Shown: piece after piece, positions 1-64,000 of the stretch
How positions within the stretch are numbered: position 1 is the first letter of the stretch
How the letters are laid out: the number at the start of each line of letters is the position of its first letter
Assembly (NCBI GenBank): GCA_020720045.1
Contig: DYPH01000007.1
Coordinates: 1 to 64,000 of the forward strand
Direction: 5' to 3'
Length of the DNA: 64,000 nucleotides
DNA from: Sorangium cellulosum
GTDB lineage: Bacteria > Myxococcota_A > Polyangia > Polyangiales > Polyangiaceae
The notes under the pieces: model-generated
The model's database searches: none
Told to the model about the DNA's origin: nothing
The model's input: the letters and a program-made list of their open reading frames with translations, nothing else
Translations under genes and position numbers: made by a program

Positions 1-1
1 C

Positions 2-325
2 CTAGGGGCGTGGATGACGGCGATTGGCGAGTCCTCAGCGACGCTCCAGGGGAACTGGACCCGCATCAATGCGGTAAAGGCCCAACAAGGCGAAGACTTC
101 CAAGGGAATCCGAAAACCATCACCCCCGTGGTGTGGGCGAGTGCTCTCGGCCGGTCGCCCGCCACCGTCTCCTTCCCCGATCGCTGCGGGCGCGTGATGT
201 TCTCGACCTACCACACGGAAGGGAACGGCGGGAACACGCTCCTCGCCCAGGAAAAGGCGCTTCTCTACGTCCTTCTTGAAGTCGGCGTCTGCGTCGGCCC
301 GCGTGCCGACGGCGTCGAGAAGTGA
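2..325 (+). CDS. Partial lipoprotein-family protein, C-terminal end
   Basis: This reading frame is open to the left edge of the window and ends at TGA 323-325, so only about the last 107 residues are present. The tail contains TVSFPDRCGRVMFSTYHTEG followed by LLAQEKALLYVLLEV. The product of the gene at 45208-46462 ends almost the same way (TVTFPDRCGRVLFSTNHTDG, then LLAQEKAIVYTLLEV), so the two are paralogs at opposite ends of the window. In the paralog this region follows a glutamine-amidotransferase-like fold. No function is known to me. It is followed by a candidate promoter, so it closes its own transcription unit. Confidence 0.75.
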   Translation, partial: LGAWMTAIGESSATLQGNWTRINAVKAQQGEDFQGNPKTITPVVWASALGRSPATVSFPDRCGRVMFSTYHTEGNGGNTLLAQEKALLYVLLEVGVCVGPRADGVEK

Positions 326-352
326 CGATCCACGCGCGGGCGCCGGTTCCCC

Positions 353-381
353 TTGCCAGGACCGGCCCGGCGCGCTACATC
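353..381 (+). promoter_or_regulatory. Candidate sigma-70-type promoter for rimP operon
   Basis: TTGCCA (353-358) and TACATC (376-381) are separated by 17 nt, a vegetative promoter geometry. The -10 match is weak. The predicted start near 388 gives a leader of about 95 nt before rimP, and that leader contains the hairpin at 442-473. Confidence 0.4.
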
Positions 382-441
382 TCGCCCCGCTAAACGAAGG
401 ACCACGCGTGCGCGCGACCCCGTCTAGCCGTGGCTGTCACG

Positions 442-473
442 AAGCGGACCCATGTAGGGCCCGCTTTCTTTTT
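442..473 (+). terminator. Terminator-like hairpin in the rimP leader
   Basis: AAGCGGACCC pairs with GGGCCCGCTT (one mismatch) across a 5-nt loop, followed by TTTCTTTTT, which is the form of an intrinsic terminator. It ends about ten bases before the rimP ATG. If the promoter at 353-381 is real, the hairpin is transcribed and could act as an attenuator. Otherwise it terminates the upstream gene. Confidence 0.6.
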
Positions 474-482
474 GTGCGTCGC

Positions 483-1040
483 ATGTCCGAAAAAACGCTC
501 CCCTTCGATCGTGAAAAACTCGCCGAGGTCATCGACCCCATCGTGCGCGCGCATGGTGGGGAAGTGTACGACGTCGAATACAAAAACGAACGCGACGGCT
601 GGGTCCTCCGGATCCTGGTCGAAAAGCTCGGTTCTGCGGAAAACCGCTGGAATACCGAGCAAGCCGCGGTCGACCTCGACCTCTGCTCGAACGTCTCGCG
701 GGAACTCTCCCCGGCGCTGGACGTGTCCGAGCTGATCGCCGGTCGTTATCACCTTGAGGTCGGGTCCCCCGGCGTCGAGCGGACGCTCCGCACCCCGGAT
801 GACTTCCGGCGCTTCTCCGGCTCGAAGGCGAAGGTGAAGCTTCACGAATCGATCGGCGGTCAAAAGCTGCTCGTCGGCATTCTCGGCGATCTCACCGCCG
901 CCGACGTGATCCCGGTCATCGACGGTGGCCGCACCTACGAGGTCCCGCGGGCGAACATCGAACGGGCCCAGCTCGTTTTCGAGTTCGGACCGGCGCCGAA
1001 ACCGGGCAAGCCGCGCCCCAAGAAGGCGGCGAAAAGCTGA
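483..1040 (+). CDS. rimP: Ribosome maturation factor RimP
   Basis: The 185-residue product is a RimP protein, a cytoplasmic factor that helps assemble the 30S subunit. The N-terminal alpha/beta domain spans about residues 10-88 and carries the typical YDVEY and LRILVEK strands. The family signature GSPGVERTLRTPDDFRRFSG leads into the C-terminal SH3-like domain, and a short basic tail rich in K and P closes the protein. I chose the ATG at 483; an in-frame GTG at 474 is an alternative, and neither has a strong Shine-Dalgarno sequence. It heads the rimP-nusA-ylxR-infB order, which is widely conserved in bacteria. The leader holds a terminator-like hairpin, so attenuation is possible. Confidence 0.93.
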   Translation: MSEKTLPFDREKLAEVIDPIVRAHGGEVYDVEYKNERDGWVLRILVEKLGSAENRWNTEQAAVDLDLCSNVSRELSPALDVSELIAGRYHLEVGSPGVERTLRTPDDFRRFSGSKAKVKLHESIGGQKLLVGILGDLTAADVIPVIDGGRTYEVPRANIERAQLVFEFGPAPKPGKPRPKKAAKS

Positions 1041-1148
1041 AATGATCTCGCGAGAATGACGCCACTTCGGCGCCTTCGCGACCCCGTCACCGACCGCGTG
1101 GGGCCTACGAGCCCCAGCAACCCCCCTCTCGCACCACTAGGTGGATTC

Positions 1149-2738
1149 ATGGCAACGCAGCAGCAGAGCGCTCAGGACGAACTCAACCTTCTCGCAGCCA
1201 TCGACATGGTTGCCCGCGAGAAGGGGCTCGAAAAGGACCGTTTGGTCCGCACCGTCGAAGAGGCGATCCTGAAGGCCGCGCAGAGTGTGTTCGGCGCCGG
1301 TCGCGAGCTCGAAGCCCGTTTCAACGGCGAGACCGGTCAGGTCGACCTGTTCCAGTACATGGTCGTTGTCGACGACCCGTCCGACGACGAGCGCGAGATT
1401 GCCCTCGAAGATGCGCAGAAGTTCGGTCTTGAGGCGGAGCTCGGTGAAGAGCTCGGTTTCCAGATCTTCTGGCACCCGAAGGACGCCAAGAAGGCGATGG
1501 CTCAGGACAAGGAATTCGGCGATCTGCTCATGGTGAAGCAGGCCCGCTCCCAGTTCGGCCGCATCGCCGCTCAAACGGCGAAGCAGGTGCTCATCCAGCG
1601 TGTCCGTGACGATGAGCGCGATCTCATCTTCAACGAATACAAAGACAAGAAGCACGAACTCATCAAGGGCGTCGTCCGTCGCTTCGAGAAGGGGAACAAC
1701 CTCGTCGTCGACCTCGGCAAGACGGAAGGGTTCCTGCCGTACCGCGAGCAGACGCCGCGCGAGACGTGGCGCCCCGGCGACCGCATCACGGCGTTCGTGA
1801 AGGACATCGACCGCGAAGCGCGTGGCCCCCAGGTCATCCTCTCGCGCGCCAGCGAGCGCCTCGTTGAGAAGCTCTTCGAAGCGGAAGTTCCCGAAATTTA
1901 CGAAGGAATCGTCAAGATCGTCAGCGCGGCCCGCGAAGCCGGCGCCCGCTCGAAGATCGCGGTTGCCAGCCGTGATGCCGACGTCGATCCGGTCGGCGCC
2001 TGCGTCGGCATGAAGGGGGCCCGCGTTCAGGCGGTCGTCCAGGAACTCCGCGGCGAAAAGATCGACATCGTGCTTTGGGATCGTGACCCGGCCCGCTTCG
2101 TGTGCGCCGCCATCCAGCCGGCCGAAGTCAACAAGGTCATCGTCGACGAAGCCGATCACCGCATGGAACTCGTCGTCCCCGACGAGAAGCTCTCGCTCGC
2201 CATCGGCCGCAAGGGGCAGAACGTCCGCCTCGCTGCGCAGCTTACCGGCTGGAAGCTTGATATCATTAGCGAATCGAAGTTTCGTCAGATGGAGGAGGAT
2301 GCCATCCACACCCTCCAGCAAGTCCCGTCGATCGACGAAGCCAATGCCCGCAACCTCTACCGCATGGGCTTCCGTGCCCTCGAAGAGCTCGTGGAGGCTT
2401 CCGACGAGGAAATCGCCGGAATCCCGGGCCTTGGCGAAGCGCAAAAGGTTCGCGAAGAGGCCGAGGCGACCATCGAGCGCCTCCGCCAGGTCCGCATCAC
2501 GTCGGCCCGCGAAAAGGGGGGCGAGCTCACCGAGCGTGATCGCATGCTCCTCGTTCGTGGCATGACCGAGCGGACCGCGCAGCTCCTCGAAGAATCTGGC
2601 TTCAAGACGGTCAACGAACTCGCTCGCGAGGAAGAAGACCGCGTCGCGTCCCGCACGGGGCTCGGCATCAAGAAAGCCCGGGCGCTCAAGTCGGGCGCCG
2701 CCGAGTTCCTCCAGAATGAGGCTCGCATCCTCGGCTGA
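1149..2738 (+). CDS. nusA: Transcription termination/antitermination factor NusA
   Basis: This 529-residue NusA binds RNA polymerase and nascent RNA to control pausing, termination and antitermination. Visible parts are the N-terminal polymerase-binding domain (about 1-150), an S1 domain (about 165-235, [18 protein letters not shown]), KH1 with VGMKGARV, and KH2 with [13 protein letters not shown] near residue 350. The C-terminus adds two helix-hairpin-helix-type regions (from about 395 and about 470), similar to the C-terminal repeats of enterobacterial NusA. The ATG at 1149 follows AGGTGG at 1138-1143. A TGGGGC/GCCCCA stem-loop without a U-tract lies at 1099-1116 between rimP and nusA. The gene is in the conserved operon with rimP and infB. 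Confidence 0.95.
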
Positions 2739-2794
2739 GATTCTCTCAGTCGGCTCGTAACGGAGACAATCCTACGGAATCCTTCGCTCTTTTC

Positions 2795-3595
2795 GTGACT
2801 CAACCTCCCGTACCCCCTTTCCCTGAGACGACCTCTCCCGAGGTGGCTGTTCTTGCGCCTTCCCCACGGCCGCCAAAAGCGGCCGCCAAGCGCGAGCGGA
2901 CCTGCGTCGGCTGCGGTGACGCCGTCGATCTCGACGAAGGCGTTCCTGATCCTGGCGTTACGTCAGGGCCGGAGCAACGAGGGGGGGCAACGTTGCTTCG
3001 GGTCGCCCTTGCCGAGGCGGATGGCGCGTGGACCTGCGTGGTCGATGCGCCGGCGAATCTCGGCGGGCGTGGCGCTTGGGTGCATGCTGCACCGAAGTGT
3101 CTGCAGCGTGCCTGCAAGGGGGGCTTTTCAAAGGCTCTCAAGACGAAGGTGGATCTCCCGCTCGCGACGCTCGTCGAAGCGGGACAATTGGCCGCTGAGC
3201 GACGCATGGAAGGGCTCCTTGCGTCGGCACGGCGGGGGCGCCTCGCGGCATTCGGGCACGATGCCTGCCGCGAGCTGCTCGCAAAAGAACCGGACGCGCT
3301 CCTCGTGGTCGCGACCGATGCGGGGGCCATCGCGCGCTCCCGCGAAGTCGAAGATGCCGTCCGTCTCGGGCGTGCCGTCGCGTGGGCAACCAAGCGACGA
3401 CTCGGTGTCTTTTTTGGAAAAGAAGAAGTCGCTCTCGTGGCCATTGCAGATCCACGCATGAGTGTGGCAATCGTCCGTGCCGTCGCGGACAGGGCGGCGT
3501 TCGCCGCGTGCTCGGTGGAGCCCAAAGGGTCGGAAACAACGACCAAATCCACCAAGGTCGAAGGCGAAGCATGCAGGTCTCCGGAGGTTCGATGA
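2795..3595 (+). CDS. YlxR (RnpM)-L7Ae-like fusion RNA-binding protein
   Basis: This 266-residue protein starts at GTG 2795 and joins two small families that are separate genes in Firmicutes. Residues about 33-115 form a YlxR/DUF448 domain with RTCVGC (C37, C40) and GGRGAWVHAAPKCLQRACKGG split by the typical glycine-rich turn. Residues about 140-235 resemble the L7Ae/L30e fold (YlxQ), with AFGHDACRELLAKEPDALLV and VATDAG. YlxR of Bacillus subtilis has been linked to RNase P, and L7Ae proteins bind kink-turn RNA, so an RNA-binding role is likely but inferred. The Pro-rich first 30 residues look disordered. The stop TGA overlaps the infB start (ATGA), implying translational coupling. The same fusion may occur in other Deltaproteobacteria-like lineages. 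Confidence 0.85.
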   Translation: MTQPPVPPFPETTSPEVAVLAPSPRPPKAAAKRERTCVGCGDAVDLDEGVPDPGVTSGPEQRGGATLLRVALAEADGAWTCVVDAPANLGGRGAWVHAAPKCLQRACKGGFSKALKTKVDLPLATLVEAGQLAAERRMEGLLASARRGRLAAFGHDACRELLAKEPDALLVVATDAGAIARSREVEDAVRLGRAVAWATKRRLGVFFGKEEVALVAIADPRMSVAIVRAVADRAAFAACSVEPKGSETTTKSTKVEGEACRSPEVR

Positions 3596-6576
3596 ACAAG
3601 CAACGCGTGTACGAAGTGGCCAAGGCGCTGAATCTCGAACCGAAGGTGGTGGTCACCCATTTCCAGTCGCTTGGGTTCTCCGACGTCAAGAACCACATGA
3701 GCTCGGTTGACGGCGACGCCGTGGACCGTTTGAAGCGCCACCTCGAGAAGCCGAAGACGGAAGTCGTTGAAGAACGAATCCGTCCGACGGTGGTGAAGCG
3801 CCGCCCCGTGGCCAAGCCGGCTGGCGAATCGTCGCCGCAACTCCCGACCGCGGGCGGCTCCGTGGCCGATCTCGCGGCCGCAGCGGCGGCCCCCGCAGCT
3901 CCGCCGTCGGTAAAGGCGGTTGAAGCGCGGCCGAGCAGCCGGGCGGTCCTTGAGCCGGCCCGTGCGGAAGTTCCGGTCGCCCCGCGCAGCCGTAAATCGA
4001 TCCCCGAGGCGGCGCCGAGTGGCGACGCATCGAAGGTCGCGGCCTCGAGCGACGTCGCGGCTGTCGCAGCCCCTTCCGTCAAGGTGGTCGAAGCGGCCGC
4101 CAAGTCGTCCCCGAAGTCTTCGCCCCGCATCGAGGTCCCCTCGGCGCCGGCGTCGGTACCGAAGGACCGCAAGAGCGCAAAGAACGTGGCGGCCGCCGAG
4201 CAGCCGGTCGTCGCCGTCGCCCCGATTTCGCGCCCTTCGAAGCCCAAGCTTGAGCTCCCGAAGGTCGTCGAGCCGGCGATGGACGCCGACGACGAGCCGA
4301 CGTCGATGGCGGCCGCCATTGAAGCGACCCCCTCGCTGCTCGACCCGCCGAAATCGGCTCCGGCGATTCCGCCGCCGCCCCCCCCCGCTGAGGAGATGGT
4401 TACCGTGAAGACGACGGTTCCGTCGACGCCCCGCCCGGCCGAAGCGCCCCGCGCGGCCGCCCCCGCCACCCAAGCCCCCGGCACCGACGTTGGCGCCTCC
4501 CAGCGTCCGAAGACCGGTATCGAATACTGGTCCGGCTGGACCGACCGTCCCGCCCCGTCGGCAAACCGAACCGCCATCGGCGGTGGTGCTGCCAGCACGA
4601 TGGCCCGCCGGAGCGAGTACAATCCGCGCGGCGCCGCCGTCGGACCTGCTGCTCGCCCTGCCGGTCTCCGCCCCGGTCAACCGATGATGAACCGCGGCCC
4701 GATGGGTCGCGGCGGCCCGATGGGGCGTGGCGGTCCGATGGGCCGTGGCATGATGAACATGCCGCGCGTTCGTGGTCCGGTCACCACCCAGGAGATGAGC
4801 GCCCACAAGAAGGTCATTCGCATCGAAGAGAACATCACTCTTCAGTCGATGGCCGGGAAGATGAGCCTCAAGGCGACCGAGCTTCTGATGAAGCTCCTGT
4901 CGATGGGCATGACCGGCGTCCACATCAACTCCACCCTCGACGCCGACACGGCGAAGATTCTTGCCAGCGAATTCGGCTGGGAAGTCGAGGACGTGGCGGT
5001 CAGCGAAGACGACATCATCGCGCAGGCGGTCGGTGTCGCCACCGTGCCGGAAACGACCGACGATGGCCGCGTCGCACGCGCGCCGGTCGTGACCGTCATG
5101 GGTCACGTCGACCACGGCAAGACGAGCCTCCTCGACAAGATCCGCAAGGCGAACGTCGCAAGCGGCGAAGCCGGCGGTATCACTCAGCATATCGGCGCTT
5201 ACAAGGTGCAGACGCCGAGCGGCACGATCGTCTTCCTCGACACCCCGGGCCACGAAGCCTTCACGGCGATGCGTGCCCGCGGCGCCGGCGTCACCGACAT
5301 CGTGATTCTCGTCGTCGCTGCCGACGACGGCGTGATGCCGCAGACCAAAGAAGCGGTTTCCCACGCCAAAGCGGCGAAGGTTCCGATCATCGTTGCCGTC
5401 AACAAGATCGACAAGCCGGAAGCCGACCTCGAACGCGTCAAGCGCGAACTCGTCGAACTCGGCCTCCAGCCGGAAGAGTGGGGCGGCGACACGATCTTCG
5501 TGCCGGTCTCCGCAAAGAGCGGCGAAGGCATCAGCCAGCTCCTTGAGATGGTCTGGCTTCAGTCGGAAGTCCTCGATCTCAAAGCGAATCCCGATGGTCC
5601 CGGCGTCGGTACCGTCATCGAAGCGCTCCTCGATCGCGGCCGTGGCCCGGTCGCCCGTATCCTCGTCCAGGACGGCACGATCAAGGTCGGCGACTTCGTC
5701 CTCGCCGGCTCCGGCTTCGGCAAGGTCCGCGCGATGACGAACGAGCACGGCAAGCCGGTTCACACGGCAGGCCCTGCCACCCCCGTCGAGGTCCTCGGTC
5801 TCTCCGACGTCCCCGGCGCTGGTGACCAGGTTCACGTCGTCAAGGACATCAAGAAGGCTCAGGAAATCGCCGAGTCCCGCAAGGGCCGCATGGCGAAGTC
5901 CCTCATCCCCGGCACCGCGAAGGTCTCCCTCGAAGAGCTCTCCAAGCGGATCAACGCGGACGAGCAACTTGAACTCCGCGTCATCCTCAAGGGGGACGTG
6001 CAGGGCTCCGTCGAAGCCGTCGTCGAGGCGCTTACCAAGCTCACCGGACCCAAGGTCAAGCTCACCGTCGTCCACGCGGGCGTCGGCGCGATCACCGAGG
6101 GCGACGTCAACCTCGCCATCGCCGCCCGGTCGATCATCATCGGCTTCAACGTGCGCCCCGCCGGCAAGGCGAACGCGCTCGCCGACGAGAACAAGATCGA
6201 AATCCGTCTCTACTCGATCATCTACAACGCGGTCGACGACGTGAAGGGGGCCATGGAAGGCCTCCTCCCGGCGACGCTCGTCGAGAAGGTCATCGGCAAG
6301 GCGGAACTCCGTCAGCTCTTCAAGATCAAGGGGGTCGTCGTTGCCGGCTCCATGATCACCCAGGGCGTCGTCAAACGTTCGGCGAACATTCGCGTCATTC
6401 GCGACAACGTCGTCCTCCACGATGGCAAGCTCGACCAGCTCAAGCGCTTCAAGGAAGACGTCAAAGAAGTCGCCGAAGGCTACGAGTGCGGTATCAGCAT
6501 CCAGAACTTCAGTGAACTCAAAGAACTCGACATCCTCGAGTGCTACGAAGTCGAAGAAGTCAAGCAGCGCCTCTGA
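3592..6576 (+). CDS. infB: Translation initiation factor IF-2
   Basis: IF-2 is the GTPase that delivers initiator tRNA to the ribosome. The start ATG 3592 follows GGAGG at 3583-3587 and overlaps the upstream stop, giving 994 residues. Residues 1-55 are an IF2_N domain, followed by a long Ala/Pro/Lys-rich linker to about 360 and a Gly-Met-Arg repeat (GPMGRG units) at about 365-392. A second IF2_N-like domain lies at about 400-455. The G domain has GHVDHGKT (504-511), DTPGH (550-554), NKID (604-607) and SAKSGEG near 640. Domains II, III and IV follow to the end. The long linker makes it larger than E. coli IF-2 (890 residues), as is usual in myxobacteria. A strong terminator follows at 6651, so this is the last gene of the operon. 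Confidence 0.97.
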
Positions 6577-6650
6577 GCGACTTGTTCCTCGATCCGCGCT
6601 AGCGGGCGAGGACGGACTACCTGACCGGATCCGGCGAAAGCCGGTGACGA

Positions 6651-6697
6651 GAAAACGGCGGGCCTTCGAAAGAGGGGCCGCCGTTTCTCGTTTGTTT
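6651..6697 (+). terminator. Intrinsic terminator after infB
   Basis: GAAAACGGCGGGCC (6651-6664) pairs with GGCCGCCGTTTCTC (6675-6688) with one bulged G, followed by a T-rich stretch. It ends the rimP-infB unit and shows that the downstream lipoprotein is separately transcribed. Confidence 0.8.
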
Positions 6698-6772
6698 GGC
6701 GAGCGGGCGTTGGCGACGGCGGTTGCAGGAATCGCACTTTGCGGACGCGCGTTCGGGATAGCTTTCTCCGCC

Positions 6773-8395
6773 ATGCGCCTTTCGCCCCTCTTCGTCGCCC
6801 CCTTCTTTGCCCTGGCCGCGTGCAGCGCTCCCGCTCCGCTTCCGCCGTCGGCGACCGTTGCGCCGAGCACGCCGGCTGGAGGAGTTGCGGCCCCTTCGCC
6901 GCCGACGCTTGCGCCACCAAACACTCCGAATTCGCAGAGGATTGGCGTTGTTTTAACCATCCCGGAGACCCAAGGGGTCGTCATCGACCACGGGCGCACG
7001 AGTTCGCTCCTTCGACGCGGCGCCGATGGGCGCGTCCAGTTCGCCCACGCGTTCCTCCGCGCCACCGGGCCGAAGGCCGGCGATGGCGACTTTTCCACAG
7101 ATATTCACGTCGCTGGCGGCCCGTACACGCTCGACTATTTGCTCGGTCCTGCGATCAACTCGGAGGCCTTCTTCTGGAATGACCCCTTTGGCGCGAAGCC
7201 GACGATGACCCATTGGGACAACGTCGAACGTGTCGGTGAGTTTGCGTCGATCTATGAGTGGTCTGGCGACACGTGGGGGAAAAAATCGGGTGAATCAGGC
7301 TTCTTAGACGTCGTGGACCGCGCCGGCGCCGCACTTACCATTGAAGTCTCCACGCCGAACGAAGCGCGCCGCTGCTCGCCCCTCGAAGACCGCGGGTGCA
7401 AGGTCGGACGCCCGAAGGCGGCGACCTTCGTCGGGCGCAACGCGGCCGCCCTTGCCGCCCTGCCGGAGATGCCCAAAGGCTTCTGCCCGGACGGCATCGC
7501 CGCCAACGCGCGTGGCGACCTGTATGTCTCGGGAGCGACCTGCGAGGACGGCACGCCTGTCGTCGCCTACTACCTGCCTGGTGCCACGAAGGGGACGGTC
7601 ACTCCCGTCGAAGGCCTCGATGGATGGTCGAAATTACTCGCACTTTCGCCGGACGGGACGCTCGCGATCGGCGCCCAAGCCGATCTGTTCCTGGTCACCA
7701 AAGGGCAGGTCTCACGGGTGACTCCGCCGCTCGGTGCTACGACGGTCGCGCCTTCCCCGAGCGTCTTCGAGGCGCTCGGCTTCGCCAGCGATGGGGCGCT
7801 CTGGGGGGCGCTTCGAAGGACGGGGACCGAGCATGCCCGCGTGTCGGTGGTCCGTCGTAGCTTCGGAGGCTCGCCGAGCGAATGGACAGCAATTCCCGGC
7901 CCTTGGGACGATTCGCGCCTGGAGTGCATGGTCCTCGCTTTCGAGCTTTCAGATGCCAAAGATCCCGTGTTTCTTGCGGAAAACTGTGTTTCGCCCCGCA
8001 GCGACAAAGAGGACGCCCTTTGGGGATCGGTCGACCTTCTCCGAAACACCGCGCGCTCTTCGCCGCAAGTGCTGCCGGGCGTCTGCGCGCAAGTCGTCTC
8101 CTACGAGGCGGCTCGCCCGCGGACGAGGGTGACAGATGCCCAGAAGTGCCCGGAAACGTTCGCAACGGTTGTCCTACCGGCCGACCAGGTGGCGACGGCG
8201 CGGACGCTCCTCGCCAAGGCGCCGAAAAGCACCGACGGCCTTGAGATCGGGCCGGCTCGCCTGGCAGGAAAGGAAGAAATGGTCGTTCAGGGGCCCGTGT
8301 ATCGCCATTCCCCCAAAGAGGCGAATGCGATTCAAAAACTCCTCGCACGCGCCGGTGCTTCGCTCGTTTGTGGCATTGCTATGCCGGCGAAATAG
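6773..8395 (+). CDS. Secreted lipoprotein, paralog of the 9548 gene
   Basis: This 540-residue protein begins with a lipoprotein signal ending in LAAC (C17), followed by a Pro/Ala-rich tether to about residue 50. The ATG at 6773 is chosen because it opens the signal peptide; the frame is open far upstream but overlaps infB and its terminator. It shares the whole body plan with the product at 9548-11152: HGR...RGADG near the N-terminus, FCPDGIAANARGDLYVSG in the middle, CPETFATVVLPADQ, and LVCGIAMPAK at the end. The repeated Gly-Asp-Leu-Tyr-Val-type strands suggest a beta-propeller-like fold, which is inference. I do not recognise a named family. It converges on a five-heme cytochrome gene with 3 bp between the stops. 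Confidence 0.8.
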   Translation: MRLSPLFVAPFFALAACSAPAPLPPSATVAPSTPAGGVAAPSPPTLAPPNTPNSQRIGVVLTIPETQGVVIDHGRTSSLLRRGADGRVQFAHAFLRATGPKAGDGDFSTDIHVAGGPYTLDYLLGPAINSEAFFWNDPFGAKPTMTHWDNVERVGEFASIYEWSGDTWGKKSGESGFLDVVDRAGAALTIEVSTPNEARRCSPLEDRGCKVGRPKAATFVGRNAAALAALPEMPKGFCPDGIAANARGDLYVSGATCEDGTPVVAYYLPGATKGTVTPVEGLDGWSKLLALSPDGTLAIGAQADLFLVTKGQVSRVTPPLGATTVAPSPSVFEALGFASDGALWGALRRTGTEHARVSVVRRSFGGSPSEWTAIPGPWDDSRLECMVLAFELSDAKDPVFLAENCVSPRSDKEDALWGSVDLLRNTARSSPQVLPGVCAQVVSYEAARPRTRVTDAQKCPETFATVVLPADQVATARTLLAKAPKSTDGLEIGPARLAGKEEMVVQGPVYRHSPKEANAIQKLLARAGASLVCGIAMPAK

Positions 8396-8398
8396 CGA

Positions 8399-9496
8399 CT
8401 AGCGGACGCCACGGGCGAGGACGGTACTGCCAAAGAGGGCGACCGGGATCCGACCGTGGGCGTCGGTGCGGCTCGCCGCCCGCTCGTAGGTGACTTGCCA
8501 TTCCACGGGCCGCGGGCTCTCTTCGGTGAACGTGACCGGCGCTGCCTGAAGGCGCGTGTCGGCGGCGAGCACGCGCAAGCTCCCATTGGCGCTTGTACGA
8601 TCCTCCCAGGCGCGCCCAAGCGGGATTTTGCGAGTTTTTTCGCCTGTCTTCAGCGTCAGTACGAGCCGCCGGAACAGATCGCCGGTGGGGAAGGAATGGC
8701 CGACGCCGCGACTGGTAAGTGTGACGGTCACGTGCTCGCCGGTGCGCGTTGTCGCGACGTCGAGGGCCCCCTTTAGCATCGTTTCATCGACGCTGAAGCG
8801 ATGGCTCCGATGGGGCGCTCCGCCGGGGCCCTCGATCTTTGGCATGTGGCAGTCATTGCAGGTTCCACCGATGCCGGAGCTCGCCGCCTCTGTAATCGTA
8901 GACTGCATCAAAAGCAGTTTTCCGCGACGGTCTGCATCGGGAAAACCGAATTCATGGCACCGCGCGCATGCCTTTTCAGTGGCAAAATCGGCGCTGGAGA
9001 CGAGGGCGTCATTGGCCCGATGGCCGTTGATGGCTGTTGGCGGAACCGTTTTCCGATCGGCGGACAAACGCGCCGCGTGGGGGACGGCGAGCACACCTGG
9101 GCCGTTGTGGGGGCTGTGACAGGTCACGCAGCCGACGCCCAGCGCCGCGCGATCGGCGGGGGGATCCTGCTTCGGGTCGGCCTCGGGGGCATGGCAGCCG
9201 CGGCAAAACGAAAGCGGTTCGCGGGCTAGGCTCGCCCGGAAGTCGCGATCGGCAAAGGCGTTCTTGTGCCCGGAAGTGCCCCATTCTGCAGCGATTTCCG
9301 AGTGGCACCCCTCGCAGGTGGCGTTCCTCGTGACCGGGTCGCGCGGAGACGCTGTTGTCGCCGGCTCCGGCATCGGCGGGGCGTGTTGGAGGGGGCGTGC
9401 CGGCATCGATAACGCGACGGACGCGGTGCCGAGCAGCGCAACGATTCCGGCAGGCGTCGCAAACGGGAAGGGGCGTCGTCTCCGGGCGGCGGTCAC
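8399..9496 (-). CDS. Exported pentaheme c-type cytochrome
   Basis: Five CXXCH heme-attachment motifs are visible in about 365 residues: CEGCH (61-65), CRGCH (98-102), CVTCH (123-127), CARCH (177-181) and CNDCH (213-217). The N-terminus TAARRRRPFPFA plus a hydrophobic stretch to about residue 33 is an export signal, consistent with periplasmic heme attachment. The spacing resembles the cytochrome c554-type multiheme families; the last 140 residues lack hemes and look beta-rich, with a conserved-looking GVGHSFPTGDLFRRLVL. I chose GTG 9496 because longer versions would run into the divergent gene at 9548; AGGAG lies only 2 nt upstream, so the start is uncertain. Electron transfer is likely; partner and substrate are unknown. 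It lies antiparallel between two paralogous lipoproteins. Confidence 0.85.
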   Translation of the reverse strand: MTAARRRRPFPFATPAGIVALLGTASVALSMPARPLQHAPPMPEPATTASPRDPVTRNATCEGCHSEIAAEWGTSGHKNAFADRDFRASLAREPLSFCRGCHAPEADPKQDPPADRAALGVGCVTCHSPHNGPGVLAVPHAARLSADRKTVPPTAINGHRANDALVSSADFATEKACARCHEFGFPDADRRGKLLLMQSTITEAASSGIGGTCNDCHMPKIEGPGGAPHRSHRFSVDETMLKGALDVATTRTGEHVTVTLTSRGVGHSFPTGDLFRRLVLTLKTGEKTRKIPLGRAWEDRTSANGSLRVLAADTRLQAAPVTFTEESPRPVEWQVTYERAASRTDAHGRIPVALFGSTVLARGVR

Positions 9497-9547
9497 CGCT
9501 CCTTTCTCGGTGGGCCGCGCCGCCGATGCAAGGTAGATCGCTCGCCC

Positions 9548-11152
9548 ATGCGTTCTTCGTTCGTGCTCGCCGCTTCGTCGCTTCTTGGCCTTCTCGCCGC
9601 GTGTGGCGCACCGCCGGCCCCAACCGGTCCGGTGTCGACGACGCCAAGCGCCCGTCCGTCGGCCTCGGCGGCCCCTTCTGTCGTCGTCGCGCCGAAGGCA
9701 CCGGAGCCGAAAATTGGCGTAATTGCAACCATTTCGGAGCAGGAAGGGGTCGACATCGACCACGGTCGTCCCGGCTCGGTCCTTACCCGTGGCGCCGATG
9801 GAAGCGTTCGCTTCGCGCACGGATTTCTCCGCGCCATCGCCCCCGCCGATGCCACGAAAGACTTCGTCGCCGAAAGCGTCGTCGCCGGCGCCCCCTACTC
9901 GCCGCTCTCCCTCAGTGCGGCGACGCTCGCCTGGGAAACCACGTTTTGGAATGCCCCTTTCGCCGCGCGCCCGCTCCTAACGCGTTGGGAGACGATTGAG
10001 CGCGTTGGCCAATTCGCCACCATTGCCGCTCTAGAAGGGGCGACCTGGAAGACGATCGGTACCGATATCGCCTACTTGTCCGTCGTTGAGTGCGCGGGGA
10101 CGGCGCTCACGATCCAGATTTCAACGCCGCGCCCGCTCGGCAATTGTTCCTTTGAAAATCCCGATTGCAAAATGGCGAAGGGGAAGCCGCCGGTATTCGT
10201 CGACGTTGCGACTCTTGCAGACCCGAAGAGCAAGGCTGTCGTCCCGGCGATCCCGAAGAATTTCTGCCCGGAAGGCCTCGTTGCCAACAAGCGCGGCGAT
10301 CTTTTTGTGACCGGGTACGACTGCGACCAGGATACTCCTCAATACGCCTATTACGCGCCGGGGGCGATGACGGCCACCGTCGTCGCATTGCCAGAAACTC
10401 GCGGAAATTCGAGCCTCGCGCTCACCGAATCCGGCACCCTCTATGTGGCCGCGAACGATCAGCTCCTCGCGGTCACCCCCGGCGCTGCGCCGCTTCCGGT
10501 GAAGGTTCCGACGCCGTCGGGCACGCTCTTTCACGCCATCGCCGTCGACCCCTCGGGTGCGCTTTGGGTTGCGACCCACGACGCTGAGGCCCCCGCGGGC
10601 GGGGTCTTTTCCCGGGCCGCCGCCCCGAACAGCCCGTTTGTCGCCATCGAAGGGCCGTGGAGTGCAAAGCATGCGCTCTGCACGGTTCTCGGCTTCGAGG
10701 TCTCCGATCCGAGCGATCCCGTGTTCCTCGGCCAGAACTGTTCAGTCACGAAACACGCCGTCGAGAATGGTGGAAACGGTACGATCGACATCCTGCGGAA
10801 GACGCTCCGCCCCGTGCCCCAGAAGCTCCCAAGCCTGCGCGAGCAAATCGCCGAATACGAAGGAAATCGTACGCGTACACCTGTGGAAGATGCTGCGAAG
10901 TGTCCGGAAAAATTGGCGACGGTGGTGATCCCCGTCGAAAAGAAAGCCGATGCTGAGGCCCTCGTGAAGAAGGCTAAAAAGACAGAAGAATTGGAAGTGA
11001 AAGCGGCGCGGATCGGCGGAAAACCGGCGTTGGCCGTCTTCTCCCAGTTCGATGCCGGAAACTACGCGCCGAAGGGGGCGAATGCCCTCAAGAAGCTCTT
11101 CGCGCCGACCGGCGCGACCCTTGTCTGCGGCGTCCCGGTACCGACCGAGTGA
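9548..11152 (+). CDS. Secreted lipoprotein, paralog of the 6773 gene
   Basis: The 534-residue product has a clear lipoprotein signal with lipobox LAAC (C19) and a short Pro/Ser/Ala-rich tether. Its body aligns end to end by eye with the 6773 gene: VDIDHGRPGSVLTRGADG, FCPEGLVANKRGDLFVTGYD, CPEKLATVVIPVEKKADA and a final GATLVCGVPVPTE. Shared cysteines (for example in NC..CK and CPE) suggest conserved disulfides outside the cytoplasm. The gene is divergent from the pentaheme cytochrome with 51 bp between starts, so a shared control region is plausible. It ends 63 bp before rbfA. Function unknown; a role near the cytochrome at the cell envelope is inferred from context only. Confidence 0.82.
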   Translation: MRSSFVLAASSLLGLLAACGAPPAPTGPVSTTPSARPSASAAPSVVVAPKAPEPKIGVIATISEQEGVDIDHGRPGSVLTRGADGSVRFAHGFLRAIAPADATKDFVAESVVAGAPYSPLSLSAATLAWETTFWNAPFAARPLLTRWETIERVGQFATIAALEGATWKTIGTDIAYLSVVECAGTALTIQISTPRPLGNCSFENPDCKMAKGKPPVFVDVATLADPKSKAVVPAIPKNFCPEGLVANKRGDLFVTGYDCDQDTPQYAYYAPGAMTATVVALPETRGNSSLALTESGTLYVAANDQLLAVTPGAAPLPVKVPTPSGTLFHAIAVDPSGALWVATHDAEAPAGGVFSRAAAPNSPFVAIEGPWSAKHALCTVLGFEVSDPSDPVFLGQNCSVTKHAVENGGNGTIDILRKTLRPVPQKLPSLREQIAEYEGNRTRTPVEDAAKCPEKLATVVIPVEKKADAEALVKKAKKTEELEVKAARIGGKPALAVFSQFDAGNYAPKGANALKKLFAPTGATLVCGVPVPTE

Positions 11153-11215
11153 GGAAAGTCGCGGCGGAATACTGCCGTTCGTGACGCAGCCGCGGCGACG
11201 CGCTACGAGGCGCGC

Positions 11216-11584
11216 GTGGCGAACGAGAACAAACGAAGCACGCGTGTGGCAGAACGAATGAAGGAGGAGCTCGCGCTTCTCCTCTTGAGCGAAGTATCGG
11301 ACCCGGCCCTACGCGGCGTGCTCGTGTCGGAGGTCCAGGTCACCGACGACTGCCGATTCGGTCGTATTTACTTTCGTTTCCTCGATGGGCTCGCCCCCGA
11401 GTCGCGACGTAAGGAGTGCCAGGACGGCTTCCGCCGTGCCTACGGCTTCCTCCGGCGCGAGCTCGGCACTCGCCTCCAACTCCGCGTCGCTCCCGATCTT
11501 CGCTTCCTCTACGACGAGGGGCAGGACGCCCGCCTCCGCGTCGACGCGCTCCTCGATGAAGTGAAACGCGACTTGAAAGGGTGA
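11216..11584 (+). CDS. rbfA: Ribosome-binding factor A
   Basis: This 122-residue protein is RbfA, a cold-shock-associated factor that binds the 30S subunit and helps mature 16S rRNA. Family features are the opening MANENKRSTRVAERMKEELA, the strand VSDPALRGVLVSEVQVTDD, and the KH-like end LRVAPDLRFLYDEGQDA. The start is GTG 11216, preceded by ACGAGG. Its normal place directly behind infB is interrupted here by two lipoproteins and a cytochrome gene, and truB does not follow. No dedicated promoter was identified. Confidence 0.92.
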   Translation: MANENKRSTRVAERMKEELALLLLSEVSDPALRGVLVSEVQVTDDCRFGRIYFRFLDGLAPESRRKECQDGFRRAYGFLRRELGTRLQLRVAPDLRFLYDEGQDARLRVDALLDEVKRDLKG

Positions 11585-11680
11585 TGTGCCCCTGGCACGT
11601 GCTGGCACAACGTCGGCGGCGCGCAAGTCCTTGTAATTCCTCGCGTGCTTGCTGGTACGGCCTGTGATGCGTCGATGGGC

Positions 11681-12757
11681 ATGCACGCATCCCGCAGCCT
11701 CGCCCCCCTGTTCCTTTCGATCCTTGCATCGCCGTTTTTCGCGCTCGCGTGTGGCGACGTCGTCACGGTCGAGGGGGGCGGCGATGCCGCGACGCCGGCC
11801 GACGCGCGCGCCGACGGCGATGCGCCCGACGCCACGCCGGGGACCGACGCCGACGTCCCCGACGGGCCGATCATCACATTCCCCCCCTGCGTGAGCGGGA
11901 CGATCGCCGACGAGGCGAAGTGGTGTTGCGATGCCAATTCGGACCCGAACTGCGGCGTCTCAAACGGCGGAGACGCGTGCGCCATCGACTGTCAGCGCGT
12001 CTGCTCCGCGCTCACGGGACCATCCATCGATGCCTTCAGCTGCTACCGCAGCGCCGACGGCGACGGCGGAACCACGATTCAGTACTTGTGCGGGGCGTGC
12101 GGCGTCGGGCGCATTCCGGAGGGGCTCGCCGCCTGCGCGGAGGGGGAGACCGTTGGCGAGCGCCTCGCGTTCCAGGCCTACTACGAAGCGGCGTCAGTAT
12201 TCGCCTTTCAAGACCTTGCCGCCACGCTCCGCACCGCAGTCGGGACGGGGGCGGCGGAGTGCGCCGGGCTCGCGGCGCGCGCTGAGAGAGCTGCTGGCGA
12301 AGAGACCGTGCATTCTGCATCGATGGCCGCCCTCGCCACACGGTACGGTGTCGTCGCGCCCCGGCCGGAACGCCCACGTGTGTCGAGGCGGGAAATGATC
12401 GAACTTGCACGTGAAAATGCCGTCGAGGGTTGTGTCCGCGAGACCTACGGAGCCCTCGTCGCGGCCCATCAGGCACGGTTTGCGACCCGGGCCGACCTGC
12501 GTCTCGCTTTCGCGGCGATCGCCGCCGACGAGGCCTCCCACGCGTCCCTCTCTTGGGATCTCCACGCCTATTTCTGCTCAGTCCTCGGCCCCTCCGTTGC
12601 GGCCGAGCTCGATGCCGCCCGCGAGGCAGCTTTCGAAGCATTTGCGACGGATGCCGCTAACCGAACGGAATCGTTTACCGATCGCGTGCTTGGAATCCCG
12701 CGGGGTCGTCGTGCGGTCGCGCTCGTCGCGGCGCTCCGTCAGTCACTTGCTGCGTGA
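11681..12757 (+). CDS. Lipoprotein with ferritin-like di-iron domain
   Basis: About 358 residues start with a signal ending in FFALAC (C24), an acceptable but atypical lipobox. An Asp/Ala/Pro-rich tether to about residue 62 and a Cys-rich segment (about 70-152, including WCCD and CGACG) follow. The C-terminal half is a four-helix ferritin-like domain with the expected ligand pattern: E169 (YYEAASVFAF), E208-x-x-H211 (EETVH), E249/E254, and E284-x-x-H287 (DEASH). A di-iron centre outside the cytoplasm is therefore likely; the activity (iron storage, oxidase or another) cannot be read from sequence. ATG 11675 is an equally good start. It is downstream of rbfA but unrelated to it. Confidence 0.8.
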   Translation: MHASRSLAPLFLSILASPFFALACGDVVTVEGGGDAATPADARADGDAPDATPGTDADVPDGPIITFPPCVSGTIADEAKWCCDANSDPNCGVSNGGDACAIDCQRVCSALTGPSIDAFSCYRSADGDGGTTIQYLCGACGVGRIPEGLAACAEGETVGERLAFQAYYEAASVFAFQDLAATLRTAVGTGAAECAGLAARAERAAGEETVHSASMAALATRYGVVAPRPERPRVSRREMIELARENAVEGCVRETYGALVAAHQARFATRADLRLAFAAIAADEASHASLSWDLHAYFCSVLGPSVAAELDAAREAAFEAFATDAANRTESFTDRVLGIPRGRRAVALVAALRQSLAA

Positions 12758-12806
12758 GCGCACGATCCCGCTTCCCATTCGCCGCGGGGCCGATCACACT
12801 CGCGCG

Positions 12807-13853
12807 ATGCGACGTGTGACGATTGCGAAGGCGGGGGGCTACGATAGACTCCAGTTTGAAACGGTTCCGACGCCGCCCCCCGGTCCCGGCGAAATCTCCG
12901 TGACCACCGAAGCCATCGGCGTGAACTATGCCGATGGCATCATCCGCATGGGGCTCTACGCAAGCGCCAAAGAGTACGTCGGTTGGCCGATTACCCCTGG
13001 TTTCGAGTTCGCCGGAAAAGTGGCAGCGCTTGGCGCCGGAACTTCGGGGTTTTCTATCGGAGATCGAGTCTTTGGAGTTACGCGTTTCGGAGGATACGCC
13101 TCTCACGTCGTCGTCCCTCAAACGCAACTGTTCTTGATTCCGCCGGGGATAAGTGCCCAAGAAGCGGCTGCATTTCCGACGGTCTTTCTAACGGCCTGGT
13201 ACGCCCTCGAAGAGCTCGCCCGGCCCCGCCCGGGGGCGAAAGTGCTCATTCACTCGGCGGCGGGGGGTGTCGGTTCGGCGCTCGTGCAGCTTGCGCTGAG
13301 GCGGGGCTGTGAGGTCGTCGCTGTCGTCGGCGGCGCGGCCAAAGTTGGCGCTGTCGTCGGCCTCGCCGGGGAACATGCCGAGCGCCTGCGCGTGATCGAC
13401 AAAGGAAACGAGGATTTGTGGCCCACCGCCGCGCTCCTCGCGCCCGGCGGTTTCGACGCGATCTTTGATGCGAACGGCGTCGAGACGCTGCATGCAAGTT
13501 ACAGTCATTTGGCGAAGCCGGGGCGCCTAGTGATCTACGGTTTCCACTCGATGCTGCCGCGTGGCGGCGGAAAGCCGAACTGGCTCCGGTTGGCCGCCGG
13601 TTGGCTGCGCACGCCGCGCTTCAATCCGCTCGCAATGACCAACGCCAATGCGAGCGTCCTCGCCTTCAACCTCTCCTATTTGTTTGAACATCAAGAAGTC
13701 CTTGCCGAGGGAATGGCGTCGCTCCTACCGTTGTTCGCGAGCGGAGCACTGACGTTCCCTGCACTCACGCCCTTCCCCTTTGAAAACGTCGCCGATGCGC
13801 ACGCAGCGCTCGAAGCGGGAAGAACGATTGGGAAGGTCGTTTTGACGCTTTGA
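12807..13853 (+). CDS. Medium-chain dehydrogenase/reductase, quinone oxidoreductase-like
   Basis: The 348-residue enzyme belongs to the MDR superfamily, closest in look to the zinc-free quinone oxidoreductase/VAT-1 group. It has the N-terminal GroES-like fold (VTTEAIGVNYADGIIRMG, PGFEFAGKV, GDRVFG) and a Rossmann domain with SAAGGVGSALVQLAL near residues 148-162. A long insertion with GGGKPNWLRLAAGW before the end resembles VAT-1 homologs. No structural or catalytic zinc cysteine cluster is seen. The likely reaction is NAD(P)H-dependent reduction of an enone or quinone; the substrate is unknown. The gene is followed after 16 bp by a membrane protein, so the two may be co-transcribed. Confidence 0.85.
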   Translation: MRRVTIAKAGGYDRLQFETVPTPPPGPGEISVTTEAIGVNYADGIIRMGLYASAKEYVGWPITPGFEFAGKVAALGAGTSGFSIGDRVFGVTRFGGYASHVVVPQTQLFLIPPGISAQEAAAFPTVFLTAWYALEELARPRPGAKVLIHSAAGGVGSALVQLALRRGCEVVAVVGGAAKVGAVVGLAGEHAERLRVIDKGNEDLWPTAALLAPGGFDAIFDANGVETLHASYSHLAKPGRLVIYGFHSMLPRGGGKPNWLRLAAGWLRTPRFNPLAMTNANASVLAFNLSYLFEHQEVLAEGMASLLPLFASGALTFPALTPFPFENVADAHAALEAGRTIGKVVLTL

Positions 13854-13869
13854 AACTGCGAGGAGAAGT

Positions 13870-14856
13870 ATGTCGACGCCGTCCCCCGTCCCGCTCGCGC
13901 GCCGCTCGGAACCTTTGCGAACCGTCGCTGCCGCCGGGGCCCTCGGCTTCGCCGCCTGCGTGTTGGCTGGATTTAGTCTGGTCGACGTCCGCTTTGGTAC
14001 GGCGCTTGGGGCTTCGACGGCGATCCTCGCCTGGTTTTGGCTACGCCTCGGGGCGCGAACGCCGGAGAATGCCCCCGGCGAGAAGATCTACTTGGCGAAG
14101 CTTCCTCCGCTTCTACGTCTCGGTGTCGGTGCGGCCGTGTTCGGAATGCTCAATGGCGGTTTCGCCGGTGCTGCGATGCTTCTTGGCGACGCCAATCTCG
14201 GCGACGCCCATCCCGAGCGACTGAATGATGTAGTTCTGACGATCTTAGGGGGTTTTGCGCTCGGAACGACCTTCGGCGCAATGATTTGGATCCCGGCAGC
14301 CACCATCGCATTCTTGACGTACGGATTGCCGCTTTGGTGGGCGAGTTCAAAGATGCCATCGAAACGCGCAGATGCCGTCGATGCCTCGCTCCGCGTTGCC
14401 CACGGGATCATGGTCGTGCCTGCGCTCTTCGCGTTCTTCATCGCCTTGGCTGCGCTCGGGAACGGGCTTGGGGCGGCGCCGTCAGGGGCAGCACATGCGC
14501 CCGGCCTCGCGCATGTGCTGGTTACGCTTCTGGTTACGCTCGGTGCGATCCTCGTCCCTGCCTTTGCCGGCGCGGCCGCTCATCGTCGCCTCACCGTGCG
14601 CCGCGCGCTCCTCGCCCGCGCCCTCGGCGGGGACCCGTCGGTCCGCCTCGTCCCGATTTCCGAGAGCGAATTCCGCGACCCGGACGCCGCCACGGTAGGG
14701 CCTGGTACCGTCCCGACCCACGTTCTCGTTCGCATTTCATCGAACGAGGCGAACTACCGTATCTCCGCGGAAACCCACGAAGAACTGGCGATCTACTGCG
14801 ACGCCACCGGTAGCGGGGAACGCCCGCAAGCTCCGCCCGTCGTGCCGGCCCGCTAG
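13870..14856 (+). CDS. Uncharacterised multi-spanning membrane protein
   Basis: This 328-residue protein starts at ATG 13870 behind GAGGAGAAG. About six hydrophobic segments are visible: near 20-38, 42-58, 82-106, 120-155, 177-198 and 213-235. The last 80 residues are soluble and contain VRLVPISESEF and THVLVRISSNEANYRISAETHEELAIY, a compact domain I do not recognise. It follows the oxidoreductase closely and converges with the lipoprotein gene at 14866 with 9 bp between stops. No function is proposed. Confidence 0.75.
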   Translation: MSTPSPVPLARRSEPLRTVAAAGALGFAACVLAGFSLVDVRFGTALGASTAILAWFWLRLGARTPENAPGEKIYLAKLPPLLRLGVGAAVFGMLNGGFAGAAMLLGDANLGDAHPERLNDVVLTILGGFALGTTFGAMIWIPAATIAFLTYGLPLWWASSKMPSKRADAVDASLRVAHGIMVVPALFAFFIALAALGNGLGAAPSGAAHAPGLAHVLVTLLVTLGAILVPAFAGAAAHRRLTVRRALLARALGGDPSVRLVPISESEFRDPDAATVGPGTVPTHVLVRISSNEANYRISAETHEELAIYCDATGSGERPQAPPVVPAR

Positions 14857-14865
14857 ACCACGGCG

Positions 14866-15471
14866 TCAACGCAGGCGCGTCACGTACCAGGCCCCCTTCC
14901 ACGAAGTCAGCTCGGCGAGAGCGAGCGTCTTGGTGTGGCCTTCCGCCATGTAGTAGAGCTTTGAGTGCTTGACGCGCCAAGTGGGTGATTTTAGCTCTTT
15001 TTTCTTGGCGGCCGTGTGGACGATGTTCTTCCCGAGCTCGAAAGAGCTGAAGGTCGAACGATCGATCCCCTTGGTTTTGTGGAGCTTGTGGATCGACTTG
15101 TCGAAGCTTGCTTTGACCTTGGTGTCCCAGGCTTTTCCAGGGTCTTTCGCGTCGGCGAAGTCGACGTAGCCCTTACGGGGAAACAGGACGTCCTGGGCGA
15201 GTTCTGGCTGGTCCTGAGCGATCGCCTCAAGCAGGTGCTTCATCCGAGCATCAAGTTCGTCGCTCGCCGCTGGCGGAATGTTGGCGTCGTCGCTTGGGGT
15301 GACGGCCGCCCCATGCGACGGAAGCTCGATGGCACCTGCGTCGCTCGCGGCCACGACAGCGCCGTCGAGGCCGCCGTCGCCGTCGCCGGGCGCCCCCTTC
15401 TTGCAACCGAGCACCACCGTTGCCGCCGCACAAACCAGTGCAGCGACCCGCAATCGCGCGAAAACAGACAT
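14866..15471 (-). CDS. Small lipoprotein of unknown function
   Basis: The 201-residue product has a lipoprotein signal (hydrophobic to about residue 22, lipobox VLGC, C23) followed by KKGAPGDGDGG and an acidic, disordered tether. The C-terminal half, from about residue 75, is a compact domain with DVLFPRKGYVDFADAKDPGKAWDTK split over two helices and KSPTWRVKHSKLYYMAEG near the end. This resembles domains seen in other delta-like lipoproteins, but I cannot name a family. It ends convergently with 13870-14856 and starts 2 bp downstream of the serA-like stop, so it is probably in that operon. Confidence 0.75.
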   Translation of the reverse strand: MSVFARLRVAALVCAAATVVLGCKKGAPGDGDGGLDGAVVAASDAGAIELPSHGAAVTPSDDANIPPAASDELDARMKHLLEAIAQDQPELAQDVLFPRKGYVDFADAKDPGKAWDTKVKASFDKSIHKLHKTKGIDRSTFSSFELGKNIVHTAAKKKELKSPTWRVKHSKLYYMAEGHTKTLALAELTSWKGAWYVTRLR

Positions 15472-15473
15472 GT

Positions 15474-16700
15474 TCAGGCGAGGTTCGGGAGGGTCACAAC
15501 GTCGATGTGCAGCACTTCATCGAAGGCGCGAATCTCGGCGAGGCACCCCTCGCTCGGCCGGGTGACGAGCCGGAGCCGCGCCGTCGAGGCGACGCCCCCT
15601 TCGAAGACGGTGTTGGTGACCTCTTCGACGTTGATCCCGTGGCGCTTGATGACCGCGAGGACATTCGCGAAGGTTCCGACTTTGTCGACCATCCGAATGA
15701 CCATCTGAAATTTCGCGTGGCGAGCGTTCGTCACGTTCACAACGTTCGGGACCGTCCCCTCCTGGAGGAAATGGCGGATCACCCGGACGGTCTCGCTCGC
15801 GATGACGAACTGGGCCTGGTCGGTCGACGCCGCAATGTGCGGAGTTCCGTAGACAAATCCGCCCGTGGCCGTCGCTGGCGCATCGAACAGGTCGGTCGCG
15901 TATTCCTTCTTCCCACCCTTCGGTTCGTCCGGATAGACGTCGACCGCGGCGCGAATCCCCTTTTCGCGAACGGCGCGGCGAAGTTCCGTGTAGTCTACAA
16001 GGCCGGCTCGGGCGAGGTTCAGGAAGAGGGCCCCCTTCGGAAGCGCATCAAAAACGTGCTTGCCGACGATGTTCGCCGTGCGGTCGCTGAGTGCAAGATG
16101 GACGGAGAACGCGTCGCTCTTCTTGGCGAGGTCCTCGATGCTCGTCGCATGCTGGACGCCGAACTCGGCGGCACGATTTGCGCCGAGGCCGCGGCTCCAA
16201 ACGACCGGAATCATTCCAAAACCCTTCGCACGCGCCGCGACTTCGCGGCCGATCGCACCGAAGCCGGCGATCCCCAAACGGCGCCCCGCGAGCCCCTCCG
16301 CTTTCGCGTATTCGGTGCGCTCCCAACGACCTTCGCGGAGAGACCGCACGGCGTCGGGGATGCGGCGGTCGAGCGCGATGAGCATGCCGAGGGCGAGTTC
16401 GGCGACCGCGGAAGCGTTCTTGCCCGGGCAGTTGGCGACGTAGATGCCGCGACGGCTTGCGGCTGCGACGGCGATCGTCTGCGTTTCGGTACCCGCGCGA
16501 ACGATCAGATTGAGATGTTTCGCGTGTTCAATCGCTGTTTCGGTGACTTCCGTCGACCGAACAACAAGAATACCGACGCCGTCCAGCTTCGTTTCGAGGG
16601 TCTCCTTCGTCAGCTCGGGCTCGTAGACGACCTCCACAGGGAGGGTCCGGAGTTCTTCAATGGCCTTGGGGTGGAGCTTATCGGCGATGAGGAGACGCAT
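15474..16700 (-). CDS. serA: D-3-phosphoglycerate dehydrogenase-like protein with ACT domain
   Basis: About 408 residues match a SerA-type D-2-hydroxyacid dehydrogenase, which makes 3-phosphohydroxypyruvate, the first step of serine synthesis. The NAD-binding GFGAIG is at 146-151. The catalytic triad positions are R231 in LNLARAGLVD, E259 in YPDEPKG and H288 in GTPHIAAST. A C-terminal ACT domain from about residue 325 (MVIRMVDKVGTFANVLAVI) suggests feedback control by serine, as in known SerA proteins. The usual VDNID segment after the substrate loop RAGT is replaced, so another 2-hydroxyacid substrate is possible. ATG 16700 is preferred over an upstream in-frame TTG. Confidence 0.85.
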   Translation of the reverse strand: MRLLIADKLHPKAIEELRTLPVEVVYEPELTKETLETKLDGVGILVVRSTEVTETAIEHAKHLNLIVRAGTETQTIAVAAASRRGIYVANCPGKNASAVAELALGMLIALDRRIPDAVRSLREGRWERTEYAKAEGLAGRRLGIAGFGAIGREVAARAKGFGMIPVVWSRGLGANRAAEFGVQHATSIEDLAKKSDAFSVHLALSDRTANIVGKHVFDALPKGALFLNLARAGLVDYTELRRAVREKGIRAAVDVYPDEPKGGKKEYATDLFDAPATATGGFVYGTPHIAASTDQAQFVIASETVRVIRHFLQEGTVPNVVNVTNARHAKFQMVIRMVDKVGTFANVLAVIKRHGINVEEVTNTVFEGGVASTARLRLVTRPSEGCLAEIRAFDEVLHIDVVTLPNLA

Positions 16701-16760
16701 GGTGCGGCCGCGCAAGCTATCGGAAAACGGGTGCGTTTCGGGCAGAATTGCGCGCGAGAC

Positions 16761-17291
16761 CTACCGCGCTCCGTCCGTTCGCGAAATTTCGCGCGGGGAT
16801 GCCGGGGCGCGCTTGCCGCCAACGTTGAAGAAAAGCTCCCCGTCGTCTTCGAAGAGCCACGGGGCGAGGCCGTTTTGGGCGTGACGCTCGAATTTGGCGA
16901 GCGTCTCTGCCTCGGTACCGCGCTTGATAAAAATGTAGAGTGCATCTGTTGCCGGCTTGCTGCGCAAGAACTCGGGAAGAAACGGCTCCGTGGTGCCGTC
17001 GGACAGCATGATCATGGGGGCTCCGTCCCCCCCGACACCGATTGCGCGAACGAAAAAAGCGACGTCGACGACGGTGAAGTAGGTCCAGTCGTAGCCATTC
17101 GACAGGATCCAGCGCCCATCGTCCGGGTGACGCCGAATCCACGTATGGAACGCGGCCTCCATGCGTCCTGCGCCAAACAGCTCGTCGTCGTGGCGAAAGT
17201 GCCCGTCGGCGTCGAGAACGATTGTGCTTTCGCGACTGCGGCCCGGCGGAGGGGGGAGCTGAAAATAGGCGGGATCGTCGGAAGGGCGCAT
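16761..17291 (-). CDS. DUF1285-like small protein
   Basis: The 176-residue frame beginning MRPSDDPAYFQLPPPP has the look of DUF1285 proteins: a strand IVLDADGHFRHDDELF, then RMEAAFHTWIRRHPDDGRWIL, followed by TVVDVAFFVRAIGV and LMSDGT-like strands. These are two stacked beta domains of unknown function found in Proteobacteria. Codon use in this frame (third-position G/C) is better than in the overlapping frame that runs to 17463. It lies 60 bp upstream of serA on the same strand. A large imperfect palindrome sits just beyond its start. Confidence 0.6.
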   Translation of the reverse strand: MRPSDDPAYFQLPPPPGRSRESTIVLDADGHFRHDDELFGAGRMEAAFHTWIRRHPDDGRWILSNGYDWTYFTVVDVAFFVRAIGVGGDGAPMIMLSDGTTEPFLPEFLRSKPATDALYIFIKRGTEAETLAKFERHAQNGLAPWLFEDDGELFFNVGGKRAPASPREISRTDGAR

Positions 17292-17323
17292 CGTATCTGG
17301 CTAGCGAAGTCCTCGCAAAAAGG

Positions 17324-17445
17324 GCAGCTGCATCCGTGCTCGCCGTTTCCTCACCGCCTACGGAGGTTCCGGGCGGACGCGCAGCTGCTCGTCCCCCGGG
17401 AACCGCCACCGGCGGTCGCGAAACGGCGTGCACGGACGGAGCTGC
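17324..17445. repeat. 122-bp imperfect palindrome
   Basis: The sequence is self-complementary around CAGCTG at 17382-17387. Each arm is about 61 nt and by hand about three quarters of positions pair, including GCAGCT/AGCTGC at the outer ends and CGCCGTTTC/GAAACGGCG within. It lies between the divergent genes at 16761-17291 and 17827. It could be a mobile palindromic element, a folded RNA signal, or a remnant of inverted duplication. Confidence 0.65.
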
Positions 17446-17749
17446 TCGTCCGCTTCTAGCCACTCACCGGGGCGGACGGGATCGATGCTTGCGTCAACAC
17501 TTGCGAGACTCTAACGCGCCAGCGGCAAAGATACTGGCGATTCTCTTTGTGACTTCCCCGTGTGCGCGGGGCCCGAACAGGAACTGTCGCGGCTCCGCAA
17601 CAAGCGCCGTTCTGGTACCTCACACTCGGGCAATCAGGAGCCGTTTTTCAAACTTTTCTGCGGGCAAGCGTGGTATTGGCGCTCCGCCAAGAGTCTGACA
17701 TCGTCTCCGCCCGGTCGCCGGCCGGTGGGCGTCGCTAAATCAGAACGAA
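17446..17749. other. Intergenic stretch without recognisable features
   Basis: Together with flanking sequence this is part of a 535-bp gene-free gap (17292-17826). I see no tRNA, convincing ORF or terminator here. Base composition is slightly less GC-rich than in neighbouring genes. Confidence 0.5.
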
Positions 17750-17778
17750 TTTTTCGGCGAGTTTCATTCAAGTAAAAT
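17750..17778 (+). promoter_or_regulatory. Candidate promoter for the cysteine-repeat gene
   Basis: A good -10 element, TAAAAT (17773-17778), is preceded by only a weak -35 (TTTTTC at 17750-17755) at 17-nt spacing. It would give a leader of about 40 nt before the ATG at 17827. Confidence 0.35.
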
Positions 17779-17826
17779 GCCCTCCGTTTGGGGGCACTCT
17801 ACCCCATAAGTGCACTGAGGAAGACC

Positions 17827-19092
17827 ATGAAAAAGAATCTGATCACGACCGCTCTCTTCGCTCTCCTCGCGACCCCGGTCATCATCAACTGTGGCGAAGT
17901 CAATAAGCTCAAGGGCGCGGCGAAGGGACTCAGCGATCAGATGCCCGATTGCCCGAGCGGCACCGACCCGGACGCCATCCTCGCTTACGACTTCCAGGCC
18001 GGCTTCGGCCTGAAGGCGGAACAAGCGACCAAGATTCGCGGCGCGATTGCCGCGTCCGCCGAGATCAACGGCTTCTACGCCGCCATTGATGGCGATTTGA
18101 AAACTGGTTGCGGAAATCTCGCTCATGACCTCGGCGTCACCGGCGACTTTTCGAACGGCGAAGAAGCGTGCAAAGCGGCGATTACCGCCATGAATGCCGC
18201 GAAGGCAAAGCTTGGCGCATCGATCAAGGTGACGCTTGTTGCCCAGCCGCCCCGCTGCGAAGCGAGCATGGATGTCATGGCCGATTGTGCCGCGAAATGC
18301 GACGTCCAGGCGACCGGCGGGTCGGCCAAGGTCGAGTGCGAGCCGGGCAAACTGTCCGGTTCTTGTGGCGCCCAGTGCAGCGGCTCCTGCCAGGTCGAAG
18401 CCGGCGCGAAGTGCGAAGGCACGTGCAAAGGGACCTGCGACGTCGCCATCAAGGGCAAGTGCGCCGGTACGTGCAACGGCAAGTGCGACGGAAAAGCGGG
18501 GAACGGCTCCTGCGCTGGCGTCTGCGAAGGCAAGTGCGAAGGCGGTTCCGTCGAAGCGGCCTGCTCCGGCAAGTGCGGCGGGACCTGCGAAATGAAGGCC
18601 TCGGCAAAGTGCGAAGGCACCTGCACCGGAAGCTGCTCGGCTGAGATGAAGGCGCCGAAGTGCACCGGCGAAGTCACCCCGCCGAAGGTCTCCGCCGAGT
18701 GCAACGCACAGTGCGATGCCCGCGTGTCGGCACGCGCCAAGTGCGAGCCCGGCAAGGTCTCCGTCGCCATCGTCGGCGCCACCGACGTGAACGGCGCCAA
18801 GCAGCTTCAGGCTGCCCTCGAGAAGAACCTGCCCGCCATCTTCAATGTCGCCATCGGCATGAAAGATCGCGCGCTTCACGTCGCCGGCTCGGGCAAGCTG
18901 ATCGTTGATGGCGCCAAGGCAAGCATCGAGAGCGCCGGTGCGGCGAGCGCAAAGCTCGGCCTCTGCTTCGGCTCGACGCTTAAGGGGGCCGTTTCCTCGG
19001 TCGCCAACATCAAGGCAGACATCGACGTTTCCGTCAACGTCTCCGCTTCGGCCTCTGCCTCGGGCTCCGCTTCCGGCTCTGCCGGCAAGTGA
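17827..19092 (+). CDS. Exported cysteine-repeat protein
   Basis: The 421-residue product starts at ATG 17827 behind GAGGA. Its N-terminus MKKNLITTALFALLATPVII is an export signal, and the following N-C could be a weak lipobox (C22). A helical-looking domain spans about 30-150. Then come six copies of a C-x3-C-x3-C module spaced by 7-8 residues, for example CEGTCKGTC and CAGTCNGKC. I count 31 cysteines in the protein. The C-terminal domain (about 310-395) has a VGATDVNGAKQLQAALEKN helix, and the chain ends in a Ser/Ala/Gly tail. The module recalls disulfide-rich or metal-binding surface proteins; I know of no defined function. A strong terminator follows, so it is monocistronic. Confidence 0.8.
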   Translation: MKKNLITTALFALLATPVIINCGEVNKLKGAAKGLSDQMPDCPSGTDPDAILAYDFQAGFGLKAEQATKIRGAIAASAEINGFYAAIDGDLKTGCGNLAHDLGVTGDFSNGEEACKAAITAMNAAKAKLGASIKVTLVAQPPRCEASMDVMADCAAKCDVQATGGSAKVECEPGKLSGSCGAQCSGSCQVEAGAKCEGTCKGTCDVAIKGKCAGTCNGKCDGKAGNGSCAGVCEGKCEGGSVEAACSGKCGGTCEMKASAKCEGTCTGSCSAEMKAPKCTGEVTPPKVSAECNAQCDARVSARAKCEPGKVSVAIVGATDVNGAKQLQAALEKNLPAIFNVAIGMKDRALHVAGSGKLIVDGAKASIESAGAASAKLGLCFGSTLKGAVSSVANIKADIDVSVNVSASASASGSASGSAGK

Positions 19093-19140
19093 TCGCGTGG
19101 CGGTGTGTGGAAAATTCCGCGCGGCCGCTCACAAATCCAG

Positions 19141-19172
19141 AACCTCGCGCCCCATCGGCGCGAGGTTTTGCT
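19141..19172 (+). terminator. Intrinsic terminator after the cysteine-repeat gene
   Basis: AACCTCGCGCC (19141-19151) pairs perfectly with GGCGCGAGGTT (19157-19167) over a 5-nt loop, followed by TTGCTTT. Confidence 0.85.
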
Positions 19173-19180
19173 TTCCATCC

Positions 19181-19226
19181 TTGACCCTCCCAAGCGAGCT
19201 ACCTAGAACCTTCAAAAGTTTTTGAA
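19181..19226 (+). promoter_or_regulatory. Promoter and overlapping palindrome for the menaquinone operon
   Basis: TTGACC (19181-19186) and TAGAAC (19204-19209) are 17 nt apart. The expected start, near 19216, falls inside the palindrome TTCAAAAGTTTTTGAA (19211-19226), which is symmetric except for the central two bases. A repressor bound there would block transcription, so it is a candidate operator. The ATG of the first gene is 22 bp downstream. Confidence 0.5.
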
Positions 19227-19247
19227 AGTTTTGGAAGGAGCTTCGGA

Positions 19248-19979
19248 ATGAGCGGAAAACCGGTAGCCGACGTCCACGGGCGGAACGGAACGACCCACGG
19301 CGACGACGTGCGCGGCATGTTCGACGCGATCGCGCCGACCTACGACACGCTCAACCGCCTCCTCTCGGCCGGCATCGACGTGCGCTGGCGGACGAAGGCG
19401 GTCGCTCGCCTCGGCCAGAAGCGTCTCCCCGCCGGGGACCTCCTCGATCTTTGCGCGGGGACGATGGACCTCACCAAGATGTTGGCCGATCAATTCCCCG
19501 GCCGTGGCTTGGTGGCCGCCGACTTCGCAAAGAACATGCTCGATCGCGGCGCTTCCAAGGTACCGGCTGCCGAGCGCGTCGTCGCCGACGCGATGCAACT
19601 CCCCTTCGAGACCGAGCGCTTCGCGGGGACGATTTGTGGGTTTGGCATCCGCAACGTCGCGGAGACGCGGAAGGCACTCGTCGAGGTGTTCCGCTGCTCG
19701 AAGCCGGGAGCAGCCTTCGTAACCCTCGAATTTTTCAAGCCAACTCGCTTCGACACACGCCTCTTTCACGGCGCCTACGCGAAGGTCGTCCTTCCGACGG
19801 TTGGCGGGGCGCTCTCCGGAGAAGGGTGGGCTTACAAGTACCTGGCGAAGAGCATGGAAGGCTTTCTCACGCGCAAAGAGTTTGAGGCTCTCCTCCGTGA
19901 AGTGGGGTTTGTGAATGTGACCGGTGAGGAACTTCTTTTCGGAATTGCGAGCATTGTTCGCGCCGAGGTTCCGCGGTGA
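19248..19979 (+). CDS. menG: Demethylmenaquinone methyltransferase (UbiE/MenG)
   Basis: The 243-residue protein is a class I SAM methyltransferase of the UbiE/COQ5 family, which makes the last C-methylation in menaquinone synthesis. It shows VRGMFDAIAPTYDTLNRLLS, the SAM-binding LLDLCAGTMDLTKML, FGIRNVAETRKAL and LEFFKPTRFDTR in family order. The start ATG 19248 follows GGAAGGAG. It is the first gene of a run of seven nearly overlapping genes, the rest of which include futalosine-pathway enzymes, so its substrate is most likely demethylmenaquinone rather than a ubiquinone precursor. Its stop overlaps the next start (GTGA). Confidence 0.9.
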   Translation: MSGKPVADVHGRNGTTHGDDVRGMFDAIAPTYDTLNRLLSAGIDVRWRTKAVARLGQKRLPAGDLLDLCAGTMDLTKMLADQFPGRGLVAADFAKNMLDRGASKVPAAERVVADAMQLPFETERFAGTICGFGIRNVAETRKALVEVFRCSKPGAAFVTLEFFKPTRFDTRLFHGAYAKVVLPTVGGALSGEGWAYKYLAKSMEGFLTRKEFEALLREVGFVNVTGEELLFGIASIVRAEVPR

Positions 19980-20602
19980 GCGCGCCAAGCCCCCCACGCA
20001 GCGACCGTCCCCGAAAGATCGTCGTGGGCATCACGGGCGCGAGTGGCGCTCCGTATGCGAAGCGTGTCCTCGAACTCCTCGCCGCTCGGAAAGAGCGTGT
20101 CGGCGACGTCGATGTCGGCGTGTGCCTCTCGTCGACCGCCCCGGAGGTATGGGCGCTCGAATGCGGAGGCAATATTCAGGAATCGCTACCCTTTCCTGTG
20201 TGGGGACTCCGCGACTATCGCGCCCCGTTCGCAAGCGGTTCTGCCGGTTGGGACGCGATGGTGATCGTTCCATGCAGCATGGGGACTGTCTCCCGCGTCG
20301 CAACGGGGGCGAGCGAGAGTCTGCTGACCCGCGCCGCCGACGTCATGCTCAAAGAGCGTCGGCCACTCATTCTCGTCCCTCGAGAGACGCCACTGTCGAC
20401 GCTTCATTTGCGGAACTTGGCGACGCTTTCCGAACTCGGTGCGACAATCCTGCCCGCGATGCCGTCCTTTTACCGGGCACCGACGACCATCCTCGACCTC
20501 GTCGATAGCGTCGTCCAGCGGATTCTGGACCACCTCGGCCTCGACGAGCGGATCCTCCCCCGGTGGGGCGACGAAGGCGCGCCGACGGTAAAGCACGATT
20601 GA
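19976..20602 (+). CDS. mqnM: UbiX-type flavin prenyltransferase
   Basis: This 208-residue protein belongs to the UbiX/Pad1 family, which prenylates FMN to make the cofactor of UbiD decarboxylases. Clear signatures are GITGASGAPYAKRVLE near residue 18, VPCSMGTVSRVATG in the middle, and RETPLSTLHLRNLATLSELG before PAMPSFY. In the futalosine pathway a UbiX/UbiD pair (MqnM/MqnL) removes the carboxyl group after prenylation, which fits its position here. The UbiD partner is not in the window. GTG 19976 overlaps the menG stop. The operon assignment is strong; the mqnM symbol is inferred from context. Confidence 0.87.
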   Translation: MSAPSPPRSDRPRKIVVGITGASGAPYAKRVLELLAARKERVGDVDVGVCLSSTAPEVWALECGGNIQESLPFPVWGLRDYRAPFASGSAGWDAMVIVPCSMGTVSRVATGASESLLTRAADVMLKERRPLILVPRETPLSTLHLRNLATLSELGATILPAMPSFYRAPTTILDLVDSVVQRILDHLGLDERILPRWGDEGAPTVKHD

Positions 20603-20677
20603 AATTCGCGAATTTGGATGCATGGGCCCGCAAGCGCAAACCCGCACATCTCTTTTCAGTCCTCAGGAACGTCCTCT

Positions 20678-21256
20678 ATGTCATTCGTCCTTCAACAGTT
20701 GGAACGCCACGGCCTCGGATGGTTGATCGCGGCGCGCGCGAACGGCGACTACGCTGCTCTCCGCGCGCGTGGGTCCGAACTTCGCGCGTTTGACCCGATC
20801 TATCTTGGTGCATTTGCCGACCACCTTCGACGCGTGGAGGTTGGGGAGCGCGTACTCGTATGGGCGAACGTATCGCCCCCCGATGACGGCCTTCTGATCA
20901 CCGGCGTTCGCGGCCTTGCTTTCCTGCGCGAGGTCGCAATCGCGCGAATTTTCGCCGCTCCCGGGGCGATGGTCCGCGTCGACTGGAACGAGCAAGGCCT
21001 CGAGATTTGCCAGGTCGCGCTCGGCTACGGCGCCGACTCCTGGCAGGGGCGCCTCTCGAATCGTAAGGGGTTGGTCCTTGCCGATGATGCAGCGAAGAAG
21101 ATCAAAGGGCAGGGGATGGTCGCACTTCAAACGTTGAAGATGCAGGAAATGGAGCGCGTCCTTCGTGGAGCAGGTCGCCAGATTCACTATGCCGACGAAA
21201 CGTCCGGCGATCAGGGAGCGGCGCCCCGTGCGGCGCTTCGAGAGGTGCACCCGTGA
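20678..21256 (+). CDS. Unknown protein within the menaquinone operon
   Basis: The 192-residue product starts at ATG 20678, 75 bp after ubiX, with AGGA upstream, and its stop overlaps the mqnE start (GTGA). The N-terminal half has no motif I recognise. Residues about 110-175, beginning VALGYGADSWQGRLS and ending MERVLRGAGR, resemble by eye the C-terminal part of MqnE/MqnC, where ALRFGCDDIDGT or ALRFGADDFGSV is followed by an IREAG/IQEAGR helix. No CX3CX2C cluster is present, so it is not itself a radical SAM enzyme. It could be a partner or a divergent non-catalytic paralog fragment. Tight coupling suggests a role in the pathway. Confidence 0.75.
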   Translation: MSFVLQQLERHGLGWLIAARANGDYAALRARGSELRAFDPIYLGAFADHLRRVEVGERVLVWANVSPPDDGLLITGVRGLAFLREVAIARIFAAPGAMVRVDWNEQGLEICQVALGYGADSWQGRLSNRKGLVLADDAAKKIKGQGMVALQTLKMQEMERVLRGAGRQIHYADETSGDQGAAPRAALREVHP

Positions 21257-22443
21257 GTGTTCTTTCTAACATTCGTGCGAAACTACAAAACGGCGAGCGT
21301 CTCGGCTTCGACGACGGCATCGCCCTGTTTCACGAGCCCGATCTCCTCGCGCTTGGACAGCTCGCGAATGAGCTCCGCGAGGCTCGCCACGGAGACCGTA
21401 CGTTCTTCAATAAGAATATGCGTGTCGAAGTGACGAACGTCTGCGTCGCCTCCTGCCTCTTTTGTTCCTTCGCAAAGCTCGAAGCGCATATGCCGGATGC
21501 GCACACCATGAGCCTCGAAGAGGCGTGGAAAGAGCTCTCGGATCGCATGGACGATCCGCCGAGCGAGATCCACGTCGTCAACGGTCTTCACCCCGGCCTG
21601 CCGTTCGAATATTACGAAGAGCTCCTTCGCGGCTACAAGCGCATCAAGCCGGACGTCCATCTCAAATGCTACACGGCCGTTGAGATTCATTTCTTTGCGC
21701 AGCTCTACAAGATGTCGGTGCGAGAAGTTCTCGAGCGCCTTCGGGCGGCCGGCCTCGACAGTTTGCCGGGCGGCGGCGCCGAGATTTTCGACCCGGAGGT
21801 CCGGAAGAAGATCAGCGACGATAAGGCGACGGCGGACGAATATCTCGACGTCCATCGCATCGCGCACAGCATGGGGATGAAGACCAATACCACGATGCTC
21901 TTCGGTCACATTGAGACCTACGAACACCGGGTGGATCACATCCTCCGTGTGCGCGCGCTGCAGGATGAAACTGGCGGATTTCAGGCATTTATCCCGCTCG
22001 CCTTTCACCCAGACGGCAACGGAATGAAGAACCTCCCGGCGCCGACCGCCGTTGACGATCTGCGGACGTTTGCCGTCTCGCGGATCCTCCTCGACAACGT
22101 CCCCCATATCAAGGCCTTCTGGGTCTCCTCGGGGCCCGACGTTGCCCAGATTGCCCTGCGCTTCGGTTGCGACGACATCGATGGAACGATCGTTCACGAA
22201 ACGATCTATCATTCGGCCGGCTCGGGCGTCCCCCAGGGGCTCACCTATGAGCATCTTGTTCGACTGATTCAGGAAGCGGGGCGCGTACCGGTCGAGCGCG
22301 ATACCTTCTATAACGTCGTCAAAGACTTCCCGAAGGCATCGGTCGGGGAAGCGGCATTCAAGGTACGCGACCGGAACGCGAAGAAGCACCTTGCCGTCGT
22401 CGAACCGGTTCGCAGCCTTGGTGGAAAGGAGATCGCGGGATGA
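21253..22443 (+). CDS. mqnE: Aminofutalosine synthase MqnE
   Basis: This 396-residue radical SAM enzyme matches MqnE, which joins 3-[(1-carboxyvinyl)oxy]benzoate to S-adenosylmethionine to give aminofutalosine. The [4Fe-4S]-binding CX3CX2C is CVASCLFC (C64, C68, C71). Family motifs follow: EIHVVNGLHPGLPFEYYEE, GLDSLPGGGAEIFDPEVRK, TNTTMLFGHIET and a C-terminal CDDIDGTIVHETIYH. GTG 21253 overlaps the upstream stop and its own stop overlaps the mqnA-mqnC start (ATGA). The neighbours supply the preceding and following steps, which supports MqnE over the related CofH. Confidence 0.94.
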   Translation: MSVLSNIRAKLQNGERLGFDDGIALFHEPDLLALGQLANELREARHGDRTFFNKNMRVEVTNVCVASCLFCSFAKLEAHMPDAHTMSLEEAWKELSDRMDDPPSEIHVVNGLHPGLPFEYYEELLRGYKRIKPDVHLKCYTAVEIHFFAQLYKMSVREVLERLRAAGLDSLPGGGAEIFDPEVRKKISDDKATADEYLDVHRIAHSMGMKTNTTMLFGHIETYEHRVDHILRVRALQDETGGFQAFIPLAFHPDGNGMKNLPAPTAVDDLRTFAVSRILLDNVPHIKAFWVSSGPDVAQIALRFGCDDIDGTIVHETIYHSAGSGVPQGLTYEHLVRLIQEAGRVPVERDTFYNVVKDFPKASVGEAAFKVRDRNAKKHLAVVEPVRSLGGKEIAG

Positions 22444-24365
22444 GCGCCGAAAAGCAGGATCAACTCCGCGTTGCCGGCGTCCGCTACCTCAACGCTCGCC
22501 CCCTTTGGGAAGACCTGAAGAGCGATCCGCGCATCGCGCTGTCGCTTGAAATTCCTCGAGAAGTTCAGCGCCGGCTCGCCGAAGACGAGGCCGACGTCGC
22601 GCTGATGCCGGTGGCCGGTGCAGCGACGCTTGGGGACGTATTTTTCGTCCCAAACATGGCCATCGCGGCCCGCGGGCCGGTGCAGAGCGTCCTCCTCGTG
22701 TCCGAGGTGCCGCTGGAAAAGCTTGAAGAAGTCGCTCTCGATCTCTCAAGCCGCACCTCCGTGGTGCTTGCCAAGTTGCTCCTCGCGCACAGGAATATCC
22801 GCGTTCGCTTCACCGACCTCGACCCGACCACCGCCCGCACCCCCCAGGAAATGCGCGAGGCGGTCGCCCCGGTCGTCCGAGGGACGCGTGGCGCGGTCAT
22901 CATCGGCGACCCGGCGCTCGCGATCGCCGACGCGTTCCCGTATCGCCTCGACCTCGCCGAAGCCTGGCAGGAATGGAAGGGACTCCCCTTCGTATTCGCT
23001 GCATGGTGCACGCGAAATCCGAATTTCGCGGCGAGCGATGTCGCCCGTCTCCAGGCGGCGAAGACGGCCGGTCTCGTGCTGCGCGATGCGCTCGCCGAAG
23101 AGCACGCTGCCGCCCACAGCCTCTCGCCGGCGATCCTCGGACGCTACCTTCACGAGAGCATTCGCTACGATCTCGGAGATGCAGAAGTTCAAGGATTAAC
23201 AGCGTTTTTTGACGAGGCTTACCGCGCGGGGCTCCTCCCGAAGACCGAAGTGCGCTTCACGGCGCCGCCGGAGAACCGGCAGCCGCACCTGCCGCCGCCC
23301 TTGGACACGCTGCTCGCACGCGCCGCCGCGGGCGAACGCCTTTCCGTCGCCGAAGGGGAGCGCCTCCTCGCGGAGGCATCGCTCTTTGAGCTCGGCCTCG
23401 CCGCCGATGAAGTTCGGAAGCGCAAGCACCCGCACGGCGTCGTGACCTACATCGTCGACCGGAATGTCAATTACACCAACGTCTGCACAACGAGCTGTCG
23501 TTTCTGCGCCTTCTATCGGCCGGTGGGGCACCCGGAGGGGTACGTTCTTTCCCGAGAAGTCCTCGGGCAAAAGTTGCAGGAAGTCGTCGACGCCGTCGGC
23601 GTTCAGATCCTTCTCCAGGGGGGCTTGAATCCTGAATTGCCGCTGATCTGGTATGAGGATCTCTTCCGCTGGATGAAGGCGGAGTACAAACTCGGACTCC
23701 ACGCACTTTCGCCGGAGGAAATTATCCATATCTCCGAACTTGAGAATATTTCTACCGCGGAAGTCCTCGAACGCCTTCACGCCGCAGGCCTCGACTCGGT
23801 CCCTGGGGGGGGCGCCGAGATTCTCGTCGATCGCGTACGTCGCCGGATTGCCAAGACAAAGTGCTCAAGCGAGGCGTGGCTCGGCGTCATGCGTACCGCC
23901 CATCGCATGGGCCTCCGCTCATCGGCGACGATGATGTACGGCACGACAGAAACGGCTCGTGAGCGCGTTCTGCACCTCGCCAAAATCCGCGATCTTCAGG
24001 ATGAAACCGGTGGCTTTACCGCCTTCTTCTGCTGGGACTTCCAGTATGAGAATGGCGTTCGCATCGAGCCCGGCGACACGGGCACTCACCTCTACCTGCG
24101 TCAGCAAGCGCTCGCGCGGTTGATGCTCGACAACGTCGATCATATCGGCGCGAGCTGGGTCACCCAAGGGCCCGACGTCGGGCAGGTCGCCCTCCGCTTC
24201 GGCGCCGACGACTTTGGCTCTGTCATGTTTGAAGAGAACGTTGTCTCCTCGGCAGGTACCACCTTCGGCATCAACGCCGCCGGCATGGAGACGCGTATCC
24301 GCGAGGCCGGCTTCAAATCGGCCCGTCGGAACGTCCGCTACGACTGGCTGACGCCGCCCCTCTAA
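22440..24365 (+). CDS. mqnA-mqnC: MqnA-MqnC fusion: chorismate dehydratase and cyclic DHFL synthase
   Basis: One 641-residue frame joins two menaquinone enzymes. Residues about 8-275 match MqnA (chorismate dehydratase, a periplasmic-binding-protein fold) with VAGVRYLNARPLWEDL at the start and FAAWCTRNP near 187. Residues about 285-640 match MqnC, the radical SAM enzyme that cyclises dehypoxanthine futalosine, with CTTSCRFC (C349, C353, C356), GVQILLQGGLNPELPL, GLDSVPGGGAEIL and FGADDFGSVMFEENVVSSAG. The frame is continuous through a Pro-rich joint near 276-290, and no start with a ribosome site is seen there. These two enzymes catalyse non-consecutive steps (first and fourth), separated by MqnE and the deaminase/hydrolase. 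ATG 22440 overlaps the mqnE stop. Confidence 0.92.
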   Translation: MSAEKQDQLRVAGVRYLNARPLWEDLKSDPRIALSLEIPREVQRRLAEDEADVALMPVAGAATLGDVFFVPNMAIAARGPVQSVLLVSEVPLEKLEEVALDLSSRTSVVLAKLLLAHRNIRVRFTDLDPTTARTPQEMREAVAPVVRGTRGAVIIGDPALAIADAFPYRLDLAEAWQEWKGLPFVFAAWCTRNPNFAASDVARLQAAKTAGLVLRDALAEEHAAAHSLSPAILGRYLHESIRYDLGDAEVQGLTAFFDEAYRAGLLPKTEVRFTAPPENRQPHLPPPLDTLLARAAAGERLSVAEGERLLAEASLFELGLAADEVRKRKHPHGVVTYIVDRNVNYTNVCTTSCRFCAFYRPVGHPEGYVLSREVLGQKLQEVVDAVGVQILLQGGLNPELPLIWYEDLFRWMKAEYKLGLHALSPEEIIHISELENISTAEVLERLHAAGLDSVPGGGAEILVDRVRRRIAKTKCSSEAWLGVMRTAHRMGLRSSATMMYGTTETARERVLHLAKIRDLQDETGGFTAFFCWDFQYENGVRIEPGDTGTHLYLRQQALARLMLDNVDHIGASWVTQGPDVGQVALRFGADDFGSVMFEENVVSSAGTTFGINAAGMETRIREAGFKSARRNVRYDWLTPPL

Positions 24366-24370
24366 GCGTG

Positions 24371-25603
24371 ATGACGATGCAGCGTTTCCGCGCCCCTTTC
24401 CTCTTTGATGGCACGCGCCTCCGTCAGGATGTTGCGGTTGTCCTGGACGCGGAGGGGCGCGTCGTTTTTGTCGGTGACGACTCTCAACGCTTTGAATCTG
24501 TTCCGGAGATTGCCCTTCCGCCGGGGGCGCTCGTCTTGCCCGGCCTGGTGAACGCGCACACGCACGTCGAACTTTCTGCCCAGGCAGGGACGCTTCCGCG
24601 GGCGCTTCAAACGACGCGAGAGGGGGCCGATGAATCGGCATTTCTCCGCTGGGCCGGTGCCCTTGTCGCCGCGCGGCCGTCCTTCGATGCGGATGCGCGC
24701 GCGGCGGGGCGCACCGCGGCGGCACAGGCGCTCGTCCGGTTTGGGACCGTGCTGGTTGGCGATGTGACCAACGAAGCCTCGACGGTCCCCTGCCTGCAGG
24801 CGGCCGGTATCGAAGGGTGTATCTTCCACGAAGTCTTCGGCTGGAACGCCACGCGCCTCGATGCCTCGCTGGCGACGATCGCTGCGGAAATGCCCGAAAA
24901 GAAAGCGGAATGTGCGGCCGCCGGCTTCAGATACGCGCCAGTTCCGCACACGCCGTACACCACCGCTCCGGAGGCGATTGCGCGTCTTCGTGCCCTCGCC
25001 GGCGACTCCATCGGTGCCATTCACTTTTTGGAGCATGCCGCCGAGCGACGCGCCCTCGAAGGTGGGGAGGGGGCGGCAGCTGCCTGGCTCGAATCGCTCG
25101 GACTGACGGACCTCCCGTGGCCCAAGCAGCCAGCGGTCGATTATGCGGCCGCGCTCGGCCTTCTCGATGGCAAGACGCTCCTCGTCCACCTCACTGTCGC
25201 CCGGAGTGACGAGCTCTCCCGCATCGCCGCTGCCGGAAATCCGGTCGTCCTTTGCCCGCGAAGTAACCTGTTTATTCTCGGTTTTTTGCCCGACCTCCCT
25301 GCCGTCCTCGCCGCGGGTGCCCCCCTCGCGCTAGGCACCGACAGCTGGGCGTCCAACGACGATCTCGACGTCCTCGGCGAGGTTGCCGCCCTCGCAGCGG
25401 CCTATCCGGCGGTCCCGCTCGAAACCTTGTATACTGCAGCGACGTGGGGGGGCGCCCGCGCCCTCGGTTTTCCTGACCGCTCGCATTTTTCGGTCGGAGC
25501 CCGCCCGCGTCCGTTTGCGGTCCCCCTCCCGCCGACGACCGATCCCCTACGAACGCTCCTCGCCCACCGCCATTTGCCGCGCTCGCCGCTCGGATCTTCA
25601 TGA
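24371..25603 (+). CDS. mqnX: Aminofutalosine deaminase-like amidohydrolase
   Basis: The roughly 410-residue protein is an amidohydrolase-superfamily deaminase. Metal and catalytic motifs are NAHTHVEL (near 60), HFLEHAAER (near 218), LLVHLT (near 275) and GTDSWASNDDLDVLGE (near 322). Within a futalosine operon the likely reaction is conversion of aminofutalosine to futalosine, as in organisms that use MqnX. The start lies 5 bp after mqnA-mqnC; an in-frame GTG at 24368 and ATG 24377 are alternatives. The stop overlaps the next start (ATGA). A chlorohydrolase-like specificity cannot be excluded from sequence alone. Confidence 0.85.
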   Translation: MTMQRFRAPFLFDGTRLRQDVAVVLDAEGRVVFVGDDSQRFESVPEIALPPGALVLPGLVNAHTHVELSAQAGTLPRALQTTREGADESAFLRWAGALVAARPSFDADARAAGRTAAAQALVRFGTVLVGDVTNEASTVPCLQAAGIEGCIFHEVFGWNATRLDASLATIAAEMPEKKAECAAAGFRYAPVPHTPYTTAPEAIARLRALAGDSIGAIHFLEHAAERRALEGGEGAAAAWLESLGLTDLPWPKQPAVDYAAALGLLDGKTLLVHLTVARSDELSRIAAAGNPVVLCPRSNLFILGFLPDLPAVLAAGAPLALGTDSWASNDDLDVLGEVAALAAAYPAVPLETLYTAATWGGARALGFPDRSHFSVGARPRPFAVPLPPTTDPLRTLLAHRHLPRSPLGSS

Positions 25604-26514
25604 CCTCCCCGACCCCTATGGACGCCCCCGCCGCGACTGGAATCGCCGGAAAGCTTAAGGCTTACGGTGATTTGGTTGCATTCTCCCACACGATTTTCGC
25701 CATGCCCTTCGCCGGGAGCGCCGTCATCATGGCGCTCCGCGAGAAGCACGTGCCGCTCACCATCGCCCGCGGCGTTGCGATGCTGGTCTGCATGGTCGCC
25801 GCTCGGACGGCGGCGATGGCCTTCAATCGCTGGGCCGACCGCGACATCGACGCCGACAATCCGCGAACGAAGCTCCGCCCCATCCAGGCGGGGCGCGTAA
25901 AGCCGAACGAAGCCTTCGCGCTTGTCGTGCTCTCATCGGCCATTTTTCTCGGAGCGGCGTCGACGCTCGGCTTCTGGCCGGCGGTGCTCTCGTTGCCGGT
26001 TCTCGGGGTACTTCTCGGATATTCCTATGCAAAACGTTTCACACCCTGGGCGCATGCCTGGCTCGGTGTGGCACTCGCACTTGCGCCTGGTGGTGCGTGG
26101 CTCGGTATGGGGGCCGAACCAAACGCTGGGATTATTACATTGATGGTCGGCGTCGTGACGTGGCTCTTCGGCTTTGACGTCCTCTATTCTCTTCAGGATG
26201 AAGCCTTTGATCGTGCGCGCGGACTGCGCTCGGTCCCCGCACGCTTCGGGACGAAGGGGGCGCTCTGGCTCTCGGGGATCGCCCACATGATCACGGCGGC
26301 GTGCTTCCTCGGGACGGGAGTCCTCCTCCATCGCGGGCCGGCCTTTTTCGTCGGCGCGATCGGCGCGACCGCCTGCCTCGCCTACGAACATTGGCTCGTC
26401 GGACCGGGCCGGCTCGACAAGATCGACAAGGCTTTTTTCGATATGAATGCCTACGTCGGCGTCGCATTCTTTAGCTGCACCCTCGCGGACCACTTCCTCA
26501 CGAAGGCGGTTTGA
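25600..26514 (+). CDS. mqnP: UbiA-family prenyltransferase (MqnP type)
   Basis: This 304-residue integral membrane protein of the UbiA family has about eight to nine hydrophobic helices. The two Asp-rich prenyl-diphosphate motifs are NRWADRDIDADNPRT (near 77) and DEAFDRARG (near 201), and YSLQDE precedes the second. In the futalosine route MqnP prenylates 1,4-dihydroxy-6-naphthoate, consistent with its place at the end of this operon. The ATG overlaps the deaminase stop. The gene ends 7 bp from a convergent gene, so the operon must end here. Confidence 0.9.
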   Translation: MTSPTPMDAPAATGIAGKLKAYGDLVAFSHTIFAMPFAGSAVIMALREKHVPLTIARGVAMLVCMVAARTAAMAFNRWADRDIDADNPRTKLRPIQAGRVKPNEAFALVVLSSAIFLGAASTLGFWPAVLSLPVLGVLLGYSYAKRFTPWAHAWLGVALALAPGGAWLGMGAEPNAGIITLMVGVVTWLFGFDVLYSLQDEAFDRARGLRSVPARFGTKGALWLSGIAHMITAACFLGTGVLLHRGPAFFVGAIGATACLAYEHWLVGPGRLDKIDKAFFDMNAYVGVAFFSCTLADHFLTKAV

Positions 26515-26521
26515 TTCGTGT

Positions 26522-26962
26522 CTAGCGGAGGTCAGGAAAACGCACGTCGCCGGGCACCCCCAGGCCGACGGGGCCGAAGCCGGTGCCGCGGAGCGGGTTG
26601 TGCCAGAGGACCTTCCCTTCGAGACTTACACAGAATACCTCGCCGGAACCGCCAAAGATCAAACGCTCGGCGACGAGGAGCACGTTGTCCGGCGCGATAC
26701 TCGCCGGGTTCTTGACTCGCTGGTGAACAATTCCCGTTCGTGCATTTACAAACAGGACATGATCGGCGTTCGCGTAGATCACAGATCCGTGGTGAAGCAG
26801 GAAACGACCAGAAAATGCCCCATCATCGCGGCTCCAGAGCACCGCCCCCGTTTCCGGGGAGAGGGCGTGGAGGTTCCGGTGCACCGTGACGATGATTGGA
26901 TGGGCTTCCGCATCGCGGTACGGGGATCGGGAGGGCGGGGCGTTCTCGTTCTCCAGGGCCAT
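26522..26962 (-). CDS. Small PQQ-like beta-propeller repeat protein
   Basis: The 146-residue product contains strands typical of PQQ/WD40-like repeats: ALSPETGAVLWSRDDG, VLFVNARTG and VFCVSLEGKVLWHNP. Only about two to three blades are present, far fewer than the seven or eight of a complete propeller, so it may be a fragment of a larger ancestral protein or a small stand-alone domain. No signal peptide is seen. It is divergent from the lipoprotein at 27019 with 56 bp between starts. Function unknown. Confidence 0.7.
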   Translation of the reverse strand: MALENENAPPSRSPYRDAEAHPIIVTVHRNLHALSPETGAVLWSRDDGAFSGRFLLHHGSVIYANADHVLFVNARTGIVHQRVKNPASIAPDNVLLVAERLIFGGSGEVFCVSLEGKVLWHNPLRGTGFGPVGLGVPGDVRFPDLR

Positions 26963-27018
26963 CGGGCCGGTCTACCAGGTCTGTTGTCCCCTTCAGGCAC
27001 GTAGTAGGGTCCCGAACA

Positions 27019-28380
27019 ATGCTCGTCTGTTCGCCGAAATGGCTCGGTTCTTCGATCGCGGTTTTGCTTGCAGGATACATGGTTGTAGCCTGCAAGGAGA
27101 AGAAGGACGAGAAGCCCGACGCCGCCCCGAAAGAGACCAACCCGACAGTCCTCGCCTTGCTCGGCGTCGACAGCGGCGTGAAGCAGGAGCGCGACGCAGG
27201 TTCTGAAAAAGACGCAGGAATTGGAGCAGCCGCCGTCGTGGCAACGGTCGCTGAGACCGACGCGAAATGCCCGCTCGTGTACGGCCCCGTCGAAGTTGCC
27301 GTCCGCGGGCCGGGCGCCCTCGTCGTTCACGGACTCGATCGCACCGACATCCTCGTCCACGAGGCGGGCGAGCCGCGGATGGTGCCAATTCTCCACGGGC
27401 CAAAAGCAAAAGCCGAGGCGCCTCGGGCGTTTGTCAGTGTGAGCTACCCCCCGTGCGCGGCGGCTGGCGAGGACGTCTACTGCGCGGCACCGGGCGGAAA
27501 TCTCCAGCGACGCACGACGGGGCAGCCGGGAACATTTTTGGTTTCCGACGAACACTTGAAGGGTACACGCTTTTCCGCAGCGCCGCTCGGCGCAGGCTCC
27601 GTCGTCGCTTGGCTCGAACAGCATCGCTCCGCCGAAGGGGCGAACGTGCAGCAAGCCTGGGTTCGCTACGGAGACGGGCCGCTTACCCGCCTCTCGGAAG
27701 ACGGCGCAGGGGCGACCTCGATCTCGCTGATTTCCGTGCCCGGCGGTGGCGACGCCAAGGGGAAGGAGAGCAAGAAAGTCCTTGCGGTATACATCGATTC
27801 GCGAACGTCGATGACGCCGGTCCACGGACGCTGGCTCTCAGACGACCGCGGCCGGCTCGTTCTCGGGAAGGACGAAGTCGTATTTGTAGGGAGTCCACCG
27901 GAACGAAATACAGCCATTGTTGCGGCGGCGCTTACCGGCGCGAAACCGGGTGAGCGTCGTGGTTTTGCGCTCCTGCCGATTTCGAAAGATGTGAGCAATT
28001 TTGGGCTCGGGGTTGTCCCCGTTCTCGACCCGCCAAAGGTAGATTCGGTCCCGATTTGGTCCGACTATCCGAACGGGCTGGATCCTGCACCAATCGCGGT
28101 TGCCACCGCGACCGATGCAAAAGCCGAAAATGTGTATCTTGCACGTGTTCGCCCGGAGACTGCCGCGTCTGATTCTCCCCGCGTCCTCGAACTCGCTTCC
28201 CTCGATCGAACGGGCGTGGTCACCTCACTCGGCCTCCTCGACCGCGGCCACCCCATCGATGACCTCGCCATCGCGACCGAACAGGTGAAGGACACGACGT
28301 TTGTAAGCGTGCTCTACGGGGACGCCACCCACGGCTTCTTCCAGAGAAGGGCCTGCAAGAACCGCCCGGCAGCCAAGTAA
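27019..28380 (+). CDS. Secreted lipoprotein of unknown function
   Basis: About 453 residues begin with a lipoprotein signal (hydrophobic 11-24, lipobox VVAC, C25) followed by KEKKDEKPD and an acidic/Lys-rich tether. The body has repeated hydrophobic beta strands such as FVSVSYPPCAAAGEDVYC and SVVAWLEQHRSAEGANVQQA, which hints at a propeller, but no named family is evident. Cysteines near 89, 150, 157 and at the C-terminus suggest disulfides. Inside the signal-peptide codons lies a perfect 8-bp inverted repeat CTTGCAGG/CCTGCAAG (27067-27096). The gene is followed after 63 bp by a methyltransferase. Confidence 0.75.
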   Translation: MLVCSPKWLGSSIAVLLAGYMVVACKEKKDEKPDAAPKETNPTVLALLGVDSGVKQERDAGSEKDAGIGAAAVVATVAETDAKCPLVYGPVEVAVRGPGALVVHGLDRTDILVHEAGEPRMVPILHGPKAKAEAPRAFVSVSYPPCAAAGEDVYCAAPGGNLQRRTTGQPGTFLVSDEHLKGTRFSAAPLGAGSVVAWLEQHRSAEGANVQQAWVRYGDGPLTRLSEDGAGATSISLISVPGGGDAKGKESKKVLAVYIDSRTSMTPVHGRWLSDDRGRLVLGKDEVVFVGSPPERNTAIVAAALTGAKPGERRGFALLPISKDVSNFGLGVVPVLDPPKVDSVPIWSDYPNGLDPAPIAVATATDAKAENVYLARVRPETAASDSPRVLELASLDRTGVVTSLGLLDRGHPIDDLAIATEQVKDTTFVSVLYGDATHGFFQRRACKNRPAAK

Positions 28381-28443
28381 ATTCCGAGGAAACCGCGACC
28401 GCAGATGGTGCAGGCGCTCGCCGGCCGTGGTAGCCGAAGCGCC

Positions 28444-29175
28444 ATGAGCGAGGACCTTTCCGCCACGCGCGCCTACTACGACGATTTCGCCCAGGGCTAC
28501 GAAGACCGCCGCCGGCCGAACGACCCCCACGGCTACCACGCGCTCCTCGACGACCTCGAAATCGAGCTCGTCGAGCGCTACGGCCGCGGCAAGCGCGTCC
28601 TCGAAGCGGGCTGTGGGACTGGTCTAATTCTTGAGAAAATTCGAGGCTTTGCCTCGGAGGCAAAGGGGATTGACCTGTCGCCGGGTATGCTCACCAAGGC
28701 CCGCGCACGGGGCCTCGACGTCGTCGAAGGGAGCGTTACCAACCTCCCCTACGCGGACGCCTCTTTCGATGTCACAGTGAGCTTTAAGGTGCTCGCCCAT
28801 GTCCCAGACATTGGCAAAGCGCTCGCCGAAATGGTGCGTGTCACTGTACCGGGAGGGGTCGTCTTGGCGGAGTTTTACAATCCGCTTTCCCTTCGTGCGC
28901 TCGCCAAGAAATACGGCCCCGCCGGCAAAATCTCAGCGTCTCAGACGGAAGCCGCCGTCTACACGCGCTTTGATGCCCCCTGGGAACTACCAAAGATTCT
29001 TCCGCCGAATGTGAAGATTGAAGGCGCACGCGGTGTGCGTATTGTCACCCCAGCGGCGCAGGCGATGGGGATCCCGCTCGTCGGTACCTTCTTGAAGAAG
29101 GCCGAGCGGCGCCTCGCAGACACCAAGGCCTCGATTTTCGGCGGTTTCTACGTGGCGATCTTGCGCAAGGGCTGA
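28444..29175 (+). CDS. Class I SAM-dependent methyltransferase
   Basis: The 243-residue protein carries the Methyltransf_11 pattern: motif I RVLEAGCGTGLILEKI, an acidic end to strand 2 in GIDLSPGMLTKAR, motif post-I VEGSVTNLPYADASFDV, and VRVTVPGGVVLAEFYNP. The N-terminal YYDDFAQGYEDRR resembles UbiE-like and other small-molecule methyltransferases. Substrate is unknown. ATG 28444 is chosen; an upstream GTG/ATG at 28405 would add 13 unlikely residues. It lies between a lipoprotein and a secreted protease on the same strand with short gaps. Confidence 0.87.
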   Translation: MSEDLSATRAYYDDFAQGYEDRRRPNDPHGYHALLDDLEIELVERYGRGKRVLEAGCGTGLILEKIRGFASEAKGIDLSPGMLTKARARGLDVVEGSVTNLPYADASFDVTVSFKVLAHVPDIGKALAEMVRVTVPGGVVLAEFYNPLSLRALAKKYGPAGKISASQTEAAVYTRFDAPWELPKILPPNVKIEGARGVRIVTPAAQAMGIPLVGTFLKKAERRLADTKASIFGGFYVAILRKG

Positions 29176-29238
29176 GCCTCTCGAAAATCGGCGCGCCGAG
29201 GCGGCGGGAATGCCGCGGCCGGCGGAAAGAAGGCTAGA

Positions 29239-32200
29239 GTGCGCCGCTGCATGCGTACCTTCCTCCGCGCGTCGAAATACGTCGTTCTTTTTGGGGCTTT
29301 TGGCATTTCGAGCTGGCTCGCGCTGAGGATGCGCGGTGACGGCCTCTGGAACGGCCTCCAGACGGCAAATGCCGCGAATACCAAGGCGGCAGAGCCCTAC
29401 GACCTCAAGCAGGTCAAGGTCGCCCACGAGGTTCTGAAGACCATCAAGGATCGCTACGTCGATCCGAAGCGCGTCCGGCCTCGGGAAATGCTGCTTTCCG
29501 CCCTCGACTTCGTCCAGCGCGACGTCGCCCAGGTGATCGTCACCCACGAGGAAAACGCGCCGACGGTCAAAGTCCGCGTCGATACGCAAGAGCGCGAATT
29601 CCGTGTTGATAACGTCCTCGGCCCCTGGGACGTCGAGGCGCGACTGCGGGAGATCTTCGCGTTCGTCCAGGATGGGCTCCGTGGGACCGAGGTCGACCTC
29701 CGCGAGGTCGAATACGCCGCCTGCAACGGCATGCTTCACACGCTCGATCCGCACAGCGTGCTCCTCTCGCCGGACGCTTACAAAGAGATGAGCACGTCGA
29801 CGAGCGGCCAGTTTGGCGGGCTCGGCATCGTTATTTCGATCCGCGACGGCCAGCTCACCGTGATGAATCCCATGCCGGGCACACCGGCGGGGCGCGCCGG
29901 CATCAAGAAATACGACCGCATCACGATGATCGACAACGAGTCGACGCTCAATATGGGCTTGAGCGAGGCGGTCAATCATCTTCGTGCCGTTCCCGGGACC
30001 AAAGTCAAAATCATGATCCATCGCGACGGCGATGGTGGTTGGCAGGGATCCAAGCCCTTCGAACTCGTTCGCGAGGTGATCAAGGTTCAGTCGGTGGAGC
30101 ACAAGCTCCTCGACGGAAACGTCGGTTATGTTCGTTTGAAGCAGTTCACGGCAACGACAACTTCCGACATGGAAGCGGCGCTCGCCGATATGAAGCGTGG
30201 TGGCGACCTGAAAGGGCTCGTGCTCGACCTTCGCGGAAATCCCGGAGGTCTCCTCGACCAGGCGGCCAAAGTTGTCGACAAGTTCGTCGAAAAGGGGCCG
30301 ATTGTCGCGACGGTAGGAAATCCGAGCGAAGGTCGCGAAGAGAAGACCGCGAAGGTCGAAGGGACCGAGCCGAATTACCCGATTGTGTTGCTCGTTTCGG
30401 GGAACTCGGCTTCCGCAAGTGAGATCGTCGCTGGCGCCCTCAAGAATCACGATCGCGCCGTGATCGTTGGCGAGACGACCTTCGGCAAGGGGAGCGTCCA
30501 GCTTATCTTTTCGGAATTCCCCGATAAAGCGGCGCTTAAGCTCACCATCGCCCAGTATTTGACGGAGCCCGGCGACATCTCCATTCAGGGGACCGGCGTC
30601 ACCCCGGACATCGAGCTCGATCCGATGACCGCCGATACCCAGGAGATGGACCTGTCTGTCGACACGGGCGGCATCCGCGAGCGCGACCTGTCGCGGAGCT
30701 TGCAGAATGCACGTATTCGCGAGGGGCAGAAGCCGCTGGAGATGGTGCGCTACAGCCTTACCTCGAAGGAGCGCCAGGACTTGCGCGAGCGCGGCGGGGA
30801 CCCCGACGACGGCGTCGCTCTCGACTTTCCGATTCGCTTCGCGCGCGATCTCGCCTCCAAGATTCCGATGGGGACGCGGTCCGACCAGCTCCGCGCCGCG
30901 AAGCCGATTGTCGAAAAGGTGCGTGCGGAGGAAGTCGCGAAGGTTGGGGCCGAGCTCGGAAAGCTTGGCATCGATTGGGCCGACGCACCGGCCGACGCCG
31001 CAGCGGCGCCGGTCCCCGTGGAGGTGAAGCTCGAAACCGACGCGGCGAACAACGAAGTCGCCGCCGGCGAGCCGCTCGTTCTCAAAGCGACCATCACCAA
31101 CAAGGGGGCGGTTCCGCTCTTCCGCGTGAGTGGCGTCACGAAGAGCGACAATGCCTATTTCGAGAACAAAGAACTCGTCATTGGTAAGCTTGAACCGGGC
31201 AAGAGCAAGACCGTTTCCATTCCGCTCGGTTACTGCGAAACGCAGGGGTACAAAGCCGGGTCTTCCCAGCCGCTGCCGAAGGACGCGCCCCGCGTCTGCC
31301 ACCTCCCGAAGGATATGGTCTCCCGCGCCGACTGGATCTCCGTCGCCTTCGACGAGGCGAAGGGGCGCATCAAGGGGGATTCCCGGGTTCAGATCACTGT
31401 AAAGGGTCAGGATCGCCCGCAATTCGCCTACACCTATCAGCTCGCCGAAGAGAAGAAGGGGAACGGCGACGGCAAGCCGCAACCGGGGGAAACCTTCGCG
31501 ATGTACCTCGTCGTGAAGAACGTCGGCAAAGGGAAGGCGACGGCCGGTCAGGCGAGCGTTCGAAATCTCTCCGGGGACGGGCTCCTCCTTCACGAAGGCC
31601 GCTTTGATGTCGCGCTGAATCCTGGCGAATCGAAGAAGCTGAAGTTTACGTTTGATATTAACAAGCCGCCGGCGGGCGACGACGAAGTGAAGCTCGAATT
31701 GACGCTCGCCGATCGCGACCTCCGCGAGACCGTCGTCGAAAAGGTTCGGATGCCGATTTCGGCACCTATCGCCGTCGCGAGTGGGGGCGGCTCCAAGAAG
31801 GCGGGCGGCGCAGGCGCGACGCTTCTTGAGGCACCGGAGGCGGGGGCGCGCAGTTTTGCACGTCTCCCCAGCGGCACCGCAGCGACGGTCCTCGGGACCG
31901 CCGGCGAGTTTACGAAGCTTGCTCTCGGCGACGGTCGCTTTGCCTTCGCCAAGACGGCCGAGCTTGAGGCCGGAGGCGCACCAACCCCGACGGTCGCCTT
32001 TGACGACGTCTTCGGTCACAGCCCGCCGTCGATCGAGATCGCCGCACCGCCCCTCGCTGTCCGTGACAGCCACTTCCTCTTGAAGGGGAGTGCCGAGGAT
32101 ACGGCGCGGATCCTCGACGGCTACATCTTCGTCGGCTCCAAGAAGGTTTTCTACCAATCGAATCGGAACGGCGCGAATCCGAAGAAAATGGACTTCTCGG

Positions 32201-32373
32201 CCGATCTCCCCCTGCGACCCGGCATCAACGTGATCACCGTCATCGCCCGCGAAACGCCCGATACCATTGGGCGAAAGGTCTTTGTCGTTCGCCGTGATGC
32301 GCCCGATGGGACGCCAATGGCGACGCCGAAGAACGAAGAAGATCTCGGCGAAACCGGCGGCGACGACGACTGA
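29239..32373 (+). CDS. Large C-terminal processing peptidase (S41) with extra C-terminal domains
   Basis: The 1044-residue protein starts at GTG 29239, 5 nt after AGAAGG (ATG 29251 is possible). A single N-terminal hydrophobic segment (about 12-33) anchors or exports it. A PDZ domain (about 190-275, SGQFGGLGIVISIRDGQLTV split) precedes the S41 core. The Ser-Lys dyad is S392 in NSASASE and K417 in FGKGSVQ, with the 25-residue spacing of Prc/CtpA. Beyond about 600 are beta-sandwich, CARDB-like segments (LKATITNKGAVPLFRVSG and LVVKNVGKGKA), an SH3-like segment near 855-910, and a final beta domain with RPGINVITVIARET. The core is clear; the extra domains suggest cell-surface binding. Confidence 0.9.
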   Translation: MRRCMRTFLRASKYVVLFGAFGISSWLALRMRGDGLWNGLQTANAANTKAAEPYDLKQVKVAHEVLKTIKDRYVDPKRVRPREMLLSALDFVQRDVAQVIVTHEENAPTVKVRVDTQEREFRVDNVLGPWDVEARLREIFAFVQDGLRGTEVDLREVEYAACNGMLHTLDPHSVLLSPDAYKEMSTSTSGQFGGLGIVISIRDGQLTVMNPMPGTPAGRAGIKKYDRITMIDNESTLNMGLSEAVNHLRAVPGTKVKIMIHRDGDGGWQGSKPFELVREVIKVQSVEHKLLDGNVGYVRLKQFTATTTSDMEAALADMKRGGDLKGLVLDLRGNPGGLLDQAAKVVDKFVEKGPIVATVGNPSEGREEKTAKVEGTEPNYPIVLLVSGNSASASEIVAGALKNHDRAVIVGETTFGKGSVQLIFSEFPDKAALKLTIAQYLTEPGDISIQGTGVTPDIELDPMTADTQEMDLSVDTGGIRERDLSRSLQNARIREGQKPLEMVRYSLTSKERQDLRERGGDPDDGVALDFPIRFARDLASKIPMGTRSDQLRAAKPIVEKVRAEEVAKVGAELGKLGIDWADAPADAAAAPVPVEVKLETDAANNEVAAGEPLVLKATITNKGAVPLFRVSGVTKSDNAYFENKELVIGKLEPGKSKTVSIPLGYCETQGYKAGSSQPLPKDAPRVCHLPKDMVSRADWISVAFDEAKGRIKGDSRVQITVKGQDRPQFAYTYQLAEEKKGNGDGKPQPGETFAMYLVVKNVGKGKATAGQASVRNLSGDGLLLHEGRFDVALNPGESKKLKFTFDINKPPAGDDEVKLELTLADRDLRETVVEKVRMPISAPIAVASGGGSKKAGGAGATLLEAPEAGARSFARLPSGTAATVLGTAGEFTKLALGDGRFAFAKTAELEAGGAPTPTVAFDDVFGHSPPSIEIAAPPLAVRDSHFLLKGSAEDTARILDGYIFVGSKKVFYQSNRNGANPKKMDFSADLPLRPGINVITVIARETPDTIGRKVFVVRRDAPDGTPMATPKNEEDLGETGGDDD

Positions 32374-32402
32374 GACCCCTCTTTCTTTCGCCAAGAATCT
32401 CC

Positions 32403-33131
32403 ATGAGACTTCACGTCAACATCGACCATGTCGCCACGCTCCGAAACGCGCGCGGAACGACCTACCCAGACCCGGTGCTCGCCGCGGAAGCCTGCCTCCG
32501 CGCCGGCGCCCATGGCATTACCGCCCACCTCCGTGAGGATCGCCGCCACATCCGCGATGCCGACGTATTCGCGCTCCACGGGCTTCTCCGTCGTACCGGC
32601 CATCTCTTCAACTTGGAGATGGCGGCAACGGAAGAAATGCGCGGAATCGCTCTGGAAGTACGACCCGAGTGCGTGACGCTCGTCCCCGAGCGTCGGGAAG
32701 AGCGCACGACCGAGGGGGGCCTTGATGCGCGCGGGCAGGCGTCGATGCTCGGCCCGTACGTGAAATCCCTGCAAGATGCAGGGATTAAGGTCAGCCTCTT
32801 CGTCGCAGCCGATCGAGATCAATTGCAGATCTCAAAGACGTTGGGCTGTGAACAGGTCGAACTTCATACCGGTGAGTACGCCCACGCGTTCGGTACGCCG
32901 GCGGCGGCGACCGAGCTTGCCCGCCTCGCGGAAGGGGCCCGGTTCGCCCACGAAATTGGGCTTGAGGTTGCGGCTGGGCACGGCCTCACGCTTGCCAACG
33001 TGCCGGATCTCGTCAAGATTTCGGAGATCGTGGAACTGAACATCGGCCACGCAATGATCGGCGATGCCATCTTCCTCGGCATCGAAGGGGCGACGAAGGC
33101 GATGCTTGCTGCGCTTGGCGTCGCGGCGTGA
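32403..33131 (+). CDS. pdxJ: Pyridoxine 5'-phosphate synthase PdxJ
   Basis: PdxJ condenses 1-deoxyxylulose 5-phosphate with 3-amino-2-oxopropyl phosphate to make pyridoxine 5'-phosphate, the last ring-forming step of the DXP-dependent vitamin B6 route. The 242-residue TIM barrel shows HVNIDHVATLRNARGT, AGAHGITAHLREDRRHI, PECVTLVPERREE, VELHTGEYA and VAAGHGLTLANV. ATG 32403 lies 29 bp after the protease gene. The stop overlaps the acpS start (GTGA), the pdxJ-acpS order common in Proteobacteria. A 10-bp perfect inverted repeat falls within the coding sequence at 32764. Confidence 0.95.
   Translation: MRLHVNIDHVATLRNARGTTYPDPVLAAEACLRAGAHGITAHLREDRRHIRDADVFALHGLLRRTGHLFNLEMAATEEMRGIALEVRPECVTLVPERREERTTEGGLDARGQASMLGPYVKSLQDAGIKVSLFVAADRDQLQISKTLGCEQVELHTGEYAHAFGTPAAATELARLAEGARFAHEIGLEVAAGHGLTLANVPDLVKISEIVELNIGHAMIGDAIFLGIEGATKAMLAALGVAA
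32764..32786. repeat. Perfect 10-bp inverted repeat inside pdxJ
   Basis: AATCCCTGCA and TGCAGGGATT flank AGA. It contains TGCAAGATGCA, one of eleven matches to TGYATNYTGCA in the window. There is no T-tract, so it is not a terminator. Confidence 0.6.
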
Positions 33132-33517
33132 TCGTCGGCGTTGGCATCGACGTTTGTTCGATTGAGCGCGTCGAAGGAATTTTGGCCCGCACCGGGGAGC
33201 GATTCCTCGCACGGATCCTTTCCCCGCGGGAGCGCGAGTCGATCGCGGGACGCAAGGACCTGGCTACCGCCGTCGCCGCCCGCTTCGCCGCGAAGGAGGC
33301 GTACTCGAAGTGCCTCGATGGCGCGCGCGGAGTACCGTGGCATTCCGTAGAAATTCTCAATGCGCCGAGTGGTCGTCCTGAGCTGCTTCTTCACGGGGAA
33401 GCGCTCGATCGCGTTCACGCATTCGGCGGAAATTATTGGCATATCTCGATGAGTCACGACGCGAAAATTGCGATCGCCACGGTCATCGTTGAGTTACGCC
33501 CCGCGAAAGAACCGTGA
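33128..33517 (+). CDS. acpS: Holo-[acyl-carrier-protein] synthase AcpS
   Basis: The 129-residue AcpS transfers 4'-phosphopantetheine from CoA to acyl carrier protein. The family signatures are VGVGIDVCSIERVEGIL with the magnesium-binding Asp, RFAAKEAYSKCLD with the catalytic Lys-Glu, and WHISMSHD near the end. Length is typical. GTG 33128 overlaps the pdxJ stop and its stop overlaps the nnr start, so pdxJ-acpS-nnr are translationally coupled. Confidence 0.94.
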   Translation: MIVGVGIDVCSIERVEGILARTGERFLARILSPRERESIAGRKDLATAVAARFAAKEAYSKCLDGARGVPWHSVEILNAPSGRPELLLHGEALDRVHAFGGNYWHISMSHDAKIAIATVIVELRPAKEP

Positions 33518-35085
33518 ATAACGTGCCGCTACGCCACGAACTTTTGCTTTTGACGGCCGCGGAAGTTCGTGCGTTTGACGACGCACGGATCGCTGCAGGG
33601 ACGCCGTCCTTGCTCCTCATGGAGAACGCCGGTCGGGCGGCCGCCGACGCCGTGGTGGCTGACCTTGCGGCGCACTACGGATGCAATATACGTAAAAAAA
33701 TCATTGTGTTGACCGGGGCAGGGAACAATGGCGGGGATGGCTACGTCGTCGCCCGGCGCCTCCGGACGCTCGGCTGGGATGCGACGGTGTTTGCGCTCGC
33801 CCCGCCGGCGACCCCCGAGGCAGCGACCATGAAGCAGGCGCTCGTCGCGATTGCGCCGGACGCTTTGGTGGTGCGCGACCCGCCCGATTTCGAGGACGCG
33901 ATCGTCGTCGACGCGCTCTTTGGTGTCGGCCTCACGCGCCCCCTCGTCGATCACGCCGCGGCCCTCGTGTCGGCCGCGAATTTGGCTCGCCAACGGGGGG
34001 CGGCTCGCGTGTACTCCCTCGATATTCCTTCTGGAATCGATGGCGATACCGGCGAAGTCCGTGGCGTCGCCATCGTCGCCGACGTCACCATCGCTTTTGC
34101 GTTCGCCAAGCGCGGTGCCTACACGCCGCGTGGGGCGGCGCACGCGGGGCGCCGGATGGTCGTCGATATCGGTGTACCTTGCAGTCTTCTCGACCCGGCG
34201 GTCGCGGCCATGGCGCCCCGTCTCGACGACGCCCAAACGGTTGCCGCGCTCCTCCCGGCCCGGTCGCCGGAAGCCCACAAATATGCAGCAGGGCACGTTC
34301 TTGTTGTCGGCGGCGCTGTCGGGAAATCGGGGGCGCTGCTGCTCGCCGGGGACGGTGCCTTCGGCGCCGGAGCGGGCCTCGTCACGCTCGCCTGCCCACC
34401 CGAGGCCCACGCGGCGCTCGAGGTGCGGGTGAAAGAGACGATGACGGCGCCCCTCGAAGCTGAAGATGGGACGCTGTTCGCAAAAAAGAAAGTCTGTGTG
34501 ATTGGCCCCGGTTTCGGCCTTTGTAGCGACGCGGAACGGCGCTTTGAAGCGCTCCTCGCGGGGTGGCCGCTCGCCGCCCCGCTCGTCCTCGATGCCGATG
34601 CGCTCACCCTATTGGGCGCTTCGTCGCGGCTCTCCCGTCGGCCCCGAGGCACGACGATCCTCACCCCCCACAGCGCGGAAGCGGCGAGACTTCTTGGATG
34701 TTCGGTCGCTGCGATCGATGCCGATCGCTACGGGGCCGTCGAAAAACTCGTTGCAAAGACGGGCGCGGTCGTCGTGCTGAAGGGGGCCCACACGTTAGTC
34801 GGGGCGCCGACCGCGGGCTCCGGCATTTCCGTGCATGTTGCAACCACTGGGAATCCTGCCCTTGCCGTCGGCGGGTCGGGGGACGTCCTTGCTGGGGCGA
34901 TCGGCGCGCTCGCGTGCGTACTTCCTCCCCGCGACGCCGCGCGACTCGGCGTGTATCTTCACGGTGCAGCCGCCGATGCGTGGGTTGCCGAGCATGGGAG
35001 CGTCGGTCTGCGGGCGTCGGTCCTCGCGGATGCCCTCCCGCGGGCCCGCGGCGCTTTGGAAGCGATCGGCGCTGGCGGGCGTTGA
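33514..35085 (+). CDS. nnr: Bifunctional NAD(P)HX epimerase/dehydratase Nnr
   Basis: This 523-residue protein repairs hydrated NADH and NADPH. Residues about 10-230 are the YjeF_N epimerase domain with LLMENAGRAAADAV, GAGNNGGDGYVVARRL and SLDIPSGIDGDTGEV. Residues about 250-515 are the ADP-dependent dehydratase of the ribokinase-like fold, with VIGPGFGL, LDADAL, TILTPHSAEAARLLG and GNPALAVGGSGDVLAGAIGA. GTG 33514 overlaps the acpS stop. A small CCCACAC/GTGTGGG stem-loop at 35088-35104 follows but lacks a T-run. Confidence 0.94.
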   Translation: MNNVPLRHELLLLTAAEVRAFDDARIAAGTPSLLLMENAGRAAADAVVADLAAHYGCNIRKKIIVLTGAGNNGGDGYVVARRLRTLGWDATVFALAPPATPEAATMKQALVAIAPDALVVRDPPDFEDAIVVDALFGVGLTRPLVDHAAALVSAANLARQRGAARVYSLDIPSGIDGDTGEVRGVAIVADVTIAFAFAKRGAYTPRGAAHAGRRMVVDIGVPCSLLDPAVAAMAPRLDDAQTVAALLPARSPEAHKYAAGHVLVVGGAVGKSGALLLAGDGAFGAGAGLVTLACPPEAHAALEVRVKETMTAPLEAEDGTLFAKKKVCVIGPGFGLCSDAERRFEALLAGWPLAAPLVLDADALTLLGASSRLSRRPRGTTILTPHSAEAARLLGCSVAAIDADRYGAVEKLVAKTGAVVVLKGAHTLVGAPTAGSGISVHVATTGNPALAVGGSGDVLAGAIGALACVLPPRDAARLGVYLHGAAADAWVAEHGSVGLRASVLADALPRARGALEAIGAGGR

Positions 35086-35204
35086 CGCCCACACAGGGTG
35101 TGGGGCACCAGACACGCGGCGGCTGTTGATGGCGGCCGCGTTGCCTAAAAGACGAAAAAATACAAAGGTTAATCGGTTGGCCACCGACTTGCGGAACCCC
35201 GAGC

Positions 35205-35762
35205 ATGACGACGCTCCCCCTCGGTTCCCGCTCCGCCGCCCACCCCGCATCGGTCGTTCGCCAGGGGCTCCCCGCCCACCTTCCCGAACTCCGCGGTCGT
35301 GCCCTCCGCCTCAGCCGAAACGCCGTTCAGGCCGACGACATCGTGCAAGATACCGTCGAGCGGGCCCTTCGTTTTGAGGCGCAGTTCATCGTCGGAACAA
35401 ACCTGCGAGCGTGGCTACATCAAATCCTCTTTTCCGTATTTGTGACGCGCTTCCGCAAGAGCCGTCGTGAGCGGAAGGCGCTCGCAGGCCTTGGTGCCGA
35501 TCCCGCCGCTTGGACCACGGAAGATCGCTTCGCGCCGATCGACGCCGCGTTGCCGCTCACGTCGGCGACGGAGGCGTCGTTGGAGAGCCTCCCGGAGGCG
35601 TTCTCGTCGACGATTCGCCTCGTCGATCTTGGCGAAATGAGCTACCGCGAAGCGGCCGATGTCCTTGATATTCCGTTGGGAACCGTCATGAGCCGCCTTC
35701 ACCGCGGACGCAAGCTCCTCCGCGACGACCTCGTCGCCCACGATCGGAATCTGGCTGCCTGA
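35205..35762 (+). CDS. ECF-type RNA polymerase sigma factor
   Basis: The 185-residue protein has sigma region 2 (LSRNAVQADDIVQDTVERAL and NLRAWLHQILFSVFVTRFRK split by the linker) and region 4 (MSYREAADVLDIPLGTVMSRLHRGRKLL), without region 3, so it is an extracytoplasmic-function factor. The -10 recognition helix and the helix-turn-helix are intact. No anti-sigma gene lies beside it; the next gene encodes a lipoprotein methyltransferase 23 bp downstream, which may be a target or co-transcribed. Regulon unknown. Confidence 0.9.
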   Translation: MTTLPLGSRSAAHPASVVRQGLPAHLPELRGRALRLSRNAVQADDIVQDTVERALRFEAQFIVGTNLRAWLHQILFSVFVTRFRKSRRERKALAGLGADPAAWTTEDRFAPIDAALPLTSATEASLESLPEAFSSTIRLVDLGEMSYREAADVLDIPLGTVMSRLHRGRKLLRDDLVAHDRNLAA

Positions 35763-35785
35763 AGCGGGAATGCTAGAGGGGCCCG

Positions 35786-36595
35786 ATGCGAACCGCCCTC
35801 CGCGCTCTTTTGGGAATCTTCTTGGTCGGCTGCGCGGCGGCGACGCCCGCTGCGTCGAGCAACGTGTGCCACGAACCGATGCCCGAAGGTCCGCTCGCTA
35901 CGCCGGCCGCCAACTACACAGCGCTCCTCGCCGCCCCCGATCGGAGCGCCGACGATAAGGCCCTCGACGTGCAGCGTAAACCTTCGGAAATGCTTGCATT
36001 CGCCGGTATTCGACCGGGAATGCGCGTCGCCGAAATCGGCGCCGGCCGCGGCTACACGAGCGAAGTGCTCGCGCGCGCCGTGCGGACCGCCGATGTGCAT
36101 CAAGGCGTCGTCTTTGCGCAGAACAGCCCGGCCCTCTTGAAGATGTTCGCGGAGAAACCGTGGTCCGAACGCCTCGCGACGCCGGCGATGGCGAACGTGA
36201 TCCGTGCCGACCGAGAATTCGACGACCCGCTCCCCCCTGAGGCGACGAATTTGGACGCGGTTTTCGACGTGCTTTTCTACCACGATACCGTCTGGATCGG
36301 CACCGACCGCGCGAAGATGAACAAACGGATCTTTGACGCCCTCAAACCGGGCGGCATCTACGTCGTCATCGACCATTTCGGGCGCAGCGGCACCGGTACC
36401 ACCGAGACGAAGACGCTCCATCGCATCGAAGAGAGCGTCGTGCTCGCGGAGATTACCGCTGGCGGATTTACGTTCCTGCGATCGAGTGAATTCTTGCGAA
36501 ATTCAGCTGATACGCGCGATTGGAACGACTCGCCGACCGCCGCCGGAGACCGCCGCGGCACCAGTGACCGTTTCGTCCTCGCGTTTCGCAAGTAG
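35786..36595 (+). CDS. Lipoprotein with SAM-dependent methyltransferase fold
   Basis: The 269-residue product begins with a lipoprotein signal ending in LVGC (C16) and then carries a class I methyltransferase fold: RVAEIGAGRGYTSEVLAR, a hydrophobic strand VFDVLFYHDTVW, and LKPGGIYVVIDHFGRSG. This matches the predicted exported methyltransferases of the COG4798 type. An extracytoplasmic SAM enzyme is unusual because SAM is not known to be abundant outside the cytoplasm, so the donor or even activity is open. It lies 23 bp behind an ECF sigma gene and converges with the adenosyltransferase gene with 2 bp between stops. Confidence 0.83.
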   Translation: MRTALRALLGIFLVGCAAATPAASSNVCHEPMPEGPLATPAANYTALLAAPDRSADDKALDVQRKPSEMLAFAGIRPGMRVAEIGAGRGYTSEVLARAVRTADVHQGVVFAQNSPALLKMFAEKPWSERLATPAMANVIRADREFDDPLPPEATNLDAVFDVLFYHDTVWIGTDRAKMNKRIFDALKPGGIYVVIDHFGRSGTGTTETKTLHRIEESVVLAEITAGGFTFLRSSEFLRNSADTRDWNDSPTAAGDRRGTSDRFVLAFRK

Positions 36596-36597
36596 AT

Positions 36598-37152
36598 TCA
36601 GGGGGACGCCGGCTTGCGCGGCGCCCACGGAACATCCGCCACGTTTGCACGGAAGTTCTCGCGACGGGCTGCGGTAAAAAGGAAGTCGGAAAGCCGATTG
36701 ACGTAGACGACCAGATCGTTGCGAACGTGCTCCACTTCGAGCATGGCGCGCTCGGCGCGGCGACAGATAGTCCGTGCAAGATGCAGGTGTGCCGCTTGGG
36801 CGGTGCCGCCGGGGAGGACGAAGGTCGTCAGCGCGGGGAGGCCGTGCTCGCAGGCGTCGATCGCCGCTTCGAGGACGCTGCTGTCCTCTGGCGTGATGAG
36901 CGTCATCGGCAATTTTGCCTCTTTTCCCGGGACGCAGGCGAGCTCGGCGCCGACCACGAAGAGCATTTCCTGGACGACGGCGAGCGCCTCGTCGGTCCCG
37001 CTATCGAGGCCGGCGGTGCGGCACAGTCCGATCGCTGCGTTGAGCTCGTCGACGGTTCCATAGGCGTCGACCCGTGCGCTGGCTTTCGGCACGCGCGCAC
37101 CGCCAAAGAGCCCCGTCGTTCCGTCGTCGCCCGTCCGCGTGTAGATCTTCAT
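36598..37152 (-). CDS. Cob(I)alamin adenosyltransferase, PduO type
   Basis: The 184-residue enzyme moves the adenosyl group of ATP to cob(I)alamin to make coenzyme B12. Family signatures are MKIYTRTGDDGTTGLFGG at the start, DAYGTVDELNAAIG, RTICRRAERAMLE and VVYVNRLSDFLFTAARREN. ATG 37152 is chosen because the signature begins there; the frame extends upstream to 37194 but that part overlaps the terminator of the CarD gene. It is probably transcribed separately. Its presence implies adenosylcobalamin-dependent enzymes elsewhere in the genome. Confidence 0.93.
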   Translation of the reverse strand: MKIYTRTGDDGTTGLFGGARVPKASARVDAYGTVDELNAAIGLCRTAGLDSGTDEALAVVQEMLFVVGAELACVPGKEAKLPMTLITPEDSSVLEAAIDACEHGLPALTTFVLPGGTAQAAHLHLARTICRRAERAMLEVEHVRNDLVVYVNRLSDFLFTAARRENFRANVADVPWAPRKPASP

Positions 37153-37184
37153 GGCGCCATGGATGCCACAGGCCTCGCGCAGGT

Positions 37185-37229
37185 AGTGGAACAAAACGGG
37201 AAACGGCCCCGCTCGGTGGAGGGGGCCGT
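37185..37229 (-). terminator. Intrinsic terminator after the CarD-like gene
   Basis: Read on the minus strand, ACGGCCCC pairs with GGGGCCGT (arms at 37229-37222 and 37210-37203) and is followed by TTTCCCGTTTTG. It lies 18 bp below the CarD stop. Confidence 0.75.
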
Positions 37230-37246
37230 CATACCGAATTTGCGAA

Positions 37247-38755
37247 TCAGGTCGAGAAGATCGCGGTGACTTCCGTCTGCAAGTCTTCTTCCGTGATCCC
37301 CTTCGCGAGCGCGAGCTCCTTCATGAGAAGGCTCTTTGCCCGATCGAGGAGCACCCGCTCGCCGAACGAGAGGTCCTTGTCGAACTTAAGGCGGTGCATG
37401 TCGCGCATGACCTTTGCCACTTCAAAGGGGGAGCCCGAGTTGATCATCTCCTGGTACACGCGGAAGCGCCGCGACCAGGGGTGTTCGTTGACGGCGACCT
37501 CCTTGGCCCGCATCGTCTCAATGACGGTGTCGGCCTCGTTGGCGCTCATGATTGGGCGGAGAACGGTCTGCCCGTTCGTCGGGACCATGAACTTCTTGGT
37601 GCGGTCATCGAGGAGGATGAATCGGTAGAAGTTCCCGAGGCCGGGCATCGACTCGATGGCGACGACCTCGCCGACGCCATGCTTGAGATGCACCGCGTTG
37701 TCGCCGATATTCAGCGTCATTTCGACCGCTGGCGGCGGGTCTGAAATGTTCATGATCCGCTTCATCGGATGCTGCTGCTGGGGCTTCGGCATCGGAGGCG
37801 GAATCGACGGCCCCTTGTTGGCCGACGGCGGCGCGAGCGGCGGCATCGAGGCCGAAGAACGACCCCCGATCGCCGGGGACGGCGGCATGCGCCCCTGACC
37901 GGTACCGGTCGACGGGCTGAAGGTGCCGAGGGTGGGCGGCGGCGGCAATTTCTTAAGCGGGAGGGGGAGTTGCGGCGACGACTCCGGGGCCAAGGGGCTT
38001 CGGCCAAGGCGGCGGGAGGAGGCGCGCTCCGCCGGGATCGCTTTCGCAGAAGGGCGGTCGGCGGGGATCTTCTTCGCCGACTCCTTCGCCGGCGGAATGG
38101 CGAGCGTCTTAACCGACTCTTTGGCGGCCGGAACCACCTTCTTTGCCGACTCTTTGGCGGCCGGAATCAGCTTCTTTGTCGACTCTTTGGCGACAGGAAC
38201 GGGGAGAGCTTTCACCGACTCCTTGGCCCGAGGGGCCGCCTCTTTCACCGACGGAAGCGCCTTCTTGGGGGCCTCTTTCGCAGCGGTCTTGGCGGCAGGA
38301 ACCGCTTTCTTGGCCGTCGTCTCTTTCGCGGGAGCCGCCTTCACAGGAGCCTCTTTCGCGACGGATTTCGTGGTCTTGGCGGTAACCTTCTTGGGAGCTT
38401 CTTTCACGGACACCTTGCTGGGCGCGGCGTCGCGCGCGGACTTCGTCGAGGCCGGTTTCGAGTCTTTTCCGGAAACCGCTTTCGTCGCCTTCTCAGACGC
38501 GCCGCTCTTGGTGGCGGGACCCTTCTTGGCTGCCGACGCGGTCGGCGTTGCCTTTTCCAGCGTTTCCGTAGGATTCTTCGCTTTCTTGGCGCCAGACGAC
38601 GCCGTCGAGTCCTGGGGGCCTGCACCCTTTTTTGCGAGCGGCTTGTCTGCCGACTTCGCAGATGCCACGCGCGCCGGCGCGGAGCCACGGGGCGCGGCCG
38701 CCTGTTTCGCCTTGGTATCTGCGCTTGCGGTGGTGCGCCCGGGAGTCTTGCCCAT
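37247..38755 (-). CDS. CarD/CdnL-domain protein with histone-H1-like N-terminus
   Basis: The 502-residue protein ends in a CarD_CdnL_TRCF domain (about 345-500): MTLNIGDNAVHLKHGVGEVV, MVPTNGQTVLRPIMS, HPWSRRFRVYQEMINSGSPF. This domain binds the RNA polymerase beta subunit and stabilises open complexes. The first 250 residues are Lys/Ala/Ser-rich with repeated AKESxKK/KxVPAAKES units like a histone H1 tail, and about 255-330 is Pro-rich. CarD of Myxococcus xanthus has the opposite order (CdnL domain first, HMGA-like tail last). Translation from an internal Met (331 or 335) would yield a plain CdnL of about 170 residues. The extension shows coding bias, so I take the long form. Confidence 0.85.
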   Translation of the reverse strand: MGKTPGRTTASADTKAKQAAAPRGSAPARVASAKSADKPLAKKGAGPQDSTASSGAKKAKNPTETLEKATPTASAAKKGPATKSGASEKATKAVSGKDSKPASTKSARDAAPSKVSVKEAPKKVTAKTTKSVAKEAPVKAAPAKETTAKKAVPAAKTAAKEAPKKALPSVKEAAPRAKESVKALPVPVAKESTKKLIPAAKESAKKVVPAAKESVKTLAIPPAKESAKKIPADRPSAKAIPAERASSRRLGRSPLAPESSPQLPLPLKKLPPPPTLGTFSPSTGTGQGRMPPSPAIGGRSSASMPPLAPPSANKGPSIPPPMPKPQQQHPMKRIMNISDPPPAVEMTLNIGDNAVHLKHGVGEVVAIESMPGLGNFYRFILLDDRTKKFMVPTNGQTVLRPIMSANEADTVIETMRAKEVAVNEHPWSRRFRVYQEMINSGSPFEVAKVMRDMHRLKFDKDLSFGERVLLDRAKSLLMKELALAKGITEEDLQTEVTAIFST

Positions 38756-38837
38756 AGGGAGCGCAAGGGGGTACGCGAAACCGCGTGCACTGTCAAGCGG
38801 TTCGTCAAAAAAGACTGGAAATTCTGTAGTATTCCGC

Positions 38838-39863
38838 TTAGCGCTCGGGGAACGGGGCGTCTAGGTCTTTCAGGGACGCCGCGTCGCCGCGGGTTGCCGC
38901 AAGAAGGCCGCTCGCGAGCCGCTCGACGTCGACGACTGCGCCGCCGTGAAGCCCTTGCGCGTCGGCAATAGCCGGGTCTCTTCGCGGCGCCCGGTCGAGC
39001 CCAAGCAGTCGGCCGAGTGCGCTCTCCGCAATGCGGGCCTCTTCAGCGGTCGCAGCCTCCACCGCGCGGGCGGGGTCCCGCGAATAGTCGGCGAATATGT
39101 ACCACTCGACGGCCGCATGACGGCCGTCGCCGGGCATCGGCTTTGCGCGGACGAGCGCCATTCTCGCTGCGGCGAGGAGGCCAGCGCCCGCGGTCTTCGG
39201 AAACGGTCCGGCGACGTAGTAGACCACCGGCCAGTCGGCGAGACCGGCGATGGCAGGCTCGCTGCCAAAGAGCGAAAATGTATGAGTGATCCGCCCGCGA
39301 GCGAGGCCAGTCAGCGCGCTGAGCGGCTTTCGCGTGCCGCTCTCCTCCACGTAGGCCTCACGCCCCAGTAGCGCGACTTGACGCCCTTCGAGGGCGGGTT
39401 CCGACGACGGCGCGCCGGTCCGAATGGCGGCCCCAAAGAGGCGAATGACCGCCCCATTTCCGTCGACGGCGCGCCCTTCCAGGAGCAGGCGCTTCGTCGC
39501 CGCCGCCTCCACGCGCCCCGGTTCGAGGGGAGCGCGCACGTAGATGAGTTCGGAATGGGTGTAGTGCGCAACTACCGTCTCATGCCCCTCAAACGGGTCG
39601 ACGCCGCCGCGCGCCTCGACGTAGCCGAGTCGCTCTTTCTTAGGAAATACGCGCTCGATCGCCGCGAGGAACTCCGGCTCCGCCGCAAGGTCGCGTGGGC
39701 GCACGAGGAGCGCGTCGTGGAGGCCGGGGGCCGGAAGGACGTCCCCCGCGCGCTCGAGGTGAAGGCGATCGGGGGGCGGCGGTGCGGCGACCTTCGGCGA
39801 CGAGCCACAAGCGGCGGCGAGGAGCGCAACGCCGAGCCCAACTGCGGAGACCGCCGCCTTCAT
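38838..39863 (-). CDS. Lipoprotein coupled to tyrS
   Basis: The 341-residue product has a lipoprotein signal ending in LAAACG (C19) and a Pro-rich start of the mature chain. The body is a globular domain with EARGGVDPFEGHETVVAHYTH split by helices and VVYYVAGPFPKTAGAGLLAA, none of which I can assign to a family. Its ATG overlaps the tyrS stop (ATGA), so it is translated from the tyrS message although the functions appear unrelated. The CarD-like gene lies 82 bp upstream in the plus orientation (downstream in transcription). Confidence 0.75.
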   Translation of the reverse strand: MKAAVSAVGLGVALLAAACGSSPKVAAPPPPDRLHLERAGDVLPAPGLHDALLVRPRDLAAEPEFLAAIERVFPKKERLGYVEARGGVDPFEGHETVVAHYTHSELIYVRAPLEPGRVEAAATKRLLLEGRAVDGNGAVIRLFGAAIRTGAPSSEPALEGRQVALLGREAYVEESGTRKPLSALTGLARGRITHTFSLFGSEPAIAGLADWPVVYYVAGPFPKTAGAGLLAAARMALVRAKPMPGDGRHAAVEWYIFADYSRDPARAVEAATAEEARIAESALGRLLGLDRAPRRDPAIADAQGLHGGAVVDVERLASGLLAATRGDAASLKDLDAPFPER

Positions 39864-41113
39864 TCTGTTACAGAAATGCGAGCAAATTTGCGATTTTTCG
39901 AGCCGACGCGCACCAGGTACGGACCGCCAACGGCCAGCGTGTGGAGCGGGTCGATGACGCGGACTTGATCGAGTTCGACGCCCCCTTGCTCGAGGAGACG
40001 ACGACCGTCGCTGACGCTCTTTACGAGGCCGGCGGCCTGCAGCGCATTCGCGAGCCGTACCGATCCCTGGACGGCGGCGACGGTGAACGCCGGGACATCG
40101 TCGGGGATGGCGTTGTTGCTGTAAACCGCCTTGAAGCTGGCCTCGGCGCGCTCGGCAGCATCGGTGTCGTGGAGGCGCGTGCAGAGTTCGCGACCGAAGA
40201 TCGCCTTGATCTCCATCGGGTTTCGGCCGCTCTTCCGATCCTCTTTCAAGGCCGCGATCGCCTCGTTCGAGAGGGACGAAAGCAGCTCGAAGTAGCGAAA
40301 AATGACGTCGTCATCGATCTGCATACATTTGCGGAAGATAACCTCTGCAGGCTCATCGAGGCCGATGTAGTTGTCGGCGCTCTTTGACATTTTCTTGCCG
40401 ACGACCTTGCCATTTTCCATCTTGGCGTCGGTCCCTTCAAGGAGCGGCATCGTCAAGACCATCTGGGCGCGCTTGCCATATTTCGGCATAAGATCGCGCC
40501 CCATGAGGAGGTTGAAGAGCTGGTCGGTTCCGCCGAGCTCGATGTCGCATTCGAGCGCGACCGAGTCGTAGCCCTGGAGGAGTGGGTAGAGAAACTCGTG
40601 TTGAAAAATCGGCTTCTGTTCTTCGAACCGCTTCGAGAAGTCGTTCCGCTCGAGCATGCGCGAGACGGTCGTCTTCGCGAGGAGTTCGACGAGCGCCGGC
40701 GCCCCCATCGTTTCTAGCCATTCCGCATTGGAACGCACCTCCGTCCGCTCGCGATTGAGGATCTTGAAGGCCTGCTCGGTGTACGTCTTCGCCGCCGCGC
40801 GGACGTCATCGCGCGAGAGGCGCGGACGGGCGTCGTTTTGGCCGGTCGGGTCGCCCACCATCGCCGTGAACTCGCCGACGAGCAGGATGACGGTGTGGCC
40901 AAGTTCTTGGAACTGCCGAAGTTTTTGCATGAGGACCGCGTGGCCGACGTGCAGGTCCGGTCGCGTCGGGTCGAAGCCTGCTTTCACGCGCAGCGGACGA
41001 TCGTGGGCGCGGGACTCTTCGAGGCGCTCGATGAGCTCCGCCTTGACGTGGAGATCGACGGCGCCGCGTTCGAGGACGGCAAGTTGCTCGGCGACAGGAA
41101 GGAAGCGCGACAT
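39860..41113 (-). CDS. tyrS: Tyrosyl-tRNA synthetase
   Basis: The 417-residue class I synthetase charges tRNA-Tyr. The HIGH-like signature is PTRPDLHVGHAVLMQKL, the KMSKS loop is VGKKMSKSADNYIG, and residues ALECDIELGGTDQLFNLLMG form the tyrosine pocket. The C-terminal S4 RNA-binding domain is present (LVKSVSDGRRLLEQGGVELD). The N-terminal length and the early HVKAELIERLEES helix match the TyrZ/type II subgroup of TyrRS. It is divergent from the YchJ-like gene at 41192 with 78 bp between. Confidence 0.95.
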   Translation of the reverse strand: MSRFLPVAEQLAVLERGAVDLHVKAELIERLEESRAHDRPLRVKAGFDPTRPDLHVGHAVLMQKLRQFQELGHTVILLVGEFTAMVGDPTGQNDARPRLSRDDVRAAAKTYTEQAFKILNRERTEVRSNAEWLETMGAPALVELLAKTTVSRMLERNDFSKRFEEQKPIFQHEFLYPLLQGYDSVALECDIELGGTDQLFNLLMGRDLMPKYGKRAQMVLTMPLLEGTDAKMENGKVVGKKMSKSADNYIGLDEPAEVIFRKCMQIDDDVIFRYFELLSSLSNEAIAALKEDRKSGRNPMEIKAIFGRELCTRLHDTDAAERAEASFKAVYSNNAIPDDVPAFTVAAVQGSVRLANALQAAGLVKSVSDGRRLLEQGGVELDQVRVIDPLHTLAVGGPYLVRVGSKNRKFARISVTE

Positions 41114-41191
41114 GGCGCCCGCTTATCGCACTCGTCGCCCCTCGCAAATGGGGGTTTCGGCGGACGACACCCTCGGGCTAGAACGCCCGCG

Positions 41192-41620
41192 ATGATCCTC
41201 GCCAAGAGCAAGCCCTGCCCCTGCCATAGCGGAAAGAACTATGGCGACTGCTGCGCCCCGTTCCACGCGCGCACAACGACCGCGCCGACGCCGGAAGCGC
41301 TGATGCGCTCTCGGTATGCCGCCTTCGCCTTGGGCGACGCCAAGTACCTCCTCGAAACGCTCGCCGCCGACCATGAGGACCGCAAGCTCCCCGTCGAGCC
41401 GCTCCTCGCCTCCTACCGCCAGCAGAAGCACACCTTCCGCTACGTGGGGCTCTCGGTGCTCGCCACGAGCGTCGACGGCGACAAGGGCTGGGTCACCTTC
41501 CGCGCGCGCATGTACGAGAAGGGGCGCGATCGCAGCTTCACGGAGCGCTCGCGCTTCACGAAGGAGAACGGCGCGTGGAAGTACGAAGACGTCGAGGAGA
41601 CCCAAGAAGGGGCGAAGTAA
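41192..41620 (+). CDS. YchJ-family SEC-C motif protein
   Basis: The 142-residue protein opens with CPCHSGKNYGDCCAPFH, a SEC-C zinc-binding motif (C-x-C...C-C) of the type found at the end of SecA, followed by the YchJ middle domain LMRSRYAAFALGDAKYLLET and an NTF2-like beta sheet ending FTKENGAWKYEDVEE. This is the YchJ (UPF0225) family of unknown role. ATG 41192 begins the motif; longer frames are antisense to tyrS. A terminator follows at 41645. Confidence 0.9.
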   Translation: MILAKSKPCPCHSGKNYGDCCAPFHARTTTAPTPEALMRSRYAAFALGDAKYLLETLAADHEDRKLPVEPLLASYRQQKHTFRYVGLSVLATSVDGDKGWVTFRARMYEKGRDRSFTERSRFTKENGAWKYEDVEETQEGAK

Positions 41621-41644
41621 GCGCCGCCCGCTCCGACAAACGCG

Positions 41645-41686
41645 AAACGCGTGCTCCGTCTTCAAGACGGGCACGCGTTTTCGTTT
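41645..41686 (+). terminator. Strong intrinsic terminator, probably bidirectional
   Basis: AAACGCGTGC-T-CCGTC pairs with GACGG-GCACGCGTTT around TTCAA, with one bulged T, followed by TCGTTT. A-rich bases on the left arm allow it to serve the convergent HU-like gene as well. Confidence 0.8.
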
Positions 41687-41722
41687 GGCAGGGACTCGGC
41701 GTGGCGCCGGCCCTGACCCCCA

Positions 41723-42049
41723 TCATTCGTCGTCGCTGTCGTCGTCGGCGTCGAGTTCCGGCTTTACGGCGCGGCTCTCGTCGACGATGCGCTCAAGGTC
41801 TTTGCCGACCTTGAACTTCGGAAGGCGCTTCGGCTTTACTTCGACGGCTTCGCCGGTGCGCGGGTTGCGACCGTCGTAACCTTCGTAGGGCTTCACCTTG
41901 AAGCTTCCGAATCCGCGGATTTCGATCCCCTCACCGTTTTGGAGGGCCTCCGTCATGGAGTCGAAGACGCAATTGACCACGAGCTCAGCTCGCGCCTTCG
42001 TGAGTTTTCCCCGGGCTGCCAGGGCATCAATGAGTTCGCTCTTGGTCAT
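41723..42049 (-). CDS. HU/IHF-family DNA-binding protein
   Basis: The 108-residue protein is a bacterial histone-like DNA-bending protein. MTKSELIDALAARGKLTKARAEL is the first helix pair, GIEIRGFGSFKVK the strand pair, and GRNPRTGEAVEVKPKRLPKF the DNA-clasping arm with its intercalating Pro in RNPRTG. A short acidic tail (DADDDSDDE) extends beyond the usual end. The KPKRLPKFKVGKDL run resembles IHF-beta-like proteins of delta-type bacteria more than HU. It is monocistronic by position. Confidence 0.9.
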   Translation of the reverse strand: MTKSELIDALAARGKLTKARAELVVNCVFDSMTEALQNGEGIEIRGFGSFKVKPYEGYDGRNPRTGEAVEVKPKRLPKFKVGKDLERIVDESRAVKPELDADDDSDDE

Positions 42050-42224
42050 CGGACTACCTGTCTCGCGCGAAGGGAAGTTGAAGCCCCGATCCAGTGCAGC
42101 AGAAAGGGGTGTCGAATCGTGGGGCGGTGAAGGGACGTTTCGAGAGAAGCTCGACGAGGTCCCACCCCGCGCTGGATTTCGACGTCGCGCGCATCGGCCA
42201 GAAAGCCGGAATCTCGTCGCGCAG

Positions 42225-44318
42225 TCAATCGTGAGTTTTCGTTGTGCACGGTTCTGACGAGATTCCGACCAACCGTATGTGTTCGATCGCGGAGCGCACT
42301 CGAAGGGAGATTTCGCTGAAGTCGCCTTTTTTGTGCGGGTTCAGCGCACGGATGTCGCCGCGAAACCGTCGGACGTCGCGAGGAGACCTCGAATCGTCCT
42401 CGGTGAAATCTTTGTCGTCTTCGGAAGCGCCGACCGCCAGCGCGCCGAAATTCGCCCCCCAAAACGTTACCAAATACGTTGAACATGCACGTATCTGGTC
42501 GACAAACGTGACGGTCGCGACGAGTGGCGCCGCCCCTTGCCGGTGGAGCGCGAGGCCGGCGGGCCCGTCGTCCCAGCGCGGAAATCCGTAACCATTTTCG
42601 ACGGCGCGGAGGGGCCAAAGCGCAGTGCCCGACCATGCGAAGCGCGTGCGGTCGTCGAACGGTATAAAATCCTGTTTTGTTAACAGATTGTCTCGGTCGA
42701 ACATCGTCGGCGGACGGCCAAGAAGGGCCCAGGTCGGCCGGTCGTCGCCGCCCCGCGGAGCGCTCGCCCGGGCGACGATACGTGTGGGATGCATTGGGTC
42801 ATTCGCGAGCAAAAATGCGGCGTCACCGTCGACGAGGGTAAGTGTGGTGGTATTGGGGGATTGGGACGTAAATACAAGGGCTTGTGACTCGTTTGCTTCC
42901 GTCCATGCCGGGCGTCCGCCGTCCCGATCACGGAGCATTCGGGCCGCTGCGGAGCCGTGAAACGCGAATCCGATGAGCGACGCAACGACGAGCGCGGCGC
43001 TGAAATTCGCGGCCTGAGGAGGGGCCTTGAAGCCTTTCAAACGAAACAACGGCTCCGATTCGACGACCCACAAACCGAGAAGAATCGCTTCGACGGGGAG
43101 GACATCTGCAAGAAGTCGTGCGCCGCCACCCGGGTAGTTTCCGTCGAAATAGAAAGGGGCGTACGCGAGGACGTGGAGAGGCGGAAGGGCAGCAAGGAGC
43201 CGGCGTCGACCAGCGCGCAGGCCCGCCACGATGGCGACGAGCGTCATCAGACCGGTGAATTCTTGATTCCCGAGATCTCCGAGATGGAGGGCGAGCCGTC
43301 GAGCGGTCGTCCCGAGGGCCGCGCCGGCGGAGTAGCCGTCGGCGAGTCGGGCGGCGACGAAGGGGCCGTGCTCGAACTGGCAGCCGATCCCGCGGCCGAA
43401 GCCGTACCGGAAGCAGCCGACGGGGCCGTCGGTGAGCGCGTAATAAACGCTCTGGGCGGGCCGGAAGGGGGCTCCGGTGACGCGGTATTGGTAGGCAAAG
43501 AGCAGGGCGAGCGGCACTGCAAGCCCGGCGAACGCGGCGAAGCAGTGAGAGAATGTTCGTGTCGTACGTCGACCAAGGAGCGCCACGGCGAGAAGGGTCG
43601 CTGGGGCAAATGCCGAGGCAAAACGAGTGGTTGCGAGCGCGCCGACGGCGAGTCCCGCGGCGGCGGAAGTTGCGAGCGATCGGTCGCGATCCTCCGTGGC
43701 GGCAGCGCCCGTCGGAAGTGCCCAGAAAAAAAGAAGAATCAGTAGCGCGCAGAGGCCATGCGCCATCGGTTCTGCCCCGAAATACCGAAGCGGCGCCGAC
43801 AGCACGACGAGGAGCGCTGCGAGTCGCGGACCGCGATCGTCCCCAGCTCCCCGGGTGAACTTCCGCGCGACCGCGTAGGTTGCGAGCGGGAGCGCCCCTG
43901 CAAGGGCGAGCGGCGCCAGGTTTGGCAAGCCGAGGCGATGCCCAATCGCGAGCACCGCCGGCCAGCCCGGCGGGAAAATTCCTGCGAGACGGCCGTCTGG
44001 CGTGGCGACCACAAAGCGGCCCAACGTCGCCGCGAGGGGGGCGCGACTGGCAAACGCGACGGCACCGCTCGCGAACGTTCGCGCTTGGAAGGTGTACGCC
44101 GCCGCATCGATGATCCGCGGGCCGCCCCGCAGGTAGGCCGTGAAATAGAGGCGCGACAAGAGAATCGCACTAACCGCGCACGCAACCAAAAAATTGCGAG
44201 GGGATTTCGAGGCTTTCCACGGCTTCACGACCAGCAGTGGCACCACCGCGAGGAGCGCGCCGAGGGCGATGGAATCGCCGCCGGGGAGCTCAAAGGGGCC
44301 GAACGGGGTCGCTACCAT
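42225..44318 (-). CDS. Large polytopic membrane protein, glycosyltransferase-39-like
   Basis: The 697-residue protein has about ten to twelve hydrophobic helices in the first 470 residues. A loop after the first helices contains DAAAYTFQARTFASG, and PDGRLAGIFPPGWPAVLAIG follows, the pattern of lipid-linked-sugar transferases of the PMT/ArnT (GT39) type, where the early loop supplies a catalytic acidic residue. The last 220 residues are soluble. Sugar donor and acceptor are unknown. Its ATG is 18 bp after map on the same strand. The protein at 46612-48897 has a similar body plan. Confidence 0.75.
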   Translation of the reverse strand: MVATPFGPFELPGGDSIALGALLAVVPLLVVKPWKASKSPRNFLVACAVSAILLSRLYFTAYLRGGPRIIDAAAYTFQARTFASGAVAFASRAPLAATLGRFVVATPDGRLAGIFPPGWPAVLAIGHRLGLPNLAPLALAGALPLATYAVARKFTRGAGDDRGPRLAALLVVLSAPLRYFGAEPMAHGLCALLILLFFWALPTGAAATEDRDRSLATSAAAGLAVGALATTRFASAFAPATLLAVALLGRRTTRTFSHCFAAFAGLAVPLALLFAYQYRVTGAPFRPAQSVYYALTDGPVGCFRYGFGRGIGCQFEHGPFVAARLADGYSAGAALGTTARRLALHLGDLGNQEFTGLMTLVAIVAGLRAGRRRLLAALPPLHVLAYAPFYFDGNYPGGGARLLADVLPVEAILLGLWVVESEPLFRLKGFKAPPQAANFSAALVVASLIGFAFHGSAAARMLRDRDGGRPAWTEANESQALVFTSQSPNTTTLTLVDGDAAFLLANDPMHPTRIVARASAPRGGDDRPTWALLGRPPTMFDRDNLLTKQDFIPFDDRTRFAWSGTALWPLRAVENGYGFPRWDDGPAGLALHRQGAAPLVATVTFVDQIRACSTYLVTFWGANFGALAVGASEDDKDFTEDDSRSPRDVRRFRGDIRALNPHKKGDFSEISLRVRSAIEHIRLVGISSEPCTTKTHD

Positions 44319-44336
44319 CGGAGGGCCTGCGCCCGA

Positions 44337-45116
44337 TTAGCTGGAAAACATGGGGGAATCGTCCGGGTCGCGCGTGAGGACTTCCACCCCGGTCGCCGTG
44401 ACGACGACGGTGTGTTCGCACTGGGCCGACCATTTCCCGTCGGCGGTAACGATCGTCCATCCATCGGCGAGTTCCTTGATGCCGGCGCCCCCGAGGTTCA
44501 GCATCGGCTCAATCGTGAACGCCATGCCGGCACGCAGCTTCAAGCCGGCGCCGCGCGCGCCGAAATGCGAGACGTGCGGATCCATGTGCATGTTCCGACC
44601 GATGCCGTGGCCGCCGAATTCGCGGACGATCGTGCAACCTGCCGCCCGCGCGACCTCCTGAATCGCAAACCCGATGTCGCCAAGCGTGGCGCCGGGGCGG
44701 ACGACGGCGATCCCCGCATCGCGGGCGCGCCGCGCACTCTCGACGAGGTGGCGCGCCTCCGGCGAAGGCGTGCCGACGAAGAAGGTCTCACTCGTGTCGC
44801 CATGAAAGCCGTTCAGCTTTGTGGTGACGTCGAGGTTGACGATGTCCCCGTCGGCAAAGACCACCTTATCCGTCGGAATTCCGTGGCAAATCACTTCGTT
44901 TCGGCTGACGCACACCGATGCTGGGAAGCCGTGGTAGCCGAGTTGGCTCGGCGTCCCACCGACGCGAGCGGTGTCTGCGCGGATGAAGGCGTCGATCTCC
45001 GCAGCGGTCAGCCCCGGCTTCAGAAGCGCGCCGGCCCCCCGCAGCGTTGCGCGTGCGACCTGCGAGGCGACGCGCAACTTTTCAATTTCTCGGGGCGAAA
45101 GAATCTCAACGGCCAT
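44337..45116 (-). CDS. map: Methionine aminopeptidase, type I
   Basis: The 259-residue enzyme removes the initiator methionine from nascent proteins. The dinuclear metal ligands are visible as D in IVNLDVTTK, D in GDTSETFFVG, H in FGGHGIGRN, E in FTIEPML and E in AQCEHTVVV. SVCVSRNEVICHGIP is the typical substrate loop. No zinc-finger N-terminal extension is present. ATG 45116 matches the family start. Unlike in many bacteria it is not next to secY or rpsB. Confidence 0.95.
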   Translation of the reverse strand: MAVEILSPREIEKLRVASQVARATLRGAGALLKPGLTAAEIDAFIRADTARVGGTPSQLGYHGFPASVCVSRNEVICHGIPTDKVVFADGDIVNLDVTTKLNGFHGDTSETFFVGTPSPEARHLVESARRARDAGIAVVRPGATLGDIGFAIQEVARAAGCTIVREFGGHGIGRNMHMDPHVSHFGARGAGLKLRAGMAFTIEPMLNLGGAGIKELADGWTIVTADGKWSAQCEHTVVVTATGVEVLTRDPDDSPMFSS

Positions 45117-45207
45117 GGATGCCCGCTTAGCGAACCTTCCTAGGAGGTCGCCACGTCGAAGTTGGTCTTTCGCACGGGACTCCGGGTCCTCGCCGCTTCG
45201 TGAATGG

Positions 45208-46462
45208 TCACTTATCGACGTTGCCGAGGATGCAGGTGCTCACCTCAAGGAGCGTGTAGACGATCGCTTTTTCTTGGGCGAGCAGCCCCCCCGCCCGGGC
45301 GCCGTCGGTGTGGTTGGTGCTGAAGAGCACCCGTCCGCACCGATCGGGGAAGGTCACGGTGCTCGGCTTCCCATTGGCGGCCACCCAGATCTTCGGAGTG
45401 ATCGAAATGGAAGAGCCCGTCGGACTCTCACCCGTGACCGGATTCACCCCTTCGATAGTTGTATAGATTCCGGTCAGCTGTTCGCCATTGGGGTCGTTAC
45501 CGACGACGCCCATCCACTGTTTGAGTCCCGGATCCATCCACGTCCCTGCGCGATTGATCTCCGTGCGGTCGCAGCCATTTCCAGCGCTTATCGTCGCGTC
45601 ATTTACCGGCGTATTGTACCAGTGAATGTGCTTCGGCCACCCCTGACGAACGTATTCGTAGGCGTAATCGGTGACATAGAGGCGCCCCCCAGACTTCACA
45701 TAGTCGACGAGGGTGCTCTTGACCGTCCCATCCAGGGCCGTCGGGTCGACGCAGGTCTCTTGATCGTTCGTTCCGCAGGCCAGGAACACGAACGAATATT
45801 CCTTCAACTTCGTCTTGCTGCGAATAGTGGCCTCGCCGATGGCGCCGGTCTGGGCCTCGAAATCGAAGTTCAAAGAACGTAGCGTATTCTGAACATTATC
45901 GAAGGTTGCGATGCTCGTCGGCACCACCGAATACCTTCGGCGCGTAGTCTCCAACGGCCGGATCGTTCCGCCCAGGAATCGACGTGATCTCCGTCGCCAC
46001 CGCGTTGAGTCCGTCCCGCAAATCTACTTGGCGTACCCGACGGAAGCGCCCCTTTTCAATGACGAGGTACTGCTTCCCTGGCTTGAAAATCAGGAGTTCA
46101 AACGTGCCATCAATCGCCGAGGTGGCGTGGGCGGGTAGCGTCGTGAGATCGATGCAGGTGTCGCAAATCGCACCGCGAGGACCTTCCGGCGGTGCCTGCG
46201 TCGTCAGATAGAGAACAGCGCCAGGGAGCGGAAGCATTCCATCGGGAGCGAAGGCCTTCCCCTTGATCGAGTCAATCGCTGTATCGAACGTGACCGGCCC
46301 CGAATCAGGAAGGTCGAGATTCGCGTCGGGATTCGTCGGCTCAATGGTGCCATCGGAGCCTCCATCTCGGGCTTGAAAGCCGCTATCGGTCGGGCTGCTG
46401 CAGCCGAGAAGCGCGCTGACGAGCGCGAGGGTGGCAAAGCGAAAAGGGGCGGTTGAACGCAT
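45208..46462 (-). pseudogene. Frameshifted lipoprotein with carboxypeptidase-regulatory-like and GATase-like parts
   Basis: Two overlapping frames on the minus strand form one gene. The upstream frame (46462-45896) starts with a lipoprotein signal (lipobox LLGC) and a carboxypeptidase-regulatory-like domain (KGKAFAPDGMLPLPGAVLYL), then runs out shortly after VGDYAPK. The downstream frame (to 45208) continues VVPTSIATFDNVQNTLRSL, a glutamine-amidotransferase-like fold (FVFLACGTND, YVKSGGRLYVTDYAYEYV) and a tail like that of the left-edge gene. One extra base near 45925-45940 separates them. It may be a real inactivation, a recoding site or an assembly error. The near-intact sequence on both sides argues that any mutation is recent. 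Confidence 0.75.
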
Positions 46463-46611
46463 GGGCCGTGGTCTACGGCCTCACCGTTCGCCGGGCTCGT
46501 GACATCCGTCCTCACGACAGGGTGGGGCGAATGCTTGATATTCTTCATAAATATGGCCTTAGAACGACCAATGAGACACGGGGGAGACGTTTGCTTACGC
46601 AAGTGCGGCGA

Positions 46612-48897
46612 TCACTGGGTCGCCCACAGGTGATAGCTCACGTAGTCAGTCGGCCCCATCGTTCGATTTTCCATTGTAATTCGGATGGTTGTGCCGACAA
46701 GCGCCGCGGGGACTTCGATGGGGCGCTCCACAAAGTGATCGGTGCGACGGTCGAAGACTTCGTCGGGGAGGGGAGTCCCATCGACGATCACGCGAATCGT
46801 GGTTGGCCCTTCCGGGGCGACGCGAAGGACCAACGTGGCCGGCTCGTGGGGCGTGAATCCCCGGAGCGTGAACGACTCCTCCATCGTCGGCCGGATGCGG
46901 CGGCCGCCGTCGACGATTTCGTCGGCACCGGCGTGGTGGGGAAGGATCGCCAGGTGGGTGAAGCCGCCGTGGGGGGCCGGAAATCGGTATCCGTGCGCTT
47001 TTTCGTTAACAATATCGGCGAAGTCGACGGTGTCGATGATGCGCGTACGGCCGTGGGGGAAGCTCTCCAAGAGCTCGCCGCTCCCGAGGAGGTGCCAGTC
47101 GGCCCGGTAGAGGACGTGCTCGAAATCGCCGCAGACGACGTTCCCCTCGATGGGGAAGCGCTTGAGGACGCCGCTCGAAAACCAGTGAGGGAGCCAGCTC
47201 CACCAACTGGGAAAAATGGCAAGAACATCGGGGAGTTCTTCCCGCGGCATCCGCTCGAGGAGTTCGATGGTCGCCGGGAGTTTGTTGGCCCCGGCACGTG
47301 CAAAGGGGAAGTCGTGGTAGCCGCCGAGTCCGATGATGTCGAGGCCGTCCCACTCGCTCGCGTAGAGGATCGCCCCCGCGTCGCCGACGAGGACGCGATG
47401 TTTGCCGCGCCGGAGGCCGTAACGGTCAGGATGCTCCTGAACTTCCGTCTTTAAGAAGCGACCTAACGTCGTTTGTTGATCACGAATGTTTCGGCAGGCG
47501 CGCCCGAAAAACCACTTTTGACCGCGGTAGACGTTTGCCTGGTGGAGCGAAAAGAAGAGGACCGCACCGACGGCCGCGACGCGACGGAGCGGAGCGATGG
47601 CGAGCGCGACCCCGAGTCCGGTGCCGACGAGCAAGACGGTTCCCCAGAGAAGCGACTCATGGGGGTTCGTCATCGGCTTGCGCGTCGCCACTCCGAAGAG
47701 GGCGATCGTCGCAACGCCGACGGGGATGAGGACGCTTTTTCGAGCTGTTGTGCGGTGCAGGAGCACCGCGACGCCCAGCGTTGCCAGGACCATCAGCCAG
47801 GCGACCGCCGGCATGACGTAGCGCTCGTTCTGCCAGCGGACTTGGCCGTTCGCAGCGACGACGAGATACCAGCCGACGATCTGGGCGGTGAGGAAGAGGG
47901 CCATGCGGCGCGTCTTCGGATGGGCAAACGGTACGAGCGCGAGGCCAGGAATCAATGCGCCAAAACGGAGGTCGTCGGAGAGATGGTATTCGACGATTCG
48001 AAGGGCCGCGTAGACGAAGTTCCCCGTGTAGTCGTCCCATTTCTGTTGGGAAGTCTGGAAGGGGTCATTCATCGCAAGTTTCACGATGGCGCCGTTCGCC
48101 GACCACTCCCCGGTGAAGCCACGGTTCGCGCAGGCTTGGCCGACGAGCGCCACCACCCCCGGGAGACCGACGCGGAGGAGCGTCTTGAGCGCTGTCGCCA
48201 CCGAGAACGAGCGCGCCTGTGACGCGGATGCAATGCCAAAAATTGCTAAAGTTACAGCTGCTTCTGGACGCGTGAGTACGAGGAGCACGCCGACGGCACC
48301 GAGGCCCCACTCGGCGGCCGCCCGTGCCCGCGGAACACGTGCATCTTGCACGCGAAAGAGGGCGAGCAGCGCGAGGCTCCAGATAGCCAGGAACCAGGCG
48401 ACCTCCATGCCCGACCAGAGGGACCACGCCAGCGCGCCAACCCCAAGAAAAAGCGGCGGAAGGAGCCAGGTGACCCCACGAAAGAGCGGGCTGTCTTCGA
48501 CGCGCAGGAAGGCGCGGCGGAGCGTAAGGAGCGTCCCGAACACGCTCCCCATGGCAAGCAGCGCCGCCCAGACCATGAGTTGGGCGCCTTGAAAGCCAAG
48601 GAGCCAACCAAGGGCGAGGACGAAAGGGTAGGAAAGACTCGTATTCCCGCTGCTAAAGCCGTTCCCGGGGACCCACTCGAAGGGGTGGCCGAGGGCGGTT
48701 GCGCGCGCATAGTCGAAGTGGATGAAGACGTCGTCGAGGGGGGCCGACCACTCGCCGCCCGTCTGCAGCATCATCCCGTGGTAAAAACTGCGTGCAGAAT
48801 ACACGGTTGCGAACGCCGCTCCCAGGACGAAGGCGCGCTCTTCCCAGCGCCAAGCCCGCCCCGCCGGCTGATTCGGACCGATCATGAGCGGCCGCAT
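46612..48897 (-). CDS. Large polytopic membrane protein, possible glycosyltransferase
   Basis: About 761 residues, with around ten hydrophobic helices before residue 480 and a soluble C-terminal part. The first external loop contains APLDDVFIHFDYARATALG, an acidic DD motif at the position expected for GT39/GT87-like glycosyltransferases, and WVPGNGFSSGNTSLSYPF follows. The catalytic assignment is inferred. ATG 48897 and 48885 are both possible; the open frame runs on through the 45-bp tandem repeat to 49278, but that part is repetitive and precedes the first helix, so I exclude it. The separate 42225 gene has a similar layout. Confidence 0.72.
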   Translation of the reverse strand: MRPLMIGPNQPAGRAWRWEERAFVLGAAFATVYSARSFYHGMMLQTGGEWSAPLDDVFIHFDYARATALGHPFEWVPGNGFSSGNTSLSYPFVLALGWLLGFQGAQLMVWAALLAMGSVFGTLLTLRRAFLRVEDSPLFRGVTWLLPPLFLGVGALAWSLWSGMEVAWFLAIWSLALLALFRVQDARVPRARAAAEWGLGAVGVLLVLTRPEAAVTLAIFGIASASQARSFSVATALKTLLRVGLPGVVALVGQACANRGFTGEWSANGAIVKLAMNDPFQTSQQKWDDYTGNFVYAALRIVEYHLSDDLRFGALIPGLALVPFAHPKTRRMALFLTAQIVGWYLVVAANGQVRWQNERYVMPAVAWLMVLATLGVAVLLHRTTARKSVLIPVGVATIALFGVATRKPMTNPHESLLWGTVLLVGTGLGVALAIAPLRRVAAVGAVLFFSLHQANVYRGQKWFFGRACRNIRDQQTTLGRFLKTEVQEHPDRYGLRRGKHRVLVGDAGAILYASEWDGLDIIGLGGYHDFPFARAGANKLPATIELLERMPREELPDVLAIFPSWWSWLPHWFSSGVLKRFPIEGNVVCGDFEHVLYRADWHLLGSGELLESFPHGRTRIIDTVDFADIVNEKAHGYRFPAPHGGFTHLAILPHHAGADEIVDGGRRIRPTMEESFTLRGFTPHEPATLVLRVAPEGPTTIRVIVDGTPLPDEVFDRRTDHFVERPIEVPAALVGTTIRITMENRTMGPTDYVSYHLWATQ

Positions 48898-48961
48898 ACC
48901 CGACGCGTCTACGAACTGCAACGGACCAGACCGCGCAGCGCGCCCTGCGGACGGACGCGTG

Positions 48962-49231
48962 GGCATCGAACTCCGGGCCGTCTCCCGCTTCGCGGACGGA
49001 CGGGTTGGCATCGAACTCCGCGCCGTCTCCCGCTTCGCGGACGGACGCGTGGGCATCGAACTCCGGGCCGTCTCCCGCTTCGCGGACGGACGGGTTGGCA
49101 TCGAACTCCGCGCCGTCTCCCGCTTCGCGGACGGACGCGTGGGCATCGAACTCCGCGCCGTCTCCCGCTTCGCGGACGGACGCGTGGGCATCGAACTCCG
49201 CGCCGTCTCCCGCTTCGCGGACGGACGCGTC
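48962..49231. repeat. Tandem repeat, six units of 45 bp
   Basis: Six head-to-tail units begin at 48962, 49007, 49052, 49097, 49142 and 49187, each starting GGCATCGAACTCCG, with partial copies at the ends. Units differ at only a few positions (CGCG/GGGCC, ACGCGT/ACGGGTT). Since 45 is a multiple of three and the unit has no stops in at least five frames, long spurious ORFs cross it. It lies between two divergent genes. A near-identical single copy is at 61835-61887. Confidence 0.9.
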
Positions 49232-49323
49232 TGCGTTGCGACTCTGCATCGCTTCCAGTAGGGTCCCGCGCCGATCATGGTGTTGCCCGCCTGTTTTCAG
49301 CGATTCTCCCGGAAGGCCTGCCC

Positions 49324-51915
49324 ATGAAACGGACGCCGCTTGGTCGTTTTCTCCTGCGTGCCGCACCGTTTCTCGCGGCCGCCGCCCCTCTCGTTGCGCC
49401 CGCGTCCGCCTATGCGCAGGCGCCGGCCGCCGCCGCCAAACCGACGCTCGTCCCGCCGAAGGTGAAATCCGACCCTGGGGCCGTCTATCCGAAACAAGCG
49501 ATCACCGACAAAGTCGCGACAGAAGTCGCAGTGATCCTTGTCGTCGAAATCGACGCGACTGGGGCGGTCACCAAGGCGACCGTCGCCGAGCCTCAGGGGC
49601 ACGGTTTCGATGAGGCTGCGGTTGAAGCCTCGAAATCGCTTGTTTTTGAGCCGGCAACGCGGGACGGGCAGCCGATCCCCGCTCGCATCAAACATCGCTA
49701 TTCTTTCCCGGTTCCGAAGTCGATCATTCGCGGAAAAGTAGCGAATCAATCGTCCGATCGTGGCCTCGCCGCTGAGGTTTCCGTCGTTGGCGCGGACGGA
49801 ATCGGCCTCCCGGCAACGGTCGCCGCCGACGGGACGTTCACCGCCGAGGTGGCGACCCCCGGTCACTACTCGGTTCGGGTCCATGTCGAAGGCTTCACCG
49901 ATCCGGCACCGACGGAGCTCGACCTTGCCGCCGCAGAGGTCGTTGAGTTAACGATTCGTGTCGCCCGGAAGGAAGCTCCGCCGGAGCCGAAGAAGCCCGA
50001 CGCCAAAGAGCCCGACGTCGAAGAAGTTCAGGTGCGTGGCAAGAAGCCGCCCCGGGAAGTTACGAAGCGGACTCTCGAACAGCGCGAACTTTCACGCATT
50101 CCTGGCACGAACGGCGACGCGCTGCGCGCGCTCCAGAACCTTCCCGGCGTCGCCCGTCCGCCCGGCCTCGCCGGCCTTCTGATCGTTCGCGGTTCGGCGC
50201 CGAACGACACGAACATCTTCATCGACGGAACCCTCGTTCCGATCGTCTACCACTTTGGTGGATTGTCCTCGGTCGTCCCGACGGAAGCTCTCGAGAAGAT
50301 CGATTTCTATCCGGGTAACTTCAGTGCCCAATACGGGCGCGTTATGGGCGGTATCGTCGACGTCGGCCTCCGCGATCCCAAAAAGGACAAGCTCCACGGC
50401 TTCGCACAAGTCGATTTGATTGATGCACGCGCGTTGGCCGAAGGTCCGCTTGGAAAAGGCTGGTCGTTCCTCGTCGCAGGCCGTCGGTCCTACGTCGATA
50501 CCTGGCTCGGACCGGTCCTCACTGCGGCAGGTTCAAGCGTTTCAACGGCCCCTGTTTATTACGATTATCAGGCGATTCTCCAGAAGGACATCGACAAGAA
50601 CAAGAGCTTTCGGCTCGCGTTCATGGGGTCCGACGATCGACTGGCGCTTATCGTTCAATCGGGCAGTGGCTCCGATCCGACTCTTGGCGGAAACATCTCT
50701 CTTGGGACCGCCTACTATCGTCTTCAAGCGCGCTATCGTCAGAAGATCTCCGACAAAACAGAGTGGAAGACGACCGCTGCCGTCGGCAAAGATTCGATCC
50801 AGTTCAACCTGGGTGAGAACTATTTTAAGCTAACTAGTCATCCGATTACGTTGCGCTCTGAAATCTCCCACAAGCTCGGTTCCGGCGTGACGATGAACGT
50901 CGGTATGGACTGGCTCTATACCCCCTACGAGATCGCGATTCGGCTCCCGCCGATTCCGCAGCCGGGCCAACCAGACCCGGGCCCGTTTGGATCGCGTCCG
51001 CCGCTCACGGTAAAGGAGACCGACTCGATCTACCGGCCGGCCATCTACGACGAACTCGAGATCGTGCCCTGGAAGGGGGGACGCGTCGTCACCGGCGTCC
51101 GCATCGACTACGCGAAGGACACGAAAAGCTGGGATGTTTCGCCCCGTTTCGTCTTTCGTCAGGACGTCGTCGCCGGCGCCGGCAAGCGCACAACCCTCAA
51201 AGGGGGGCTCGGCGTCTTCCGGCAGCCGCCCCAGCCGCAGGAGACCAACAAAGCGTTCGGCCAGATTGGGCTCACGTCGAATCGTGCGATTCATTACACG
51301 CTTGGTGCCGAGCGGGAGCTTGGGAAGAACGTCGAAGTTTCGATGGAAGGTTTCTACAAAGACTTCGACAATCTCGTCGTCGCAAACCGTTTGAATTCCG
51401 GTCTCGGCCAGGCGTACGGCATCGAAACGCTGGTTCGTTACAAACCCGATTCACGCTTCTTTGGCTTCCTCGCTTACACGCTTTCGCGATCCACGCGCCG
51501 CAGCTCGGCTTCCGAGGCGGAGCGCCTCTTCACCTTCGATCAAACGCACATTCTCACCGCAGTTGGCAGCTACCGGCTCGGTCGCGGCTGGGAAATTGGG
51601 TCCCGTTTCCGCCTCACCTCGGGTTCTCTCACCACGCCGCAACGGTACGGATTTGTGGATGAAAATTCCGGTTCGCCGGTACCACTGAACGCCGCTACGA
51701 ACAGCGAACGTCTTCCGATGTACCGCCAGCTCGACATCCGCGTCGACAAAAGCTGGCAGTTCAAGACCTGGAAGCTCGGCGCCTACCTGGACGTGCTGAA
51801 CGTGTACAACGCAGGAAATTCGGAAGGCGTGAGCTACAACTACGACTCGACGCTCCGGACCTACTCGGGGAGTCTCCCGATCATTCCGAGCCTTGGCTTG
51901 CGAGGTGAGCTGTGA
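49324..51915 (+). CDS. TonB-dependent outer-membrane receptor with N-terminal TonB-like domain
   Basis: The 863-residue protein starts at ATG 49324 behind GGAAGG. A signal peptide (about 1-33, ending ASAYAQA) is followed by a TonB C-terminal-like domain (about 50-130: YPKQAITDKVATEVAVILVV and AVEASKSLVFEPATRDG), a carboxypeptidase-regulatory-like beta domain (about 135-215), the plug (about 235-350, IPGTNGDALRALQNLPGV and FIDGTLVPIVYHFGG), and a 22-strand-type barrel to the C-terminus. Receptors usually carry no TonB domain of their own. The substrate is unknown. Its stop overlaps the start of the following lipoprotein gene (GTGA). Confidence 0.9.
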   Translation: MKRTPLGRFLLRAAPFLAAAAPLVAPASAYAQAPAAAAKPTLVPPKVKSDPGAVYPKQAITDKVATEVAVILVVEIDATGAVTKATVAEPQGHGFDEAAVEASKSLVFEPATRDGQPIPARIKHRYSFPVPKSIIRGKVANQSSDRGLAAEVSVVGADGIGLPATVAADGTFTAEVATPGHYSVRVHVEGFTDPAPTELDLAAAEVVELTIRVARKEAPPEPKKPDAKEPDVEEVQVRGKKPPREVTKRTLEQRELSRIPGTNGDALRALQNLPGVARPPGLAGLLIVRGSAPNDTNIFIDGTLVPIVYHFGGLSSVVPTEALEKIDFYPGNFSAQYGRVMGGIVDVGLRDPKKDKLHGFAQVDLIDARALAEGPLGKGWSFLVAGRRSYVDTWLGPVLTAAGSSVSTAPVYYDYQAILQKDIDKNKSFRLAFMGSDDRLALIVQSGSGSDPTLGGNISLGTAYYRLQARYRQKISDKTEWKTTAAVGKDSIQFNLGENYFKLTSHPITLRSEISHKLGSGVTMNVGMDWLYTPYEIAIRLPPIPQPGQPDPGPFGSRPPLTVKETDSIYRPAIYDELEIVPWKGGRVVTGVRIDYAKDTKSWDVSPRFVFRQDVVAGAGKRTTLKGGLGVFRQPPQPQETNKAFGQIGLTSNRAIHYTLGAERELGKNVEVSMEGFYKDFDNLVVANRLNSGLGQAYGIETLVRYKPDSRFFGFLAYTLSRSTRRSSASEAERLFTFDQTHILTAVGSYRLGRGWEIGSRFRLTSGSLTTPQRYGFVDENSGSPVPLNAATNSERLPMYRQLDIRVDKSWQFKTWKLGAYLDVLNVYNAGNSEGVSYNYDSTLRTYSGSLPIIPSLGLRGEL

Positions 51916-52913
51916 AAAAAGCTTGGATTTCCGCGCTTTTGGCCGGTGCTGCCCTCTCCTGCGGCGGCGGGGATTTCGATCCGCAGAACGTCGTTTCCGG
52001 CGTCCGGGTCCTTTCGTCGCGCGCCGACCGCCCCTATGCGAAACCGGGCGACACCGTCCAGGTCGACCTGCTCGTGGCCGACGGCCGCGCCGACAAGCGG
52101 GTCCCCCTCCAAGTCGCCTGGATCCCGTTCGTATGCACGAACCCGGAAGCGGACTTGTACTATGCATGCTTTGCCCAGCTCCTTAGCGGCGGCAGCACGG
52201 GTGGGGCAGGAGCGGGCGGTTTTGATCTTTCGAAGGTTCCCTTCGGGATCGATATTTCGAAACAACTTCCGCAGGGTACGAGCTACTCGGTCACGATCCC
52301 GAAGGACATCGTCAAGGCGCGCCCCGGCCAGCCTGATCCCTACGGCCTCGTGATGCTCTTCAACATCGCTTGCGCGGGGAAGATCGTCCTCGCCGAGCCC
52401 GATCCGTCCGCCGGTGCTGCGGCGGTTCCGATCCAGTGCGTCGACGACGCTGGCAAGCAAGTGCCGCCGAGCGACTACGTCTTCGGATACACACGCGTCT
52501 ACGCCTACAACGAGCGTACGAACGCAAACCCGATCCTCGACGGATTGACGTTCGACGGGAAACCGGTTGATTTTACGGCAGGAATTACCGTCGACCGCTG
52601 CACGGCAATCAAGCCGGAAGATTGCCCCTCCCACAAGCTAGGCGTCACCGTTCCGGCGTCGAGCCAGGAGGTCAACGCGGGGCAGGTCGACGAGTACGGC
52701 AACACGCTGAACGAGATCGTTTGGACGGCCCTCTATGCCGATGCGGGGCGCTTCGACGAAGACGTCCGATTGTTGTATGATGCACGCGCTGGCAAGGCGC
52801 CGAATTCGGACGCGACCTATCGGCCCGGCGCCCGCTCGGGGAGCATCTGGGTCGTCGTGAAGGACAACCGCGGCGGATCGACCTGGAAGCAAGTTCCGGT
52901 GACCGTTCGCTAG
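51912..52913 (+). CDS. Lipoprotein coupled to the TonB receptor
   Basis: The 333-residue product has a lipoprotein signal (MKKAWISALLAGAALSC, C17) followed by a Gly-rich tether. The body is beta-rich with several cysteines (for example FVCTNPEADLYYACFAQ and FNIACAG) and ends SGSIWVVVKDNRGGSTWKQV, a pattern of Ig-like secreted folds. No family is recognised. GTG 51912 overlaps the receptor stop, so it is translationally coupled, as expected for a surface partner that captures substrate. Confidence 0.82.
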   Translation: MKKAWISALLAGAALSCGGGDFDPQNVVSGVRVLSSRADRPYAKPGDTVQVDLLVADGRADKRVPLQVAWIPFVCTNPEADLYYACFAQLLSGGSTGGAGAGGFDLSKVPFGIDISKQLPQGTSYSVTIPKDIVKARPGQPDPYGLVMLFNIACAGKIVLAEPDPSAGAAAVPIQCVDDAGKQVPPSDYVFGYTRVYAYNERTNANPILDGLTFDGKPVDFTAGITVDRCTAIKPEDCPSHKLGVTVPASSQEVNAGQVDEYGNTLNEIVWTALYADAGRFDEDVRLLYDARAGKAPNSDATYRPGARSGSIWVVVKDNRGGSTWKQVPVTVR

Positions 52914-52969
52914 GCGGTTCCGTCGAAGTTCGGTGGCTCTCGCCGAGCGACCGAGGTAGGCTGCGCCCC

Positions 52970-54061
52970 GTGCGCGGCCTTTTTCGTTTTTTCTTTGCGA
53001 GCCGAGCGTTTGCAGTCCTTGCGACGGCGGCCGCGCTCACGGCGTCGGCGGCAGCGTGCACCATCACGACGCCCGATGAGTCGCTCCTTCAAAAGGAGGA
53101 TCTCGCCGTTGCGGGGGATATTCCGTACGACCCAGGCGTCCTCATCGACGACGAGCGCTTTCAGGAGACGGCCCCCTACCGCGAGCGGACGCTCCAACAG
53201 TTTTTCGAGAAGCTCCCGTACCGGGATGGGGTGCGTATCAAACGCAGCTTCCTCGCCTCCTACTTCTCCAACGGCCGCAGCGCAGCGCTGTCGATCGCCG
53301 AAATTGGCGCGAAATACAATATTTCGCCCCTCGTCCTCCTCGCGCGCATTCAGATGTACAACGGGCTCGTCAGCCAGGAAAACTACCCGGTAGACGCCCC
53401 CTGGCTTGTCGAATTTGTTTTTGGCTGCGGGTGTACGGCGCCTGGCGTTTGTGCGGCTACGTCCCAGGGGCTCGATCGGCAGATTGAGTGCCTCGCATCG
53501 AATCTCCGGAAAGAGATCGACAAAGCCGACAAAGGGCCGACGAGTTCCGGCTGGGCGATCGGCCAGCCACGAACGACGTTTGATGGGTTGAGCGTCACTC
53601 CGCAGAACAAGACGGCGGCGGCGACGTACACCATCGACCCCTTTGCAGGCGTGAGCGGAGACCGCGGAGCGAAGCTTTTTACCAATATTTTCGAGCTTTA
53701 CTACACGCAGGAAGCCTTCCGTGCCGCCCGCAACGGCACCTTGCCGAAGGCGTATCCCGGGGAGACCTGCCGCGCGTCGACCGACTGCGACACGACGCGC
53801 ATCGAAAAACCGCTCTGCATGAACCTTGGCGATAGCAAGGTGTGCGGCGCGTCGTGCGACGCCAAGACGAGCTGCGAGTCGATCGCTCCCGGCCTCCAAT
53901 GCGTTGTCCTCTCGCCGGCTGATAAATCGGGCATTTGCCTCGAGGGCTGCGACCCGACTTCCGACTGTGGACGCACCCGCGCCTGCCAGGCGGAATACAC
54001 CTTCGTTGCCGACGGCAAGACGGAGAAGCGAATGCCGGTCTGCTACCCGATCAGCGGCTAA
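52970..54061 (+). CDS. Cysteine-rich secreted lipoprotein
   Basis: About 363 residues start at GTG 52970 after GAGGTAGG. A long N-terminal signal ends in SAAAC (C30), a likely lipobox. Residues about 70-150 are helical with LSIAEIGAKYNISPLVLLAR, a phrase seen in lysozyme-like or glucosaminidase-type domains, but no catalytic Glu is evident to me. The last 130 residues are rich in cysteine pairs (CRASTDCDTTR, CGASCDAKTSC, CLEGCDPTSDC), suggesting disulfide knots like those in myxobacterial surface proteins. It is 56 bp after the preceding lipoprotein and its end overlaps the convergent peptidase gene by 11 bp. Confidence 0.78.
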   Translation: MRGLFRFFFASRAFAVLATAAALTASAAACTITTPDESLLQKEDLAVAGDIPYDPGVLIDDERFQETAPYRERTLQQFFEKLPYRDGVRIKRSFLASYFSNGRSAALSIAEIGAKYNISPLVLLARIQMYNGLVSQENYPVDAPWLVEFVFGCGCTAPGVCAATSQGLDRQIECLASNLRKEIDKADKGPTSSGWAIGQPRTTFDGLSVTPQNKTAAATYTIDPFAGVSGDRGAKLFTNIFELYYTQEAFRAARNGTLPKAYPGETCRASTDCDTTRIEKPLCMNLGDSKVCGASCDAKTSCESIAPGLQCVVLSPADKSGICLEGCDPTSDCGRTRACQAEYTFVADGKTEKRMPVCYPISG

Positions 54062-55118
54062 CGATTCCTGCTTCGGCGAGTTTTTCGATCGCCGCTACCG
54101 AGAGTTGGCCGCTTGCAAGCGTTCGCCGCTCCTCGGCCGAGGCGGACAAAACCCTTCGGAATGCAGGTACATAGGCCGCTTCGCGACCGAGCCCTTCGCC
54201 GTCCGCTCCAGCGCCGCGGTGGAGACGAAACGCGAGAGCAACCGCGTCGTCGTTCGTGATCCCTTCGGCGAGAGCGCCCCGAACGGTGTCGACGAAGCGC
54301 GCCCCGCTCCGCATCGCAGCCACGAGGCGGTGGCGGAGGGCGAGTTCCTGGGCGCGCGCACCATCGAGAAGTCCCGATTGTTCCTCGGCAAAAAGGGCGG
54401 CCCCCTCCTGTTCGTCGGCCCCTCCCGCGCTCCCGATCGCAAACAGGGAAAGCGCTTCGTCGCGGGCGCGAACGCGCGGAAGGACGTGACCGTCGATCTC
54501 ATGAACCGCCGTCCGGCGGGCCGCCAGCGCACTTAGTCGCCGCCCCCGCGCGAGATAGATTCGGTCGTCGCCGGTAGCGGCAAGTGCTGAAAGATCTTCG
54601 CGAAAAATGATTGGTACGTCGACGCCGTGGTGCCGAAGACGCTGAAGAATACAGGTGAAAAGTGTCTCTCCGCGGGTGCCATCGGAGGTCGTCTCCGGGC
54701 CGGTGCTCAGGACGTCGCGATCCCGGCCGATCGCGTCGGCATCTTCCATTCTGGCGGGGAAGCGGCGGCGGGCGAGGGGGCCGAAAAGGCGGGTACCGAC
54801 GGCGGCGGTGAGGGCTGCTTCGCCGTCGAGTTCCAGGAGGCGCTCCGCGTACAAAGCGCCAAGAATACCGTCATTTTCGATCGCCGCGGCCGCCCGATGG
54901 AGGACGTCGCGTCGGGCGCTGTGATCGACGGCCCGATACAAGAGCACGGGAACCGTCGGCTCGCCCCGCCGGAACGATTCGGCGACACGCGCGCGTTCGG
55001 TTGTGAGGTTTTCTGCCGTCGCCGCTGCGATGACGCGGATCGCCGCGATGCTCTCGCGGGCGAGGCGCGTGATCGGCCCGTGCCAGGCGGGGAGTTCGAG
55101 GGGGGCATTCGTCGGCAT
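54051..55118 (-). CDS. QEGLA-type metallopeptidase (DUF1704 / MATCAP-like)
   Basis: The roughly 355-residue protein contains HEIDGH (H206, E207, H211) preceded by RRTAVHE and followed about 25 residues later by QEGAALFAE, the equivalent of the QEGLA motif of DUF1704. Related eukaryotic proteins (MATCAP) are tyrosine/tubulin carboxypeptidases; bacterial members have no assigned substrate. The motif here has Ala for Leu. No signal peptide is seen, so it is probably cytoplasmic. The start is uncertain: ATG 55118 is used, and TTG 55187 would add 23 residues. It is divergent from phoH. Confidence 0.78.
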   Translation of the reverse strand: MPTNAPLELPAWHGPITRLARESIAAIRVIAAATAENLTTERARVAESFRRGEPTVPVLLYRAVDHSARRDVLHRAAAAIENDGILGALYAERLLELDGEAALTAAVGTRLFGPLARRRFPARMEDADAIGRDRDVLSTGPETTSDGTRGETLFTCILQRLRHHGVDVPIIFREDLSALAATGDDRIYLARGRRLSALAARRTAVHEIDGHVLPRVRARDEALSLFAIGSAGGADEQEGAALFAEEQSGLLDGARAQELALRHRLVAAMRSGARFVDTVRGALAEGITNDDAVALAFRLHRGAGADGEGLGREAAYVPAFRRVLSASAEERRTLASGQLSVAAIEKLAEAGIVSR

Positions 55119-55188
55119 AAAACGAAATTTGGGGGGAGTTTCGCCGCTCGCGACGATTTCCCGCGCGGTCCGCGGGAGGTCGGGCAAT

Positions 55189-56517
55189 ATGCCGACAACC
55201 TTGACGATGAAGAAGAACTACGTCCTCGACACGAACATTCTCCTCCACGATCCGAGAGCGATCTTCCGGTTCGAGGACAACGACGTCATCATCCCGATCT
55301 ATTGCATCGAGGAAGTCGACCAGTTTAAGAAGGAAGGGACCGAGCGCGGCAGAAATGCCCGTGAAATCGCGCGTATCCTCGACCGCCTCCGCGAGCAGGG
55401 CTCCCTCGCATCGGGCGTAAAGCTCGAGTCGGGGGCGATGCTTCGCGTCGCCGTGCCGGCGAAGCGCCCGGAGCTCCAGTCGGCCATCGACAATGCGGCG
55501 ATGGACGGAGCGATCCTCCAGTGCGCCTTCGATGTGATGGAGGCCGACCAAGGTCGACCGACGATCTTCGTGACGATGGATACGAACCTTCGTATCCGCG
55601 CCGACGCGCTCGGGATGCCCTCGCAGACCTACGACAACCCGCGTATCGACCAATCCGACAAGGAAAATGGCATTCGCGAGATGCTCGTGGATGGGGCCGT
55701 CGTCGACGCGTTCTTCGAGAACGGCGAATGGACGCCGGAGAGTGAAGATGGCCTCTACGCCAATCTCTCCATCTGGTTGAAAGATAAGAACAATCCGTCG
55801 CACACGGCGCTCGGGCGTTACGACGCCAAGCAGAAGGCGGTCGTCGCGTTGCGTGTGCCCCGCGAAGGGGTCCTCGGCGTACGCCCGAGAAACCGTGAGC
55901 AGAGCTTCGCGCTCGACCTGCTCCTCGACGAATCGATCCGCATCGTCACGCTCGTAGGCAAGGCGGGGACCGGTAAGACGCTCCTGGCGCTCGCCGCCGG
56001 CCTCAAGCGGACCGTGGAAGATGGCGTCTACACCCGGATGCTTGTTTCCCGTCCGGTCATGCCGATGGGGCGCGACATCGGGTTCTTGCCTGGCGATGTC
56101 GATGAGAAGCTGAATCCCTGGATGCAGCCGATCTTCGACAACCTGGAGTTCCTGTACTCAAGTGGCTCGAAGCGGGGGCCGAAGGCCTACGCGGAGCTCC
56201 TCGAGAGCGGCCAACTCCAGGTCGAGCCGCTCACCTACATTCGTGGACGCTCGCTCCCGAGCCAGTTCATGATTGTCGACGAAGCACAGAACCTCACCCC
56301 CCACGAGGTGAAGACGATCGTGACGCGTTCCGGCGACGGCACGAAAATCATCCTCACCGGCGACCCGCAACAGATCGACAACCCCTACGTCGACAGCTCG
56401 TCGAACGGCCTCACGACGGTCGCCGACAAGTTCCGTGGCCATCCGCTCGCCGCTCATCTCGTCCTCTCGAAGGGGGAGCGCTCCGAGCTCGCCGAGGTCG
56501 CCGCGAACCTCCTCTGA
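55189..56517 (+). CDS. PIN-domain PhoH-family ATPase
   Basis: The 442-residue protein joins an N-terminal PIN ribonuclease domain (about 5-150, VLDTNILLHDPRAIF and FVTMDTNLRIRADALGM, with several conserved Asp) to a C-terminal PhoH ATPase with Walker A GKAGTGKTLLALA near 257 and Walker B FMIVDEAQNL. This is the PhoH2/YlaK arrangement, an RNA helicase-nuclease in the members studied. ATG 55189 follows GGGAGGT at good distance; ATG 55207 is an alternative. It is followed by an intrinsic terminator. Confidence 0.93.
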   Translation: MPTTLTMKKNYVLDTNILLHDPRAIFRFEDNDVIIPIYCIEEVDQFKKEGTERGRNAREIARILDRLREQGSLASGVKLESGAMLRVAVPAKRPELQSAIDNAAMDGAILQCAFDVMEADQGRPTIFVTMDTNLRIRADALGMPSQTYDNPRIDQSDKENGIREMLVDGAVVDAFFENGEWTPESEDGLYANLSIWLKDKNNPSHTALGRYDAKQKAVVALRVPREGVLGVRPRNREQSFALDLLLDESIRIVTLVGKAGTGKTLLALAAGLKRTVEDGVYTRMLVSRPVMPMGRDIGFLPGDVDEKLNPWMQPIFDNLEFLYSSGSKRGPKAYAELLESGQLQVEPLTYIRGRSLPSQFMIVDEAQNLTPHEVKTIVTRSGDGTKIILTGDPQQIDNPYVDSSSNGLTTVADKFRGHPLAAHLVLSKGERSELAEVAANLL

Positions 56518-56543
56518 CCGGTACCGGCGCTACAGCCCCTCCG

Positions 56544-56576
56544 CCCGCCCCAGGAACGCTCCGGGGGCGGGTTTCT
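56544..56576 (+). terminator. Intrinsic terminator after phoH
   Basis: CCCGCCCC (56544-56551) pairs with GGGGCGGG (56564-56571), followed by TTTCTCGTT. Confidence 0.65.
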
Positions 56577-56610
56577 CGTTGGTCGCGCGGCGCTCGCCCC
56601 GAGACGAACA

Positions 56611-56639
56611 TTGACGATACGCCCCCTTGCGAGTATCCG
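56611..56639 (+). promoter_or_regulatory. Candidate promoter for yajC-secDF
   Basis: TTGACG (56611-56616) and TATCCG (56634-56639) are separated by 17 nt. The predicted leader is about 97 nt. The strong -35 offsets a weak -10. Confidence 0.45.
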
Positions 56640-56743
56640 GCGACTCCCACCCTTCGAAGACGTCGGCGTCTTCGATCCCTGCGGAGGCGCGTCGCCTCTG
56701 CTACGGGCCCGCTTCAGAGCGTGCCTCGGCCGCGAGCGAACCG

Positions 56744-57154
56744 ATGATTCTTCTTCAAAATATCACGACGACCACGGCGACGACTGGTACGGCGACGGCG
56801 GCTCCAGGAGCCGGCGCACCCCCGCCGTCGGGCATGCCGTCGTGGGTCACCTTCTTCCCGCTTCTCATCATGGTCCCGTTCCTCTTCATGACGTTCCGTC
56901 GGCAGAAGAAGGAAGAGGAGGCCCGGAGTTCCTTGAAGAAGGGCGACAAGGTCGTCGTTGGTGGAATCGTCGGTGAATACCAGGAGATGGATGGCCGCCT
57001 CGCGAAGGTGAAAATCGCGAACGGCGTCCTTATCTCTGCGGTCGCGTCGGCGCTCAGCCCCTTTGAAGTGAAGCCTGCGGAAGATCCGCTGAAGGATCTC
57101 AAAGAGGCGAAGGGGGACGGGAAGGACGCGAAGCTCGCTGCGGAGAAGAAATGA
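56744..57154 (+). CDS. yajC: Sec translocase auxiliary subunit YajC
   Basis: The 136-residue protein has one transmembrane helix (about 28-46, FFPLLIMVPFLFMTF) directly followed by RRQKKEEEARSSLKKGDKVV, the YajC signature, and the beta region VVGGIVGEYQEMDG. YajC associates with SecDF. ATG 56744 is chosen; upstream residues would be a non-native extension. A Thr/Ala/Gly-rich N-terminal stretch (about 6-25) is longer than in E. coli. It is directly followed by secD with ATGA overlap. Confidence 0.9.
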   Translation: MILLQNITTTTATTGTATAAPGAGAPPPSGMPSWVTFFPLLIMVPFLFMTFRRQKKEEEARSSLKKGDKVVVGGIVGEYQEMDGRLAKVKIANGVLISAVASALSPFEVKPAEDPLKDLKEAKGDGKDAKLAAEKK

Positions 57155-59202
57155 ACTCGTCGCGTCGTTTTGCAGGGATTGTGGCCCTGCTCGGGTTCTT
57201 GCTGCCGGCGATCGCTTTCGGCCTCTACAAGGCGAAGGTTGTCGAGACGCCTCCGGGCTTCTGGTTCGTCATTTTGTCCGTACTTTTCGGACTTTGGGCG
57301 TTGTTCGTCTGGGTACCCGGGCGGATGGATTCCGGGTGGCGCACGAAGGTCGGCTTCGTATTTTTCGTGCTTGGCGTCTCGTTCGTCTGCCTCTGGCCGA
57401 CGCTTCACACGCTGAGCCACGGGAAGGTCGCCGTCCCCCCCTACATCGCCGACAACGTGAAGTTCGGCGTCGTCAAAGGGCTCGACCTTCAGGGGGGCAT
57501 GCGCCTCGTCTACACGGTGGAAGTCGACGAAGCGATCCGCGACAAACGCGATAACTTTGCCGATGAAATGCGCCGGGACCTCGCCCGCGCCTACGCGTTC
57601 CACACCGGCGACGGCATGGTTCCTCGCGACGCGCTGACGAAGCTTGCGGAGAAGGTCCACGTTCAGACCCCGCAGAACGATACCGCCGCCATCAAGCTCA
57701 CCTTCACGAACGCCGCCGATGTGGCGGGGAAGATTGATGATCGGTTCTTGAAGCGCTTCCAGACGGAACTCGCGCGGATGCCGAACGCCAACGCGGCCGA
57801 AGTCAGCTTTAAGATCAAGACCGAAGTCGAAACCGGCATCCGCGATCGCGCGGTTCAGCAGGCGAAAGAGACGATCGGCCGTCGTGTCGACGAACTCGGC
57901 CTCCGCGAAGCAAGCGTCACCGTCCGCGACGAAGACATCATCATTGAAGTCCCCGGCAACGACAAAGACGCCTTCGAAGACATCAAGGAGACGATCCGCA
58001 AGACGGCCCGCCTTGAGTTCAAGATGGTCGACGACGAAGCCGACTTCTTCGGAGCGATCAAGGATGGCCCCGAGCTCGAAGCGGAAGCGATCAGCATCTA
58101 CACAGAGCGCGCCCCCGCGGGTCCCGGCAAAGAGGTAAACTCCCACTTTGCGCGCCTCGTGCGCCGCGAAGGGGAAACGCAGCCCCAGGCGCTCGTCCGT
58201 TTCAAGAACTGGACGAAGAACCTCGTCGTCCCCGACGATCACCAGATCGGCTTCGAGGTCGCCCACGAGTACGACGAAGACACGCAGACGATGAAAGAAA
58301 TCGGCTGGCGTACGATCTACCTCTGGTCCCGCGCAGACATCACCGGTGAGTACATCACCGACGCAGCGAGCACGCCGCCGTCCGAGCAGCAGCCGGGGTG
58401 GTCGGTTTCCCTCACGTTCAGCCCGACCGGTGCGGAACGTTTTGAGGAAGTGACCGGAGCGAACGTCAAACGTCGCTTCGCGATCATCCTCGACGACGTC
58501 GTCAACTCGTCCCCCCAGATCAATCAGAAGATCGGCGGCGGCCGCGCGAACATCACAATGGGCGCTGGCGATCCCGAGAAGAGCCGCGTCGACGCCAAGA
58601 AGCTTGAGCTCGTGCTGCGCTCCGGCGCACTTCCGGCCCCGATTTCCCCTTCGAACGAGACCCTCATCGGCCCGACCCTCGGCGACGACGCCATCGGCAA
58701 AGGGCTCACCGGCGCTGCGGTCGGCTCGCTCCTCGTCTTGATCTTCATGGCGCTCTACTACCGGAAGGCGGGCCTCGTCGCCGACATGGCGGTGCTCTTC
58801 AACCTGGTGATTCAGCTCGCGATTCTTGCGACGTTCAGCGCCACGATGACCCTCCCCGGCATCGCCGGTCTCGCGCTCACGCTCGGTATGGCCGTCGACG
58901 CGAACGTGCTCATCAACGAGCGTATTCGCGAAGAACTCCGTGCCGGCCGAAGCATCCGCGCCGCCGTTGAAGCCGGCTACGACAAGGCCTTCGCCTCGAT
59001 CGTCGACGGCCACGTCACGATCTTCATCTCGGGCCTCATCCTCGCCCAGTACGGCAGCGGCCCCGTCAAGGGCTTCGCCATCACGCTCATTGTCGGCATC
59101 ATCGCGAGCCTTTTCACTGGCGTCTTCTGCACCCGCCTCGTCTTTGAATGGTGGGTTCGTGGCGCTCGCGTGAAGGAACTGAGCGTCGGAATCAAGGTTT
59201 GA
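57151..59202 (+). CDS. secD: Protein translocase subunit SecD
   Basis: SecD uses the proton motive force to help pull proteins across the inner membrane. The 683-residue protein contains the signature VKGLDLQGGMRLVYTVEVDE (near 108), the large P1 periplasmic domain, and the RND-type C-terminal helices from about 505 with GSLLVLIFMALYYRKAG and GLALTLGMAVDANVLINERI. Unlike the usual single N-terminal helix, three hydrophobic segments (about 6-26, 36-56 and 66-84) precede the GLDLQGG motif. ATG 57151 overlaps the yajC stop. It is followed after 124 bp by secF. Confidence 0.93.
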   Translation: MNSSRRFAGIVALLGFLLPAIAFGLYKAKVVETPPGFWFVILSVLFGLWALFVWVPGRMDSGWRTKVGFVFFVLGVSFVCLWPTLHTLSHGKVAVPPYIADNVKFGVVKGLDLQGGMRLVYTVEVDEAIRDKRDNFADEMRRDLARAYAFHTGDGMVPRDALTKLAEKVHVQTPQNDTAAIKLTFTNAADVAGKIDDRFLKRFQTELARMPNANAAEVSFKIKTEVETGIRDRAVQQAKETIGRRVDELGLREASVTVRDEDIIIEVPGNDKDAFEDIKETIRKTARLEFKMVDDEADFFGAIKDGPELEAEAISIYTERAPAGPGKEVNSHFARLVRREGETQPQALVRFKNWTKNLVVPDDHQIGFEVAHEYDEDTQTMKEIGWRTIYLWSRADITGEYITDAASTPPSEQQPGWSVSLTFSPTGAERFEEVTGANVKRRFAIILDDVVNSSPQINQKIGGGRANITMGAGDPEKSRVDAKKLELVLRSGALPAPISPSNETLIGPTLGDDAIGKGLTGAAVGSLLVLIFMALYYRKAGLVADMAVLFNLVIQLAILATFSATMTLPGIAGLALTLGMAVDANVLINERIREELRAGRSIRAAVEAGYDKAFASIVDGHVTIFISGLILAQYGSGPVKGFAITLIVGIIASLFTGVFCTRLVFEWWVRGARVKELSVGIKV

Positions 59203-59326
59203 TAGGGGGCCGGTGTGCCTGCATACCGGCGATTTCCTACGATTTTCTTAGCGGCCGAGCAGCGACTCCGCCACCCACGCACTTCAACGACGCCTTTGTG
59301 GCGTCGCAGAGAACGAGCCGAGCAAG

Positions 59327-60556
59327 ATGGAGCTCTTCAAACCGGGTAAGCAGTACGACTTCATGGGGATGCGGCGATTTTGGATATCGCTGTCGGTCTT
59401 CCTGACGCTCGCGTCGACGGCGCTCCTCTTCTACCCAGGACCCAACTACGGAACCGACTTCCGTGGCGGCACCGAAGTAGAAGTGGCCTTCCTCAAAGGG
59501 GTCGATGCAGGCGCAATTCGTCACGCCGTCGAGGCGTCGAAGCAGTTTAGCGAGCCAGACGTCCTTGAGGTGCGTGATGGGGTGGGTAACCACTTCATTG
59601 TTCGCGTTCAGGAAGTCAGCACGGTTTCGGAAATGACCAAAGAGGCGCTCAAAAAGGCGCTCTGTTTGAGCGATGATCCGAAGGCGAAGATGGACGAAAA
59701 GGCGTGCCCGGAGAGCGCTCGCGCCACCGAAGTGAAGTTCTCCGCTGGCGGCGATAAGATCTCCGTTCGCTACGACACCACCGCCGATCTCGCCAAAGTC
59801 AAAGCTCAGGTGGAGAGCATTGAAGGGGTCAAGCTCCGCGTAGGCGCGAACAACCCCGGCGAAACCTCAAGCCGCGACCACCGCGTTGAAATTCAGCTCC
59901 AGAGCATGGGGGACCAGCTCTTGACGGCCATGCGTGACCAGCTCGGCGCCGACACCGTGCCCCAGACGCCGCTCCGCGTGGAGTGGGTCGGTCCGAAGGC
60001 GGGAAAGCAGCTCCGCGACAGCGCGCGAAACAGCGTCGCGATCGCGATCGTCTTCATCATGCTCTACCTCGCGTTCCGCTTCGACGTGCGCTTCGCGCCC
60101 GGCGTTGTGCTCGCCTGCCTCCACGATGCCCTCGTCGTCCTCGGCGTCTTCGTCCTTCTCAAGAAGGAAGTGACGCTCGCGACGATCGCCGCCGTGCTGA
60201 CCATCGTCGGCTATTCGATGAACGACACGGTCGTCGTCTACGACCGTATTCGCGAAAACCTCTCCCGCTACCGCGGCAAGAAGTTCGCGGAAATCATCAA
60301 CTTGAGCGTCTCCGAGACCCTGTCTCGAACGATCCTCACGTCGGGCGCGACGATGCTCTCGGTCCTCGCGTTCTTCATCTGGGGAACCGGGATCATCAAG
60401 GACTTCGCGCTCGCAATGGTCATCGGGATCATCGCCGGCACGTATTCATCGATCTACGTCGCCGCTCCGATCACCGAATGGATCGACAGCAAGATGGGCG
60501 CCCGCAAGGATGGCCCGAAGGCCGCTTCCGACGGCAAGAAGCTCGCGACCGCCTGA
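59327..60556 (+). CDS. secF: Protein translocase subunit SecF
   Basis: The 409-residue partner of SecD has the N-terminal helix (about 17-36), the signature YGTDFRGGTEVEVAFLKG near 41, a periplasmic domain with an insertion (about 90-150) and five C-terminal helices with VAIAIVFIMLYLAFRFDVRF, TIVGYSMNDTVVVYDRIREN and LVSVLAFF-like segments. Both partners are separate genes here, as in E. coli. A terminator follows at 60572. Confidence 0.93.
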   Translation: MELFKPGKQYDFMGMRRFWISLSVFLTLASTALLFYPGPNYGTDFRGGTEVEVAFLKGVDAGAIRHAVEASKQFSEPDVLEVRDGVGNHFIVRVQEVSTVSEMTKEALKKALCLSDDPKAKMDEKACPESARATEVKFSAGGDKISVRYDTTADLAKVKAQVESIEGVKLRVGANNPGETSSRDHRVEIQLQSMGDQLLTAMRDQLGADTVPQTPLRVEWVGPKAGKQLRDSARNSVAIAIVFIMLYLAFRFDVRFAPGVVLACLHDALVVLGVFVLLKKEVTLATIAAVLTIVGYSMNDTVVVYDRIRENLSRYRGKKFAEIINLSVSETLSRTILTSGATMLSVLAFFIWGTGIIKDFALAMVIGIIAGTYSSIYVAAPITEWIDSKMGARKDGPKAASDGKKLATA

Positions 60557-60571
60557 CCAGAGCGGGCTTCG

Positions 60572-60618
60572 CGAAACACGCCGGAAGGGAAGGACCTTTC
60601 GGCGTGTTTCCGTTTGTT
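60572..60618 (+). terminator. Intrinsic terminator after secF
   Basis: GAAACACGCCG (60572-60582) pairs with CGGCGTGTTTC (60600-60610) and is followed by CGTTTGTT. Confidence 0.7.
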
Positions 60619-60630
60619 GGAACGGCTTGA

Positions 60631-60948
60631 ACGTGTTCGCTTGTCGCATGCACGGGGGGCGCCGCCGTCATCGCCGGTCCCAGCGAGGATGCAGCGACGA
60701 TTTGCGCCAAGGCGACCGACTACCGCAGCGGACCGCCAAGCGATCGCGCTGCCTGTAGGGAAAACCTCTCCGAAGTCCCCGCCTGCCTTCCGAAAGCAAG
60801 TGCGTTTGTCGACTGCCTCGTTTCGAAAGGCGCGACCTGTGACTCACGAGGAATCGACGAAGACCTTCCGGCCTGCGCCGCGGCGGAGAGCGCATTCAAA
60901 GACTGTGGCCGAGGCGCGTCCTCTGCCGCACGCCCCGACGGCGGCTAG
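60631..60948 (+). pseudogene. Start-less cysteine-rich ORF, probable gene remnant
   Basis: A 105-codon open frame runs from the codon after TGA 60628-60630 to TAG 60946-60948 but has no ATG, GTG or TTG. The translation has an LVACTGG segment like a lipobox at its beginning and regularly spaced cysteines (ATICAKATD, RAACREN, PACLPKAS, FVDCLVSKGATCD, PACAAAE, FKDCGRG), which looks like a real secreted Cys-rich domain. It sits directly behind the secF terminator. The simplest reading is a lipoprotein gene that lost its 5' end; a non-canonical start cannot be excluded. Confidence 0.45.
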
Positions 60949-60952
60949 CCAC

Positions 60953-61939
60953 TTAGCGCCCGTGGCTGTTTGCCGCGCGAAAGGCGCCAGGCGTTTCGCC
61001 AGTCCGCTTCTGGAAGAACTTTCCGAAATTCGTCGGTTCAGAAAATCCAAGATGTTCGCCAATTTCGGCGATGCTCAGCGCGCTGTACGCAAGGAGCCTC
61101 CGCGCTTCGAGGACGACGCGGGCATCGATTTGGGCTTTCGCGGAGCGCCCAAACGCGTCGCGCGAAATGCGGTCCAGCGTCCGGACCGACACTTGCGCAT
61201 GCGTCGCGTAGTCTTGGACGGCGCGCGTGTTTCGAAAGGACCGCTCGATGGCCGCACGAAATGCCCGTGCCGGCGCCTCCTGCGCGGAAACGTGACCCCC
61301 TTTTTCGTGGCGCTGGGCAAGGTCGGTAAGGAACGCGGCAAGCAGGTGACGCGCAAGCGGTCGGATGCCCGGATCGCGCAGCGAGGAACCGGCGGAAACT
61401 TTTGGTGTTTCTTCGAGAGTCTGCTGCAGAAATCGGAACCACCGCGCGACCGCGCGGCGATGGGGCCTCGTTAGAAAGGTGCGCGTCGGCCAGGACGCTT
61501 CGTCGAAGGGCAAACGCGCGTCGTCGTTGCCGAACGGAGCACGACCGCGTGCGAGCAGCAGCGTCGGTTCAAAGATGAGGAATAGCCCTTCGGCGGGCGC
61601 GTCGTTGGGGTGCCATCGCATCACCTGGCGCGGTCGCACGAAGAAGAGCGCGCCACGCCGTAGCGTGTAACGCTCGAAGTCGACTTCGTGGGGTTGGGAA
61701 CCGCCGGTCCCCAAAAGAAAACCATAGAAATCAATGTGTTCCAGGGGGCGCAGTCGCGGCCGTAGCTCGCGTAGGGGCAGCACTTCCAAGGGGACGTCGC
61801 GCCCCTGCGGGGCCCAGGGCGTGGTGCGGATCGTCGACGCGTCCGTCCGCGAAGCGGGAGATGGCGCGGAGTTCGATGCAAACCCGTCGCCGGCGTCGAC
61901 GGTCTCGCTCCGTGACGCTGCCTGTCGTGTTTTGACCAT
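60953..61939 (-). CDS. AraC/XylS-family transcriptional regulator
   Basis: The roughly 328-residue protein ends in two helix-turn-helix motifs (about 225-325): DYATHAQVSVRTLDRISRDA and LSIAEIGEHLGFSEPTNFGK, typical of AraC. The N-terminal region has the cupin-like look of the effector domain (HIDFYGFLLGTGGSQPHEV). The first 35 residues contain ASNSAPSPASRTDAS, encoded by a near-copy of the 45-bp tandem repeat at 48962. The gene is divergent from the two NTF2-like genes (55 bp between starts), a layout that often indicates direct control. ATG 61939 is used; the frame is open to 62074. Confidence 0.85.
   Translation of the reverse strand: MVKTRQAASRSETVDAGDGFASNSAPSPASRTDASTIRTTPWAPQGRDVPLEVLPLRELRPRLRPLEHIDFYGFLLGTGGSQPHEVDFERYTLRRGALFFVRPRQVMRWHPNDAPAEGLFLIFEPTLLLARGRAPFGNDDARLPFDEASWPTRTFLTRPHRRAVARWFRFLQQTLEETPKVSAGSSLRDPGIRPLARHLLAAFLTDLAQRHEKGGHVSAQEAPARAFRAAIERSFRNTRAVQDYATHAQVSVRTLDRISRDAFGRSAKAQIDARVVLEARRLLAYSALSIAEIGEHLGFSEPTNFGKFFQKRTGETPGAFRAANSHGR
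61835..61887. repeat. Dispersed copy of the 45-bp repeat
   Basis: This 53-bp stretch, read on the plus strand, matches the reverse complement of the tandem repeat at 48962-49231 with about two mismatches. It lies within the N-terminal codons of the AraC-like gene, so the repeat has moved or been shared between loci 12.6 kb apart. Confidence 0.8.
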
Positions 61940-61994
61940 CACCTCGCCGAAAGCTACCTCGCGCGCGGCGCGGCGTGGGGCGAAAGTGGGTCCG

Positions 61995-62486
61995 GTGAAG
62001 CTCAAGAAACAGCTCGCCCTGAGCATTCTCCCCCTCGCACTCGGGTGCGGAGGGGCCTCCTCGACCCCGACCAATCACACCGCCTCATCCAAGGATTTGA
62101 CCATGACCGCACCTTCCCAGAAAGCCCAAGTCGTCGCGCTCCTCCGCAGCATCGAAACCGGCGACCCGGAGGCCGTCGCGAGCATCGACGCGAATCACTA
62201 CCGCCAACACAACCTGTCTGCGGCCGACGGGCTTGCCGGCTTTGGCGCGCTCCTCGCAGCCCTGCCGCCCGGTTCCGCGCGGGTCCGCCCGGTTCGGGTC
62301 TTCCAGGATGGGCCGTTCGTCGTTACCCACACCGAGTACAACTTGTTCGTCTCGTCCCGGCGAAGCGCCGGATCCGAGAACTTCTTCGGACCGAAGATCG
62401 GCTTCGACGTCTTCCGGTTTGCCGACGGGAAAATCGTCGAACACTGGAGACGCCCGCAAAGGCAAACCCGAGCGGGCATTCCATGA
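61995..62486 (+). CDS. NTF2/SnoaL-like lipoprotein
   Basis: The 163-residue product starts at GTG 61995 with a lipoprotein signal (KLKKQLALSILPLALGC, C18). The body is an NTF2-fold/SnoaL-like domain: ANHYRQHNLSAADGLAGF and VFRFADGKIVEHW are typical of this predicted aldol-cyclase-like family. After EHW the reading diverges (RRPQRQTRAGIP). A one-base shift would instead give WDARKGKPERAF, which fits the family ending better, so a frameshift near 62450 is suspected. The stop overlaps the next start (ATGA). Confidence 0.75.
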   Translation: MKLKKQLALSILPLALGCGGASSTPTNHTASSKDLTMTAPSQKAQVVALLRSIETGDPEAVASIDANHYRQHNLSAADGLAGFGALLAALPPGSARVRPVRVFQDGPFVVTHTEYNLFVSSRRSAGSENFFGPKIGFDVFRFADGKIVEHWRRPQRQTRAGIP

Positions 62487-62905
62487 TTGATGGACCGACG
62501 GAGACGACCGATCTTGATCGAACCGAGGCGAACAAGTCGCTCGTGAATTCGTTTGTAAATCAGATTCTCGTCGAGGGGAAACTGGACAACCTACCGACGT
62601 TCATCGGTGTGGAGAAAGCCGACTACGTGCAACACAATCCGGCGATCGGTGACGGACTTTCCGGTCTAGGTACGGCGATTCGCGAAATGGAAGGTCGAGG
62701 AATTACGATGAAATACAGCAAGATTCATCGTGTGCTCGGCGAAGGGAACTTCGTCCTCACCGTCAGCGAGGGGACGTTCGCCAATCAGCCCACCGCGTTC
62801 TATGATCTATTCCGCGTTGCCAGCGGAAAGATCGTCGAGCACTGGGATACAATCGAAACAATTCCGCCGCGCACCGCGTGGAAGAACGAAAACGGAAAGT
62901 TCTAG
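62483..62905 (+). CDS. NTF2/SnoaL-like protein
   Basis: The 140-residue protein is a second member of the NTF2-like fold, without a signal peptide. Signature pieces are ADYVQHNPAIGDGLSGLG, AFYDLFRVASGKIVEHWDTI and the final PPRTAWKNENGKF, which resembles the SnoaL-like family with unproven aldol chemistry. The ATG overlaps the stop of its homolog, so the two are coupled, and they lie divergently to an AraC regulator that may control them. Substrate unknown. Confidence 0.85.
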   Translation: MIDGPTETTDLDRTEANKSLVNSFVNQILVEGKLDNLPTFIGVEKADYVQHNPAIGDGLSGLGTAIREMEGRGITMKYSKIHRVLGEGNFVLTVSEGTFANQPTAFYDLFRVASGKIVEHWDTIETIPPRTAWKNENGKF

Positions 62906-62936
62906 TTCCTGGGCGCCGGCGCGCGATTTTTTTGGC

Positions 62937-63515
62937 CTAGTTCCAGCCCGCTTCGCCTTCTTCGTCGACGGCGCGAAGGACCGGGGCCCCGGCGCCAAGA
63001 TCGGCTAGAATTCCGCGGACTTCTGTCGCTACTTCGAACTCGGGCTCCGTCGTGAGGAAGGCCTCAAGGTACTTGCGCGCTTCGCCGAGATTCTGGTCGG
63101 CGAGGTGGGCAAGGCCGATGGCGTGGAGGGCGTCGCCGTCGGCGCGACGGTTCGGTCCGGACACGAGCCCGAGGTCATTCGCAAGCGCGAGCGCCGCCAT
63201 CCCTTCCTTGACGGCCGCGCGCGGTTCTCCAAGGCTTCGAAGGACATGCGAGAGCGCCACACGCGCGCCGACGTGCTTCGGCGCGAGAGCGATGCAGGCG
63301 CGGTAGGCGTCGCGGGCCGGCGTGAGCTCGCCGACTTCGAACATCGCGACGCCGGTAAAGTAGAAGGCGTACGGGTTCTTCGTGTCGGCGCGGAGGATCT
63401 CGCGAAGCATCGTTAATGCTTCATGAAAACGCTCCTCGTGGAGGAGCTCGGTCGCCTCTTCCACCGCCTCCCAATGGGCGGCATCTGCGCGTTCTTCCTC
63501 GGTCGGCTTCTGCAT
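62937..63515 (-). CDS. TPR-repeat protein
   Basis: The 192-residue protein contains about three to four tetratricopeptide repeats (for example AVEEATELLHEERFHEALTM, PYAFYFTGVAMFEVGELTPA, and ALHAIGLAHLADQNLGEARK), so it is a protein-interaction scaffold. No catalytic domain or signal peptide is seen. Start ATG 63515 is 12 bp after the stop of the PLP-dependent gene, so they are likely co-transcribed. Confidence 0.85.
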   Translation of the reverse strand: MQKPTEEERADAAHWEAVEEATELLHEERFHEALTMLREILRADTKNPYAFYFTGVAMFEVGELTPARDAYRACIALAPKHVGARVALSHVLRSLGEPRAAVKEGMAALALANDLGLVSGPNRRADGDALHAIGLAHLADQNLGEARKYLEAFLTTEPEFEVATEVRGILADLGAGAPVLRAVDEEGEAGWN

Positions 63516-63527
63516 GGCGGCCCCTTA

Positions 63528-64000
63528 TCAGAGGGTCGCCGCGTATGCCTCGTCGAGAAGTGAGAAAATCCGGTCGAACCAGGCGCCATGCTCGCTCCGC
63601 ATCAAGCAGCTGCGGAGGACGGTCACCGAGCCTTGGCCGTCGTCGTCGATTTCGGGGAACCAGGCGACCGGGAGCGTCGCGAGCGCCAGATGCAGATCGC
63701 GTGCTCGTGCCTCGTGAAAAATAGAGCGACTTCGGGCAGATACGGCGCTCGCGCGAAGCGCGCTGCCACGACTTGCCCAGACGAAGATGTCGAGGTCGGG
63801 GACGAAAGGGACGATCCAGCGCCCATCGCTGCGGAGGCGATCGGCAAACCTCTGCGCGTTTGTGTGGGCGGCGGTGAGTTCGCCGGCGAAGGCCCCGCCA
63901 GGGACGAGGGGCAGGAGCCGTTGCGTCGCCCAGAGCGCCGCTGCGCTCGCACCGGGGCGCGAGCATTCGAGAGAAATTTCACCGAGATGGAGTTCGCTCG
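63528..64000 (-). CDS. C-terminal part of a group II PLP-dependent decarboxylase-like protein
   Basis: The frame is open to the right edge, so the 5' part is outside the window. The visible about 156 residues begin ELHLGEISLECSRPGASAAA and LWATQRLLPLVPGG, the post-lysine segment of glutamate/aromatic-amino-acid decarboxylase-like enzymes, and end with VTVLRSCLMRSEHGAW and FDRIFSLLDEAYAATL. The PLP-binding lysine lies upstream of the window, so activity cannot be checked. It has no in-window start codon and is read from the stop at 63528 upward. Confidence 0.65.
   Translation of the reverse strand, partial: SELHLGEISLECSRPGASAAALWATQRLLPLVPGGAFAGELTAAHTNAQRFADRLRSDGRWIVPFVPDLDIFVWASRGSALRASAVSARSRSIFHEARARDLHLALATLPVAWFPEIDDDGQGSVTVLRSCLMRSEHGAWFDRIFSLLDEAYAATL

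Follow-up and report, generated by a model that had tools for sequence, protein, structure and literature searches.

The window analysed here is a 64,000-nt stretch of a Sorangium cellulosum contig (DYPH01000007.1), in which three genes lie between infB and rbfA (Table 1). Two of them, lipoA and lipoB, encode lipoproteins that share 44% identity over nearly their full length, each with a signal peptide and lipobox (LAAC) at the N-terminus. Between them, on the minus strand and antiparallel to both, lies the gene for a c-type cytochrome with exactly five CXXCH motifs. For this gene a GTG start at 9496, preceded by a Shine-Dalgarno-like AAAGGAG, was preferred (8399-9496), and the longest open reading frame (8399-9820) was rejected as the gene extent because it runs into lipoB. 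The first-pass annotation of this DNA had described two paralogous lipoproteins with conserved cysteines flanking an antiparallel pentaheme cytochrome, a description that our gene calls and the two invariant cysteines reported below bear out.

Table 1. Features of the lipoprotein-cytochrome trio and its flanks (window coordinates).
Feature	Position	Strand	Properties
lipoA, propeller-type lipoprotein	6773-8395	+	540 aa; lipobox LAAC; C-terminal two-cysteine domain; family profile E 6e-113
Pentaheme c-type cytochrome	8399-9496	-	365 aa; signal peptide; five CXXCH; C-terminal beta domain (Ig-like by homology); GTG start
Cytochrome/lipoB divergent spacer	9497-9547		51 bp; 50/51 identical in sister species
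lipoB, propeller-type lipoprotein	9548-11152	+	534 aa; family profile E 3e-117; invariant C19 (lipobox), R152, G250, G312, G337, C452, C527
lipoB C-terminal domain	10820-11149	+	Predicted ferredoxin-like beta-alpha-beta-beta-alpha-beta; two invariant cysteines; mean pLDDT 78 (model)
Terminator-like hairpin and T-rich tail 3' of infB	6646-6700	+	Kept in sister species
infB, left flank, outside module	3382-6576	+	
rbfA, right flank, outside module	11216-11584	+	

Transcription of the trio as a continuation of the infB transcript is unlikely, since infB is followed by a strong terminator-like hairpin (6646-6692, -35.2 kcal/mol, z -5.4). A promoter scan gave no signal above chance. The GC content of the trio is the same as that of its flanks, and an origin as a mobile island was rejected, as composition showed no jump and the window held no tRNA. 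What looked like a conserved TGA within the frame of a second rbfA proved to be simply the stop codon of that gene. Elsewhere in the window, an exported protein encoded 3' of rbfA (11645-12757) had a ferritin-like look without a Pfam match, and a lipoprotein-like open reading frame (17788-19092) carried a long run of CxGxC-type cysteine repeats. A 45-bp tandem repeat (48947-49230, 6.3 copies, 95% match) was read in frame close to the start of a minus-strand gene predicted to encode a membrane protein; the true start of this gene may be downstream of the repeat.

The rbfA locus was fetched from 28 other genomes of the order. In 26 of them infB lay within 1.5 kb of rbfA with no trio in between; the 4.6-kb insertion is thus a derived state, and the earlier observation that the trio interrupts infB-rbfA holds. 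The single comparison genome from the same genus (MAG JAAFHJ01, hereafter the sister) carried all three genes, arranged and oriented alike, divided between two contigs with the break inside lipoA. Relative to the sister, dN/dS was 0.13 for lipoB, 0.20 for lipoA (N-terminal 427 codons) and 0.12 for the cytochrome, compared to 0.02 for infB, showing that the trio genes are real and under purifying selection. The divergent spacer between the cytochrome and lipoB is nearly unchanged in the sister, whereas identity at fourfold sites is 72% in lipoB and 78% in the cytochrome, which points to a regulatory region shared by both genes. In the lipoprotein tree lipoA and lipoB were sisters (support of 100 for the four-row clade), indicating that the lipoprotein was duplicated in this lineage, with one copy on either side of the cytochrome. 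Two full-length lipoproteins flanking one cytochrome were seen in no other fetched locus; both the double lipoprotein and its infB-rbfA location are limited to one genus. We therefore regard infB-rbfA as merely the landing place of the trio, and the location may still be accidental.

Direct homology searches with the lipoprotein returned relatives from the same genus only, but the resulting picture of a genus-restricted family was wrong, and was overturned by a profile built from the genes adjoining cytochrome homologs. Genes beside or overlapping relatives of the cytochrome encoded lipoproteins of similar length that aligned with lipoA and lipoB from end to end. Because identity between distant family members drops to 14-19%, the linkage between lipoprotein and cytochrome is visible by profile only. 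Seven residues were invariant in all 16 aligned lipoproteins: the lipobox cysteine, R152, G250, G312 and G337, and C452 and C527 in the C-terminal domain. The family profile matched beta-propellers, with designed and Ycf48-like proteins at E 1.7e-12 and weaker. No Pfam or NCBIfam model named the family, and the NHL repeat (PF01436) scored 16 bits against a gathering threshold of 20, a likeness of fold only. Ycf48, an assembly lipoprotein of photosystem II, is likewise a lipid-anchored beta-propeller and part of the propeller aligns (E 0.001), but the resemblance is one of general fold, and we know of no C-terminal two-cysteine domain in Ycf48. A full-length lipoprotein model made from three sequences was too poor for use (mean pLDDT 47). 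The better-modelled C-terminal 110 residues of lipoB gave no Foldseek match below E 0.001, and VIA-align returned generic ferredoxin-like folds only. The SPOR domain of CwlC (Z 4.0, rmsd 2.9, 63 aligned residues) was one of many tied folds in this comparison, and there was no Pfam SPOR match.

The family models used gave the cytochrome no specific name. Exactly five CXXCH motifs were found in the aligned part of 72 of the 74 family matches, as in the window protein, alongside up to five further conserved histidines. Three of these lie at window positions 77, 232 and 267, and a fourth near 159-163 was placed differently by two alignments. A fifth, at position 204, is present in 78% of the family and is replaced by alanine in the window (alanine or glycine across the window and its sister). 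Such an arrangement would be expected if most hemes were bis-histidine ligated and formed an electron-carrying chain, a reading that the family as a whole supports. Heme-attachment genes were present in the genome from which the window is taken. A lipobox of their own was detected by motif in 37 of the 74 cytochromes and was absent from that of the window. The closest solved relative was the pentaheme c552 of Thermochromatium tepidum (PDB 5ze8), matched by the family profile in two stretches at E 1.4e-20, followed by the selenoprotein MccSep (E 2.5e-11). The cytochrome resembles c552 in the order of the two profile stretches, in its five hemes and in a C-terminal-domain motif, (G)HxxPTGxxFR; it is shorter, at 365 against 435 aa, and has a propeller lipoprotein as its neighbour. 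Pentaheme cytochromes with an Ig-like domain, ExtKL among them, have been discussed for cable bacteria as structurally akin to c552 (PMC11976967). With ExtKL of Geobacter, the cable-bacteria family and MccSep, the window cytochrome shares the combination of five hemes and a C-terminal domain that is Ig-like by homology, and the profile matches were weak but consistent. Its score of 29.3 bits against the ExtKL model (NF040886), for which the curated cut-off is 250, places it as kin to ExtKL rather than a member, and no ext-type cluster or porin gene was recognised beside the trio.

This kinship leads to an explanation that we consider unlikely, though conceivable, namely that the cytochrome is an enzyme that reduces an oxyanion such as selenite, tellurite or nitrite, the kind of role put forward for ExtKL, with the lipoprotein as an accessory subunit and the missing His204 opening a catalytic heme. 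The cytochrome falls in one wider family with ExtKL, whose model was matched by 11 of 12 members, and with MccSep; ExtKL has been linked to selenite reduction (PMC5877670), and related cable-bacteria pentaheme cytochromes have been listed as potentially catalytic (PMC11976967). The alanine at position 204, where 78% of the family has histidine, points the same way. However, most family members retain His204, so that a general catalytic role is not indicated, the nearby His229 could substitute for it, and the window protein itself scores far below the ExtKL cut-off.

Relatives of the cytochrome were present in 40 of 59 genomes. The first-pass annotation had pointed to a profile search for linkage between the lipoprotein family and multiheme cytochromes, and such linkage was found. 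In 60 loci taken by lipoprotein score alone, excluding loci previously found via the cytochrome, a five-CXXCH cytochrome of the same family adjoined the lipoprotein in 28, compared to none of 28 rbfA control loci and to about 0.1 expected by chance (estimated from cytochrome matches per genome). The first-pass annotation had also reasoned that lipoprotein homologs common without a cytochrome neighbour would speak against a unit, and here the outcome was mixed, as a cytochrome neighbour was absent from the remaining 32 loci, a few of them at contig ends. A further 27 cytochrome loci, many belonging to more distant members, lacked the lipoprotein; the genomes are mostly drafts, and contig ends hide some pairs. 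Including loci found via the cytochrome there were 50 adjacencies in total: on the same strand the cytochrome led in 31 and the lipoprotein in 12, and the others comprised four convergent and three divergent pairs, with the window and sister supplying two each of the convergent and divergent cases. Profile matches in loci L078 and L118 were at first weak and N-terminal, and were left out of the pair count. A four-base stop/start overlap occurred in 16 of the 43 same-strand rows, and the gap was within 30 nt in 26. Tree distances of the two families were correlated (r = 0.74, with 0 of 2,000 permutations as high), to which shared species history contributes. The window itself combines every feature by which we defined the pair: lipobox, propeller, C-terminal domain with two invariant cysteines, and an adjoining five-CXXCH profile cytochrome.

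One might argue for an accidental neighbourhood of unrelated genes, given that roughly one in two homologs of each family has no such partner beside it. Twenty-eight adjacent loci against about 0.1 expected and none in the controls refute chance adjacency of the pair, and together with the gene overlaps and co-divergence make an accident extremely improbable. Recurrent adjacency, four-base overlaps, parallel divergence and the near-invariant shared spacer strongly support the cytochrome and lipoprotein as one functional unit, the two proteins very probably working together. The first-pass annotation had seen one functional unit in the trio; this stands for the cytochrome-lipoprotein pair, and does not stand for the trio, or its infB-rbfA site, as a natural unit. 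As the adjacency and overlaps indicate, the recurring unit is an older two-gene pair of the Polyangia, sited elsewhere in other genomes, and the trio is a genus-specific duplication within it.

Of seven loci fetched from a second order of the class, four had the pair as well, the cytochrome in one of them being cut by a contig end; class and phylum searches at n = 150 gave no strong match among the sampled genomes from outside the class. The window's own genome holds a second pair (G000:C186:42610-45460; L070 8611-11461), lipoprotein followed by cytochrome with apparently 1 nt between them, and pieces of it also occur in the sister species. A multiheme cytochrome relative, 27% identical, was noted on Leptospira plasmids (L245, L. 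interrogans NZ_CP044516.1, 62083-63225), with no annotated lipoprotein adjoining. At another locus (L077, 9431-11677, plus strand) a cytochrome relative is followed by a different lipoprotein, carbohydrate- or heme-binding (CBM9/DOMON-like) in look, and the cytochrome family may therefore pair with other lipoproteins. The lipoprotein profile matched 86 of the 183 genomes of the order at E 1e-5, partial propeller matches among them. With about half of the lipoproteins lacking a cytochrome neighbour, and several subclades of the tree lacking one entirely, the family is wider than the pair, and the lipoprotein must have other roles or partners. Clades without an adjoining cytochrome, mostly from one genus (g14; loci L172-L174, L177, L181-L185, L189, L191, L194, L204, L207, L208 and L212), suggest another role or partner there.

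Extracellular electron transfer or redox sensing, the functions suggested for the trio by the first-pass annotation, were not supported; no gene for a porin or a sensor domain was recognised beside it. As a conduit across the outer membrane to an acceptor outside the cell, the pair would be small, with five hemes in 365 aa; no porin gene was recognised among the immediate neighbours of the trio; and the bacteria that carry it live mostly in soil and have no known capacity for mineral respiration. We consider such a conduit quite unlikely, even though the family matched MtrC/OmcA-type and ExtKL-type models and NHL-repeat proteins occur in a multiheme cluster, Uet, of Gallionella (PMC10734462). 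In that cluster (Gallionella/Tenderia) multiheme cytochromes are encoded together with NHL-type propeller proteins, UetHI, but the cytochromes are undecaheme, tetraheme and triheme proteins accompanied by a porin, and a pentaheme-lipoprotein pair is not described (PMC10734462). Two lipoproteins to one cytochrome, with a shared spacer, would fit the input-output arrangement of a redox sensor in which the cytochrome would detect the potential and the propeller lipoproteins would pass the signal on; as the three proteins lack any sensor or signalling domain and no regulator adjoins the trio, this is very improbable.

Our preferred reading, in which we have about even confidence, is that the trio arose by expansion, in this genus alone, of an envelope redox module of the Polyangia that consists of two genes, one for an exported c552/ExtKL-like pentaheme cytochrome and one for a beta-propeller lipoprotein dedicated to it. 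The cytochrome is multiheme, its histidines are mostly paired and no substrate domain was recognised in it, so that it is best read as an electron carrier. The lipoprotein, a lipid-anchored propeller that in relatives is apparently co-transcribed with the cytochrome in overlapping frames, most likely serves to anchor, dock or assemble that cytochrome within the envelope. Its lipid would tether it in a membrane, judging from the lipobox most likely the outer membrane. Its propeller and C-terminal domain would dock the cytochrome or assist in its assembly, so that the cytochrome stands between an electron donor in the periplasm and an acceptor. The lipoprotein gene was duplicated in this genus, giving the cytochrome a divergent copy on one side, with which it shares a regulatory spacer, and a convergent copy on the other, and a single cytochrome may serve two alternative partners. 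Loss of the histidine at position 204, usually conserved, could also leave one of the hemes in this genus accessible to a ligand. More speculatively, and on balance unlikely, the Polyangia would possess an undescribed, porin-independent electron-transfer module of the envelope, in which a lipid-anchored propeller partners a pentaheme cytochrome, and in this genus the module would have evolved to include two partners as alternatives and one heme of open coordination. Our searches of open-access papers turned up no described system with this content, in keeping with the first-pass annotation. Little work has been done on the multiheme cytochromes of myxobacteria from soil. The recurring, often overlapping pair supplies this orphan cytochrome family with a definite partner that can be tested, and indicates a function to seek in a lipoprotein family that many Polyangia genomes encode.
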